A stretch of DNA of 39,095 nucleotides from a virus. Shown here one piece after another: positions 1-39,095 of the stretch. Numbering within the stretch: position 1 is the first letter of the stretch; every line of letters begins with the position of its first letter. Location: IMG/VR virus record IMGVR_UViG_3300046691_000215, positions 1-39,095 of that record; one strand, 5' to 3'. The position numbers and the translations under genes were made by a program. Below the pieces are notes generated by a model. It did no database searches, was not told where the DNA came from, and worked only from the letters and a program-made list of their open reading frames with translations.

Positions 1-1354
1 GGTTGACCTCTTCGGTTTCAAGGGCATGAATCGCCGCTTCGGCGGTTTTACGCCAAGCCTCGCGCACCTCATTGCGGCGCTTGTCGTCCGGGCTTTTCTC
101 GATGCCGCGCAGCAGCAACGGCAAGGCGATGCAGGCGGCGATCAACGACAGCAGAATCACCCCGGCCGCGATGAAGATCAGCAGGTCACGCTCGGGAAAT
201 GCGTCGGCACCCATGAACATCGGCACCGACATCACACCCGCCAGCGTCACTGCCCCGCGCACGCCACCGACGGTCAGCAACCAGCAGGAACGGGCGCTCG
301 GCACCCGGGTAATCTCAGCCTTGCCACGCCAGCGCCGCAACAGAATGGACAGGCGCCAGATGCTTTGCACCCAGACGAACCGCAGCACCAGCAACACCAG
401 GAAAATCGCCAGCACATCGAAGCAGCGATACAACAGCGTCGGCCACAGCGAGGTTTCATGGCTGGCAACGGCCTTGATGATGTCTGGCAACTGCAAGCCC
501 AACAGCAGGAAAATCAGGCCATTGAAGGCGAATTCCAGCAATGACCAGACACTGCGATTGAGCAGCCGCGTGTTGGTCTGGCGCGGCAGCAGGTCGAGCC
601 AGCTCTGCATCATCCCCGCCGCTACCGCCGACAGGATGCCCGATGCACCCACGCGCTCGGCCAGCACGTACGCGGCAAACGGCAGCAACAACATGAACAC
701 GACGTGGGTGGCCGGGTCATCCCAGCCACGGGCGATCATCCACGCGCGCAGGCGCCCCACCAGCCAGCTCAACGCAACGCCAATCGCCAGGCCGCCCACC
801 GCCACCAAGACAAAGGTGACACTGGCGTTGGCCAGCGAGAATGCCCCGGTCACGGCGGCCACAAGCGCGAACTTGAAGGTCACCAGACCCGAGGCATCGT
901 TCATCAGCGCCTCGCCCTGCAGAATGTGCATCAAGGGCGTCGGCAAGCGATTCTGGGAGATCGCCGAGACCGCCACGGCGTCCGTGGGCGACAGCACTGC
1001 CGCCAACGCAAACGCCACGGGCAGCGGGATACCTGGCAGCAACCAGTGAATGAAATACCCGGCGCCGACCACGGTAAACAGCACCAAACCCACGGCCAGG
1101 GTCAGGATCGGTCCACGTAGCTGCCAGAATTCACGCTTGGGCATGCGCCAACCGTCGGAAAACAACAGCGGCGGCAGGAACAGGAACAGGAACAATTCGG
1201 GGTCCAGCGCCACATGCAGGCCGAGGGTCGGCCAGGCCAGCAAGGCACCCGCGGCAATTTGCACCAACGGCAATGGAAGCGGGATCACCCGCCCCAGCAA
1301 GCGTGAAACGCCCACCAGCATCAACAGGATCAGGACGGTGTAGGCGGTTTGCAT
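1..1354 (-). CDS. Na+/H+ antiporter, CPA1 (NhaP/YjcE-like) family, 3' end cut by window
   Basis: An inner-membrane cation/proton antiporter exchanging Na+ (or K+) for H+ in pH and salt homeostasis. About 451 N-terminal residues are visible from the ATG at 1354, starting MQTAYTVLILLMLVGVSRLL. There are roughly a dozen hydrophobic segments. The family signatures FLFLPPLLFSDGW, ALAAVLSPTDAVAVSAI and GEALMNDASGLV are present; the last carries the ND pair expected in the ion-binding site. A basic linker and the TVGGVRGAVTLAG motif follow, also typical of CPA1. The reading frame is open to base 1, so the C-terminal cytoplasmic part is missing. It is host chromosome flanking the prophage and transcribed away from it. 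The assignment to CPA1 is secure; the exact subfamily and ion are inferred. Confidence 0.93.
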   Translation of the reverse strand, partial: MQTAYTVLILLMLVGVSRLLGRVIPLPLPLVQIAAGALLAWPTLGLHVALDPELFLFLFLPPLLFSDGWRMPKREFWQLRGPILTLAVGLVLFTVVGAGYFIHWLLPGIPLPVAFALAAVLSPTDAVAVSAISQNRLPTPLMHILQGEALMNDASGLVTFKFALVAAVTGAFSLANASVTFVLVAVGGLAIGVALSWLVGRLRAWMIARGWDDPATHVVFMLLLPFAAYVLAERVGASGILSAVAAGMMQSWLDLLPRQTNTRLLNRSVWSLLEFAFNGLIFLLLGLQLPDIIKAVASHETSLWPTLLYRCFDVLAIFLVLLVLRFVWVQSIWRLSILLRRWRGKAEITRVPSARSCWLLTVGGVRGAVTLAGVMSVPMFMGADAFPERDLLIFIAAGVILLSLIAACIALPLLLRGIEKSPDDKRRNEVREAWRKTAEAAIHALETEEVN

Positions 1355-1790
1355 AAAACGGGGTTCCCGGACAATCGACAGCATTTGAAGTGCCATATTA
1401 GCCGCTTAGACTATGTGCTGGCCCTTGTACCTATGTCGCACGCTGTCACAACCGCGTTACCACAGGTTTTGTCCTACAGCCGCCGCGAAACCGTCCGGCC
1501 ATGGCATAATCCGACACCTTTTATTTCCGACACCTGTAAAGGGGGCGATTCCTTGACCGTTTCAAGTAAAACGTTGCACCTTTTCGGCATCAAGGCCTGG
1601 GATGCCGCATAAGAAAAGTTAAAGCCCTTTATAATCAACGCGCTAACCCTTAAAACCCCCTGCAAAAACACCCGCTTTCTCTACTCTTCTGAACTCAATA
1701 AACATTGGTCCAAACGGTTGCGTTTTGGGGAAGAATTCCTGCGCGCTAAATCCATGTGGACAGCGTTTAAATACCCCTAGGAGACAGATC
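1355..1790. other. Intergenic region between antiporter and first small gene
   Basis: A 436-base stretch between divergent genes. No convincing coding frame is seen. It should hold the promoters of the antiporter (minus) and the small P-loop-like gene (plus). A TAATAT hexamer reads on the minus strand at 1400-1395, but no good -35 partner lies upstream of it. No tRNA or att-like core is recognised here. Confidence 0.5.
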
Positions 1791-2198
1791 ATGGATCACT
1801 TCGGAATAGGCCAAGCGTTGAAAGGAATGGCCCGCTGCTACTTTCAGTCAGCACGCGGCACCGGACGCACCACCTCTCTATTGGAAAGCTTGAAAGACGG
1901 TGATCGTGTTTGTTGTGTGAGCAGCAAGGAAGCTGACCGGATAACTCGGATGATGCGTGAGCGCAAGATCGACGCCCAGGCGATCGCGGTCGACCCCAAT
2001 AGGCCCGAAAGAATATTCGAGCGCGGCACGCCCAAAGGCCGGACTATTTTTGACGAAAGCTGGGTCGAGCAATATTACATGCGCGCTTTAGAGGCTGCAG
2101 CCAGAGACATCGACCACTTCCAGCGTGAGGCGTCAGGGTTCGGCGCAGCTCATCTTGAGACTCGAGAAGCCGCACGCTTCATGATGAAGCCTGAGTGA
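1791..2198 (+). CDS. Small P-loop-like protein of unknown function
   Basis: A 135-residue protein. The ATG at 1791 is chosen because AGGAG lies 8 bases upstream. An open frame extends back to a GTG/ATG near 1725 without such a site. Near residue 22 it carries ARGTGRTTSLLE, which resembles a Walker A loop (GxGxTT). Further on, GRTIFDESWVEQ could serve as a Walker B-like DE. The segment DGDRVCCVSSKEADRI looks like the following beta strand and helix. The rest is helical and charged. Such short P-loop proteins occur at the edges of Pseudomonas prophages, but no function is known to me. It stands alone, between the host antiporter and the HEPN-like gene, so it may be phage cargo or a host gene at the junction. 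Confidence 0.6.
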   Translation: MDHFGIGQALKGMARCYFQSARGTGRTTSLLESLKDGDRVCCVSSKEADRITRMMRERKIDAQAIAVDPNRPERIFERGTPKGRTIFDESWVEQYYMRALEAAARDIDHFQREASGFGAAHLETREAARFMMKPE

Positions 2199-2320
2199 TT
2201 TTGCACCGGAACAGAATTACACCGCGATCCTAAATGGGTAAGGCAAAGTAACAATAGTCAATGAATCCGGGCACTTGCCTACTTAGGCGTACCCGGTTTC
2301 AACCTGCTTTACACGGTCAG

Positions 2321-2340
2321 TGGTACAAAAATTGGTACAA
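2321..2340. repeat. Tandem TGGTACAA direct repeat, possible integrase arm or att region
   Basis: TGGTACAA occurs at 2321-2328 and again at 2333-2340, a 12-base period. Short direct repeats of this kind are often found beside attachment sites, as arm-type binding sites for tyrosine integrases. The position, between host-like and AT-rich accessory sequence, fits. No matching core at a right end can be seen in the window, so this is only a candidate. Confidence 0.3.
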
Positions 2341-2426
2341 GCTTCATTCCCTTCTCAGGCGTCCCGCCTACCGCTCGTCACTTTCTGATACTACTGCTAC
2401 GCTGACGCATCCACGGAGGAATGACC

Positions 2427-2556
2427 ATGGCCAAACTCAGACCTGCTGCCTTTCTTGCTATTGAAGATCAGCGAAAACCATCTCGCCTTTGAGGCCAATG
2501 CAGCGCTGGCCGAGGTATGGTTCGGCCCAACTGTGTCGAATGAGCGCACCCGCTAA
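2427..2556 (+). pseudogene. Short frameshifted ORF remnant
   Basis: A strong ribosome-binding site (GGAGGA, 2415-2420) sits 6 bases before the ATG at 2427. The frame encodes MAKLRPAAFLAIEDQ and stops at 2492. Shifting frame by one base near 2455 continues as LLKISENHLAFEANAALAEV and on to VWFGPTVSNERTR with a stop at 2556. Together these would make a plausible protein of about 42 residues with normal composition. The best reading is a small gene broken by a one-base indel. I do not recognise the product. The rest of 2199-2603 shows only the TGGTACAA repeat and a weak inverted repeat at about 2267-2295. Confidence 0.35.
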
Positions 2557-2603
2557 TGCAGAGAAGACGTACGCTTAATCAGAAACCAATATGGAAACTA
2601 TAA

Positions 2604-3299
2604 ATGAATGGAAACAGCTTAAAGTCTGAAATAAAAAACATCGTATCAACACTAAACTTCGCATGGATACAAACCAAGCCAAGCATGATACATGCACACC
2701 ATAGACTTGCACTCAAAAGTAGTGACAAAACATCACACATTTCGCCTGAGTACGACATCCCTGTACAGGACTTAGTAAGCAAAACAGTTATCAGGCCATC
2801 AGTAATGCAAGGATATCTAGAATACAAAGCAATCCCCTCGATACTTCCTTACATACAAGCAATAGCAGAAGATTCGATTCAGGAAAAAAGACCATCAGAT
2901 AAAAATATTAGCCAAAGAATAGAGTCACTAGTACATAACAAACGAATAACCCGAGAGCTTGCCAGCAAGGCTCATTACTGGCGCATAGTCAGAAATATCA
3001 TAGCTCATGGATCCAATAAAATCACAAAACGAACAGAATCAGAAGTAAACAAACTTTTCAACAATGGGGATATTTTATTCCGCAATTTTGTATTTTGGGG
3101 GCCTTTAATATACATCAGATCAGACGACCAAATTGAAGGCTCAATGGTTCCACTTACAGATGAAGCTGTCGCATCACCTCAAGAACCAAATGATCAATGC
3201 TTCATTATCGATGCAACAGACGGGGAGACTATAGCAATAGGCTTGGCTGATCTGCTTGCCGCGGCAGAGGTATGGGCAGAAGTTATTGATTGCGCATAG
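2604..3299 (+). CDS. HEPN-like accessory protein (possible RNase/defence cargo)
   Basis: A 231-residue protein from the ATG at 2604, without a clear ribosome-binding site. The gene is much richer in A+T than its surroundings, a sign of recent acquisition. The key feature is the motif R130-N-I-I-A-H135 in the context WRIVRNIIAHGSNK. This matches the R-x4-6-H signature of HEPN domains, which in many toxin and abortive-infection proteins forms the RNase active site. The preceding region (about residues 75-130) is predicted helical, and a more beta-rich C-terminal part (about 150-231) follows. No adjacent nucleotidyltransferase or antitoxin gene is visible. Being outside the phage operons at the border, it looks like a self-contained moron. 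The HEPN call rests on the motif and helical context only. Confidence 0.5.
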   Translation: MNGNSLKSEIKNIVSTLNFAWIQTKPSMIHAHHRLALKSSDKTSHISPEYDIPVQDLVSKTVIRPSVMQGYLEYKAIPSILPYIQAIAEDSIQEKRPSDKNISQRIESLVHNKRITRELASKAHYWRIVRNIIAHGSNKITKRTESEVNKLFNNGDILFRNFVFWGPLIYIRSDDQIEGSMVPLTDEAVASPQEPNDQCFIIDATDGETIAIGLADLLAAAEVWAEVIDCA

Positions 3300-3409
3300 C
3301 TTGTAACCTTTGATCAATGTCCGCAATAGGAGGGTTTCTGTCGAACGAGCCCCATTAACCTAGCAATCGCTCGTCGCATCACCCTCGCGGAAACATCACG
3401 CTTCGTTTA

Positions 3410-3425
3410 CTGTATATCCAAACAG
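3410..3425. promoter_or_regulatory. LexA box upstream of coiled-coil gene
   Basis: The sequence CTGTATATCCAAACAG matches the gamma-proteobacterial LexA operator CTGT-N8-ACAG exactly in both half-sites. It ends 18 bases before the GTG start at 3444, the right place to overlap a promoter. This implies that the downstream small gene is repressed by host LexA and switched on by DNA damage. Confidence 0.75.
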
Positions 3426-3443
3426 TATTTGTAAGGCGCGACC

Positions 3444-3764
3444 GTGGACCCCTACGAAATTGAAGACACCAGCGAATGGCTCGGTAGCCCGACCAGGCTG
3501 GAAACCGTCAAGCATTACGCAAGCATGCTTGAGGAAGACATCCAGGATCTGAAGCGTCAGCTGCAGGCGGCAAAAGAAAATATTTCAAGCTTGGTGGAGA
3601 TGAACGACCAGCTTTCGGCCGAACTCCAAAAGAAGCGGACGTGGATGGCAAACCTGGAAGCAGAGACCACCGACCAGCTTGCCCAGATCCGGAGCCTGAC
3701 AATGGTCCTCGATCAAAAGGAAAGGTTCATTCGTGAGTTGCGGGCGGGTAAGCAGGCCGAGTAA
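3444..3764 (+). CDS. SOS-controlled coiled-coil protein
   Basis: A 106-residue protein starting at a GTG, with TAAGG about 9 bases upstream. The first 20 residues are acidic. From about residue 22 to the end it is almost continuous amphipathic helix with heptad-like spacing of L, I and M, so a long coiled coil is expected. There are no Cys residues, signal peptide or membrane segment. A consensus LexA box lies directly upstream, so expression should rise on SOS induction together with prophage excision. It is convergent with the small gene at 3775-4005. I do not know a named family. A role as an SOS-timed regulator or host-takeover factor is only a guess. Confidence 0.65.
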   Translation: MDPYEIEDTSEWLGSPTRLETVKHYASMLEEDIQDLKRQLQAAKENISSLVEMNDQLSAELQKKRTWMANLEAETTDQLAQIRSLTMVLDQKERFIRELRAGKQAE

Positions 3765-3774
3765 GCAGACTGCG

Positions 3775-4005
3775 CTACGTTGAGGCCAGCGTCCTCAGCC
3801 GCTCTTCAGTCGCGGAATCGAAGATGACATAGAGCCGATCAATGGTCGCTTCACTCAACGCACAGGCCGATTCCAAGCCGAGAACAAACCCCTCAGCGCG
3901 TGCGCCAGCTTTCGCCGCAACAATCATCGAATCCGCCTGGGCGATCTGAGCAAGAAGCTTGTCGGCCTCGCGCTCGATCTTTAGGCTCAGCTCTACGCCT
4001 TCCAT
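3775..4005 (-). CDS. Small helical protein downstream of endolysin
   Basis: A 76-residue protein. I chose the ATG at 4005 because AAGGTGG precedes it; a longer in-frame start at 4086 would run back into the endolysin coding region. The product begins MEGVELSLKIEREADKLL and is mostly helical and acidic, with an Ala/Gly-rich middle and no membrane span. It is the last gene of the late operon, starting 27 bases after the endolysin stop. Small genes in this position are common in Pseudomonas prophages, but I cannot assign a function. Confidence 0.6.
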   Translation of the reverse strand: MEGVELSLKIEREADKLLAQIAQADSMIVAAKAGARAEGFVLGLESACALSEATIDRLYVIFDSATEERLRTLAST

Positions 4006-4031
4006 TCCACCACCTTTATTTGAACGATCGG

Positions 4032-4667
4032 CTACAGGATAGCGGCATGCGCACCGGCGGACAGCACCGCCGAGGCTTTCGCCCACAACTTCAATCGCTC
4101 GGGCTGCCCATTAAGCCCGCCATTGATGCGTCGAGTGATCGCCTCGAACTGGCCAGCGTCCGCCAATTCATTCAGGCCGTTGCTCGACCAGAACCAGGCG
4201 GCAGAGAGAGCAGCATATGCCGGCTGCTCCAGCAGTTCCGGTTTTGTCAGCAGGTCCAGGCTCAGGGCTGAGCCGCATGCCTGATAGTTGACCCAACCGG
4301 TGACCTGGATCAGTCCTCTGCCACGGTACCGCCAACCGTCGCCCGTCACAGCAGGACCATTACCAAGGCGCGAGGCGTAAACGATGTTCGCGATCTGTTC
4401 CGGCTTGCGCGCGACACTGGTTGCGGTCGCCAGGTTGAATCGCTTCGGCCAAGTCCGGACCAGACCCTCGGCGCTGTAGTTCAGGTTTTCGACCAGGGTG
4501 CGCAGTTGGCCGGACTCATGCCCGACCTGTGCCAGGAACGCGGCAACACGCAACGGCCCTTGAATGTTGAATCGCGCCATCGCGTCATTTAGCGCGGACA
4601 CAAAAACGCCGGCAACTGGGCCGGCGTTCGGGAGGATCTGCAGCAGTTGCTGCGCTGTGATGGGCAT
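4032..4667 (-). CDS. Endolysin, glycoside hydrolase family 19 (chitinase/lysozyme-like)
   Basis: A muralytic enzyme that cleaves the glycan strands of peptidoglycan at the end of the lytic cycle. The product has 211 residues; the ATG at 4667 is set by GGAG 8 bases upstream. The N-terminal half carries VAAFLAQVGHESGQL with the catalytic Glu51 and ENLNYSAEGL with further acidic residues. The central signature GWRYRGRGLIQVTGWVNY (residues 111-128) is typical of GH19. The C-terminal part, WFWSSNGLNELAD and ITRRINGG, matches the conserved end of the fold. No signal peptide is seen, so export depends on the holin encoded far upstream at 26.5 kb. It lies at the distal end of the late operon, separated from the spike gene by the two plus-strand cargo genes. 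A decayed partial copy lies at 5755-5992. Confidence 0.92.
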   Translation of the reverse strand: MPITAQQLLQILPNAGPVAGVFVSALNDAMARFNIQGPLRVAAFLAQVGHESGQLRTLVENLNYSAEGLVRTWPKRFNLATATSVARKPEQIANIVYASRLGNGPAVTGDGWRYRGRGLIQVTGWVNYQACGSALSLDLLTKPELLEQPAYAALSAAWFWSSNGLNELADAGQFEAITRRINGGLNGQPERLKLWAKASAVLSAGAHAAIL

Positions 4668-4679
4668 ACTTTTCTCCAA

Positions 4680-4702
4680 ACCCGCGATCGGCGGGTGTTT
4701 TT
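4680..4702. other. GC-rich hairpin before endolysin, T-run on plus strand
   Basis: ACCCGC (4680-4685) pairs with GCGGGT (4691-4696) around GATCG, followed on the plus strand by a run of T. On the minus strand the hairpin is followed directly by the endolysin ribosome-binding site, with no U-run. It could stop plus-strand transcripts, or it could be a 5' mRNA hairpin that modulates endolysin translation. Confidence 0.4.
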
Positions 4703-4728
4703 GGCGTCTCAAATTGTTACGAAATTAA

Positions 4729-4757
4729 GAGTATTTAAACCAATACTCACGTATGAT
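4729..4757 (+). promoter_or_regulatory. Candidate promoter with palindromic operator for the first cargo gene
   Basis: A perfect inverted repeat GAGTAT-N8-ATACTC (4729-4748) is followed by a good -10 hexamer TATGAT (4752-4757). The left arm occupies the -35 position with a 17-base spacer and is a poor -35 match. The promoter is therefore probably controlled by a protein binding the palindrome. Translation of the cargo gene starts at 4811. Confidence 0.4.
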
Positions 4758-4810
4758 TTGCGCCTTTGTTTTTCATCCGGCAACTTCAATACAAGGCAGT
4801 AGGGTCATCC

Positions 4811-5689
4811 ATGGATAGGGTAATAAATACGCTCGCAATCGGTACTTGCAGAGTCGCAGGACCATGCGAGAATCTAACCAGCAATGGGTTTAGTGGTTTG
4901 GAGAAATTCCCACACCACCTTCATTACCCTTCTCAAATTCTGCAAACCTTGAAACATTACGATGGACACAACGCCATTCCGCAAAAGCTCCTTTATCTTA
5001 TGTCCGAAGACTCAATAAGAAAAAGCGCCATGCGGCCTGGCTTTATTGCCTCCCACACCATCGAAGTTAGAAAACACAAAGATTTCACGAAAAAGTTCGA
5101 CAAATACATTATTGAACTAAGCGGACTGCATGAACTGATACATACCAGCGGAATGTTCGTAGAGTACTTCGCTAGGCGCGACCTTTCAGAGTATGGCGAC
5201 CAGTTACAAAACCTGCACGCCGAAGGCCTAATTGATTATGTACATCCAAAGGACATAACAGCTAGACAGGTCGCTGACGATTATTTTATATCGGTAATGT
5301 CGGACATATCGAAATTTCTACACCACAAACCCATTCTATGGGTTTCCCATTTCGATGCATCTGCCCCAGCCCGGGTTCGAGAGTCAAGGCAGCGATGCAT
5401 TGATCTAGTTAAAAGAGGCGCAGAAAAAACTGGCGGCAGTTTTTTTGACCCGACCAATGTTGTTAACAGTCTTGGCCAGCACAAAGCGCTCAAAGAGAAT
5501 GGAGATGACCTCGCTCACTTTTCTGATGAAGCTATGAGTTGTTTGGCTGAAGTATACCGCTCATGGATTTACACTGGCAGCCACCGCTGGATACATAACA
5601 AGAAACGTTTTTCCAACCTGCTACGCAAACCAATATTTCACCTTTCCACCGGCCTAATATTTGCTGCGACTGGGTTTTACTTTATCTAA
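4811..5689 (+). CDS. Cargo protein A, possible SGNH/GSCFA-like enzyme with hydrophobic C-terminus
   Basis: A 292-residue protein from the ATG at 4811 (AGGG about 8 bases upstream); a TTG at 4766 in the same frame is less likely. It begins MDRVINTLAIGTCRVAGP. The beta strand-turn IGTCRV resembles the first block of SGNH-fold proteins such as GSCFA or WcbI (G-[ST]-C or GNC). Further blocks are HYPSQILQ (about residue 38), ILWVSHFDASAP (about 178) and FFDPTNVV (about 212). DLAHFSDEA (about 235) recalls the D-x-x-H block that closes SGNH active sites. The last 25 residues are hydrophobic and may anchor it in a membrane. It is a paralogue of the gene at 6071-6850. It is AT-rich, opposite in direction to the late operon, and has its own promoter and terminator, all hallmarks of a moron expressed in the lysogen. 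Its function is unknown; surface glycan modification is an inference. Confidence 0.6.
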   Translation: MDRVINTLAIGTCRVAGPCENLTSNGFSGLEKFPHHLHYPSQILQTLKHYDGHNAIPQKLLYLMSEDSIRKSAMRPGFIASHTIEVRKHKDFTKKFDKYIIELSGLHELIHTSGMFVEYFARRDLSEYGDQLQNLHAEGLIDYVHPKDITARQVADDYFISVMSDISKFLHHKPILWVSHFDASAPARVRESRQRCIDLVKRGAEKTGGSFFDPTNVVNSLGQHKALKENGDDLAHFSDEAMSCLAEVYRSWIYTGSHRWIHNKKRFSNLLRKPIFHLSTGLIFAATGFYFI

Positions 5690-5691
5690 TC

Positions 5692-5717
5692 AAAATCCCG
5701 CAATTTGCGGGATTTTT
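5692..5717 (+). terminator. Rho-independent terminator of cargo gene A
   Basis: A 10-base stem formed by AAATCCCGCA and TGCGGGATTT around a 3-base loop is followed by T residues. It starts 3 bases after the stop codon of the cargo gene and reads with it on the plus strand. Confidence 0.8.
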
Positions 5718-5754
5718 CCTCATTCAAAGTAGACACCACAACCACCGTTCTCAA

Positions 5755-5992
5755 TTTCCACCATGCCCATTTTCTTGGAACAAGCGAGTCAACGCCTCCC
5801 CTTTTCGCTCCATTGTTCAATCAGGATCAGACGGCAGACAGCGCAGCATGTGCCGACTGCTTCAACAGATCCAGTGAGCGGATCCAGGCTCAGGGCTGAG
5901 CCGCATGCCTGTATTTGACCTAGCCGGCGACCTGCATCACTCACCTGCCTCGGCCCCGCCAGCCAGCGCTCGTAATGGCATGACCTATACAT
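5755..5992 (-). pseudogene. Decayed partial second copy of the GH19 endolysin gene
   Basis: The minus strand here aligns with the middle of the intact endolysin gene. Bases 5883-5911 are identical to 4255-4283 over 29 positions (the part encoding QACGSALSLD). Flanking similarity covers the segments that encode GDGWRYRGRGLIQVTGWVNY on one side and PAYAALSAAW on the other, with frameshifts and stop codons. Similarity fades near 5755, in the part matching EAITRRINGG. Only about a third of the gene is represented and no open frame survives. It lies directly before cargo gene B, just as the intact endolysin lies directly before cargo gene A. This indicates duplication of a lysin-cargo unit followed by decay of one lysin copy. 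Confidence 0.85.
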
Positions 5993-6070
5993 ATCCGGGG
6001 GCTTTAAGTAGAATTTCCAGAATCCATTTTGAAAACTATTGAAACCTCAATGAACCGAGCAGGCACACAA

Positions 6071-6850
6071 ATGAGCACATTAGGGTTTGGAACAGACCGA
6101 ATCGCTGAGGCGCTCATTAAAGTTAAAAACAATGTAGACAGCAACTTATCAATATTTCCCCACAGACTGCATTACCCCTCTCAAATTCTGCAATCAATCA
6201 AGCATTACAACGGCGCAGAAGAAACCATACCTTCAGGACTTCTGTACTTGATGTCCGAAGACTCATTGATCAAGAGCGCAACAAAGCCTGGATATCTTAA
6301 GCATCACAAAAATGAAATCAAGGAATACTCTGGATTCATTGATAGGTATGACAGCTTTATAATTGAGATAAGCGATCTGACCGAAGCAACTTACAATGAG
6401 TTTTTTTACACTGAGCACTTGGCAAAGAAAAATCTCGCAGCTTACCAAGCACACCTTGAGCTACTAAGCTCATACAACCAAATTGAGCTTGTGAAGTCGT
6501 CCGACGTCATTGAGCGTCAAATTCCTGATTCATACCTCATTTCTGTGATATCTCAAATAACCAGCGTACTCGATGAAAAACCGATACTTTGGGTTTCGCA
6601 TTTTGATGCGTCAGCCCCAGAAGAAGTGCGTAACGCCAGAAGGCGCTGCATCGATGTGGTAAAGAAAGGCGCGAAAACTTACGGAGGAAGTTTCTTTGAC
6701 CCTACGAACGTTATCTTCGAGCTGGGCCAGTCCGCAGCATTGAAGGACGATGGTAAAGATCTGTCGAGCTATTCTGAAATGGCGACAGAGTGTGTCGCAG
6801 AGGTTCTTGAGCATTGGGTAAATGGAGCACACCACCCGTGGATCGTGTAA
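6071..6850 (+). CDS. Cargo protein B, paralogue of cargo protein A
   Basis: A 259-residue protein. The ATG at 6071 (AGG 9 bases upstream) aligns best with the start of its paralogue; ATG at 6050 and TTG at 6029 are in-frame alternatives. Its opening STLGFGTDRIAEAL aligns with the INTLAIGTCRVAGP block of protein A. HYPSQILQ, YLMSEDS, ILWVSHFDASAP and FFDPTNVI are shared with A almost residue for residue. Two putative active-site blocks differ: GTC becomes GTD, and DLAHFS becomes DLSSYS, losing the His. The hydrophobic C-terminal tail of A is absent. The copies have therefore diverged in function, or one is inactive. It is AT-rich and opposes the late operon. No clear terminator follows; an inverted repeat CCCGTGG/CCACGGG spans the stop codon without a T-run. 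Confidence 0.6.
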   Translation: MSTLGFGTDRIAEALIKVKNNVDSNLSIFPHRLHYPSQILQSIKHYNGAEETIPSGLLYLMSEDSLIKSATKPGYLKHHKNEIKEYSGFIDRYDSFIIEISDLTEATYNEFFYTEHLAKKNLAAYQAHLELLSSYNQIELVKSSDVIERQIPDSYLISVISQITSVLDEKPILWVSHFDASAPEEVRNARRRCIDVVKKGAKTYGGSFFDPTNVIFELGQSAALKDDGKDLSSYSEMATECVAEVLEHWVNGAHHPWIV

Positions 6851-6898
6851 CCCACGGGCTCCAGCCGAAAATCAGCAGCCCTGACTGCGACTGCAATT

Positions 6899-8956
6899 TT
6901 ACATTGCTACCCAGGCTCCCGTTGCCCAGCGCCACCAGCCAACTGTCCCGGTCTGAAGAAACAAGAAGCCTTCTGGCGCCGCAGTGATAGCGGTCCTGAC
7001 AGCGATGGGTCCGACGTTCGGGATCGAACTGTTCAATGCCGTACCCTTCAGCCCGGCGGCGGCATCCTGCATGACCGTCTGCAAAGCCTTCGTGCCATCG
7101 GTTACCGTGATCTGGTGACCTGGAATGAACTGGGAGCTGGAAACTTCGGCTGCTGAAAACCGCAGATCCACCGGAAACTCGGCCATGGAATGAGTGGCAA
7201 CCAGGTAGAGATCTTCCGTGTCATGGGAAACGCGGAAGTTGGAATAGCTACCGTCGAAGCGTGAAGCGATGCTGTTGATACCAATGGTGTTGCCACGGGT
7301 CAGGGTGGTGGTTGTACCTCCGTTAACTTTGTAACCGGAGGCCGGACCGTCAGGTCGATTGAAGATTGCTGAGAATGGACCTGCTGCTTGAAAGTGGACT
7401 TCAGTTCCAGCAGGAACCTTGATCGAATATGGGTAAAACTGGCGCAGATAGATGTTGGGTGTTTGCACCACAGTCAGCGGACGCCCGCCACTATGGCGAA
7501 GCCCGGAAAGTCCGAACGACCCATCAATCCCAATAGCGCCGCGCCGCACCAGATTCACATTGAACCGATCCTTTGGCAGGCCGTACTCTTCTAGGATCGC
7601 ATCGCAGACAATCTGGGAGATCATGCGCGTGGCGGGCGCCTGATAGTGGACGTTGTCCGACCAGAAATAATAACTGGTGGTATTGGCGAACAGGCTATAA
7701 AGCGGAATGAATCGGATGCCGTAGAAGTCGCACAGCTTTTTCAGGCTGCTGTTCCATGCGACCGCTTTGAGGCGATTTGTCTCGGTTCCGTGATAGGGGA
7801 TCGACTGCACCATAGGCCGAATTCCGCCGATCAGCAGTCGCTCGATTTGCAGCCGCATGAAGTCCAAGTACTGCTCGCGGGTATAACCCTGCGCAATGTC
7901 GTTGGTCCCCCAGGCCAGCACCATTACCTGCGGCTGAAACGTAGAGATAGCTCCCTCAAGGCCAGCCCATCCGAACTCAGCAGTTTGGCCTGGCGAGCCG
8001 TCCCCCCTGACGCGGCCTTCAGCGTAGTAGACATACTCGCGCAGTTTCATCTCTACGTTGGCGGGTGTCGATCCCTCGCCCAGTACGGATACTCGATTGG
8101 CAGTGGCATCGCAGAACGCAGTGTTGGAATCACCCCAGAATGCGATAACCGGACCCACTTTCCAAAAGAATGAGGCGTCGTATTTCTGGTAAGCCTCTTG
8201 CGGGAAGAGAACGCCATCGACAATTTGCTCGTGAGCCAGAAGGGGATCCCCGCCAACCGGCATTGCCATGACTGAACCCCTAGTTTCCAAGTCCTTTCCT
8301 TTTGCTGTAACGGTGCTCGAAAGCGGGTAGATCCCCGCGTTGATATCCATCGCCCACGATGCATTGATTCCGGCATTGAGGTTTCCTGCTTGGTCCGCCG
8401 AGCCTGTACCCGTCGCGCCAGAATCGACAGCATTTGGGACAAGTTTCCTCGACAGCTCCTGGCGTAAAGCGGCATCGCCCACAGAGACGAAGTTAATAGA
8501 TTCGGCCCCCCATACGCCTGTCGTCACATACGGAAGCGCAACAGAGGCTTTCGGCTTCCACAGCTCGCCATCCTTCAGCATGATCTCATTTCGTTCAGCG
8601 AACGTAACCGGCTGCGAGGCGTAATCACCAATTACGTCATAACCGGAAGTCGCGATGAATTCATCGAATCGATCGGCTCTATCCGCCTGGGCGGTATCGA
8701 ACTCGGATTCACGTCGACTCTGGTCAGCATCAAACTCAGCTTCGCGCCGACTCTGGTCAGCATCAAATTCAGCCTCGCGCCGAACTTGATCAGCGTCGTG
8801 CTCACTCTCCATCCCCTTCCAGGACTTGAGTGGAACTCCCAGCCGGTTTGGAACAGGGGCAGTTCCTCCGGTCAGCAGTAGATCGAAATCCTCAGCGTTA
8901 TCGATCAAATCCTTCGGATGGGTTGAGCCGGGTGCGTTACCGGTGTTGTAAGCCAT
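6899..8956 (-). CDS. Tail spike/fibre with SGNH (GDSL-type) hydrolase domain
   Basis: A 685-residue receptor-binding protein. ATG 8956 is chosen because GAGA lies about 9 bases upstream; ATG 8962 is also possible. Residues 1-50 probably bind the tail tip. Residues 54-97 are four 11-residue repeats of the DADQSRREAEF type, a likely trimeric coiled coil. A GDYASQPVTFAERN-type neck found in many tail fibres follows. An SGNH hydrolase domain spans about residues 265-465, with GDS (Ser277), GTND (Asn352) and D434-N-V-H437 all present, so it should be an active esterase or deacetylase. The C-terminal 200 residues are beta-rich and may bind the receptor. The expected role is removal of acetyl groups from the lipopolysaccharide or capsule during adsorption. 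It is the last structural gene before the cargo genes and endolysin. Confidence 0.87.
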   Translation of the reverse strand: MAYNTGNAPGSTHPKDLIDNAEDFDLLLTGGTAPVPNRLGVPLKSWKGMESEHDADQVRREAEFDADQSRREAEFDADQSRRESEFDTAQADRADRFDEFIATSGYDVIGDYASQPVTFAERNEIMLKDGELWKPKASVALPYVTTGVWGAESINFVSVGDAALRQELSRKLVPNAVDSGATGTGSADQAGNLNAGINASWAMDINAGIYPLSSTVTAKGKDLETRGSVMAMPVGGDPLLAHEQIVDGVLFPQEAYQKYDASFFWKVGPVIAFWGDSNTAFCDATANRVSVLGEGSTPANVEMKLREYVYYAEGRVRGDGSPGQTAEFGWAGLEGAISTFQPQVMVLAWGTNDIAQGYTREQYLDFMRLQIERLLIGGIRPMVQSIPYHGTETNRLKAVAWNSSLKKLCDFYGIRFIPLYSLFANTTSYYFWSDNVHYQAPATRMISQIVCDAILEEYGLPKDRFNVNLVRRGAIGIDGSFGLSGLRHSGGRPLTVVQTPNIYLRQFYPYSIKVPAGTEVHFQAAGPFSAIFNRPDGPASGYKVNGGTTTTLTRGNTIGINSIASRFDGSYSNFRVSHDTEDLYLVATHSMAEFPVDLRFSAAEVSSSQFIPGHQITVTDGTKALQTVMQDAAAGLKGTALNSSIPNVGPIAVRTAITAAPEGFLFLQTGTVGWWRWATGAWVAM
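8666..8797 (-). repeat. Four 33-base in-frame repeats in the spike gene
   Basis: Codes for four consecutive 11-residue units: DADQVRREAEF, DADQSRREAEF, DADQSRRESEF and DTAQADRADRF. The two central units are nearly identical in DNA, the outer ones diverged. The period suits a right-handed or hendecad coiled coil, and copy number could change by slippage, altering shaft length. Confidence 0.85.
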
Positions 8957-9071
8957 GGGCATTTTCTCGCATGCACGCCGGCGCCGCCGCAATGTTGGCG
9001 GAGTCGCGAGCGATGTGTTTTAAGTTTTCCGGCGGGGTGCCGGTGGAAATTAGCGAAGCGCGTGAAGATGA

Positions 9072-9533
9072 TCAGTCGACGTGGCGAGGCCACTTCTGAA
9101 TCATGGCCCTGTCGAAGATGCTGGAATAGAGCACATACTCTGGAGCAAACAGAACCCACTCGGCGTCCACGAGCGGGCGTTTGAGCAACCAGAGTTCGGC
9201 GGTAAAACGCCAATGATCAACGCCAACCAACACTGGCCCGCGGTATATGTCGTCGAAGTTCGCCTGGTAGTTCTCGAGGCCCAGCGGTGATTTGAGTGGG
9301 CACTCAAATGGCAGCGTTCCAGAAACGAGCACATGCTCAAACCATCCTTCGAACAATTGCGCCTCGGAAGCACTGAGCAACCAAGTGACAGAAGTTCGGG
9401 TCGGTACGTTCTGGTAGGCGCGGCGCCGGATTTTCCTACCGGTCACCAATTGCGTACTGACCATCGGACTGACAGGATCGAAGCCATACCCCTCCCTCAA
9501 CGGGAGAGGCAGACCTTCCGGGTATTGGATCAT
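9072..9533 (-). CDS. Tail protein between tip protein J and spike
   Basis: A 153-residue protein, starting MIQYPEGLPLPLREGYGF. It is predicted beta-rich, with many aromatic residues and no membrane segments or Cys. Position and size match a small conserved protein of D3-like Pseudomonas siphophages encoded between the tail tip protein and the receptor-binding protein. A role in joining spike to tip or in baseplate structure is inferred from location only. The start is 9 bases after the stop of the tip gene, so translation is probably coupled. Confidence 0.7.
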   Translation of the reverse strand: MIQYPEGLPLPLREGYGFDPVSPMVSTQLVTGRKIRRRAYQNVPTRTSVTWLLSASEAQLFEGWFEHVLVSGTLPFECPLKSPLGLENYQANFDDIYRGPVLVGVDHWRFTAELWLLKRPLVDAEWVLFAPEYVLYSSIFDRAMIQKWPRHVD

Positions 9534-9542
9534 GTGTCGTCC

Positions 9543-12500
9543 TTACGGTGCCGGAGCGTTGTCGTAGGTGTAAACGCGTTCGTCGTAGGGCATGCCCTTC
9601 AACGCCACGTTGCCGTTGGATGGAGATGAACTATTTACCAGGACCGGATAAGCCCACTTGCTTGCCGGGCCTATCAGCAGCTGCGGTAGCTCCAGGGTCA
9701 TGCTGGTGTCTGGTGTGAAGTCCAGATCGACGATCTGCAGGCGGTATTCATCAATCGCGGTGACCGGGAATGGCCCAGAGAGAGAGCCATCAGGACGGCT
9801 GATGCCGACACGGTAGGCCTCGGGCGCAGACCAGTCGATCGGCTCGGTCGATTCCAGCAAGAAGCCGCCGGTGGTTGCCGTGACGCTACGCAACTGCGCG
9901 CTTTGGCACAGCCCCGGAGTATCGCTGGCGACAGCGCAGAAGCTGAGGTAGCCGCTGTTCATGCCGGCCAGCTCGGTTTCCCAGCTGTAGGTGTCTTGGC
10001 GAAACAGTTGGTGACCGCGGCGGCGCATGCCGAACTGGTAGGCGCGGTCCCGGTCACCCACGCCTGGCAGCTTGACCTTCTCGACCTTCAGCCCCGCATC
10101 ACCAGGCCAGCGGCAGGGCACGGTTTCCCAGGCCCATGTCAGGTTCGAGTAATACTCAACGTCGACCCCGTCGAAGTCGTTGATTGATGGCAGCGGCCCG
10201 TCGATCTTGAGACCCTTGGTCATGTTCTGCGGCGAGTAGGTCTGCGTTTTCGGACCGTAGGTGATATCGAATGCCGCCCGGGGCTCGTCGCGCACCAGGC
10301 TGACCAAGCCGTTCTTGATGGTCAGCTCGGCAAAACCACAAGCCAGCGCATTGTTCAGCCGGTCCTTTGCCGTGCTGGTGTCGTCGATAACCTCGTCGTA
10401 ATACTGGCCGGCAGCCTCAAATACCGTGTGCAAGCGATCCCACTCGGGCAGGTCGATATCGGCGTCGGTGTATCCGAGTGACTTCAGGACATGCAGACAC
10501 CAGGGCACTATGCCACGCGTTGGTTGCGGCGCGGTCCAGACGCCACCGGTGTAGATCGGCAGTATCCTGGTTCCAATCAGGTTGGCCTGGCTTTCCGACT
10601 GAGCCGACAAGCGATCACCGCTGCGGATCTGCAGCGCCATAACGGTCATGCCCGGGTAACTGGTCGGTCGGACCTGGCGCAGGCTCCGCAGGCTATACCA
10701 GCTGATGTCGTCCTGCTTTTCCGAGTCGATGCGGCCTGGCTGACTGACGAAGCGCTTCTTGATTCGAGCCTCAGGATTCATCGGGTAAGGCAGGGTCGTG
10801 CGATACGTGAAGCCTTGCGCGTCGCGCGTCCCGCCGTAGTGCTCTTTCTCAATCACCGTCACAGGCCCGGCCGTATCCGCGTCGCGGAACTCGAAGGCAT
10901 GGAACGACCTGACCGGGTAGATCTGCCCTTCCCGCCCAATGCCGCACAGGCCATTTGGGTGAAATACAGTCCACTCAATCTCGGTGACCAGTTCGCCTTT
11001 CGGGGCGCAGCTGAACCAGCCACGATAGCCGCCCTCCAGGTTCGACGGGTCCAGGGTAATCAGCCCGTTGACGGTTTCGGTCAGATCAAAACCTGGCCAA
11101 CCCGAATCGACAGATCCGGACGAGGTCAGGCGCTCAACAACCATAAGCGTCGAGCTGAAGGCCGTGATGCGATAGCGCAGGCCGACGGGCCCGATGGTGG
11201 CCAAGGCCGATCCGAGCGCAAGACCGACTACAGGCTGCCCACCGACGTAATCCAGGGTCATCTCTGCCGGTTGCTCAGGCGTCCCCGAAGTAGCTGCCGT
11301 GCCAGTGGTATTGATTGGACTGGAGCCGAGCACGTCAGCCCCGCCGGACGCGACCAGGGCCAGCCCGTTGTTGGCGCCGGTTTGCGTAAGCAGGACTTTG
11401 CCCGCGGAGACACTGGCAACGAACGGCGCGGCACCCTTGGCGGTATTAATTGCGGAGACTAGGCCCGCAAGGTCGGTAGTTGCCGTATTCAGCGCGACAG
11501 AATACGGGGTAGCGCCGAGCGAGACCGTGAAGGTCAGCGGCGTCACGTTGTAATCGTAGCGGGCTGGGATGCTCGAGCTGAGAATCGTCGACGGCGCGCC
11601 AGCAGTCGGCGGCACGGCCGGCGCATACGGGGTGTGAGAGTGGACAACGTAATAACCGGCGTTCGCACCCTGGACCTCGATCGACATGCCAACCGATGGA
11701 TTCAGCATTTCCAGCGGGCCACGCACAATGTCTCGCCCGGCGCCGCCGTCGATGACGGTGTACACGTACGGCGAGAGGACGCGAATGATCAGGCCGCTCT
11801 CCCAGTCAGTCGGGAAGGCGCCAGCACCGGACGGGATGCCGATACTGGTCCCGATGAACTGGTAGGCCGAGGCTGTCGCGGTCTGCGTCAGCGCGGTGGC
11901 CACAGTCATTTCCAAGCCGGCCGAACCGTTGGAGCTGGCCCCGACCTCGTCGACGTTGTACCAGAGCATCGATGCCGTATTGCCTGACACATCGGCGCCA
12001 GGCGGGTAGATAGTGCAGATGGCGTCAGAGCCCAACGAGATAAGCGGGGTTTCGCCGATCTTAATGTCGCTGGTGGTGACCTGCACGCTGCCGGCCGAAA
12101 CGTAGAGCAGCATTTCAGTCCACTGCTCGCGCGGCGCCACAAACCAGGTGCGCGGCTCAGCCAGATAAGCCGGGAACAGTTTCTGCCTGCCGGCCAGGTT
12201 GCGCACCGGATCGCCGATCTTGACCTTGTTGCCCTTCGCGCTGGCCTCGTCGATCGGGTCGCCCTGGGCGGTGCCGGCCATCGAGGGCATGCCAGGCATC
12301 TTGGGCATGAGTAATTTGCCTACGGCCTTCACGCCCTTGAACAGCAAGGCGGTGATGGTAAAGGGGTCTGTGCCCTTCGGCTCGCGCCAGATCTGGACGT
12401 GATCGGCCGGCTTGAATTTGACCTTGTGCCAGAGCGTCGGGCAGATCAGTTCGCCATTGATCTCGACGCTGATCGGCTGAACGGGCGCGCGGCGGTAGTG

Positions 12501-12605
12501 TTCCGTCATGCTCTTGAGCCACGCCTCGATCGTCAGGCGCTCGCGCGTGGTGTAGGTGGCCAGCGGCTGGCAGTCGGCCAATTTGTTCGGAAAAAATTCA
12601 ATCAC
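9543..12605 (-). CDS. Tail tip / host specificity protein J-like (TipJ)
   Basis: A large tail-tip protein of about 1020 residues that forms the central hub and contacts the host surface. I chose the GTG at 12605 because it overlaps the stop of the NlpC/P60 gene (GTGATTGA) and gives the typical opening IEFFPNKLAD. A TTG at 12638 is the alternative. A hydrophobic segment, ITALLFKGVKAVGKLL, is near residue 85, as in J proteins. The second half has the conserved core, e.g. FHPNGLCGIGREGQIYPVRS, SLRSLRQVRPTSYPGMTVMA and LNNALACGFAELTIKNG. An unusual insert at about residues 355-430 resembles the flagellin hook IN domain (TTDLAGLVSAIN followed by a short beta repeat). It probably adds a surface-exposed module. 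Confidence 0.9.
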   Translation of the reverse strand: MIEFFPNKLADCQPLATYTTRERLTIEAWLKSMTEHYRRAPVQPISVEINGELICPTLWHKVKFKPADHVQIWREPKGTDPFTITALLFKGVKAVGKLLMPKMPGMPSMAGTAQGDPIDEASAKGNKVKIGDPVRNLAGRQKLFPAYLAEPRTWFVAPREQWTEMLLYVSAGSVQVTTSDIKIGETPLISLGSDAICTIYPPGADVSGNTASMLWYNVDEVGASSNGSAGLEMTVATALTQTATASAYQFIGTSIGIPSGAGAFPTDWESGLIIRVLSPYVYTVIDGGAGRDIVRGPLEMLNPSVGMSIEVQGANAGYYVVHSHTPYAPAVPPTAGAPSTILSSSIPARYDYNVTPLTFTVSLGATPYSVALNTATTDLAGLVSAINTAKGAAPFVASVSAGKVLLTQTGANNGLALVASGGADVLGSSPINTTGTAATSGTPEQPAEMTLDYVGGQPVVGLALGSALATIGPVGLRYRITAFSSTLMVVERLTSSGSVDSGWPGFDLTETVNGLITLDPSNLEGGYRGWFSCAPKGELVTEIEWTVFHPNGLCGIGREGQIYPVRSFHAFEFRDADTAGPVTVIEKEHYGGTRDAQGFTYRTTLPYPMNPEARIKKRFVSQPGRIDSEKQDDISWYSLRSLRQVRPTSYPGMTVMALQIRSGDRLSAQSESQANLIGTRILPIYTGGVWTAPQPTRGIVPWCLHVLKSLGYTDADIDLPEWDRLHTVFEAAGQYYDEVIDDTSTAKDRLNNALACGFAELTIKNGLVSLVRDEPRAAFDITYGPKTQTYSPQNMTKGLKIDGPLPSINDFDGVDVEYYSNLTWAWETVPCRWPGDAGLKVEKVKLPGVGDRDRAYQFGMRRRGHQLFRQDTYSWETELAGMNSGYLSFCAVASDTPGLCQSAQLRSVTATTGGFLLESTEPIDWSAPEAYRVGISRPDGSLSGPFPVTAIDEYRLQIVDLDFTPDTSMTLELPQLLIGPASKWAYPVLVNSSSPSNGNVALKGMPYDERVYTYDNAPAP

Positions 12606-12984
12606 GGTAGTACACCACTCGTTGATAGCACGACTCAAAGTCGCGCACTGGGCGAATGCGGGGGCCGCCCGGGTTGGTGTCGAGCACCTTCAGCTGGCCA
12701 TCCAGATGCACAACCACGCCGACGTGCTCCAGGTAATCGCCCTTGAAGGCGGCCGCAATGGCGCCGGGCTCGGGTTGGCACTCGTCCATGCCTGCCTTGA
12801 GGTCGTGATAAGCGATGGTGTTCGCGCGCAGCTTGGCCCGCCCCACCCCGCCCAGCGAAGGCAGCAAAGGCAGGCCGAACACTTCATGCCGCACAGAAAT
12901 GACGAGGCCGTAACAGTCGAATGCCAGCGGCCCGCGTGCGCCATCCTTGTAGGGGGCTGACAGGTACTTGCCGATATCGCTCAT
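12598..12984 (-). CDS. NlpC/P60-family tail assembly peptidase (lambda K-like)
   Basis: A 128-residue cysteine peptidase-like protein. Its ATG at 12984 overlaps the stop of the preceding gene (ATGA) and fits the domain start MSDIGKYLSAPYKDG. The nucleophile motif is FDCYGLVISVRHEVFG near residue 24, and the second motif HVGVVVHL near residue 89 supplies the His. In lambda-like phages this protein sits at the tail tip and cuts the peptide part of murein during DNA entry, or aids tip assembly. It lies between the DUF1833 gene and tip protein J, its usual place. Confidence 0.85.
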   Translation of the reverse strand: MSDIGKYLSAPYKDGARGPLAFDCYGLVISVRHEVFGLPLLPSLGGVGRAKLRANTIAYHDLKAGMDECQPEPGAIAAAFKGDYLEHVGVVVHLDGQLKVLDTNPGGPRIRPVRDFESCYQRVVYYRD

Positions 12985-13463
12985 ATGTAGAGCAGCCCAG
13001 GCGCTACATCCGGGGTCAGTCGATCCCGAAAGCATGCCGTGCCGAGTAGATCGAACAGCCCGCACGTCAGCGTGGCCACGGTCGTTTCGTACTGTCGATT
13101 GAGCAGCGACATGCGGTAACGCTCGGCCGGGTAGGTCAGATCGCCTTCGAGGTAGCGCCGGCAGGTCAGTGTCACCCGAGCGTTAGCGGCCTTGGCCTGC
13201 TCGATTTTGATTTGGACCGCCCCGGACACGTTGTCGAGGGCGAGAATGATGTTCTGAAAGCCAGAGTTGTCTTGGTTGGGCAGACCCTGCTCCAGGGCCA
13301 GGGCGGTGAAGGCGAGCACCCGAGCATCTTCAGTTCCGCAAACTCGATCCTCAAAACCGTCGCAGAATAGGATCGGCGTCGGCCAGATGGAACAGGTTGC
13401 CTCAATCGTGTTGATCGGCAGCGGCCCGCCCGAGGCGTAGCAGACATTTATTGGATTGCTCAT
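12981..13463 (-). CDS. DUF1833-type phage tail protein
   Basis: A 160-residue protein, starting MSNPINVCYASGGPLPINTI. Sequence pattern and position (after the tape measure, before NlpC/P60) match DUF1833, a family restricted to siphophages and prophages and likely the distal tail or hub counterpart of lambda L/M. The segment ARVTLTCRRYLEGDLTYPAE is characteristic. No catalytic motif is visible. The stop overlaps the next start by ATGA. Confidence 0.75.
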   Translation of the reverse strand: MSNPINVCYASGGPLPINTIEATCSIWPTPILFCDGFEDRVCGTEDARVLAFTALALEQGLPNQDNSGFQNIILALDNVSGAVQIKIEQAKAANARVTLTCRRYLEGDLTYPAERYRMSLLNRQYETTVATLTCGLFDLLGTACFRDRLTPDVAPGLLYI

Positions 13464-13494
13464 CTGCTGCTCCAGATATCAATGTGCTGCGCAT

Positions 13495-16383
13495 TCAAGC
13501 GCCTTGTGACTTCAGGCCGTACTTGGCCTGGTTGACGTTGTGGATATCTCCCTCGCCTCGGATGTTGGATACGTAGATATCGATGACATCCTGCTCGGAG
13601 AGCTGCCGGCGATTGACCTGGCCCGCGCGACTGGCGTCCTCGATCAGGTTGATGACCGGGGCTGCTGACGGGCCATTGTTGCTGCGCCCCTGACTTACTT
13701 TCTCCAGCGTACGGTCCAGTTTTGCGCTGGTTTCAGCGGTGGTTACCCGCTCGCCCTTCTTGAGGTTCCAGGTACCATCCGCCGGAACGTAATCGATACC
13801 GTCGTGCGCCTGACCGTCCAGAGCCGATCCCACGGCAGTCATCATCACTCCCGCCGCAGCTGTCGCTGCGATGGCTGCTCCAGGCGCAACGACTGGACCA
13901 ACGAACGGAATGCCGATCATTGCGGTGAATGCATTGAGGCCGGCCATTGCGACTTGAGCCGCTGCGTAAGAAAGCAGCGCATGCCCAACGGATTGAATGA
14001 AGCTGGCGGCCAACCCTTTGGCGTCCAGCTTGCCGGTTTCAGCCCACTCCGTAATCGCGTCAGTGAGATTGTGGAAAGTCTCAGCGCCTACGCTATGCAT
14101 GGTGCTGTAGAGGTCCATGCTGGCTTCAGCTTGTGTAGCCACGCCGCTGATGAACCCCGTCACGCCTTGCCTTTGAAGGCTATCCACCCTGCTGTAGTAA
14201 TCCTCTTGCAAGAGCACTCGCTCTGCCAGCGCCTCCCGAAGCATTTCTGTCTCGGTGTCGTACAGGCTTTGGGTGATATCACCGGCGTTCAGTTGCTTTT
14301 GAAGATCGGCCATCTGCCGGTTGTGATCTTGCTGAAGAGCAAGATCCTGGCGCATGCGTTCCCGGGTCTGCTCTCCCATAGCGGCGCCAGCAAGTTCCAT
14401 GTCGAAACCTGAACGGACGGTATCGTTTTCAGCGCGGAGGTTTGCGGCGAAGGCAGCCGACTTGGCCGACTCGTCACTGGCTATCTTGAGCTTCTGGAGA
14501 ACATCGAGCTCCGCCGCAAGACCTTCCAGTCGTTTTTGCTGAGTGGCGTTGATGCCAACCAACTTGCCGGAAGCCAGTTCAAACCTGAGCTTGTCCGCTT
14601 CCGTTGCCTTCTTCTGTGCATCCGCGGAGGTGTTGATCAACGCGATCTGACGCTGATAGTCAGTTACCGCGTCCTCACCTCGCTTGGTCAGTGCTGCTGC
14701 AGCCGTGGCTGCTGCCGTAGCGGCCTGCTTGGATGCTGCAGCACTTTTCTTCTCGGCTTCAATTGCCGCTTCGCTTGCGTCCAGGGTCTTGGCTTTTGCT
14801 ACAAGCAGTTCGCCCTCACCTTCCTTCAGCCCTGTGACCAGGCCAGCACCTATGCGGGCGGCGAGTTTATCGGCGTTCGTTTTCTTGCCCGAGAGCAATA
14901 TCTGTTCATCGAGTGTCTTGGCCAGATCTTTAAAGGCCTTCGACTGCTCCACCACTACCGGCGCGGCGAGGATCCCGTTCAGCACGGTGATTTGCGCGCC
15001 GAAAGCCTCGACCTTTTGCCGGGCTGTATCGAGTTCGCCTTGTGCCGTAATCAGCGACTCGTTCCACTGGCGTTGACGGGCATCATCAGGATGATCGCGC
15101 AGCAATCGTTGGTACTGCGAAACCGCACTCTCTGCATCGAGTGCACGCAGCTGCGCCTCCATCAAATCTTGGTTGATGTCCTGCAGGGCCGCCGCCGCTT
15201 GATTCTTTGTGAACCCGTCGAACGACTTGTTCAGGTAATCAATCTTGCTGGCCAGGGACGTCGCCGATTCGTCAGCGTCATCGCCGCTTATGGCGAAGTA
15301 GGCAAGCGCACTGGCGGCAAGTAGCACTACCCCAACCGGCCCCCCAAGCAAGGCCATGGCCGCCGATGCGCCACGGGCAGCCACGCCGATTCCGACAAGC
15401 CCTGCGGCTGTTGCAGGTGCTACACCGGCCATGCGCGCAAGCGCTAACTGATAGCGAACAGCTTCGACCTGAGCTGCTGCGAAAGCTACAGCAGTACCTG
15501 CGGCGCTGGCGGCAAGGCGAGTTGCCAACACAACCGCCAGAGCCGTTGCTGCTTGTGCCGTTAGACCAAGCGCGGTACGCGCCGCCGGAGATCCCAAGGC
15601 CGAGTTAAACGCCTCGACTGCTGCGCGCGCACCATCGAGGCTCCCCTCGCCGGTCAGGAGACCGGCAACAGTATTGCGAAGTGCATCCAGCGAACCGCCG
15701 AAGGTGTCGCGGCCGGCTGCGGCAGCACCGCTATACGATTCCTCAAGTGCATTCAGGATAATGCCCTGGGCACCTGCCACATCCCCCACGGACTCAAGTG
15801 ACTCCGCGAGCTTTTTCTGATCCTCGGTAAATCTGAAACCTTGCTTGCTCAGAGAACTGAGGCCCTCTGTTGGCACGTCCAACGCCCGCCCGATTGTTTC
15901 GGCGGCCTGCTGCACTGTTGTTCCGGTTCGCGCGGCCATGTCGGAAGCAGCCTGAAGCGCCCGGGTGAACTGCGTTCCGACAACACCGGTGAATGCCAGA
16001 AGCGCTGTCTGCGCCTGGTTGATATCACCACCAGAAAACGTGCTCGCCTTCTCCATGGCGTCGGCCATTTCGTTCAGCTGGTCTCGACTGAAGCCGGCTG
16101 ACTCGCCCGTCGATTTAAGTACTGCTGCCAGCTGGGCTTGTTCCTTTTCAGCATCCCGAGTTTCGGTGATGAAGCTGGTAAGCACCGCACCCACCGAGAA
16201 ACCCGCAACAGCACCCGCAACAACTTCGCCAAGCGCACTCCAGGCCAGCGAGGCCATATTCGCAGCGTCGGCAATCCCTTTGCCTGACTTCCGAGCCGCA
16301 ACTTCGGCCTTGTCCAGCGGACCAGTAAAACCACCGATACGCGCGATAAGATCGAGCGTTAGCGTGCCCAGTGAATTAGCCAT
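13495..16383 (-). CDS. Tail tape measure protein
   Basis: A 962-residue scaffold that sets tail length and later leaves with the DNA. The ATG at 16383 is preceded by GGAGTTACAG. The N-terminus, LGTLTLDLIARIGGFTGPLDKAE, and the following hydrophobic helix pair (residues about 50-75, 280-370) are typical of lambda-type tape measures. The centre (about 390-760) is long alpha-helical and Ala/Gln/Lys-rich. A hydrophobic stretch near residue 830-880 (AAQVAMAGLNAFTAMIG) could insert into the inner membrane. At the usual 1.5 angstrom per residue the length predicts a tail of about 140 nm. Confidence 0.93.
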   Translation of the reverse strand: MANSLGTLTLDLIARIGGFTGPLDKAEVAARKSGKGIADAANMASLAWSALGEVVAGAVAGFSVGAVLTSFITETRDAEKEQAQLAAVLKSTGESAGFSRDQLNEMADAMEKASTFSGGDINQAQTALLAFTGVVGTQFTRALQAASDMAARTGTTVQQAAETIGRALDVPTEGLSSLSKQGFRFTEDQKKLAESLESVGDVAGAQGIILNALEESYSGAAAAGRDTFGGSLDALRNTVAGLLTGEGSLDGARAAVEAFNSALGSPAARTALGLTAQAATALAVVLATRLAASAAGTAVAFAAAQVEAVRYQLALARMAGVAPATAAGLVGIGVAARGASAAMALLGGPVGVVLLAASALAYFAISGDDADESATSLASKIDYLNKSFDGFTKNQAAAALQDINQDLMEAQLRALDAESAVSQYQRLLRDHPDDARQRQWNESLITAQGELDTARQKVEAFGAQITVLNGILAAPVVVEQSKAFKDLAKTLDEQILLSGKKTNADKLAARIGAGLVTGLKEGEGELLVAKAKTLDASEAAIEAEKKSAAASKQAATAAATAAAALTKRGEDAVTDYQRQIALINTSADAQKKATEADKLRFELASGKLVGINATQQKRLEGLAAELDVLQKLKIASDESAKSAAFAANLRAENDTVRSGFDMELAGAAMGEQTRERMRQDLALQQDHNRQMADLQKQLNAGDITQSLYDTETEMLREALAERVLLQEDYYSRVDSLQRQGVTGFISGVATQAEASMDLYSTMHSVGAETFHNLTDAITEWAETGKLDAKGLAASFIQSVGHALLSYAAAQVAMAGLNAFTAMIGIPFVGPVVAPGAAIAATAAAGVMMTAVGSALDGQAHDGIDYVPADGTWNLKKGERVTTAETSAKLDRTLEKVSQGRSNNGPSAAPVINLIEDASRAGQVNRRQLSEQDVIDIYVSNIRGEGDIHNVNQAKYGLKSQGA

Positions 16384-16403
16384 CTGTAACTCCAAGCGAC
16401 ACC

Positions 16404-16423
16404 GGCCATTTCGAGAAATGGCC
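16404..16423. other. Inverted repeat between GT and tape measure genes
   Basis: GGCCATTTC and GAAATGGCC form a perfect 9-base palindrome with a 2-base centre. It lies between the stop of the GT frame (16429) and the tape measure ribosome-binding site. On the mRNA (minus) side no U-run follows, so it is more likely a translational or mRNA-stability hairpin than a terminator. Confidence 0.5.
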
Positions 16424-16428
16424 TGTTT

Positions 16429-17063
16429 TTATGCCCATGTCTCCATGGCCTGTTCCAGCGTCAGTGGCTGTTCCGAATCGTGCGGCATGAAGTCGTAGAT
16501 TTTGTAACCGCCCTTCGCGCTCTTGGAGTTGGCATAGAGCGCCGCCAACATCGCCGTTCCTCGCTCTATGCGCATGCCCCAGTTGAGTGAGCCTCGCTTT
16601 TCGCGATACCTCACCCAACTGCGGAACTCGGCAAGACTCAGGCGCTCTTTGGCTTCCGCGATCGTGGCGCCGATCGAGATCGCAATTTCGTGCCAGAGCT
16701 CGTCGGCGTCGGAGAGCTCGTCATCTTTCCCAATTGGTTCACCTCACCAATCACGGTGAGTAAAGCCATGGACAGGTTGCCATCGAGCGCGCCGCGATCC
16801 GGGTCGGCAGCGCCAGTGATGTCGCCAACGGTGAACACCGGGTTCCCCGCCTCGTCGCAGATGCTTACGGCGATTCGCCCGGCCACCCCGTCCTGCTTTC
16901 CGACGCCGGACATCAGATCACTCACCGCCGATTGATAGCCCAGCGGCCGCACGAACACAGTGGCGGTATGCTCGGTATCACCCTGCTTCCAGGTGATCTC
17001 TTTCTTAACTGGACGGCCCGTGAACGAGCCCCGCTTCATCAGAGATTGAATACTCAGCTGCAT
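16429..17063 (-). CDS. Tail assembly chaperone GT fusion (by -1 frameshift)
   Basis: In lambda-like phages a few percent of ribosomes translating G slip back one base and make GT. The T part recruits the tail tube protein to the tape measure. Here the frame-0 gene reaches TTG-GGA-AAG (slippery heptamer GGGAAAG, 16731-16725). A -1 shift opens a 98-residue extension beginning DDELSDADELWHEIAISIG. It contains LAEFRSWVRYREKRGSLNWG and ERGTAMLAALYAN, the hallmark of T domains, and stops at 16429. The product would be about 211 residues. The interval given covers the fused product; the coding frame changes at 16725. Confidence 0.85.
16638..17063 (-). CDS. Tail assembly chaperone G-like
   Basis: The frame-0 product of 141 residues, ATG 17063 with AAGGA upstream. 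It is a soluble chaperone that coats the tape measure during tail assembly and is absent from the mature virion. The opening MQLSIQSLMKRGSFTGRPVK and the downstream VSICDEAGNPVFTVGDI are beta-rich. The C-terminal 28 residues after the slippery site are Ser/Thr/Arg-rich and are simply what the frame encodes when no shift occurs. It sits between tail tube and tape measure. Confidence 0.85.
   Translation of the reverse strand: MQLSIQSLMKRGSFTGRPVKKEITWKQGDTEHTATVFVRPLGYQSAVSDLMSGVGKQDGVAGRIAVSICDEAGNPVFTVGDITGAADPDRGALDGNLSMALLTVIGEVNQLGKMTSSPTPTSSGTKLRSRSAPRSRKPKSA
16725..16731 (-). promoter_or_regulatory. Programmed -1 ribosomal frameshift site GGGAAAG
   Basis: Read on the minus strand, G-GGA-AAG in frame 0 is the same heptamer used for lambda G/GT. 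It lies where the two overlapping frames encode G and T domains, with both frames open on either side. Confidence 0.85.
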
Positions 17064-17072
17064 GGTCGATCC

Positions 17073-17573
17073 TTACGGAGTGGTGGTTTTGCGAATCCAG
17101 GCGGAACCGCCCGAGCGCTGGATGGTGGCCGCGGTGGTCACCACGGTGTTGGCTGCAAAGTCGAACGGGAAGTCAGAGACATAGCCATCGAAGATGAACC
17201 AGGTGCGAGCCGTCGGCAGCTCGAAATCATCGCCCTCGGTGTTGAGGGTCGGAGCAATGCCTTTGCCGTCAGACCAGCCAACTGCCCAAGAAACGTTTTC
17301 GACGCTGTCATCTTCCGACAGCTGATGCAGCCGAACATGGGACGCGTTGCGAGGATCGGCGTTGAGGGTCAAAGACGCCTGTCCCGGCGTGCGGAGACCA
17401 CGCATGTAGCTGCGCACGGTTTGACTGAGGCAGGTAGTTTCGATCTGGTCAGCTGGGTTACCGCCGGGGCTGAATGCAGTAGCACACTCGATCTCAACGA
17501 TCTCAAGAATTGCTGGGTTAGCAACGGAAGGTACCAGTGCATATACCTGGGTGCCTTGGGTAAGCATCGACAT
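17073..17573 (-). CDS. Major tail tube protein
   Basis: A 166-residue protein forming the hexameric rings of the tail tube. ATG 17573 is selected by GGAG about 8 bases upstream; an upstream ATG at 17597 lacks a site and overlaps the terminator. It begins [20 protein letters not shown] and contains [19 protein letters not shown] and [10 protein letters not shown], typical of the lambda V/phage tail tube group. The protein is beta-rich. An intrinsic terminator immediately upstream suggests that this abundant protein is read only by antiterminated polymerase, or also has its own transcript. Confidence 0.87.
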
Positions 17574-17597
17574 GGCTCTCTCCAAAATGTCGGGCAT

Positions 17598-17619
17598 AAA
17601 AAAACCCGCACTTGGCGGG
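17598..17619 (-). terminator. Intrinsic terminator before the tail tube gene
   Basis: On the minus strand CCCGC and GCGGG pair around CAAGT and are followed by about 7 U residues. It stands between the DUF3168-type gene and the tail tube gene, inside the late operon. Late transcription must read through it, consistent with Q-type antitermination. Confidence 0.75.
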
Positions 17620-17636
17620 CCGGGTTCGGGGATTTG

Positions 17637-18008
17637 CTATCTGGGTACAAGCCAGTCGACGTCGAAGCTCGACCGATAACTCTTTGTGACAGGGTCTTTC
17701 GATTCTCCGCCCCAGCGCGTGATGTAGGCTGAGAGCTCAATGGCGGCGGTGATGGCAGAGGTAACCGCTCGGGCCGAACTAGCCGTGGCGGCATAAACAT
17801 CTACCTGCAGCGTGTATCCATCGAGATCAGGACGACCAGAGAGAAAGTTTTCAGGGCTGCCGTTTATCATCTGCCAAACCGCATATGGCTTAGCCGCACC
17901 CTCCGGCGCCTCACCAAACGGATACAACCTGGTGGGCAGGGCCCCAAGCAAGGCGGTGACCTGAGAGTTCGCGGCGCATACCGCAAAGATTGGTGCTGCT
18001 GCCATCAT
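17637..18008 (-). CDS. DUF3168-type tail completion protein
   Basis: A 123-residue protein; its ATG at 18008 (or 18005) overlaps the stop of the HK97 gp10-like gene. The opening APIFAVCAANSQVTALLG, followed by RLYPFGEAPEGAAKPYAVWQ and DGYTLQVDVYA, is characteristic of DUF3168. That family is the HK97/lambda gpU-like terminator placed between the head connector genes and the tail tube. It probably caps the tail tube so that the head can join. Confidence 0.85.
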   Translation of the reverse strand: MMAAAPIFAVCAANSQVTALLGALPTRLYPFGEAPEGAAKPYAVWQMINGSPENFLSGRPDLDGYTLQVDVYAATASSARAVTSAITAAIELSAYITRWGGESKDPVTKSYRSSFDVDWLVPR

Positions 18009-18493
18009 GCACCCCCTCTCGATTTCGCTTCGCGCCTAATAGCGCGATCAATGGTCTTTTCGTAGTTTGTGATGAAAGCATCAGTTGCGTCATTGATGCT
18101 GTCGGCAAGCGCGTTCCTCATGAACGGATCAGCCGCGATTGTTTCTGTTCCAAACTCCAGCAGGCGCCAATGAGGGGTTGGACTGTTTTGTGACTTTTCG
18201 CCGCCATCCTTGAGCACCGCACCATGCTTAACGCCGATCCGAAAACCAAGATCGCCCGAACTCCGGAACAGCCGGCCGTTCCAGCGAAGGGCGATGTTGT
18301 CTGCAATGGAGCGTCCGGTTTCCGCATCATCTAAGCGCAACGCACCTTCCTTCGCTTTGTCAGCCACCAACTGCGCTGCCTTGCGCAAAGCCGATCGCCC
18401 CCCTTTGCGCTTCATGTCGTAATTGACGGCATTGAGTTTTTCGAGGAGCGAATCGATTCCGATCATGCTGAACTCAACTGTCTCAGCCATCAT
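18005..18493 (-). CDS. HK97 gp10-like neck/tail protein
   Basis: A 162-residue protein, ATGATG start (18493 or 18490) with AAGGGG upstream. Signature features are IDSLLEKLNAVNYDMKRKGG at the start, RKAAQLVADKAKEGA, and HWRLLEFGTETIAADPFMR in the C-terminal half (the EFGT..PA.PF motif of HK97 gp10). It acts at the head-tail junction, between the closure protein and the tail terminator. It overlaps both neighbours, so translation is coupled. Confidence 0.88.
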   Translation of the reverse strand: MMAETVEFSMIGIDSLLEKLNAVNYDMKRKGGRSALRKAAQLVADKAKEGALRLDDAETGRSIADNIALRWNGRLFRSSGDLGFRIGVKHGAVLKDGGEKSQNSPTPHWRLLEFGTETIAADPFMRNALADSINDATDAFITNYEKTIDRAIRREAKSRGGA

Positions 18494-18824
18494 TCAACCC
18501 CTTCGCCACCAGAATCGAGAGGTACTCCAGGCCCGACACCGGATCTGGCATCGGCTGACCCTGGATGTTGTAAACGTCGCCACGGTGGAGAATGCGCATA
18601 ATGGGCAGCACGCCGGCGCGGTAGCGGATCACTATGCGACCAGAGGCTTCGGACTGGCCCGCCTGCGCTGCGATCAAATCGCGAGCGCTGAGCGGTTCAA
18701 CCGAGGCCGGCACCTTCTCCCAGATTGTTTCCCATCCAGGCAACATCTCGCCGGTACCGGGATCTTGGATCAGCCCAGGGGCTTGAAACGTGATCCGGTG
18801 ACGCAATCGGCCGGCTTGCATCAA
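18483..18824 (-). CDS. Head closure protein (phage head-tail joining family)
   Basis: A 113-residue protein with the family opening MMQAGRLRHRITFQAPG and the motif WETIWEKVPASVEPLSARDL. It then ends in the usual VYNIQGQPMPDPVSGLEYLS. Homologues such as SPP1 gp16 and HK97 gp9 close the connector after DNA packaging. It overlaps the upstream connector gene by ATGA and the downstream gp10-like gene by 11 bases. Confidence 0.9.
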   Translation of the reverse strand: MMQAGRLRHRITFQAPGLIQDPGTGEMLPGWETIWEKVPASVEPLSARDLIAAQAGQSEASGRIVIRYRAGVLPIMRILHRGDVYNIQGQPMPDPVSGLEYLSILVAKGLNDG

Positions 18825-19297
18825 ACACCCATCCGGATGCGATATGGCATCAGCAGTGATTTGGAAGCGAGAGGTAGTTCCGTCGCGATGGTTCCGGTCA
18901 CCACCTCTTCACGATTCGCGAACAGATGGCCCAGCTTCAGCAGGCAGGCCGCCGTGATCGCTGCGTTGATGACGATGCCGTACTCGTCCATATCAATGGA
19001 TTCATACATGTCAGCGAGCGCCTGCCTTGCTTGCTCGCGCAGTCGACAGCGGAATTCATAGTTGTCGGGTAGATCAGCAACCGCTATCGCCGCGGCATAA
19101 ACGTCGCGGGCGGCGCGAGTGCGTTGGATAGTTTCCGACTTTGCCGAATTTACAGCGGCCTGATCTACAAAGAACCGTCGCTGAAGGAACTGCTGGGCGG
19201 CTTCTTCGGCAGCATCGAGCTGAGCCTGGACCAGCACCTGGTCTTCCGGCTCTGCCAGCAAATGCTTCATCGCCAGCTCAATGTCGATCACGCTCAT
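18821..19297 (-). CDS. Head-tail connector protein (HK97 gp6-like)
   Basis: A 158-residue helical protein that forms the adaptor ring under the portal. The opening MSVIDIELAMKHLLAEPEDQ and the central helix LVQAQLDAAEEAAQQFLQRRFF are typical. The C-terminal part, EEVVTGTIATELPLASKSLL and PYRI, is the conserved gp6-type tail. It follows the small acidic gene by two bases and overlaps the closure gene. Confidence 0.88.
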   Translation of the reverse strand: MSVIDIELAMKHLLAEPEDQVLVQAQLDAAEEAAQQFLQRRFFVDQAAVNSAKSETIQRTRAARDVYAAAIAVADLPDNYEFRCRLREQARQALADMYESIDMDEYGIVINAAITAACLLKLGHLFANREEVVTGTIATELPLASKSLLMPYRIRMGV

Positions 19298-19299
19298 GC

Positions 19300-19557
19300 T
19301 CAGTCGGCCTTTTTCTTGTCGGTGGTCTTCGCCTTGGTACCAGGCTTGGAATCGGCAACCACACTGGTGGAAGTCATGGGTGTTGGTTCTGCTTCAGAGT
19401 CGGTCAAATCAACCACCGCATCCTCCTTGCCGTCGTCCAGTTCGGCATAACCTTTCTGAAGCAACTGCCGCCCGTGTTGTTCCCCGGTCAGAAAGGAGGT
19501 GCCTTCGACCAGAGTTTTACCTCCGAGGTACAGCGGCTTGAGGGTCTTCAATTTCAT
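19300..19557 (-). CDS. Small head-module protein of unknown function
   Basis: An 85-residue protein. The ATG at 19557 has an ideal GGAGG five bases upstream. The N-terminal 40 residues (KLKTLKPLYLGGKTLVEGTS) look like a small beta barrel. The C-terminal half is acidic, then Thr/Lys-rich, and likely disordered. Proteins of this kind sit between the capsid and connector genes in many D3/HK97-like phages. A head decoration or adaptor function is possible but not shown. Confidence 0.65.
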   Translation of the reverse strand: MKLKTLKPLYLGGKTLVEGTSFLTGEQHGRQLLQKGYAELDDGKEDAVVDLTDSEAEPTPMTSTSVVADSKPGTKAKTTDKKKAD

Positions 19558-19570
19558 GTCGGCCTCCAAA

Positions 19571-19589
19571 GGGCCGCCGCTCGGGCGGC
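19571..19589 (-). terminator. GC-rich hairpin after the capsid gene (attenuator)
   Basis: GGGCCGCC and GGCGGCCC form a very stable stem with a short loop. On the minus strand it is followed by only three U and then the next ribosome-binding site. It would partly stop transcription or protect the 3' end of capsid mRNA, lowering expression of the downstream connector genes relative to capsid. Confidence 0.5.
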
Positions 19590-19598
19590 CCCTCTATA

Positions 19599-20807
19599 TC
19601 AAGGGGTTGGAGTGGCAAAGGTGCCGTAGATGAAGGCTTCCGGACGCTTGACCGCCAGCGCGAGACGTTCCTCGCAACGAATCGAGATCATGTTCTTCTC
19701 GAAGTCATCGGCGTTCTCGGTGGAGATCACCACGTTGGCATCCTCGCGATCGAAGATCTGGGCGCCGGTTTGGAAAGCACCAGTCAAGAACTTGCCGAGA
19801 AACGCCGCCAGTTCCGTGGCCACAACCGGCAGACCCCAGAGTGTAGGTCCGGCGAGGCTCAGCGGATTACCGATGATGTAGCGACCCAGGGTGTCCTTGG
19901 TCAGTTCGATCTTCGCCCAGTCGGTGAAGTGGAGCACGTGCCCGCTGGCTGGCAAGCGTGCCAATTGAGACTGGAGCATGGCCAGGCGCAGCTGGTCGAT
20001 CTGGGTCATCGCATCGGGCTCGAAGGCTGCCGAGTAAGCTTCGGCCTGCGGCACGATCCCGTGCAGGTGCACACCAGTACCGTCGCCGAACAGGATCTCC
20101 GACTCTTCGGCGTATTTCAGGCCGTAGCGCATTTCGGCGTCTATGGTCGACTGCAGCTGAGCGAAGTCATCCAGGATCTGCTTCGAGGCTTTGAACATGT
20201 GCGCGATGGTGGTCACCGGGGTGATCTTGGTATCGAACGCGATGTCGCTGTACGGCTTGGCAGTGTTTTCCGCAACCACGCGGGCCGCATTGGTGAAGCC
20301 GGTCTGCTGCACCCAGAAGATCGCCGGCGAGGAGGTGCGACCAGGTGCGATCAGATCACGGATGAACAAGCGCTGTTTCGGCATCACATCGATGCCTGGC
20401 AGACGCTGAGGCTCGACTACGCCCTCGGCGACACCGGTGCTTAGCAATGCAGCGTTCACCGGGACGCTGACGCGACGGTTACCCTGGATGCTTTTGGCAA
20501 ACTCGGCCAGGGCCTCACTCTTGATGACGGTACCGCCCAGCGTTTCGCGGGGACCCGCGGCAGCCTGAGTGGGGATGCGCGCAAACTCCTGTTCCAGTTC
20601 GCCGAGCTGGGCTTTCAGCTGCTTCTCGGCCTCGGTCAGGCTGTTGAACTTAAGCGCCATCTCGTCGACAGCGGCCTTGGTTTCAGCGGACAGGGTACCG
20701 GCCTTTTTGGCCTCGCCGAGGGCGGATTCGGCTTTGGCGCTGAACTCGCTGGAAGCCTTTTCCAGTTCGGCGCTCATTTTCGCAAGCAGTTGGGCTTGTT
20801 CAGACAT
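19599..20807 (-). CDS. Major capsid protein, HK97 fold
   Basis: A 402-residue capsid protein. Residues 1 to about 100 form a charged coiled coil (MSEQAQLLAKMSAELEKASS onward), matching the delta scaffolding domain removed by the protease. The mature part then has the HK97 blocks: LFIRDLIAPGRTSSPAIFWV, AEESEILFGDGTGVHLHGI, GNPLSLAGPTLWGLPVVAT and SIRCEERLALAVKRPEAFI. Protease, portal and terminase genes follow upstream in standard order. Confidence 0.95.
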   Translation of the reverse strand: MSEQAQLLAKMSAELEKASSEFSAKAESALGEAKKAGTLSAETKAAVDEMALKFNSLTEAEKQLKAQLGELEQEFARIPTQAAAGPRETLGGTVIKSEALAEFAKSIQGNRRVSVPVNAALLSTGVAEGVVEPQRLPGIDVMPKQRLFIRDLIAPGRTSSPAIFWVQQTGFTNAARVVAENTAKPYSDIAFDTKITPVTTIAHMFKASKQILDDFAQLQSTIDAEMRYGLKYAEESEILFGDGTGVHLHGIVPQAEAYSAAFEPDAMTQIDQLRLAMLQSQLARLPASGHVLHFTDWAKIELTKDTLGRYIIGNPLSLAGPTLWGLPVVATELAAFLGKFLTGAFQTGAQIFDREDANVVISTENADDFEKNMISIRCEERLALAVKRPEAFIYGTFATPTP

Positions 20808-20819
20808 GACTCTTTTCCT

Positions 20820-21692
20820 CTATTTGGACGCGGCTGCCGAGAACCGAGCGAGTGCTCGTTCCATGTCGGCTATTGGTTCGGCCAGACTGGCCAGGGTGTC
20901 GGCAGCGTTTTGCGTACCGGAGTCGGCAGCGCAAGGCGTACCGGACTTGATTTCTTGAATAAGGGATCGCCGCTCACTGCGGGGCATACCCTGCTTGGCG
21001 AGCAGCAAATCGAGTTTCCGGGCGGCCACCAGAGCCGCCTGGGCCTTGCCGCCCTCCTTGATCGAATCAGACTCGAGCAGCGAATCGGCGAAACCCTGCT
21101 CAACCGCGGCTGAACCTCCGATCCACGTCTCAGCATCCATGAGGGCCTGCATGGCCTTGAGGTCGCCGCCGGTGCGCGCTGAGTAGATATCGCCCATCGC
21201 TGCATCAAACGGCTCCATCATGTCAGCCACTTCGCGGAACTGATGGCGGTTGCCGGCCGCGATCGTCCAGCCGTTATGAATCATCAGGAAGCCAGAACGC
21301 GCTACCTGAAGATCATCAGCGGCCATGGCGATAATCGACGCAGCTGAGGCGGCCAGGCCCAGCACCTTCACGGTCACATGCCCCTTGTACTCGCGGAGAA
21401 TGTTGTAAATCGCAAGCCCCTCGAACATGTCGCCACCAGGGGAATTCATGTTCACGGTGACGTCCGCTCCGTCCATGCTGCGCAGCGCGGCGGAGATCCG
21501 CTTGGCGGTAACGCCCTCCCCTGACCATGGATCAAAGCCGATCGCATCGAGCATGGATATGGTGTTCTTGGCATCCGCATCGGCAGCCTGAATGGTTGAA
21601 TTCCACCGCTCCATTGCCTGAGGCATCAGATCGAAGGAAACGCCCGCGCACGGGCGACCCACCGGCGCTGCCGGAAGGCTACGAATTGTCAT
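20820..21692 (-). CDS. Capsid maturation protease, ClpP-like (S14)
   Basis: A 290-residue serine protease that trims the capsid delta domain. The substrate-strand motif NMNSPGGDMFEG (residues 81-92) is followed by the nucleophile in VLGLAASAASIIAM (Ser116) and by LMIHNGW (His139). The downstream AETWIGGSAAVEQGFAD is the conserved end of the S14 domain. The C-terminal 70 residues are helical and may interact with capsid. It lies between portal and capsid. Confidence 0.92.
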   Translation of the reverse strand: MTIRSLPAAPVGRPCAGVSFDLMPQAMERWNSTIQAADADAKNTISMLDAIGFDPWSGEGVTAKRISAALRSMDGADVTVNMNSPGGDMFEGLAIYNILREYKGHVTVKVLGLAASAASIIAMAADDLQVARSGFLMIHNGWTIAAGNRHQFREVADMMEPFDAAMGDIYSARTGGDLKAMQALMDAETWIGGSAAVEQGFADSLLESDSIKEGGKAQAALVAARKLDLLLAKQGMPRSERRSLIQEIKSGTPCAADSGTQNAADTLASLAEPIADMERALARFSAAASK

Positions 21693-21695
21693 GGG

Positions 21696-22994
21696 TTATT
21701 CTCCAGAGCTGCCGGGGGAGCGGCCTTTTTCATTTGGGGTGAGCCAGTCGGATAAGGCAGCCCTGACTCGCTCGCCGCTATCCGATCCCTGGCCTAGCTG
21801 TTCAATGGGCAACAGGTTCGATTGCACGGTGTAAACGTCGCCACCGGGGATTGGCGGCAGGTTCTCCAGCCGTCGGACCTCATTTCGACTCATCCAGCCG
21901 TTCTGCAGGCAGATGTTGTAGTAGCTCGCCCGACCCTGGCTGTCGGCACGCAGTAAGCCCTCGACAGCGAATTCTGCAAAATAGCGGTCATCGCGCTCCA
22001 GCAAGCAACGCCCGATCTCCTGCTCGATGTTCTCGAGCAACGGCCGTAGGCAGTTGGTGAGGAACTGAAGGTTCTGGCCTTCAACGCTCGATGCCCAACT
22101 GCTCTGCTTGTCCATGTGGCCTACCATGAACGGAGGCACCCGGAACCAGCGACATACCTCTTCGATGCCGTAGGCTCGGGATTCCAGCATCTGCGCGGCC
22201 TCAGGGTTCATGGTGATGCCTTGGTACTTGAGGCCCGCCTCGGCCACCATGATCTTGCCAGCGTTCTTTGAACCCATGAATGCCTGAAGGCTCGCTCGAA
22301 GCTGCTCTCGCTGCTCCGGCTTGAGGGCGGTGTCGCTACTCAATATCCCTGAAGCCTGCATGCCCTGGGCAAACACCTTAGCAGCGGCTTCTTCAGCGGA
22401 AATGGCGGCACCCATTATCTCTTTGCCAGTGGACACCGGCAGCATCCCGCAAACCCCATCCAGGCCGAAGCCGCGGATATGCATCAGGTCAGCCTCGGGG
22501 ATAACCCTTGGCTTACCATCCAGCGTGTATTTGTACTCCAGGCGGCCTGTGTCCAGACGCTTGACGGTCATCAGTTGGGGCAGAAGTGGATTCAGTGCGA
22601 CGATCCGGTTACCAACCCGCTTCTTCTCGACGAATGCATTACCGCGTAGGCAGATACTGGCCACCACCATCAGCATGAAGCGACCAGGCGTCATCTCTGC
22701 GTTGGGGCGCTTCGTGAGAATGTCGTACAGCGGGTGGCTGGTAGCCGCCGTGCGGCCCCCATCGGCGCCTCGCTCGTAAAGGCGGAGCGGCAGGGTCGAG
22801 ACAGTTTCGGAGAGCAACCGAACGCAGGACCAAACCGCAGACAGCTGCAGGGCCTTGTCCACCGTGACCACCTGGCCGCTCGCAGAAGTCCCGAACCACT
22901 CCTGCCAGAACGCCTTGTCATTCAGGCCCACGGGCACGCCGAGCCAGCTCTGCAGGGCCGACCTGACCCGCCCAGGCTTCTTTTCGCGCGCCAT
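21696..22994 (-). CDS. Portal protein, HK97 family
   Basis: A 432-residue subunit of the dodecameric DNA gate. Its ATG overlaps the stop of the large terminase gene (TAATG). Signatures include VDKALQLSAVWSCVRLLSE near the N-terminus, HPLYDILTKRPNAEMTPGRF, FMLMVVASICLRGNAFVEK and YGIEEVCRWFRVPPFMVGH. The C-terminus, RNEVRRLENLPPIPGGDVYT, is also typical. Length and order are normal. Confidence 0.95.
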   Translation of the reverse strand: MAREKKPGRVRSALQSWLGVPVGLNDKAFWQEWFGTSASGQVVTVDKALQLSAVWSCVRLLSETVSTLPLRLYERGADGGRTAATSHPLYDILTKRPNAEMTPGRFMLMVVASICLRGNAFVEKKRVGNRIVALNPLLPQLMTVKRLDTGRLEYKYTLDGKPRVIPEADLMHIRGFGLDGVCGMLPVSTGKEIMGAAISAEEAAAKVFAQGMQASGILSSDTALKPEQREQLRASLQAFMGSKNAGKIMVAEAGLKYQGITMNPEAAQMLESRAYGIEEVCRWFRVPPFMVGHMDKQSSWASSVEGQNLQFLTNCLRPLLENIEQEIGRCLLERDDRYFAEFAVEGLLRADSQGRASYYNICLQNGWMSRNEVRRLENLPPIPGGDVYTVQSNLLPIEQLGQGSDSGERVRAALSDWLTPNEKGRSPGSSGE

Positions 22995-24718
22995 TAAATG
23001 CCTACCATGATTGGGTTTTCGTAGAAGCCGCTCGTATCAGGCTCACCAGCATTCGCCAGCACCCTACCTACGGCCATAATCAGCGCTACCGCGCCATCGA
23101 TTTTGTTGTCGTCGCCCTGCTTTATCGGCCGGACGACATCGTCGTTGCCCGGCAGAAACTTCCCGATTACGTTGCCGATACACCAAGTCATGACCGGGTT
23201 GCCGTCATGATGGAACCGGCCCGCCGTGATGGCGGCTTCGAGCTCCTTCATGGCGTCCGACATGTTGGTGTAGTTCTGGGTGATGGTGATCGGGTTGAAA
23301 CCTTCGTCGTCGAGGTCGTGGCTCAGGCCAGTAGCACCATGGGGATCTATGGGCGACTCCCGCAGCGGCGCATGGCGATTGGCTTCCTTCGTGTCCTCGA
23401 GGATCTCGCGGTAATCGATTTCGGCGCCGTCGGTGACATCTAGGTGTTTGGAGTTGATCCATGCCTGGAAGCGCTCCGACATGCGCTTGTTATCCGTGTT
23501 GTAGGCCGTGTCATATGGGACCCAGAATTTTGGGCCGACGCTGTAGTAGTGGGTTTTGCCATCGAGGATTCTCCAAAACAGGCGTGCCCTGGAGTTCATG
23601 TCGAGCTTCCTGGCCAAGTCGAACCCAGCATTCCATTCCTGACCGGCGAACTGATCTAGGGTGAGGGTTGTGTCCTCGCAGTCCCGCCAGCTCTCCATGT
23701 TGAAGAATCCGGACTTGGCACTCACCCAGAGATTCAGGTGCTTGGTCTTGAACGTGTTCGTGAAGCGCGCCGAGCGGATCGCCCGGGCCTGTTGGCTCTC
23801 CAGGTACTCCTGAAAAACCGACACCCCATGGTTGGGGTTGGCCTTTGCCAGCATCTTCGGATCGGTCCAGTCGTCGCCCTCGTCAAGCGTCCAGATGAAG
23901 CCGAACAGCTCGTCGTCGGGCACCGTGCCTTCCAGCATCTCAATGACCTGGCGGCGCTTGTCGTAGCACGGGCCCTCAATATCTGCGCCGGCGGTGGTGA
24001 TGATGAACATCAGCGGCTGCCGCCGAGCACCCATGCCGGTGAGCATGGTGTCGTACTGGGCTGAGGTTCGATGCTCATGGTATTCGTCCACGATCGCGCA
24101 GCTGGGTGATGCACCGTCGCCGGGGTCGCCAATTAGCGGCTCGAAGCGGCTGAAGTCGGATGGGATGTTCATGTTCGAGGCGTTGACCTCAATGCCCGCC
24201 GCTTGGACCAGCATCGGCGACTTGGCCACCATCAGCTTGGCCGGGCGGAAAACTTCCCAAGCCTGCTTCTCAGTGGTAGCGCCCGAGTACACCTCGGCAC
24301 CGAACTCGCCGTCGGCCACGAACATGCTGATGCCGACGCCGGCCGCGATCACCGACTTGCCGTTCTTGCGCGGCACTTCCCAATAGCTCTCGCGGAATCG
24401 ACGGTGCCCGCCCTTCTTCTTGACCCAACCAAACGTGACAGCCATGCCGAACAGCTGCCATGGCTCCAGGCTGATCAGTTGCCGCTTGAACGCCCATTCC
24501 CCCTTCGTATGGGGCAGCAGCTGGATCAGCTTCAGCTTCTTCTCTGCCTTGGCCGGGTCGAACTTGAAGCGGTAACCACGCTTGCGGCTAGCGGCAAGGT
24601 CGTCGAAGTGACGCTGGATGGACTGATGAATGTAGCGGCAGGCTGGAACCTTCCCTCGGAGCACCGACCTTCCCCACGCCATCGCCTTGTCGACGTTGGG
24701 GTTTAGGGCTTTGGTCAT
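22994..24718 (-). CDS. Terminase large subunit
   Basis: A 574-residue packaging motor: an N-terminal ATPase and C-terminal RNase H-like nuclease. The Walker A-like loop is VPRKNGKS (to residue 122), and Walker B is [10 protein letters not shown] (207-216). The coupling motif IITTAGA follows. The nuclease half shows [11 protein letters not shown] with a conserved Asp and [20 protein letters not shown] near the end. The stop of the P27-type small subunit gene lies directly before it and the portal start overlaps its end. The HNH gene nearby fits a cos-type packaging system. Confidence 0.95.
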
Positions 24719-25204
24719 TTATGAGCTCAGTAGTTGGGCAAATTCGTTAGTGGCTTTCTCCTTGTTCCCGCCTATCAGCCTGGTGCGGCTGGCCGGATCA
24801 AGGCCGAGCATCGAGCCGAAGGTGACCATCTGGCGCATGGTTTCGTTGGCAGCGGTAAGTGCAGGATTCTTCATCGGCCCACCGGTGGCCCCGGCGACCA
24901 CGATGCCGTTATCCCGCACCGACTCTTGAGCCATTCGCCAGTTGTCATAGGCGACGCAGAATGCTTCGACGTTGTGCAGGTCGGTGATCGCAACCACGTT
25001 TTCACGCAGCAGCTCCGGCACGACCATGTTCCACATGGTGGCCGCACGCTCGCTCAGCCACTCGGGCGGGTCGATCTCGGTGATCTTGGAAAACTGGGGC
25101 TCGGCCTTATTGAGGGCGCGCTTGCCCGGGTTCCCGGCCAACTCTTTCTTGGCCGTCGGCTTGGGTTTGCGACCACGGCCGGCGACCGTGGCGGTGCCTC
25201 CCAT
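24719..25204 (-). CDS. Terminase small subunit, P27 family
   Basis: A 161-residue DNA-recognition subunit. The basic start (GRGRKPKPTAKKELAGNPGK) is followed by PPEWLSERAATMWNMVVPEL and LTAANETMRQMVTFGSMLGL with DPASRTRL, the P27 signature. It begins directly after the candidate cos region, as expected for a protein that binds near cos. Its stop abuts the large subunit start. Confidence 0.93.
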   Translation of the reverse strand: MGGTATVAGRGRKPKPTAKKELAGNPGKRALNKAEPQFSKITEIDPPEWLSERAATMWNMVVPELLRENVVAITDLHNVEAFCVAYDNWRMAQESVRDNGIVVAGATGGPMKNPALTAANETMRQMVTFGSMLGLDPASRTRLIGGNKEKATNEFAQLLSS

Positions 25205-25363
25205 CGCGCAACTCCTGGATTTTTAATTTCGCGGGTGTGAAAAAACGATTGAGGGCGCGGTCTAGAAATCACAAGCCCCAGACTTTCGACCCTCCCCCTC
25301 CCTTTCGGTGCGAATCGTTCTCATTTTATCGAGTTTCACTGTTTTTTCGGGGTTTTTCTGCTT
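25205..25363. other. Non-coding gap between HNH and small terminase genes, candidate cos
   Basis: A 159-base non-coding stretch with a strongly strand-biased core: on the minus strand a purine tract with GGGAGGGGGAGGG (around 25307-25285), flanked by CGAAAG copies on both sides. AT-rich tracts lie on either side. In phages with HNH plus P27-type terminase, cos lies exactly here. The nick positions cannot be determined by eye. Confidence 0.5.
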
Positions 25364-25738
25364 TCAGCGGCGCGCATTGCCGAATCCACCGTCCTCGGCG
25401 GCCGTTTTGGCCGAGTGACACGGACCACACAGGCTTTGCCAGTTGGTCTTGTCCCAGAACAGGACCATGTCACCTTTGTGGGGGATGACGTGGTCGACAT
25501 CGGTGGCAACGACGACCAACCCGCGAGCCGAGCAGTGACAGCAGAGCGGATGTTTGGCCAGCCAGCCCACCCTCGCCTGCTGCCACTTGTAGTTGTAGTG
25601 GCGCTTCGTGCTGCTCTCCCGTGGCTTGGCCCTGGCGACGCTCGTCAGCAGGTGCGCGTGCGCATCACAGTAGCGCGCGTTACGCGTGAGCGTGTTGCAA
25701 CCCTGGGCGTTGCACGGCTTCTGCGGTCTCAGCGGCAT
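25364..25738 (-). CDS. HNH endonuclease (packaging-associated)
   Basis: A 124-residue protein. Zinc-binding CxxC pairs are present: HPLCCHCSARG and LCGPCHSAKTA. The catalytic motif is DVDHVIPHKGD, with N in TNWQSL and H in PCHSAK. The N-terminal CNAQGCNTLTRNARYCDAH is a further Cys-rich element. HNH proteins next to P27-type terminases stimulate cos cleavage in HK97-type phages. The start overlaps the upstream small gene by 10 bases. Confidence 0.92.
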   Translation of the reverse strand: MPLRPQKPCNAQGCNTLTRNARYCDAHAHLLTSVARAKPRESSTKRHYNYKWQQARVGWLAKHPLCCHCSARGLVVVATDVDHVIPHKGDMVLFWDKTNWQSLCGPCHSAKTAAEDGGFGNARR

Positions 25739-25917
25739 GGCGTGCCATCCATGTACATGAGGGGCTGGGCATCAGAGTCTTCAGGCTCGTCCTCGGCCAT
25801 CGCCTGGATCAGCAGGCTTTGTTGCTCGGCCATCCTGCTGAGGATCGCTGTCTGCTGCTTTTGCTCGGTCAGTACCTGGGTCAGCAGGCTTTCCAAATAG
25901 CTGGGCTGCTCGCTCAT
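25729..25917 (-). CDS. Small helical late protein
   Basis: A 62-residue protein from the ATG at 25917, with GGAG upstream. The open frame continues to 26076 but that part is out of composition and overlaps the spanin end. It begins MSEQPSYLESLLTQVL, with heptad-like Leu/Gln and an acidic middle. It is likely a helical oligomer. It lies between the spanin pair and HNH gene. I do not recognise the function. Confidence 0.6.
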   Translation of the reverse strand: MSEQPSYLESLLTQVLTEQKQQTAILSRMAEQQSLLIQAMAEDEPEDSDAQPLMYMDGTPCR

Positions 25918-25988
25918 ATGCAATGTCTCTCCACTTCTTGAGGCGCTCACGCCGTGCGGCGCACCCACTGCATGCCATGGACAGCCTC

Positions 25989-26264
25989 CTACTTGCTCTG
26001 ACTGCGCTTGATCTGTGCGTCCACCTGGTCGGCGCACGTATCCAACAAATTGATGGCTTGATCCTTGAGCTGCCACACATCGCCATTCAGGCGAAGGTCG
26101 TAGGCGGCTTCATCAACGCGCTCGCAAGGGATCAACTCAGGGGGTTCGACTCTTACCGCCATTGTCTTTGTTACCAGTGGCGCCGGGCTTCCCGCGCAGG
26201 CCGTCAGGCAAAGGCTGAGCAGCCCAATCACGAACAGCTGGGCTGTTGCGCTTGAGGTCTTCAA
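25989..26264 (-). CDS. Outer-membrane spanin subunit (Rz1-like lipoprotein)
   Basis: A 91-residue lipoprotein. I chose the TTG at 26264 because GGAG lies 8 bases before it and it gives a textbook lipoprotein signal: MKTSSATAQLFVIGLLSL with the lipobox LTAC (Cys23). An ATG at 26339 is in frame but lacks a site and adds an odd Arg/Pro-rich extension. It begins inside the Rz-like gene in another frame and extends 148 bases past its stop. With the inner spanin it forms the complex that fuses the two membranes at lysis. Confidence 0.85.
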   Translation of the reverse strand: MKTSSATAQLFVIGLLSLCLTACAGSPAPLVTKTMAVRVEPPELIPCERVDEAAYDLRLNGDVWQLKDQAINLLDTCADQVDAQIKRSQSK

Positions 26265-26526
26265 AGTTCTTCTCCGCCTTCCTGGCTTTGGCCTGGCTGG
26301 CCTGGAGCCGCTTGGTGAGGTCGCGCTGATAATCAGCATTGCGCTGGGCTTCCGCTCGCAGCGTGGTGATCGTCGCCTGGCTTTCGGTGTTGGCCTTGAT
26401 GGCGTCGTCCTTGCTCTTGGTTTCGATCTGCATCTCACCGCGCAGAGCGATGACCCTGTACTGCTGGATGCCGACGAGCAGGACGGCGACCAGGGCAATG
26501 ATGATTGCTGCAGCGATGGCCTTCAT
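26137..26526 (-). CDS. Inner-membrane spanin subunit (Rz-like)
   Basis: A 129-residue protein. The ATG at 26526 overlaps the holin stop (ATGA). Residues 1-25 (MKAIAAAIIIALVAVLLVGI) form the membrane anchor, followed by a periplasmic coiled coil (about 28-95). A short Gly/Lys-rich tail follows. The outer-membrane partner gene is nested in its 3' part in another frame. Together they complete the third step of lysis, after holin and endolysin. Confidence 0.87.
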   Translation of the reverse strand: MKAIAAAIIIALVAVLLVGIQQYRVIALRGEMQIETKSKDDAIKANTESQATITTLRAEAQRNADYQRDLTKRLQASQAKARKAEKNFEDLKRNSPAVRDWAAQPLPDGLRGKPGATGNKDNGGKSRTP

Positions 26527-26837
26527 GCGGCATCCACCTTGCGACCAATGAACCGGGTCACCAACTCGCGGATGGCAGTCACGCCCAGGAAGCCAATCGA
26601 TCCACCGGCGGCAACCGAGAGACTCGGGGGCCAGGCCATCCACTCAATCAGGCTGGATGCAACCAGGCTCAGCGCTCCACAGATCAGCGATTCGAAGAAG
26701 ATTCGACGCTTGCTGGTTTCTTTCGCGTCGTACATCACGCGCAGTAGGGAGACGGTGATGGCCATAATTGCGCCCTGCCATAACGGATTGCTCAAGGCCA
26801 GCCAGATCTTGGCCCAAGTGTCTGGTTTGTCAGGCAT
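26523..26837 (-). CDS. Holin (phage lambda-type family)
   Basis: A 104-residue membrane protein from ATG 26837. It begins MPDKPDTWAKIWLALSNPLW. There are three hydrophobic segments: about residues 15-35, 45-65 (LICGALSLVASSLIEWMAW) and 70-85. A charged loop YDAKETSKRRIFFES lies between the first two. It matches the phage holin family seen next to Rz in lambda-like prophages. It makes the lesions in the inner membrane that release the endolysin encoded about 22 kb downstream. It is the first gene after the tandem late terminators. Confidence 0.87.
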   Translation of the reverse strand: MPDKPDTWAKIWLALSNPLWQGAIMAITVSLLRVMYDAKETSKRRIFFESLICGALSLVASSLIEWMAWPPSLSVAAGGSIGFLGVTAIRELVTRFIGRKVDAA

Positions 26838-26871
26838 GGGAAGGCATCCGGTGTCCTCCCTCTCGGGGAGC

Positions 26872-26904
26872 AAAAACGAAAAAGCCCCGCACAGTGGCGA
26901 GGCT
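26872..26904 (-). terminator. Intrinsic terminator immediately before the holin
   Basis: On the minus strand AGCCTCGC pairs with GCGGGGCT (one G-U pair) around CACTGT, followed by TTTTTCGTTTTTG. It lies about 35 bases before the holin start and would block late transcription unless polymerase is antiterminated. Confidence 0.8.
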
Positions 26905-26993
26905 CGTAATGGGTGCAGATGGCCGGTGCTGATCTCCGGTATCAGGCTCAGGAGTACGAATCCCTAGCGCATCAGCCTGCGCATTCATCTGCA

Positions 26994-27026
26994 TAAAGCA
27001 AAAAGCCCAGCGGAGGGCTGGGCTTT
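26994..27026 (-). terminator. Intrinsic terminator downstream of the late promoter (tR'-like)
   Basis: On the minus strand AAAGCCCAG pairs perfectly with CTGGGCTTT around a 7-base loop, then TTTTGCTTT. It lies about 35 bases after the predicted start of the late transcript, the same geometry as lambda pR'-tR'. Confidence 0.82.
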
Positions 27027-27068
27027 GGTGTCGTCTCTCATAACGCGCAAGATCGACATGATGGGGCT

Positions 27069-27098
27069 AATTTACGGCCAATCGGCCATCACGGTCAA
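27069..27098 (-). promoter_or_regulatory. Candidate late promoter (pR'-like)
   Basis: On the minus strand TTGACC (27098-27093), an 18-base spacer, and TAAATT (27074-27069). It overlaps the end of the Q-like gene and precedes two terminators and the lysis genes. The arrangement, more than the -10 match, supports it. Confidence 0.55.
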
Positions 27099-27658
27099 GC
27101 GGCGTCGAGGAAGATTTCTTCCTGATCGAATATCTCGGTCGCGCGGATCACGGCGGCCTCTTCCAATTGCTCCAAACGCTTGTGGATGCCACCACGCCAG
27201 TTGCGGCGAGTGCGTTCGGGCGAAGCGTCGAGATCCCAGGTATTCATGTCGTAGAACTCGGCAGGCAATACGATCATGTCGGTGGACCGCTTGCTGTTCT
27301 GAACGCCCTTGAGCTTTGGGATCGCCCACGCGGTAAGCGCCTTATAGATGAACAGTTGCGGTGCCGGGGACGTCATGCGAGCCACCAGGCGGCCAATGGC
27401 AGCGACCTTGTTGGCCTTGTGCGTTGAGTACTTGGCCACGAGAACATCCCATTGGGCAGGCTCAAGCTGGCGATGCAAGAGCGCGTACAAGCAGCAGTCG
27501 TAATCGAACTTGTCCCGGGGCGAAAGAGTGCTGCCGGTACCACCTTGGCGAAGGTCGGCATCGATCAGCTTCTGCCATGACTGCTTGGTGCTGTTGTCGA
27601 TGTTGTCGGCGGCCAGTACGCGCACCAGGGTGCCCATCACGTCTTTATAGATGCCCAT
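27095..27658 (-). CDS. Late gene regulator, Q-type antiterminator-like
   Basis: A 187-residue soluble protein, ATG 27658, beginning MGIYKDVMGTLVRVLAADNI. The region DKFDYDCCLYALLHRQLEPA followed by QWDVLVAKYSTHKANKV and a helix-turn-helix-like stretch recalls Q-type or anti-termination proteins of lambdoid phages. Its position supports this: last early gene, next to the candidate late promoter and just before two tandem terminators. If correct, it loads on polymerase paused at the late promoter and allows read-through into lysis and morphogenesis genes. The identification is mainly positional. Confidence 0.6.
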   Translation of the reverse strand: MGIYKDVMGTLVRVLAADNIDNSTKQSWQKLIDADLRQGGTGSTLSPRDKFDYDCCLYALLHRQLEPAQWDVLVAKYSTHKANKVAAIGRLVARMTSPAPQLFIYKALTAWAIPKLKGVQNSKRSTDMIVLPAEFYDMNTWDLDASPERTRRNWRGGIHKRLEQLEEAAVIRATEIFDQEEIFLDAA

Positions 27659-27661
27659 CGC

Positions 27662-27976
27662 TCAATCCCCTGTGTAGTTCGATCCGCCGGCGCCGCGGCG
27701 ATTGTTCCGTTCGTATTGATCCTGGGCTCCGCCAATGGCTGGCGAGCTGCTCAGCCGGTTCCGTGCTCTGCGGATCTCCAGCCCCAGCTGAATCACCAAG
27801 TCTTGCATCGGCAACGGCTCGAGCGTTTCGGCATGGACGAACCCAGACGAGTGACAACCGATGCACTCAAGCTGATGGAACACGCCTTGTATGAGACCGG
27901 CACCATTGCAGGATGGGCACTCGGTCATCGGTATCAGACAGCGCACAAAGGCGGGGCCATTGCTCTTTTTCATCAT
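27662..27976 (-). CDS. Zinc-finger protein, DnaJ-type cysteine-rich
   Basis: A 104-residue protein, ATG at 27976 with AGG upstream. Residues 20-47 (CPSCNGAGLIQG and CIGCHSSGFV) form two CxxCxGxG-like repeats, as in the zinc-binding centre of DnaJ. The C-terminal 50 residues are basic and probably disordered. No J-domain is present. Such proteins are frequent in the nin-like segment of lambdoid phages before Q. They may act as small chaperone-like or nucleic-acid-binding factors. Confidence 0.65.
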   Translation of the reverse strand: MMKKSNGPAFVRCLIPMTECPSCNGAGLIQGVFHQLECIGCHSSGFVHAETLEPLPMQDLVIQLGLEIRRARNRLSSSPAIGGAQDQYERNNRRGAGGSNYTGD

Positions 27977-27978
27977 TT

Positions 27979-29259
27979 TTAAACCTCGCCTATGGTTGAT
28001 TCTTGAATGGCCTCGCAGGCCTTGTGATCTGCGGCTTCCAGCGCATTACCGGAATCTCCGAATCTAAAGCCGGTCAATCCGTGAATCAGGGCAAAACCCT
28101 TCTGGTCTAGATGCGCGTGCCACTGCTCCAGGGCATCACGTTTACGCCCCATCACGTCCGACTGGATGTACACCTTCACGTTGTGACCCATGGCGTGGTT
28201 AATCAGCAGCTCACCGATCAGGTGGTCGATGCCGAGGTCTGCCCAACCGGTACGGGCCACTTTGCGCAGGTCATGACTGGTCCACTCGCCCTGCCCCAAC
28301 CGAGCGAACACGGCGCTGGCCTGGCCTTCGCTCAGGGCCTTGCCGTTGCGCGCCGGGAACAGGAACTGGCCGTCGTAGCCCTTGGCGTACTGGCCTTCGC
28401 GGTAACTGACGAGCAGCGCGCAAACTTGCTCGGTCAATGGCAAGTGATGCTCAACACCCGTCTTGGTGTGCTCGGCCGGAATGAACCACTCGCGCTCAGC
28501 CAGGCTGATGTGCGACCAGCGTGCCTGCCGGGTTTCGCCGATGCGCGTGCCGTGGCAGAGCATCATCAAGGCGAGCATGGCATCGAGTGGTGCAGCCTCC
28601 ATGACCGCGGCCAACTGTTCCAGCAGACCCGACAGTTGCACCCCACGCAGGCGCGACGGCTTGATCCCGACCTTGGCTTTCGAGAAGTCGTTGAACTTGA
28701 TGGTCGCCATCGGGTTAGCCGAGATCAGCCCCAGCTTGAACGCCTGCCGGAAGGCCAGGGCCAGCAACTGAAACACCGAGCGCACGTAGTCGATGGAAAT
28801 GCTTTCCTGCAGCGGCCACATGAGCTGGCTGTCGAGTGTTGCCTTGTCGACGCCGGTCAGGGGCAGATCGCCCAGGCGCGGCATCAGGTGGCATTTGATG
28901 GCAGAGGCGCCGGTCTTCTTGCGCTTGCTCGAGAGATTGCGGTCGCGAGACATGCGCTCGGCGTACCAGGTCAGCAGTTCGCCAACAGTGACCCACTTCG
29001 ACAGGTTCGCCCCGGTACCGGCCTCCAGGCGAAGACGGATAGCCGGCAGCGCCGCGACCACCTGCTTGGTGTTGAGATCCGGGTAGGCGCCGATTCGCTT
29101 CCACTCGCCCTTCAACACCAGGTACCAAGACGCACGTTCGCGAGCCCGGGTGAAGCGCAGGTACAGGCCGCGATTCTCGATGTCGCGCAGATCACGCACG
29201 TCGCCGGCAGCCTGCCGTTTGATTTCGGCATCGCTGATCTTCACGGCAGCACTGGTCAT
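27979..29259 (-). CDS. Tyrosine recombinase/integrase inside the early lytic operon
   Basis: A 426-residue site-specific recombinase. The ATG at 29259 overlaps the VRR-NUC stop. The N-terminal region (1-70) resembles the DUF4102-like arm-binding domain (YLRFTRARERASWYLVLKGE), followed by the core-binding domain. The catalytic set is complete: Arg239 (GTRIGE), Lys266 (HTKTG), His329/Arg332 (SHDLRK), His355 (LINHAMGH) and nucleophile Tyr364 (KVYIQSD). It is not at a prophage end but between nuclease and zinc-finger genes, cotranscribed leftward from pR with replication genes. It could be the phage integrase in an unusual place, expressed mainly in the lytic phase, or act on dimers or another DNA site. 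Confidence 0.9.
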   Translation of the reverse strand: MTSAAVKISDAEIKRQAAGDVRDLRDIENRGLYLRFTRARERASWYLVLKGEWKRIGAYPDLNTKQVVAALPAIRLRLEAGTGANLSKWVTVGELLTWYAERMSRDRNLSSKRKKTGASAIKCHLMPRLGDLPLTGVDKATLDSQLMWPLQESISIDYVRSVFQLLALAFRQAFKLGLISANPMATIKFNDFSKAKVGIKPSRLRGVQLSGLLEQLAAVMEAAPLDAMLALMMLCHGTRIGETRQARWSHISLAEREWFIPAEHTKTGVEHHLPLTEQVCALLVSYREGQYAKGYDGQFLFPARNGKALSEGQASAVFARLGQGEWTSHDLRKVARTGWADLGIDHLIGELLINHAMGHNVKVYIQSDVMGRKRDALEQWHAHLDQKGFALIHGLTGFRFGDSGNALEAADHKACEAIQESTIGEV

Positions 29260-29687
29260 GCGGCCACCACGGTAGGAGCCATGCGGAGGTAGGCGCGGAT
29301 CTGCTCCACCGTGTCGAAGTGCCCGCGGCACACTACCGCCAGATAACCCTGGTCATTGAGCTTGCGAATGCGTTCATGCTGGCTGGACGAAATCGCGGCG
29401 TCGTTAGGCGGTGTCGCCTTGAATTCAATGTACAGGCCGAAGAAGCCCCCGCGAGCCATCGGCAGGACCAGATCGGGGATGCCGGCTTTTACGCCCTGGG
29501 CCTTCAACTTCGCAGCTACGGCCTTGACGCGATGGCCGCCATTCGGGACGTGATAGATAAGGTCAGCGACCTCCGGCATGCGGGCACGAAGCTCAGCCAT
29601 CAACGCCGCTTGCTCCATCCCCTCACGGTCGACTGGCTTGGCGCGCACCGACTTCTGCTTGAACTGCTTCATGGCGACAGGCGTCAT
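29256..29687 (-). CDS. VRR-NUC domain nuclease
   Basis: A 143-residue protein of the PD-(D/E)XK superfamily. E25-Q26 lies at the start, followed by YHVPNGGHRVKAVAAKLKAQ (the PNGG block). Then come GIPDLVLP (Asp72) and YIEFKAT (Glu88, Lys90), with a later Gln103. All expected catalytic positions are present. Stand-alone VRR-NUC proteins are common in phage replication or nin regions and are thought to resolve branched DNA. The start overlaps a tiny membrane gene (ATGA). An internal ATG at 29672 is possible. Confidence 0.9.
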   Translation of the reverse strand: MTPVAMKQFKQKSVRAKPVDREGMEQAALMAELRARMPEVADLIYHVPNGGHRVKAVAAKLKAQGVKAGIPDLVLPMARGGFFGLYIEFKATPPNDAAISSSQHERIRKLNDQGYLAVVCRGHFDTVEQIRAYLRMAPTVVAA

Positions 29688-29803
29688 TCGCGATTACCCC
29701 GCGAAATGCGGGCACGGCGTTCGAGACGGCGGATGCCCCACCAAAGGCCCGCGGCGACAGCCGTCAGGAAAGCGATGTACAGATGAAGCAGGATGTCGTT
29801 CAT
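29684..29803 (-). CDS. Tiny membrane protein, 39 residues
   Basis: A short frame with an excellent GGAG site 7 bases before its ATG and ATGA overlaps with both neighbours, so it is very probably translated. It encodes one transmembrane helix (ILLHLYIAFLTAVAAGLWWG) followed by a highly basic tail (RRLERRARIS). Its function is unknown. Confidence 0.7.
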   Translation of the reverse strand: MNDILLHLYIAFLTAVAAGLWWGIRRLERRARISRGNRE

Positions 29804-30003
29804 GCCTTCTCTCCAGTGGTGATGTCGATCACTTCGAAAGTGTTCGGCCACATCAGGCCGCCGAACTTCTCGGCAGCAGAGCGATGCTCGAACAGCGCTA
29901 CAGCGCGATCTGGTTTATCGGTGAGATCCAACTTGTAGGCGCAGCAGTGCACGGCATACCGGTACTCGGCCGGGTCGGTGGGTGCGAGATACGGGTTAGG
30001 CAC
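29800..30003 (-). CDS. Small phage protein of unknown function
   Basis: A 67-residue protein. I chose the GTG at 30003 because GGGAGG precedes it by 6 bases and it overlaps the stop of gene P (GTGCCTAA). It starts MPNPYLAPTDPAEYRYAVHC; the compact, aromatic-rich product looks like a small alpha/beta domain. The stop overlaps the next ATG. It belongs to the early operon. No family recognised. Confidence 0.6.
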   Translation of the reverse strand: MPNPYLAPTDPAEYRYAVHCCAYKLDLTDKPDRAVALFEHRSAAEKFGGLMWPNTFEVIDITTGEKA

Positions 30004-30679
30004 GGGCACCTCCCAGTTTCGCGCGCAGCTGAGCAAGAGCTCCCTGGCCAACTTCTGGCGTCACCCTTCCTGCTGCACGGGCAGGTAGAGCCTTGGGCAT
30101 CTCCTGGAGTGGCAAGCCGGCAAGCAATCGTCGGATGGTGATCGTGTAGTTGCGTTCGAACAGCTTCAAGCTGAGCGGGGTATCGAGCTTATTCAGGCTT
30201 TCGAATCCGCATTCCTTCGCGGTGTGCCACACCGCATCATGCGACCACTTGCCCTGGCCAGCCATGCCCGGGTGAGCATTGCGACAGGCCTCGCGGTGCG
30301 CCGCAGCGAGCGGTGGCAGACCAAGCATTTCGGGGGTTGGCTTGCACCATTCGATGAACTGGCCAGGGCTTGGAATGAAGTCACCGGGCTGTTTACGAAC
30401 CTGAGTCATGCCAAAGTCGATCTGACCCTGAGTGCAGATGCCTTCCTCGAGAAATGCTTGAAACCATTGGCGCTTAGAAGCCTGGTAGGTTTCTTTGTCG
30501 GGCCATGCCTGGCGCCACGCCGAGCGAATGGAGCGCAGTTCCTTGAACAACTCGTTGATGGCTGTCACCAACGTGCTATGGGCTCCATTCGCCACCGGAG
30601 GTACATCGCCCGCCGCGATGAACTCACCGGATTGGGCTTTCGCCCATAGGTCTTGAGCAATCACAGAGACGGTCTTCAT
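29996..30679 (-). CDS. Replication protein P (helicase loader-like)
   Basis: A 227-residue homologue of lambda P, which brings host DnaB helicase to the phage origin. The opening MKTVSVIAQDLWAKAQSGEF is followed by LFKELRSIRSAWRQAWPDKE, with WFQAFLEEGICTQGQIDFGM and GDFIPSPGQFIEWCKPTPEM, the conserved core of the family. It is coupled to the O-like gene by an ATGA overlap, as O and P are in lambda. Confidence 0.9.
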   Translation of the reverse strand: MKTVSVIAQDLWAKAQSGEFIAAGDVPPVANGAHSTLVTAINELFKELRSIRSAWRQAWPDKETYQASKRQWFQAFLEEGICTQGQIDFGMTQVRKQPGDFIPSPGQFIEWCKPTPEMLGLPPLAAAHREACRNAHPGMAGQGKWSHDAVWHTAKECGFESLNKLDTPLSLKLFERNYTITIRRLLAGLPLQEMPKALPARAAGRVTPEVGQGALAQLRAKLGGARA

Positions 30680-31428
30680 GAGTTAACCCCGTTCTGCCAT
30701 TCGGTGTCGTCATCATCAAAATCTGACGCAGGCGCCTGCTTCGGCTTGAATTGCTTCACATTCGAAGCGGCAGCAGCCCGGGCCTTGTCGTTGTTCACCC
30801 ACTTGACCAGCATGCCCACCCATTCAGCCTGGGTGTTGACCTGGTGCTGAGGCTCGTAGTGACCAGTGAATGCGACGCGGACTTGCTCAGTGAACAGGTC
30901 AAGGGACAAACCGCGGTGCAAGGCGTAGGTTTTCAACAGCGTTTGATCCGGTACCCAGTCAAGGGTCATTTCGCTGGGCATGCGAGGGTCGACGGCCTCC
31001 TGCGCAGAGAGAGGTTCTTTATTCTTCTCTAAATCTTCTTTAGGTAACGCACCGCTAACGTTCGCAGCGTTACTTTTACCGTTACTCGCCTTGTGATTCG
31101 CAACGCGTTTTGCCGTGAGAAGCCTGTTTTTAGCGGTCTTCCCGTTGTGCCGCTCGAAATGCGGAAGACTGATCACACCCTCGGACTCGATCATCCAGGC
31201 GACCGACTTCATGTGTTCGCAGAAGCCGATAACGCCGACGAGACGATCAAGTAACTTTTTGCTAACGCTCGGAGCGTTACCGTTTTCGGTTTGTTGGTCG
31301 AACCATCCCCACACGCGCATCAATTTGCCGACAACAGCGTCGGGGTCGATATCGGCCAAGTCAGCAATCTGGCAAACCTCAGGCTTGTCCAGGGTGGTGA
31401 GTTCGAATTTGATCCAGTCGCCGGCCAT
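30676..31428 (-). CDS. Replication initiator, O-like with DnaT-type C-terminal domain
   Basis: A 250-residue protein. The N-terminal domain (1-110) begins MAGDWIKFELTTLDKPEVCQ and contains a winged-helix-like segment LPHFERHNGKTAKNRL. A basic, Asn/Ser-rich linker (about 110-150) carries the DNA repeats described separately. Residues 160-225 (LDLFTEQVRVAFTGHYEPQH, AEWVGMLVKWVNNDKA) match the DNA-binding domain of DnaT. It presumably binds the phage origin and hands it to P and DnaB. Its start overlaps the stop of the Rha-like gene (TAATG). Confidence 0.87.
   Translation of the reverse strand: MAGDWIKFELTTLDKPEVCQIADLADIDPDAVVGKLMRVWGWFDQQTENGNAPSVSKKLLDRLVGVIGFCEHMKSVAWMIESEGVISLPHFERHNGKTAKNRLLTAKRVANHKASNGKSNAANVSGALPKEDLEKNKEPLSAQEAVDPRMPSEMTLDWVPDQTLLKTYALHRGLSLDLFTEQVRVAFTGHYEPQHQVNTQAEWVGMLVKWVNNDKARAAAASNVKQFKPKQAPASDFDDDDTEWQNGVNS
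31054..31280. repeat. Candidate replication origin repeats within the O-like gene
   Basis: Two 20-base imperfect palindromes, GCTAACGTTCGCAGCGTTAC (31054-31073) and GCTAACGCTCGGAGCGTTAC (31261-31280), differ at two positions. Extra half-copies (GTAACGC at 31044, CCGTTAC at 31079) flank the first. In lambda the origin iterons lie inside gene O in the same relative place. No other gene in the window has these repeats. Confidence 0.5.
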
Positions 31429-32132
31429 TACGCGGCCTCCTGCAGAAGTTCAGCGAGGCGGGTTAGGCCTTTCGGGGTGACCATAGGGTCGAAGGCAGCT
31501 CGCTCGATTCCGGTTTCAGGATCCGGCTTGAGGGCTGTAACTTTGTGGGTCATGTGACCCGAGGTGATGCGCGGCTGATAGGCAACCCAGCGCTTGCACC
31601 CGTGGCGCCGGAAGATCCAGCGGTGCTGCTCCAGCCAAGCGAACAGGCGCGCCGGAGCCATACTGAGCAGCTTGGCTGCGTCAGTGATGCAGATCGCGCC
31701 ACCGGCTGCAGCGAGCCTGTTGATGGCGGCGACCTTCGGGGCCTGCTTTGATATGACAAGTTGAAGCTCGCCGTTCTTGTCTGCGAGATCTGCGGCAAGA
31801 CGGAGGGCTTCTGGGAGAGATTGAGGGATCGAGACAGCCTGTCGCGACATGTTTTCCAGCTCGCCTAAACGTGTCACGACACGATGACGAAGTGGGATGC
31901 TGTAACCGGTCAACAGGGTTTCAGTCAGGACGCGATCAAGGTGGAATTCAGCGGTGTAGTCACGCCCGTCCTTCACTTCCCGGAGATGGCGCAGATCTGC
32001 GCCATCATCCGACAGCGCCTTGCGCATCACGCGGATGTCACGAATGACGTCCTTGTGCTGCTTTCCAGTGAGATTGGCGATCTCACGGCTCGACATGGTG
32101 ACCGTATTGCTTGGAGCGACGATCGTGTTCAT
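31428..32132 (-). CDS. Rha-family regulator with KilA C-terminal (antirepressor) domain
   Basis: A 234-residue protein with GGGG upstream of ATG 32132. Residues 10-85 (VTMSSREIANLTGKQHKDVI, FHLDRVLTETLLTGYSIPLR) form the Rha domain, found in phage regulators. Residues 130-215 (ITDAAKLLSMAPARLFAWLE, QHRWIFRRHGCKRWVAYQ) form the KilAC/ANT domain of antirepressors. It is the first large gene of the pR operon. It may counteract the CI repressor or tune early transcription. Confidence 0.87.
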   Translation of the reverse strand: MNTIVAPSNTVTMSSREIANLTGKQHKDVIRDIRVMRKALSDDGADLRHLREVKDGRDYTAEFHLDRVLTETLLTGYSIPLRHRVVTRLGELENMSRQAVSIPQSLPEALRLAADLADKNGELQLVISKQAPKVAAINRLAAAGGAICITDAAKLLSMAPARLFAWLEQHRWIFRRHGCKRWVAYQPRITSGHMTHKVTALKPDPETGIERAAFDPMVTPKGLTRLAELLQEAA

Positions 32133-32163
32133 AATGGCCCCTCAGTGTTTTGCGTTTTGAAAG

Positions 32164-32188
32164 AGCCGGGTTGCAGCCCGGCTTTTTT
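32164..32188 (+). terminator. Hairpin with T-run between Rha-like gene and tiny ORF
   Basis: AGCCGGG and CCCGGCT pair around TTGCA, followed by T on the plus strand. The hairpin also lies in the leader of the minus-strand Rha-like gene, with only TCTTTC after it, so on that strand it may act as an early attenuator. Confidence 0.55.
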
Positions 32189-32199
32189 GTGCCTGCGAT

Positions 32200-32298
32200 T
32201 CAGGCGATTACTTTTCCGCAGACGCGACCAATCCCGCCGACTGAGCTACTGCCCTCAGCGTTCAATGTCCCCATGCGTCCTGTTGTGTTGCCGTCCAT
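32200..32298 (-). CDS. Tiny ORF, 32 residues, strong ribosome-binding site
   Basis: MDGNTTGRMGTLNAEGSSSV and ending GRVCGKVIA. AGGAG lies 8 bases before the ATG. The product is Gly/Ser-rich with one Cys and has no recognisable domain. It is placed between the Cro-like and Rha-like genes in the pR operon. Translation is supported by the strong site but not by any known family. Confidence 0.4.
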   Translation of the reverse strand: MDGNTTGRMGTLNAEGSSSVGGIGRVCGKVIA

Positions 32299-32416
32299 TT
32301 CCCTTCTCCTAATGTTCTTCCTGGTAGGTCTTTTCTACTGGATGAATCAACAGCTATTCAGGTGCACTACCTCGATTCCCCGCCAAATTCGATACTGTCG
32401 TCCATGGGCCTTCAGG

Positions 32417-32530
32417 CTATTTCTCTACGTTCCGAAGGTCTTCCCGAATCCCTTCAAGGTCTTCCTTGAGTAAATCGAGGTGGTGCTGCATGGCTTCCAA
32501 TCGCTCCAGCGTGTTTTCGGTGGTAGGCAC
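32417..32530 (-). CDS. Tiny coiled-coil ORF, 37 residues
   Basis: Starts at a GTG (32530) preceded by GGGGG, 8 bases after the stop of the Cro-like gene. It encodes MPTTENTLERLEAMQHHLDL and continues KEDLEGIREDLRNVEK. Heptad Leu spacing suggests a short coiled coil. It is cotranscribed from pR. Unknown function. Confidence 0.5.
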   Translation of the reverse strand: MPTTENTLERLEAMQHHLDLLKEDLEGIREDLRNVEK

Positions 32531-32538
32531 AGCCCCCG

Positions 32539-32799
32539 CTATGCCGCAGACTTTTTTGGGTGGGCTTCGGCGACGCGAAGCACCTTGTGGGCGAGCTCAA
32601 TAAGGTCAGGTCGCAAACCAGCGATAGTGATCTCGCCGTCAGAGGCGTCTTGAAGACGCTCGGCAAGTTCGGCAGATGCTTTCCGATGACCGCCAGCAAG
32701 CTGCCAGAGATGTCCGACGGTGGTCTTCGCTGCTTCGGCTACCAGCTGACGTCGGTCGGCTGTTGCGCTGGCGAGCCAATCTCGCAAGTGGTCATTCAT
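32539..32799 (-). CDS. Cro/YdaS-like early regulator
   Basis: An 86-residue helix-turn-helix protein, ATG 32799 with AGGAG 7 bases upstream. The start MNDHLRDWLASATADRRQLV is followed by AAKTTVGHLWQLAGGHRKAS, a HTH as in YdaS/Cro-type regulators, and ITIAGLRPDLIELAHK. It faces the CI-like repressor across an operator region of three palindromes and is the first gene from pR. By analogy to Cro it represses the CI promoter and favours lytic growth. Confidence 0.82.
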   Translation of the reverse strand: MNDHLRDWLASATADRRQLVAEAAKTTVGHLWQLAGGHRKASAELAERLQDASDGEITIAGLRPDLIELAHKVLRVAEAHPKKSAA

Positions 32800-32824
32800 A
32801 GGGGTTCTCCTAATACGTAGGAGA

Positions 32825-32891
32825 AATTTAGCTTAGGGCTAATATCAGAGCAAGGAATATTTAGCTGTGAGCACATTTAGCATTGAGCTAA
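32825..32891. promoter_or_regulatory. Right operator region (OR) and pR promoter
   Basis: Three copies of a palindrome lie here: TTAGCTTAGGGCTAA (32828-32842), a weaker TTAGCTGTGAGCACA (32861-32875) and TTAGCATTGAGCTAA (32877-32891). The consensus is TTAGC-N5-GCTAA. On the minus strand TTGCTC (32853-32848) and TAAATT (32830-32825), 17 bases apart, make a plausible pR for the Cro-like gene; the first operator lies inside it. The third operator overlaps the region just upstream of the CI start, so CI and Cro should compete here. Confidence 0.8.
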
Positions 32892-32911
32892 AGAATGGCA
32901 TTCTTGCTGGC

Positions 32912-33760
32912 ATGGATATCTACGCGATTCGCAAACGCCAATTGATCAATTTGATCGGCGATCAAAAAAAAGGCGCCTGTGCCGAGCGATGGGGGATGGC
33001 GCCTGCGCACTTGAGCCAAATCCTTTCGGAAAAGACCGCCAAGAATTTGGGCGATGACGTAGCTCGTCGGATTGAGGTGGTTGAGAAGCTTCCCAGGGGG
33101 TGGTTTGACTCTCTACCGACCGACGATGAGTCGGTCGGTCCTGGTTCGAAAGAGATCATCACAGCGCCGGCCGCAGAATCAAATTCATCGGCCGCAGACC
33201 AAGTAAAACGAATGCTTGGAAAAGTGAAGGGGCTTTCGATTGAGGCACGGGATCGAATTGTCGCCGCTGCCGAAGAACCTGACGATGGGTTGCCCCATCA
33301 ACTCTCGGTGAGCATCGCAAGCCTACGCCCGACCAATGACGAGATCGTCATCCCTCAGTACGACATTCGAGCTGCCATGGGCCATGGCCAGGTTCCACCG
33401 GACTATACGGAGGTTGTTCGAAATCTGGTGGTACGCGAGGAAATCCTGCGCGAAAAAGGCATCACATATACGTCCAAGACATCTCTGGGGATGATCAATG
33501 GATGGGGCCAGAGCATGGAAGGCACCATTAATGACAAGGATTTGGTCATTGTCGATAAAGGAGTGCGGGATTTCATCGGAGAAGGAATCTACGTTTTGAC
33601 CTGGCATAACGATCTTTATATCAAGCGGGTCATGCGCCTCGACGAAGAACATTACCGGCTTATCTCTGACAATCCGCACTATGAAAACCAGACAGCCCGG
33701 ATCGATGACGTAACCATTCACGCGAAGGTGTTGCTGATCTGGAACGCCAGAAAAGCCTGA
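32912..33760 (+). CDS. CI-like repressor with S24 peptidase domain
   Basis: A 282-residue lysogeny repressor. I prefer ATG 32912 because MDIYAIRKRQLINLIGDQKK is the usual start of this family and keeps all operators outside the gene; a GTG at 32867 would add 15 residues over the third operator. Residues 1-65 hold the HTH (GACAERWGMAPAHLSQIL). A linker rich in Asp/Ser/Ala follows, then the S24 domain with Ser201 (GWGQSMEGTI) and Lys238 (LYIKRV), the catalytic pair for RecA-stimulated self-cleavage. The expected Ala-Gly cleavage site is replaced by AAMGHG (about residues 154-159), so cleavage may be slower or at a variant bond. Confidence 0.92.
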   Translation: MDIYAIRKRQLINLIGDQKKGACAERWGMAPAHLSQILSEKTAKNLGDDVARRIEVVEKLPRGWFDSLPTDDESVGPGSKEIITAPAAESNSSAADQVKRMLGKVKGLSIEARDRIVAAAEEPDDGLPHQLSVSIASLRPTNDEIVIPQYDIRAAMGHGQVPPDYTEVVRNLVVREEILREKGITYTSKTSLGMINGWGQSMEGTINDKDLVIVDKGVRDFIGEGIYVLTWHNDLYIKRVMRLDEEHYRLISDNPHYENQTARIDDVTIHAKVLLIWNARKA

Positions 33761-33776
33761 CCGATCTCTATAAGTC

Positions 33777-33804
33777 AAAGCCCGCTTCTTCAGCGGGCTT
33801 TTTT
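33777..33804. terminator. Bidirectional terminator between CI and DUF1654 genes
   Basis: AAAGCCCGC pairs with GCGGGCTTT around TTCTTCA with T6 on the plus strand and TTTGACTT on the minus strand. It ends both convergent genes. Confidence 0.85.
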
Positions 33805-33811
33805 GTGCTCG

Positions 33812-34132
33812 TCAGAAAGGCGCTGGCTCTTCCACCGCATCGAATTCTTCATGAGCTTCTACGCGCGGATCTTCATCCGCCGGAGCTTCCCACCGCAGCG
33901 TAACCGACTCGTCCTCATCGTTGAATGTCATCTCAATACCGTCAACATCGGTGAGCGCATCCATCACCTCATCCCATTCTTTATCCCCATCGGTGTCTAG
34001 CCGATGAATCGTCGCCCACTTCCGATCCTGCGCTATTGGGTGGTTGATCATGTTTGAGACTCTGAGAGTCAGGCGCTCCACTCCAGACATCGGCTTCGAC
34101 TCTTGCGGTTTTTTCTTCTGCGGGCTTGCCAT
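33812..34132 (-). CDS. DUF1654 family protein under LexA control
   Basis: A 106-residue protein; AAGGAG lies 6 bases before the ATG. After a basic tail (MASPQKKKPQESKPMSG) it matches the DUF1654 pattern, found in Pseudomonas genomes and prophages: VERLTLRVSNMINHPIAQDR, IHRLDTDGDKEWDEVMDAL, IEMTFNDEDESVTLRWEAP. The acidic C-terminal end is typical of DNA mimics but this is speculative. A perfect LexA operator lies 18 bases upstream, so it should be DNA-damage induced, possibly helping prophage induction. An OL operator lies just upstream of that. Confidence 0.82.
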   Translation of the reverse strand: MASPQKKKPQESKPMSGVERLTLRVSNMINHPIAQDRKWATIHRLDTDGDKEWDEVMDALTDVDGIEMTFNDEDESVTLRWEAPADEDPRVEAHEEFDAVEEPAPF

Positions 34133-34149
34133 CAGCTACTCCTTGATTA

Positions 34150-34165
34150 CTGTATGCATGTACAG
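34150..34165. promoter_or_regulatory. LexA box of the DUF1654 gene
   Basis: CTGTATGCATGTACAG matches CTGT-N8-ACAG exactly and is itself nearly palindromic. It overlaps the expected promoter of the minus-strand gene starting at 34132. Confidence 0.82.
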
Positions 34166-34177
34166 CCTTTCAGAATA

Positions 34178-34312
34178 TTAGCTTGATGCTAATCCCCGCG
34201 TAAAGACCGATGGTGAATTCCTGCCTGCAACTCCTCCAAAACTGAATTTTTCACCCAAAGCTAAATTATTTAGCTTCCAGCTATTGACTGATCTTTAGCT
34301 CGTGGCTAAATT
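34178..34312. promoter_or_regulatory. Left operator region (OL) and pL promoter
   Basis: Operators are TTAGCTTGATGCTAA (34178-34192), a variant TTAGCTTCCAGCTAT (34270-34284) and TTAGCTCGTGGCTAA (34295-34309), plus a reversed pair GCTAAATTATTTAGC at 34260-34274. On the plus strand TTGACT (34284-34289) and TAAATT (34307-34312) form a strong promoter with a 17-base spacer. An operator lies between and over its elements, so CI should block it. It drives the rightward operon from the LuxR-type gene onward. Confidence 0.82.
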
Positions 34313-34607
34313 TACCTCAACGCCACCCAACAGGCGCCAGAGCAGAAACAGCTCGCCGCTCTTTAACAGTCAGCGCAACAAATACAACAGACCGCATTGC
34401 CTCTACCGGCGACCGGCGAGCAGACAGGCCCGAAAGCCTGCCCACGACAGGACCAACCTGGACGGTTGCTCGATGGTGAAACGCCAGAACCGTGTGAATG
34501 ACCCGGCAAGCAATGCGCCCCGCCCCTCCGGCGGCAATAGGACGGAAAGTTTCACTGATGCACCTGGCTGGCCGGGTGCATTGGGAAAACAACCGGGAGT
34601 CAAAACG
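34313..34607 (+). promoter_or_regulatory. Long pL leader with boxA-like and hairpin (nut-like) elements
   Basis: The 295-base untranslated leader has CGCTCTTTAACA (34357-34368), which matches the boxA of Nus-dependent antitermination. A hairpin CAGGC-CCGAAA-GCCTG (34425-34440) follows and could be a boxB. A second, very stable hairpin (34559-34580, TGCACC/GGTGCA extended to 10 pairs) lies just before the ribosome-binding site of the LuxR-type gene. These suggest RNA-based control of the pL operon. No coding frame with a start site is supported. Confidence 0.5.
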
Positions 34608-34991
34608 ATGGAAACAGAAATCGTAAATGGCACATGGAAGGGTCACCTCGGTCGTGGCCTGGCACCGCGAGAGCTTCAGTTTCTTCTCTGGGTAGCCCTC
34701 GGGCTCACCGCTAAGGAAATCGCACGGGAGGTAGGCATTTCGCCGGCCACCGTAGCGAAGCGCCTCACCAACGCCATGTTCAAGCTCGGCGTCACCCGCC
34801 GCGCAGCTCTGGTGGCTGAAGCGATGCGCCGCCAAATCATTTCACCGATGTGCTTCGTGCTGGCTGCGCTGATCGCCATGCACGCAATGCTCGATGGCGA
34901 CTCTATGCGCCGTGATCGCCGCGTCCCTGAGCGCCGTATCGCCCAGGTCCGGACGGTGAAGCGCGCCGAAGCTTATGACCACCACGCATAA
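34608..34991 (+). CDS. LuxR-type helix-turn-helix regulator
   Basis: A 127-residue protein, ATG 34608 with GGGAG 9 bases upstream; a longer open frame to 34302 covers the leader and is not supported. Residues 18-70 (GLAPRELQFLLWVALGLTAK, EIAREVGISPATVAKRL, FKLGVTRRAALVAEAMRR) are a complete LuxR/GerE C-terminal DNA-binding domain with no signal-receiving domain. A short hydrophobic stretch and a basic tail follow. It is the first gene of the pL operon and might control phage or host promoters. Confidence 0.82.
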   Translation: METEIVNGTWKGHLGRGLAPRELQFLLWVALGLTAKEIAREVGISPATVAKRLTNAMFKLGVTRRAALVAEAMRRQIISPMCFVLAALIAMHAMLDGDSMRRDRRVPERRIAQVRTVKRAEAYDHHA

Positions 34992-35004
34992 CCTGGAGAA
35001 CTTC

Positions 35005-35166
35005 ATGAAGCACGAAGCAGCAGTCGCAAAACTGACCCAGCACGCGCAGCAATGCGATGAAAACGCAGCAATCCAGCAAGACGAAGGCAAGTGGCAAGAA
35101 GCGAAATTGAACGAACGACTTGCTGCCGATTACCGACAGGCAGTCGCAGCGCTCCAGGCTGAATGA
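35005..35166 (+). CDS. Small helical protein of the pL operon
   Basis: A 53-residue protein; ATG 35005 with GGAG 6 bases upstream fits better than the upstream 34975 frame. It starts MKHEAAVAKLTQHAQQCDEN, is fully helical with Ala/Gln/Glu, and has one Cys. Unknown function. Confidence 0.55.
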   Translation: MKHEAAVAKLTQHAQQCDENAAIQQDEGKWQEAKLNERLAADYRQAVAALQAE

Positions 35167-35168
35167 GC

Positions 35169-35200
35169 ATCACTGCTGCACCTTGGCGACAGGGTGCAGC
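35169..35200 (+). repeat. Hairpin repeat, copy 1
   Basis: Begins ATCACT, followed by a perfect 8-base stem (GCTGCACC/GGTGCAGC) and then GGGATGC. Shares the CATCACT-lead and GCAGCGGGATGC tail with copy 2. It sits between the small helical gene and the TerB-like gene. Confidence 0.55.
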
Positions 35201-35229
35201 GGGATGCAACCCAACCCAGAGGAACCACC

Positions 35230-35667
35230 ATGTTCGGCAAACTTTTTGGCAAGAAATCCGGCGAAGCCCGTCAGGCCCTGGCCGTGATGACCAACCGCGA
35301 TTTGATGCAGGCTTCGGTCTACGGCGTGTTCTACGTCGCTTCCGCTGATGGCGACATCGAAAAGGAAGAGCTCGAGAAGATCGAAAAGCTGATCAACAAC
35401 TCCCCGGCCCTGAAGGGTTTCGGCGCCGAGCTGAGCAACACCATTGACCGCGCCAAGGCCGACTTCAACGACGGCGGCCCGCGCATCATCCGGCAGAACG
35501 CCGAGAAGGAATTGAAGGACCTGGCCCATAGCGTCGACGATGCGGCGACCGTCCTGAACTTCATGCTGACCGTTGCCGAGGCTGATGGCGACATCGAGGA
35601 CGCCGAAATGGTGGTTCTGGAGAAGGCCGCCAAGATCATGAACCTCAACCTCAAAGACTACCTGTAG
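35230..35667 (+). CDS. TerB-like protein (tellurite resistance TerB family)
   Basis: A 145-residue protein; GAGGAACCACC precedes the ATG. After MFGKLFGKKSGE the helical domain shows YGVFYVASADGDIEKEELEK and LNFMLTVAEADGDIEDAEMV, the two acidic D-x-D-x-x motifs that define TerB and bind metal. Stand-alone TerB-like proteins are frequent in phage early operons. A stress or anti-defence role is possible; direct tellurite resistance is unlikely for a lone TerB. Confidence 0.87.
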   Translation: MFGKLFGKKSGEARQALAVMTNRDLMQASVYGVFYVASADGDIEKEELEKIEKLINNSPALKGFGAELSNTIDRAKADFNDGGPRIIRQNAEKELKDLAHSVDDAATVLNFMLTVAEADGDIEDAEMVVLEKAAKIMNLNLKDYL

Positions 35668-35669
35668 TC

Positions 35670-35849
35670 ATGTTCCGCAGGCTCAGCAATAAAGTGCGCA
35701 CGCTGGCCGCCTACGGGCTCGCGGGCGGGATCGTTTTCGTCGACTCGGCCAGTCGCATCCTTTCAATGGTCGGTGACCTGGTACTGGTCGCGCTGTTGCT
35801 GATCGTGCTGCTGGCTGGCAAGGAGAAAGCCTGTGACATCAAAAAATAG
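35670..35849 (+). CDS. Small membrane protein, 59 residues
   Basis: Starts two bases after the TerB-like stop, so translation is probably coupled. It encodes MFRRLSNKVRTLAAYGLAGG and a hydrophobic helix (LVLVALLLIVLLAGK) near the end. Overlaps the next gene by 17 bases. Unknown function; its company with TerB suggests a membrane partner. Confidence 0.6.
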   Translation: MFRRLSNKVRTLAAYGLAGGIVFVDSASRILSMVGDLVLVALLLIVLLAGKEKACDIKK

Positions 35850-36051
35850 TTCATCCAGCACCAGCGGCGGTGTCGGCCTTCTTGGTCTGCTGGGCATTCT
35901 GTTCGTGGGCCTCAAACTCACCGGTTACATCGACTGGTCCTGGTGGTACGTGACCATGCCGTTCTGGGGTGCTTTTGCGCTGTTCCTGGTCATCGGCTCG
36001 CTCTGCCTTCTCGGGTGGCTGCTGACCAGGCTCTTGAGCGCAAAGCGGTAG
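35833..36051 (+). CDS. Small two-helix membrane protein
   Basis: A 72-residue protein; GTG 35833 is 7 bases after AGGAG. The N-terminus is Ser-rich, then two hydrophobic segments occur (VGLLGLLGILFVGLKLTG, and about residues 42-66). Between them is the aromatic IDWSWWYVTMPFWG. This resembles the short membrane proteins named transmembrane Fragile-X-F in phages. It may modify the membrane in superinfection exclusion; this is unproven. Confidence 0.7.
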   Translation: MTSKNSSSSTSGGVGLLGLLGILFVGLKLTGYIDWSWWYVTMPFWGAFALFLVIGSLCLLGWLLTRLLSAKR

Positions 36052-36052
36052 T

Positions 36053-36083
36053 CATCACTTCTGCCCATTCAATGAGTGGGCAG
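36053..36083 (+). repeat. Hairpin repeat, copy 2
   Basis: CATCACTT, then CTGCCCATTC paired with GAGTGGGCAG (10 pairs, one G-U) around a 3-base loop, then CGGGATGC. The possible ATG at 36072 lies at the loop, so folding could hide that start. Confidence 0.55.
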
Positions 36084-36230
36084 CGGGATGCGGACGCCAA
36101 CCTCGCAGACGCGAGACACCTGCATCACTTCTGCCAACTTGAGATGAAGTTGGGGCATTGCTGGATTTGCCATAGGACTCCAGCCCGATCACCTCGAAAG
36201 AGGCTGCATCGGAATGTCGGCGGGTCATGA
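36072..36230 (+). CDS. Small basic ORF, 52 residues
   Basis: MSGQRDADANLADARHLHHF, then QLEMKLGHCWICHRTPARSP and a basic end. A CWICH motif could bind metal. Its stop overlaps the next ATG (ATGA), which supports translation, but no ribosome-binding site is visible and the start lies in a hairpin. Overlaps hairpin repeat copies 2 and 3. Confidence 0.4.
   Translation: MSGQRDADANLADARHLHHFCQLEMKLGHCWICHRTPARSPRKRLHRNVGGS
36123..36157 (+). repeat. Hairpin repeat, copy 3
   Basis: CATCACTT, then CTGCCAACTT paired with AAGTTGG-GGCA (one bulge). It lacks the GGGATGC tail of the first two copies. Confidence 0.45.
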
Positions 36231-36379
36231 AAAAAGCATCTCCAGAGCAATCGGATTGTGGCGAATACCCGGACGTCGATTGCAGAAAATGGTGTGGACC
36301 GACATTCCAATGCAGCTTCAAAGGTGGCCACTGCCTGCCCAGTGAGCGAACAACGGGAGATACCGCCATGAAGGAATAA
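36227..36379 (+). CDS. Cys-rich small ORF, 50 residues
   Basis: Overlaps the preceding stop by ATGA. Five Cys are spaced C11-x7-C19-x3-C23-x5-C29-x6-C36 (DCGEYPDVDCRKWCG, then FQCSFKGGHCL). This spacing suggests a zinc-binding or disulfide-bonded miniprotein. No family recognised. Confidence 0.45.
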   Translation: MKKASPEQSDCGEYPDVDCRKWCGPTFQCSFKGGHCLPSERTTGDTAMKE

Positions 36380-36653
36380 CCCGCCGTTGCCGAGCAACAG
36401 TATCCGCTGGCACTACAGCCCTGCGCGCTTTGACCGACGAGAGAATATCGGTTGCGGAGAGCGCGCCTTGTCAGCGCCCCGAAGCGGGCAAAGCCCACAG
36501 GATCTGCTGGTGACATCAGCGCCGGACAAGTAACCGGCAACCCCGCCCCCACGACGCCACCCGCATGCACTCCCCTCCGCGCCCACCGGCAACTAGCGGA
36601 ATGGATGAGTGCATCCGAGTTTTGTTGGATTAAGCAAGCACCGAGGATCAACT
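36380..36653. other. Non-coding stretch in pL operon
   Basis: 274 bases, GC-rich. No frame with a ribosome-binding site was found on either strand; a long minus-strand open frame covering 36055-36651 has atypical composition and no start signal. No clear promoter or terminator is seen. Confidence 0.5.
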
Positions 36654-36926
36654 ATGCATCCATCATTTCAAGACCGCATCGATGAACTCGGTGTGCTCCT
36701 GCGCAAAACCCACGCCGCCCGCATCGAATTCTTCGACCGTGTTGACCTCGTCATGCCGCCTAAGAAAGTGCGCTTTCAGGTGTCTGGGGAGAGCGGCGGC
36801 ATGTACCGGGTGATCGACCTGAGCAGCGGCAAGACTCGCGCCTTTCGTGAAACTTTCAAGTCGGCTTACGACCTTGCCTTGCAGTTCGAAGACAAGGCCA
36901 ACCGCCTTCCGGGAGCCAAGCAATGA
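36654..36926 (+). CDS. Phage protein of unknown function, 90 residues
   Basis: ATG with GAGGATC upstream. It starts MHPSFQDRIDELGVLLRKTH, then VRFQVSGESGGMYRVIDLSS and KTRAFRETFKSAYDLALQFE. Alpha/beta, charged, without motif. Overlaps the next gene by ATGA, forming a tight four-gene string. Confidence 0.65.
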   Translation: MHPSFQDRIDELGVLLRKTHAARIEFFDRVDLVMPPKKVRFQVSGESGGMYRVIDLSSGKTRAFRETFKSAYDLALQFEDKANRLPGAKQ

Positions 36927-37156
36927 TCGGGAAACCTCTTCCGGATCCGCGCGCCGCCGCGCTGGCCGATATCGAACGCAAGATTGCCGAGTTCTTCGGT
37001 TCTGGCGGAAAGCCAACCGAAGCGAAGGGATTTAAACCCAAGCGCCCGCCAGCCCGGTCGAGCACAATCGACCCTGAAACGGTGCTGAAGCGCCGCCGGC
37101 CTTCTCCAACCCAGGCAGAACGCATCGCGCTACGGCGGATGACGGAGGCGCTATGA
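36923..37156 (+). CDS. Small basic phage protein
   Basis: A 77-residue protein coupled by ATGA on both sides. A helix (RAAALADIERKIAEFFG) is followed by a Pro/Lys/Arg-rich tail (KPKRPPARSST, LKRRRPSPTQAER). May bind nucleic acid. Unknown function. Confidence 0.6.
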   Translation: MIGKPLPDPRAAALADIERKIAEFFGSGGKPTEAKGFKPKRPPARSSTIDPETVLKRRRPSPTQAERIALRRMTEAL

Positions 37157-37614
37157 GCAAGCGCAAGGCAAACAACGGTTTCGCCCGCGCCGAACGCAGC
37201 TGCCGGGCATTGCTCCGAACCAATCATGTCGCGGTCGTGAACATCGACCCAAGCGGCGCCCAGATCATGGCGAACTGGAAGAACTGCCGGCAGATCCGGA
37301 GCTTAGCGATTGCCAACGCTCTGTTCGACTTCTCCTACCACTGGACGATCTATATCAGCGCCATGTGTCGAGACGAGCGCGGCGGTGAGTACGTCAAGTC
37401 GGTGGAGATATCGCCGGAGGGCATCTACAAGGTCGAGCGCCTTACGGATGCCATCGAGCATTACTACCTGGAGCTCCGGAACAGCTGCAACCCAAACCAC
37501 ATGGTTGCTTCTGGGTGGATCGCCGTTCCTGCCGAGGTGACGCTCGACGAGGCGCAGGCCGCGAAGCTGTTTTACGCCGCCGGCGCCTGGCATCAGGTGA
37601 AGGTCGCGGCATGA
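37153..37614 (+). CDS. Phage protein of unknown function, 153 residues
   Basis: Starts MSKRKANNGFARAERSCRAL, then NCRQIRSLAIANALFDFSYH and WTIYISAMCRDERGGEYVKS. Mixed alpha/beta. Overlaps both neighbours by ATGA. It is of the kind often seen in Pseudomonas phage early operons, but I know no function. Confidence 0.65.
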   Translation: MSKRKANNGFARAERSCRALLRTNHVAVVNIDPSGAQIMANWKNCRQIRSLAIANALFDFSYHWTIYISAMCRDERGGEYVKSVEISPEGIYKVERLTDAIEHYYLELRNSCNPNHMVASGWIAVPAEVTLDEAQAAKLFYAAGAWHQVKVAA

Positions 37615-37808
37615 GACGGATCAACACCCAGGTGCGCCAGCGCCGACGACAGACATGGCTGGATCTACCAGCCCACGGAATTGAAGAGACAGGCCATGGC
37701 CAAGAGCAATGCGGATATTCAGAGGGACAAACGCGCCAAGGAGAAGGCATTGCTCGACCGGATTGGCGCCGAGAAGCGATCGCTGATTGTATCGAAGGCA
37801 CTGGCTGA
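37611..37808 (+). CDS. Arginine-rich small ORF overlapping next gene
   Basis: 65 residues, MRRINTQVRQRRRQTWLDLP onward. The start overlaps the previous stop (ATGA), which argues for translation. However, 113 bases lie inside the next gene in another frame and the second half looks like a shadow. It may be a short real leader for reinitiation. Confidence 0.35.
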   Translation: MRRINTQVRQRRRQTWLDLPAHGIEETGHGQEQCGYSEGQTRQGEGIARPDWRREAIADCIEGTG

Positions 37809-38007
37809 TGCGCTTCAGGTGCTGGGCGCGCGCCACGGCTTCAAGGAATGGCAGGAGACGGTTTCGACGTTCCTGATCAACCTGGCCGCCGCGCCCGCTC
37901 AAGACTCCGACCGCTTCGCCAACATGTCGCGACCTGAAATCGTGATTACCGAAAAGCAGTCGCGACAGCTTGAGAAGTTCGCCAAAACTGGCACCGAGGT
38001 GAGTTAA
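37696..38007 (+). CDS. Phage regulatory-like protein, 103 residues
   Basis: ATG 37696, MAKSNADIQRDKRAKEKALL. It continues LDRIGAEKRSLIVSKALADA, LQVLGARHGFKEWQETVSTF and LEKFAKTGTEVS. Strongly helical and basic near the start, with a layout like small ribbon-helix-helix or phage DNA-binding proteins; no definite match. It ends 4 bases into the convergent gene at 38004. Confidence 0.6.
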   Translation: MAKSNADIQRDKRAKEKALLDRIGAEKRSLIVSKALADALQVLGARHGFKEWQETVSTFLINLAAAPAQDSDRFANMSRPEIVITEKQSRQLEKFAKTGTEVS

Positions 38008-38258
38008 ATGCTGCTTATTGGCAGCCCATCAAAATCGATTGGCCGTGTATGAGTGAAGAGCCCGTCTTGCAGTCCAATAATCTTGGCAAGCACGGCTTTT
38101 GGAGTCTCTAGCCCAAAGTAAACGATGTATTCGTTGCTGCCGCCTTTCCTTTGGATACAAGTGACGTAGTGCTCCACCTCGATGGGCGTAAGCCCGATCG
38201 CATTGCCAATAGCTCTATTTCGCCGAACCTCCGATGTCTCCTCAGATTGGTTACTCAT
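38004..38258 (-). CDS. Unrecognised small protein, 84 residues
   Basis: MSNQSEETSEVRRNRAIGNA, then LTPIEVEHYVTCIQRKGGSN and EYIVYFGLETPKAVLAKIIG. An alpha/beta fold is likely. It converges on the pL operon. The opposite direction and lower GC suggest separate cargo. Confidence 0.55.
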   Translation of the reverse strand: MSNQSEETSEVRRNRAIGNAIGLTPIEVEHYVTCIQRKGGSNEYIVYFGLETPKAVLAKIIGLQDGLFTHTRPIDFDGLPISSI

Positions 38259-38385
38259 AGCGAAATACTCAGGTGCTATCTAAGACAAAGCTTAGACCAA
38301 CAACCCATACCCGCTGTCGCCACCGGTCAGGGTGGGCGTTTGACCCAAACCCATTTATTGCGCTCAGCCACGACTATGGCACAGC

Positions 38386-38583
38386 TCAAAGGTTGAAGCG
38401 GCGCGTTGCTTCAAGTTCTTCGGCGGTCTTTATCGCAATATCAAGTCTGTAATTCCAACTCGAATCGGTACCTGGACCGACAAGCTCAAAGCCTCTGTGC
38501 TTTTTACCGTCAGGTCCGATCATGACCCTATGGAAAATTAGGTATCTGCCAATCCTGCATTCTAGAGAGCCGCGGCATTCCAT
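38386..38583 (-). CDS. Unrecognised small protein, 65 residues
   Basis: I chose ATG 38583 (GGAG 9 bases upstream) over the earlier in-frame ATG at 38622. It starts MECRGSLECRIGRYLIFHRV, then PDGKKHRGFELVGPGTDS; beta-rich with two Cys. Unknown. Confidence 0.5.
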   Translation of the reverse strand: MECRGSLECRIGRYLIFHRVMIGPDGKKHRGFELVGPGTDSSWNYRLDIAIKTAEELEATRRFNL

Positions 38584-38685
38584 CTGATCGCGCTCCAACA
38601 GAAGTAAATACCAGAGTACCAATACACCTCATCAACCAGTAGGGGCAATACGGGTAAGCTAAATACCAATCGTCTCCCGGCCGTA

Positions 38686-38997
38686 TCACCAATCAGCCAT
38701 GATTCGTGACTCGGAATGTGTCAGTGGCTCGCCCTTGTAACGCAGCACGGTCAACAAGCGGCGCCGATCAATGTTCCTGCTTCCTGCAGGCACCATGAAA
38801 ATCGCGCCGCCATTCGAGAATCGACCAGCTTCAATGAGCGCTCTAAGCTCTGCTTCATTCATTCCAAGACACACCATTTCTTCAGGGTCGAAGGTGTAGA
38901 CAAACTTCCCTTTCTTAGACCCCATCTTGAATTTGTAAGGGTGGCAGATGAGCCCTGCTCGATTTATCCCAATGACATCTTCCAACAGCTCCAGCAT
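38686..38997 (-). CDS. Unrecognised protein, 103 residues
   Basis: MLELLEDVIGINRAGLICHP, then KFVYTFDPEEMVCLGMNEAE and GGAIFMVPAGSRNIDRRRLL. Compact alpha/beta. No strong ribosome-binding site. It is the last gene seen; whether still inside the prophage cannot be judged. Confidence 0.5.
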   Translation of the reverse strand: MLELLEDVIGINRAGLICHPYKFKMGSKKGKFVYTFDPEEMVCLGMNEAELRALIEAGRFSNGGAIFMVPAGSRNIDRRRLLTVLRYKGEPLTHSESRIMADW

Positions 38998-39095
38998 GCG
39001 GCTATCTCTGAAAGTGAGTCTTAAATAAGTAATAGCCCAGCACCATCTATATCACCAACCCCACTTCAACGAATCACGCCAGCCGGCGAGGATCC

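Follow-up and report, generated by a model that had tools for sequence, protein, structure and literature searches.

A predicted TviD-like O-acetyltransferase and a conserved, probably non-catalytic paralogue between the endolysin and tail spike of a temperate phage

We found that a 39,095-base IMG/VR virus record, called the window below, carries two paralogous plus-strand genes, A and B, between a minus-strand GH19 endolysin gene and a minus-strand tail spike gene. In the reading we favour, with a probability of roughly 0.68, these genes form a lysogenic-conversion ('seroconversion') cassette: a TviD-like enzyme that O-acetylates a host surface polysaccharide, together with a pseudoenzyme partner. 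The window contains the gene set of a temperate phage (integrase, CI-like repressor, anti-repressor, terminase, portal, tape measure and tail genes) and a host-type Na+/H+ antiporter gene at its left end; a temperate, D3-like phage of Pseudomonas type is the best explanation for it. At 45% (A) and 44% (B), compared with 57.5%, the G+C content of the two genes is low, as is typical of cargo genes. Their site, between the tail spike and the endolysin of a temperate phage, is that of D3-type cargo. Features of this slot are collected in Table 1.

Table 1. Features of the cargo slot and its borders, in window positions.
Feature	Positions	Strand	Description
GH19 endolysin, present active copy	4032..4673	-	Pfam Glyco_hydro_19 1.9e-9; phrog_181 endolysin 1.8e-90; left border of the slot
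Gene A	4811..5689	+	292 aa; GTC13R, D233LAH236F, C-terminal hydrophobic tail; stand-alone TviD-like; predicted polysaccharide O-acetyltransferase
Hairpin with T-run, terminator-like	5692..5716	+	-14.9 kcal/mol, z -5.3; directly 3' of A
Decayed GH19 lysin fragment (relic), middle of the gene	5790..6007	-	matches 4154-4381; frameshifted; 76-80% identity; between A and B
Gene B	6071..6850	+	259 aa; A paralogue; Cys to Asp, His to Ser; hydrophobic tail absent; predicted pseudoenzyme; TviD model 1.6e-4
Tail spike with SGNH/GDSL esterase domain	6899..8992	-	Lipase_GDSL_2 5.5e-11; phrog_17635 tail fiber 2.7e-16; right border of the slot

The prediction for gene A comes from its homology to TviD, the O-acetyltransferase of the Vi polysaccharide (PMC9597891, PMC11385387). 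A matched the NCBIfam TviD model with an E value of 1.3e-9, and the same model (NF011727) detected the B proteins (1.6e-4 to 3.9e-6) and the single A-type protein of a related phage, L006 (2.6e-4). In tblastn searches A matched TviD-like proteins on Caballeronia plasmids, where the genes lie in a Vi-like locus comprising a nucleotide-sugar dehydrogenase, TviD, a glycosyltransferase and polysaccharide export genes. When a profile of the phage family was compared by hhalign with one made from the N-terminal region of these Caballeronia proteins, the probability was 98.1% (E 1.3e-13) over 215 columns, and running the phage profile on a 685-kb plasmid returned the TviD-like gene as its sole match. 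Residues common to A, the L006 protein and Caballeronia TviD include G11-T-C13-R14, H180/D182, D213-P-T, G222-Q and D233-x-x-H236-F, corresponding to the GTCR, VxHxD, DPT, GQ and DxxHF motifs of TviD from the Salmonella Typhi viaB locus and the Burkholderiales Vi-like loci; the conserved Cys and Asp-x-x-His are kept in A and L006 and absent from B. Identity between A and TviD is only 25-29%. The homology of A is confined to the N-terminal, catalytic region of TviD. Unlike TviD, whose TPR half recruits TviE, A and B stand alone and have no such half; they reside in a prophage instead of a capsule locus, and B lacks the Cys and His. A scored 36.7 bits against an NF011727 equivalog cut-off of 1808, which applies to the full length with the TPR region missing from A and B. 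Judged from its sequence, A is a relative of TviD, yet not a TviD equivalog, and by this homology it is predicted to belong to the surface-polysaccharide-modifying enzymes.

The earlier note had suggested a pair that is possibly SGNH/GSCFA-like. The GSCFA part found no backing in Pfam, where A and B matched no family (up to E 1 for GSCFA). PHROGs and PADLOC assigned them no family either, PDB sequence searches gave chance matches only, no TviD structure was found, and no relative was found by tblastn in an annotated phage collection or in genome-contig scans. TviD was not known to have homologues outside Vi-antigen systems.

For TviD itself, Wear et al. in 2022 reportedly proposed a fold of SGNH-like type whose triad is atypical, and no homologues beyond the Vi systems. 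A has no SGNH Pfam match. Its GTC13 follows a predicted strand (residues 8-11), and D233xxH236 is present; PMC9487903 describes SGNH blocks I and V, which a Cys after the first strand and an Asp-x-x-His resemble. AlphaFold2 models had a mean pLDDT of 50, and fold searches produced no match below E 0.03; among the weak matches, all insignificant, SGNH esterases recurred, acetylxylan esterases among them; Axe2 and LAE5 are two of the esterases matched. An SGNH fold would be plausible for A and B. A similar Cys-His idea is found in a capsule-related enzyme, WcbI of Burkholderia (PF18588-type), which binds CoA and in which Cys14 and His201 lie close to each other where the thiol of CoA is bound (PMC4104973). 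The likeness is one of analogy only; no sequence match of WcbI to A or B was found, and WcbI was reported as a novel fold.

We propose that A would work as a free-standing TviD catalytic domain, with acetyl loaded onto Cys13 and with His236 and Asp233 taking part. Since its motifs fit SGNH hydrolases and the weak fold matches are mostly to esterases, A might instead be an esterase (a deacetylase or other acyl hydrolase) that removes modifications from the host polysaccharide. This is unlikely on three counts: 1) TviD, the closest homologue that has been characterised, acts as an O-acetyltransferase; 2) a cytoplasmic protein that has no signal peptide would encounter the polymer while it is being made; and 3) other phages put acetyltransferases in the slot.

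The contents of the slot in other phages were compared with those of the window. In D3 the space between spike and endolysin holds an O-antigen acetylase, iap and a beta-polymerase; FBPa47 carries an AT3-SGNH 'O-antigen acetylase', JBD44 an MBOAT and an ALGX protein, and the IMG/VR phage L101 an AT3-SGNH protein. In L017, which has a lysin 94% identical to that of the window, an ALGX protein stands next to a GDSL spike. A Wzy-type polymerase occupies the slot in PP9W, Fyn8 and Marin, and a polysaccharide lyase in L102; in several other phages the slot is without cargo. Like A and B, this cargo runs against the late genes; the exception is D3, where the acetylase lies on the late-gene strand. 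By its known or predicted contents, this is a surface-polysaccharide-gene slot. The AlgX/AlgJ-type (PF16822) and AT3-SGNH (PF01757+PF19040) cargo of JBD44, L017, FBPa47 and L101 resembles A and B in slot, in opposition to the late genes and in predicted polysaccharide O-acetylation. It differs in sequence family, A and B being without a Pfam match. Likewise, the D3 seroconversion region (O-antigen acetylase, iap, wzy-beta) shares the site, and presumably the effect on the receptor. Its products are a membrane AT3-type acetylase and polymerase functions, whereas A and B represent the TviD type and are either soluble or tail-anchored. Together with the kinship of A to a polysaccharide O-acetyltransferase, the D3-type seroconversion slot lends support to lysogenic conversion at the cell surface, as the earlier note had supposed.

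No signal peptide is evident in A or B. The O-acetylation of Vi takes place in the cytosol (PMC3448643), and A may O-acetylate the surface polysaccharide of the host either in the cytoplasm or on the inner membrane, where its hydrophobic tail might hold it. The missing signal peptide, and the absence of a membrane acyltransferase (AT3) from the window, would also fit a role for A and B inside the cell, such as anti-phage defence or counter-defence, in place of one on the surface. We consider such a role very improbable: no credible match to a defence family was obtained, TviD acts on its polysaccharide in the cytoplasm, and the slot is one for surface glycans.

If A does acetylate the surface, the receptor would be altered both for the phage's own spike, an SGNH/GDSL protein that is probably deacetylating, and for competing phages, and superinfection exclusion would follow. 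D3 Oac reportedly acetylates LPS and blocks D3 binding (PMC11436027). For spikes of Klebsiella prophages that carry an SGNH domain, deacetylation is the predicted activity, and two of these spikes are active esterases (PMC13123978). A spike that removes acetyl beside cargo that adds it would make a natural receptor-modification pair. Such acetylase/deacetylase pairing is not general, because the spikes of L006 and L101 have no GDSL domain. A tie between O-acetyltransferase cargo and GDSL spikes, present for A/B and L017 and absent in L006 and L101, was set aside as anecdotal.

For gene B, ATG 6071 is the most likely start, as the upstream ATG 6050 is missing in the relative L004. A and B align at 48% amino acid identity over 258 aa (E 2e-91), and the blocks HYPSQILQ, ILWVSHFDASAP and FFDPTNV that the earlier note had listed as shared were found in both. 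That note was also right that A keeps GTC and D-x-x-H-like blocks and that B has lost the His and the hydrophobic tail; a further change, unmentioned there, is Asp in place of Cys13, so that B reads GTD for GTC and DLSSYS for DLAHFS. The replacement of Cys by Asp and of His by Ser, like the loss of the tail, is shared by B in all three phages that carry it. Selection on the two genes was compared across related phages (NG86). For A, dN/dS was about 0.08-0.1 (dN.009-.027, dS.12-.28); for B it was about 0.06-0.17 (dN.005-.028, dS.08-.19), with the frame intact in all three phages. Such slow protein evolution without the Cys and His indicates that B is maintained, and its sequence marks it as a conserved, probably non-catalytic paralogue. 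This purifying selection contradicts the idea that B is decaying.

The co-occurrence of B with A in three closely related phages suggests that B partners A, and most likely B would serve as a non-catalytic, substrate-binding or regulatory subunit of A and be kept by selection. It is possible, though doubtful, that A functions alone and that B is no active partner, being either a remnant under residual or very recently lost constraint or a gene with a separate, unrelated function. Loss of both predicted catalytic residues would agree with this, as would the finding that L006 has the A type and no B; against it stand the dN/dS of B, which in three phages is as low as for A, and its intact frame in all of them. 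We hold equally tentatively to a stricter form of partnership, an obligate enzyme-pseudoenzyme pair in which the activity or polymer binding of a soluble TviD-type O-acetyltransferase depends on its catalytically dead paralogue. The hairpin directly after A is kept in L004 (-13.2 kcal/mol, z -4.9), and a pattern scan did not include the window copy among its terminators. Given so strong a hairpin, B is presumably transcribed from its own promoter; a promoter search gave nothing above chance.

The lysin relic bears on how the slot was filled. Its core (5810-5985 against 4177-4358) is 79.5% identical to the present lysin gene, with an alignment score of 151, where none of 300 shuffles scored above 31; over the extended match identity is 76% and gaps shift the frame. 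The broken GH19 copy that the earlier note had placed between A and B is thus confirmed, on the strand of the lysin, as are its 29 identical bases (4255-4283 and 5883-5911), which lie inside the match. From the gene order that note had concluded that a tandem duplication had occurred, i.e. that one duplication of a lysin-plus-cargo unit gave lysin, A, lysin fragment and B, and that B diverged later. The order, the matching orientations and the paralogy of A and B agree with this. The ages do not: only 13 of 55 fourfold-degenerate sites are identical between A and B (0.236, versus 0.251 at random), a saturation that makes dS incalculable, whereas the unselected relic is still about 78% alike, which argues against one duplication of shared age. 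In a fixed alignment the relic agrees with the L017 lysin at 157 of 218 sites and with the window's own lysin at 156 of 218, and in local alignment the L017 lysin is slightly better. An origin of the relic as a copy of the present window lysin was rejected, the L017 lysin being equally close. In a FastTree tree of the short region, the relics fell on a long branch within the window-lysin clade with weak support.

Relatives bear on the same question. L003/L005 (one contig) and L004 retain the A-relic-B-spike arrangement almost unchanged, with DNA identities to the window of 97% and 93% for A and 98% and 94% for B; the relic was found in L003 and, in shorter form, in L004. These phages have exchanged their active lysins: that of L003 is a GH19 enzyme only about 74% identical, and that of L004 is an unrelated PF07486 cell-wall hydrolase. 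In L006 the corresponding position, beside a different spike, is taken by one A-type gene, which is 49% identical to A and 41% identical to B, and no lysin relic was detected there; this is a case of the kind that the earlier note had named as refuting its model. A tree of A, B and the L006 protein with TviD as outgroup did not settle the topology (AU p 0.31/0.41/0.68, 1000 resamplings) and gives no placement of the A-B split within this phage lineage. Tandem duplication fails as the account of the gene order, and we think its chance of being correct is slight. The simplest history would be stepwise loading of the slot and replacement of the lysin by recombination at the junction; the relic would be what is left of a lysin formerly resident there, a scar of this recombination-driven loading and not of an A/B duplication.

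Serotype conversion by phage O-acetylation is known from membrane acyltransferases of the D3 Oac type, and the TviD family would gain a new branch if an enzyme of this type were at work in a prophage. An obligate A/B pair, if true, would be a new serotype-conversion architecture that needs neither a membrane AT3 nor an MBOAT acyl-transporter. For structural and mechanistic work, A would offer a small, single-domain TviD with a natural pseudoenzyme twin. Finally, one slot repeatedly acquires unrelated types of O-acetyltransferase, and the spike-lysin junction is therefore a promising site in which to seek undiscovered surface-modifying enzymes.

The slot between lysin and tail spike is occupied in phage L017, whose lysin is near-identical to that of the window, by a gene for a predicted O-acetyltransferase of the ALGX type. 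In phage JBD44 (L107), gp40, annotated as hypothetical, was found to be an ALGX protein (6.7e-13) and adjoins the MBOAT gene gp41. Lyase and AT3-type genes of two other phages, L102 and L103, are included in the table.

Coordinates of features in the window and in the phages compared
Feature	Location	Strand	Remarks
Na+/H+ exchanger gene, incomplete	window 1-1343	-	PF00999, 9e-70
DUF4145 protein	window 2604-3299	+	6.8e-7; left accessory region
Small conserved protein	window 3775-4005	-	phrog_36962, 3.7e-33; immediately downstream of lysin
Tail spike	window 6899-8992	-	Lipase_GDSL_2 domain
ALGX-type predicted O-acetyltransferase	L017:4502-5812	-	PF16822; in lysin-spike slot
JBD44 gp40 and MBOAT gp41	L107:4198-6809	+	
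Polysaccharide lyase	L102:2754-3524	-	PF14099; adjoins spike
AT3-SGNH acetyltransferase	L102:8919-11102	-	further along the phage
AT3-family genes, two in tandem	L103:7466-9781	+	short distance past GH19 lysin

The window's tail spike, with its lipase-type domain, is possibly a receptor deacetylase. Its N-terminal attachment part recurs in phages L098 and L099, fused there to other receptor-binding ends.

At the left end of the window, the truncated exchanger gene is probably host DNA, which would place the prophage boundary to its right; in the relative L003, the phage is flanked by different host-type genes. At the site of the DUF4145 gene, L003 carries an unrelated gene of 230 aa, and this replacement indicates that the left accessory region turns over too.
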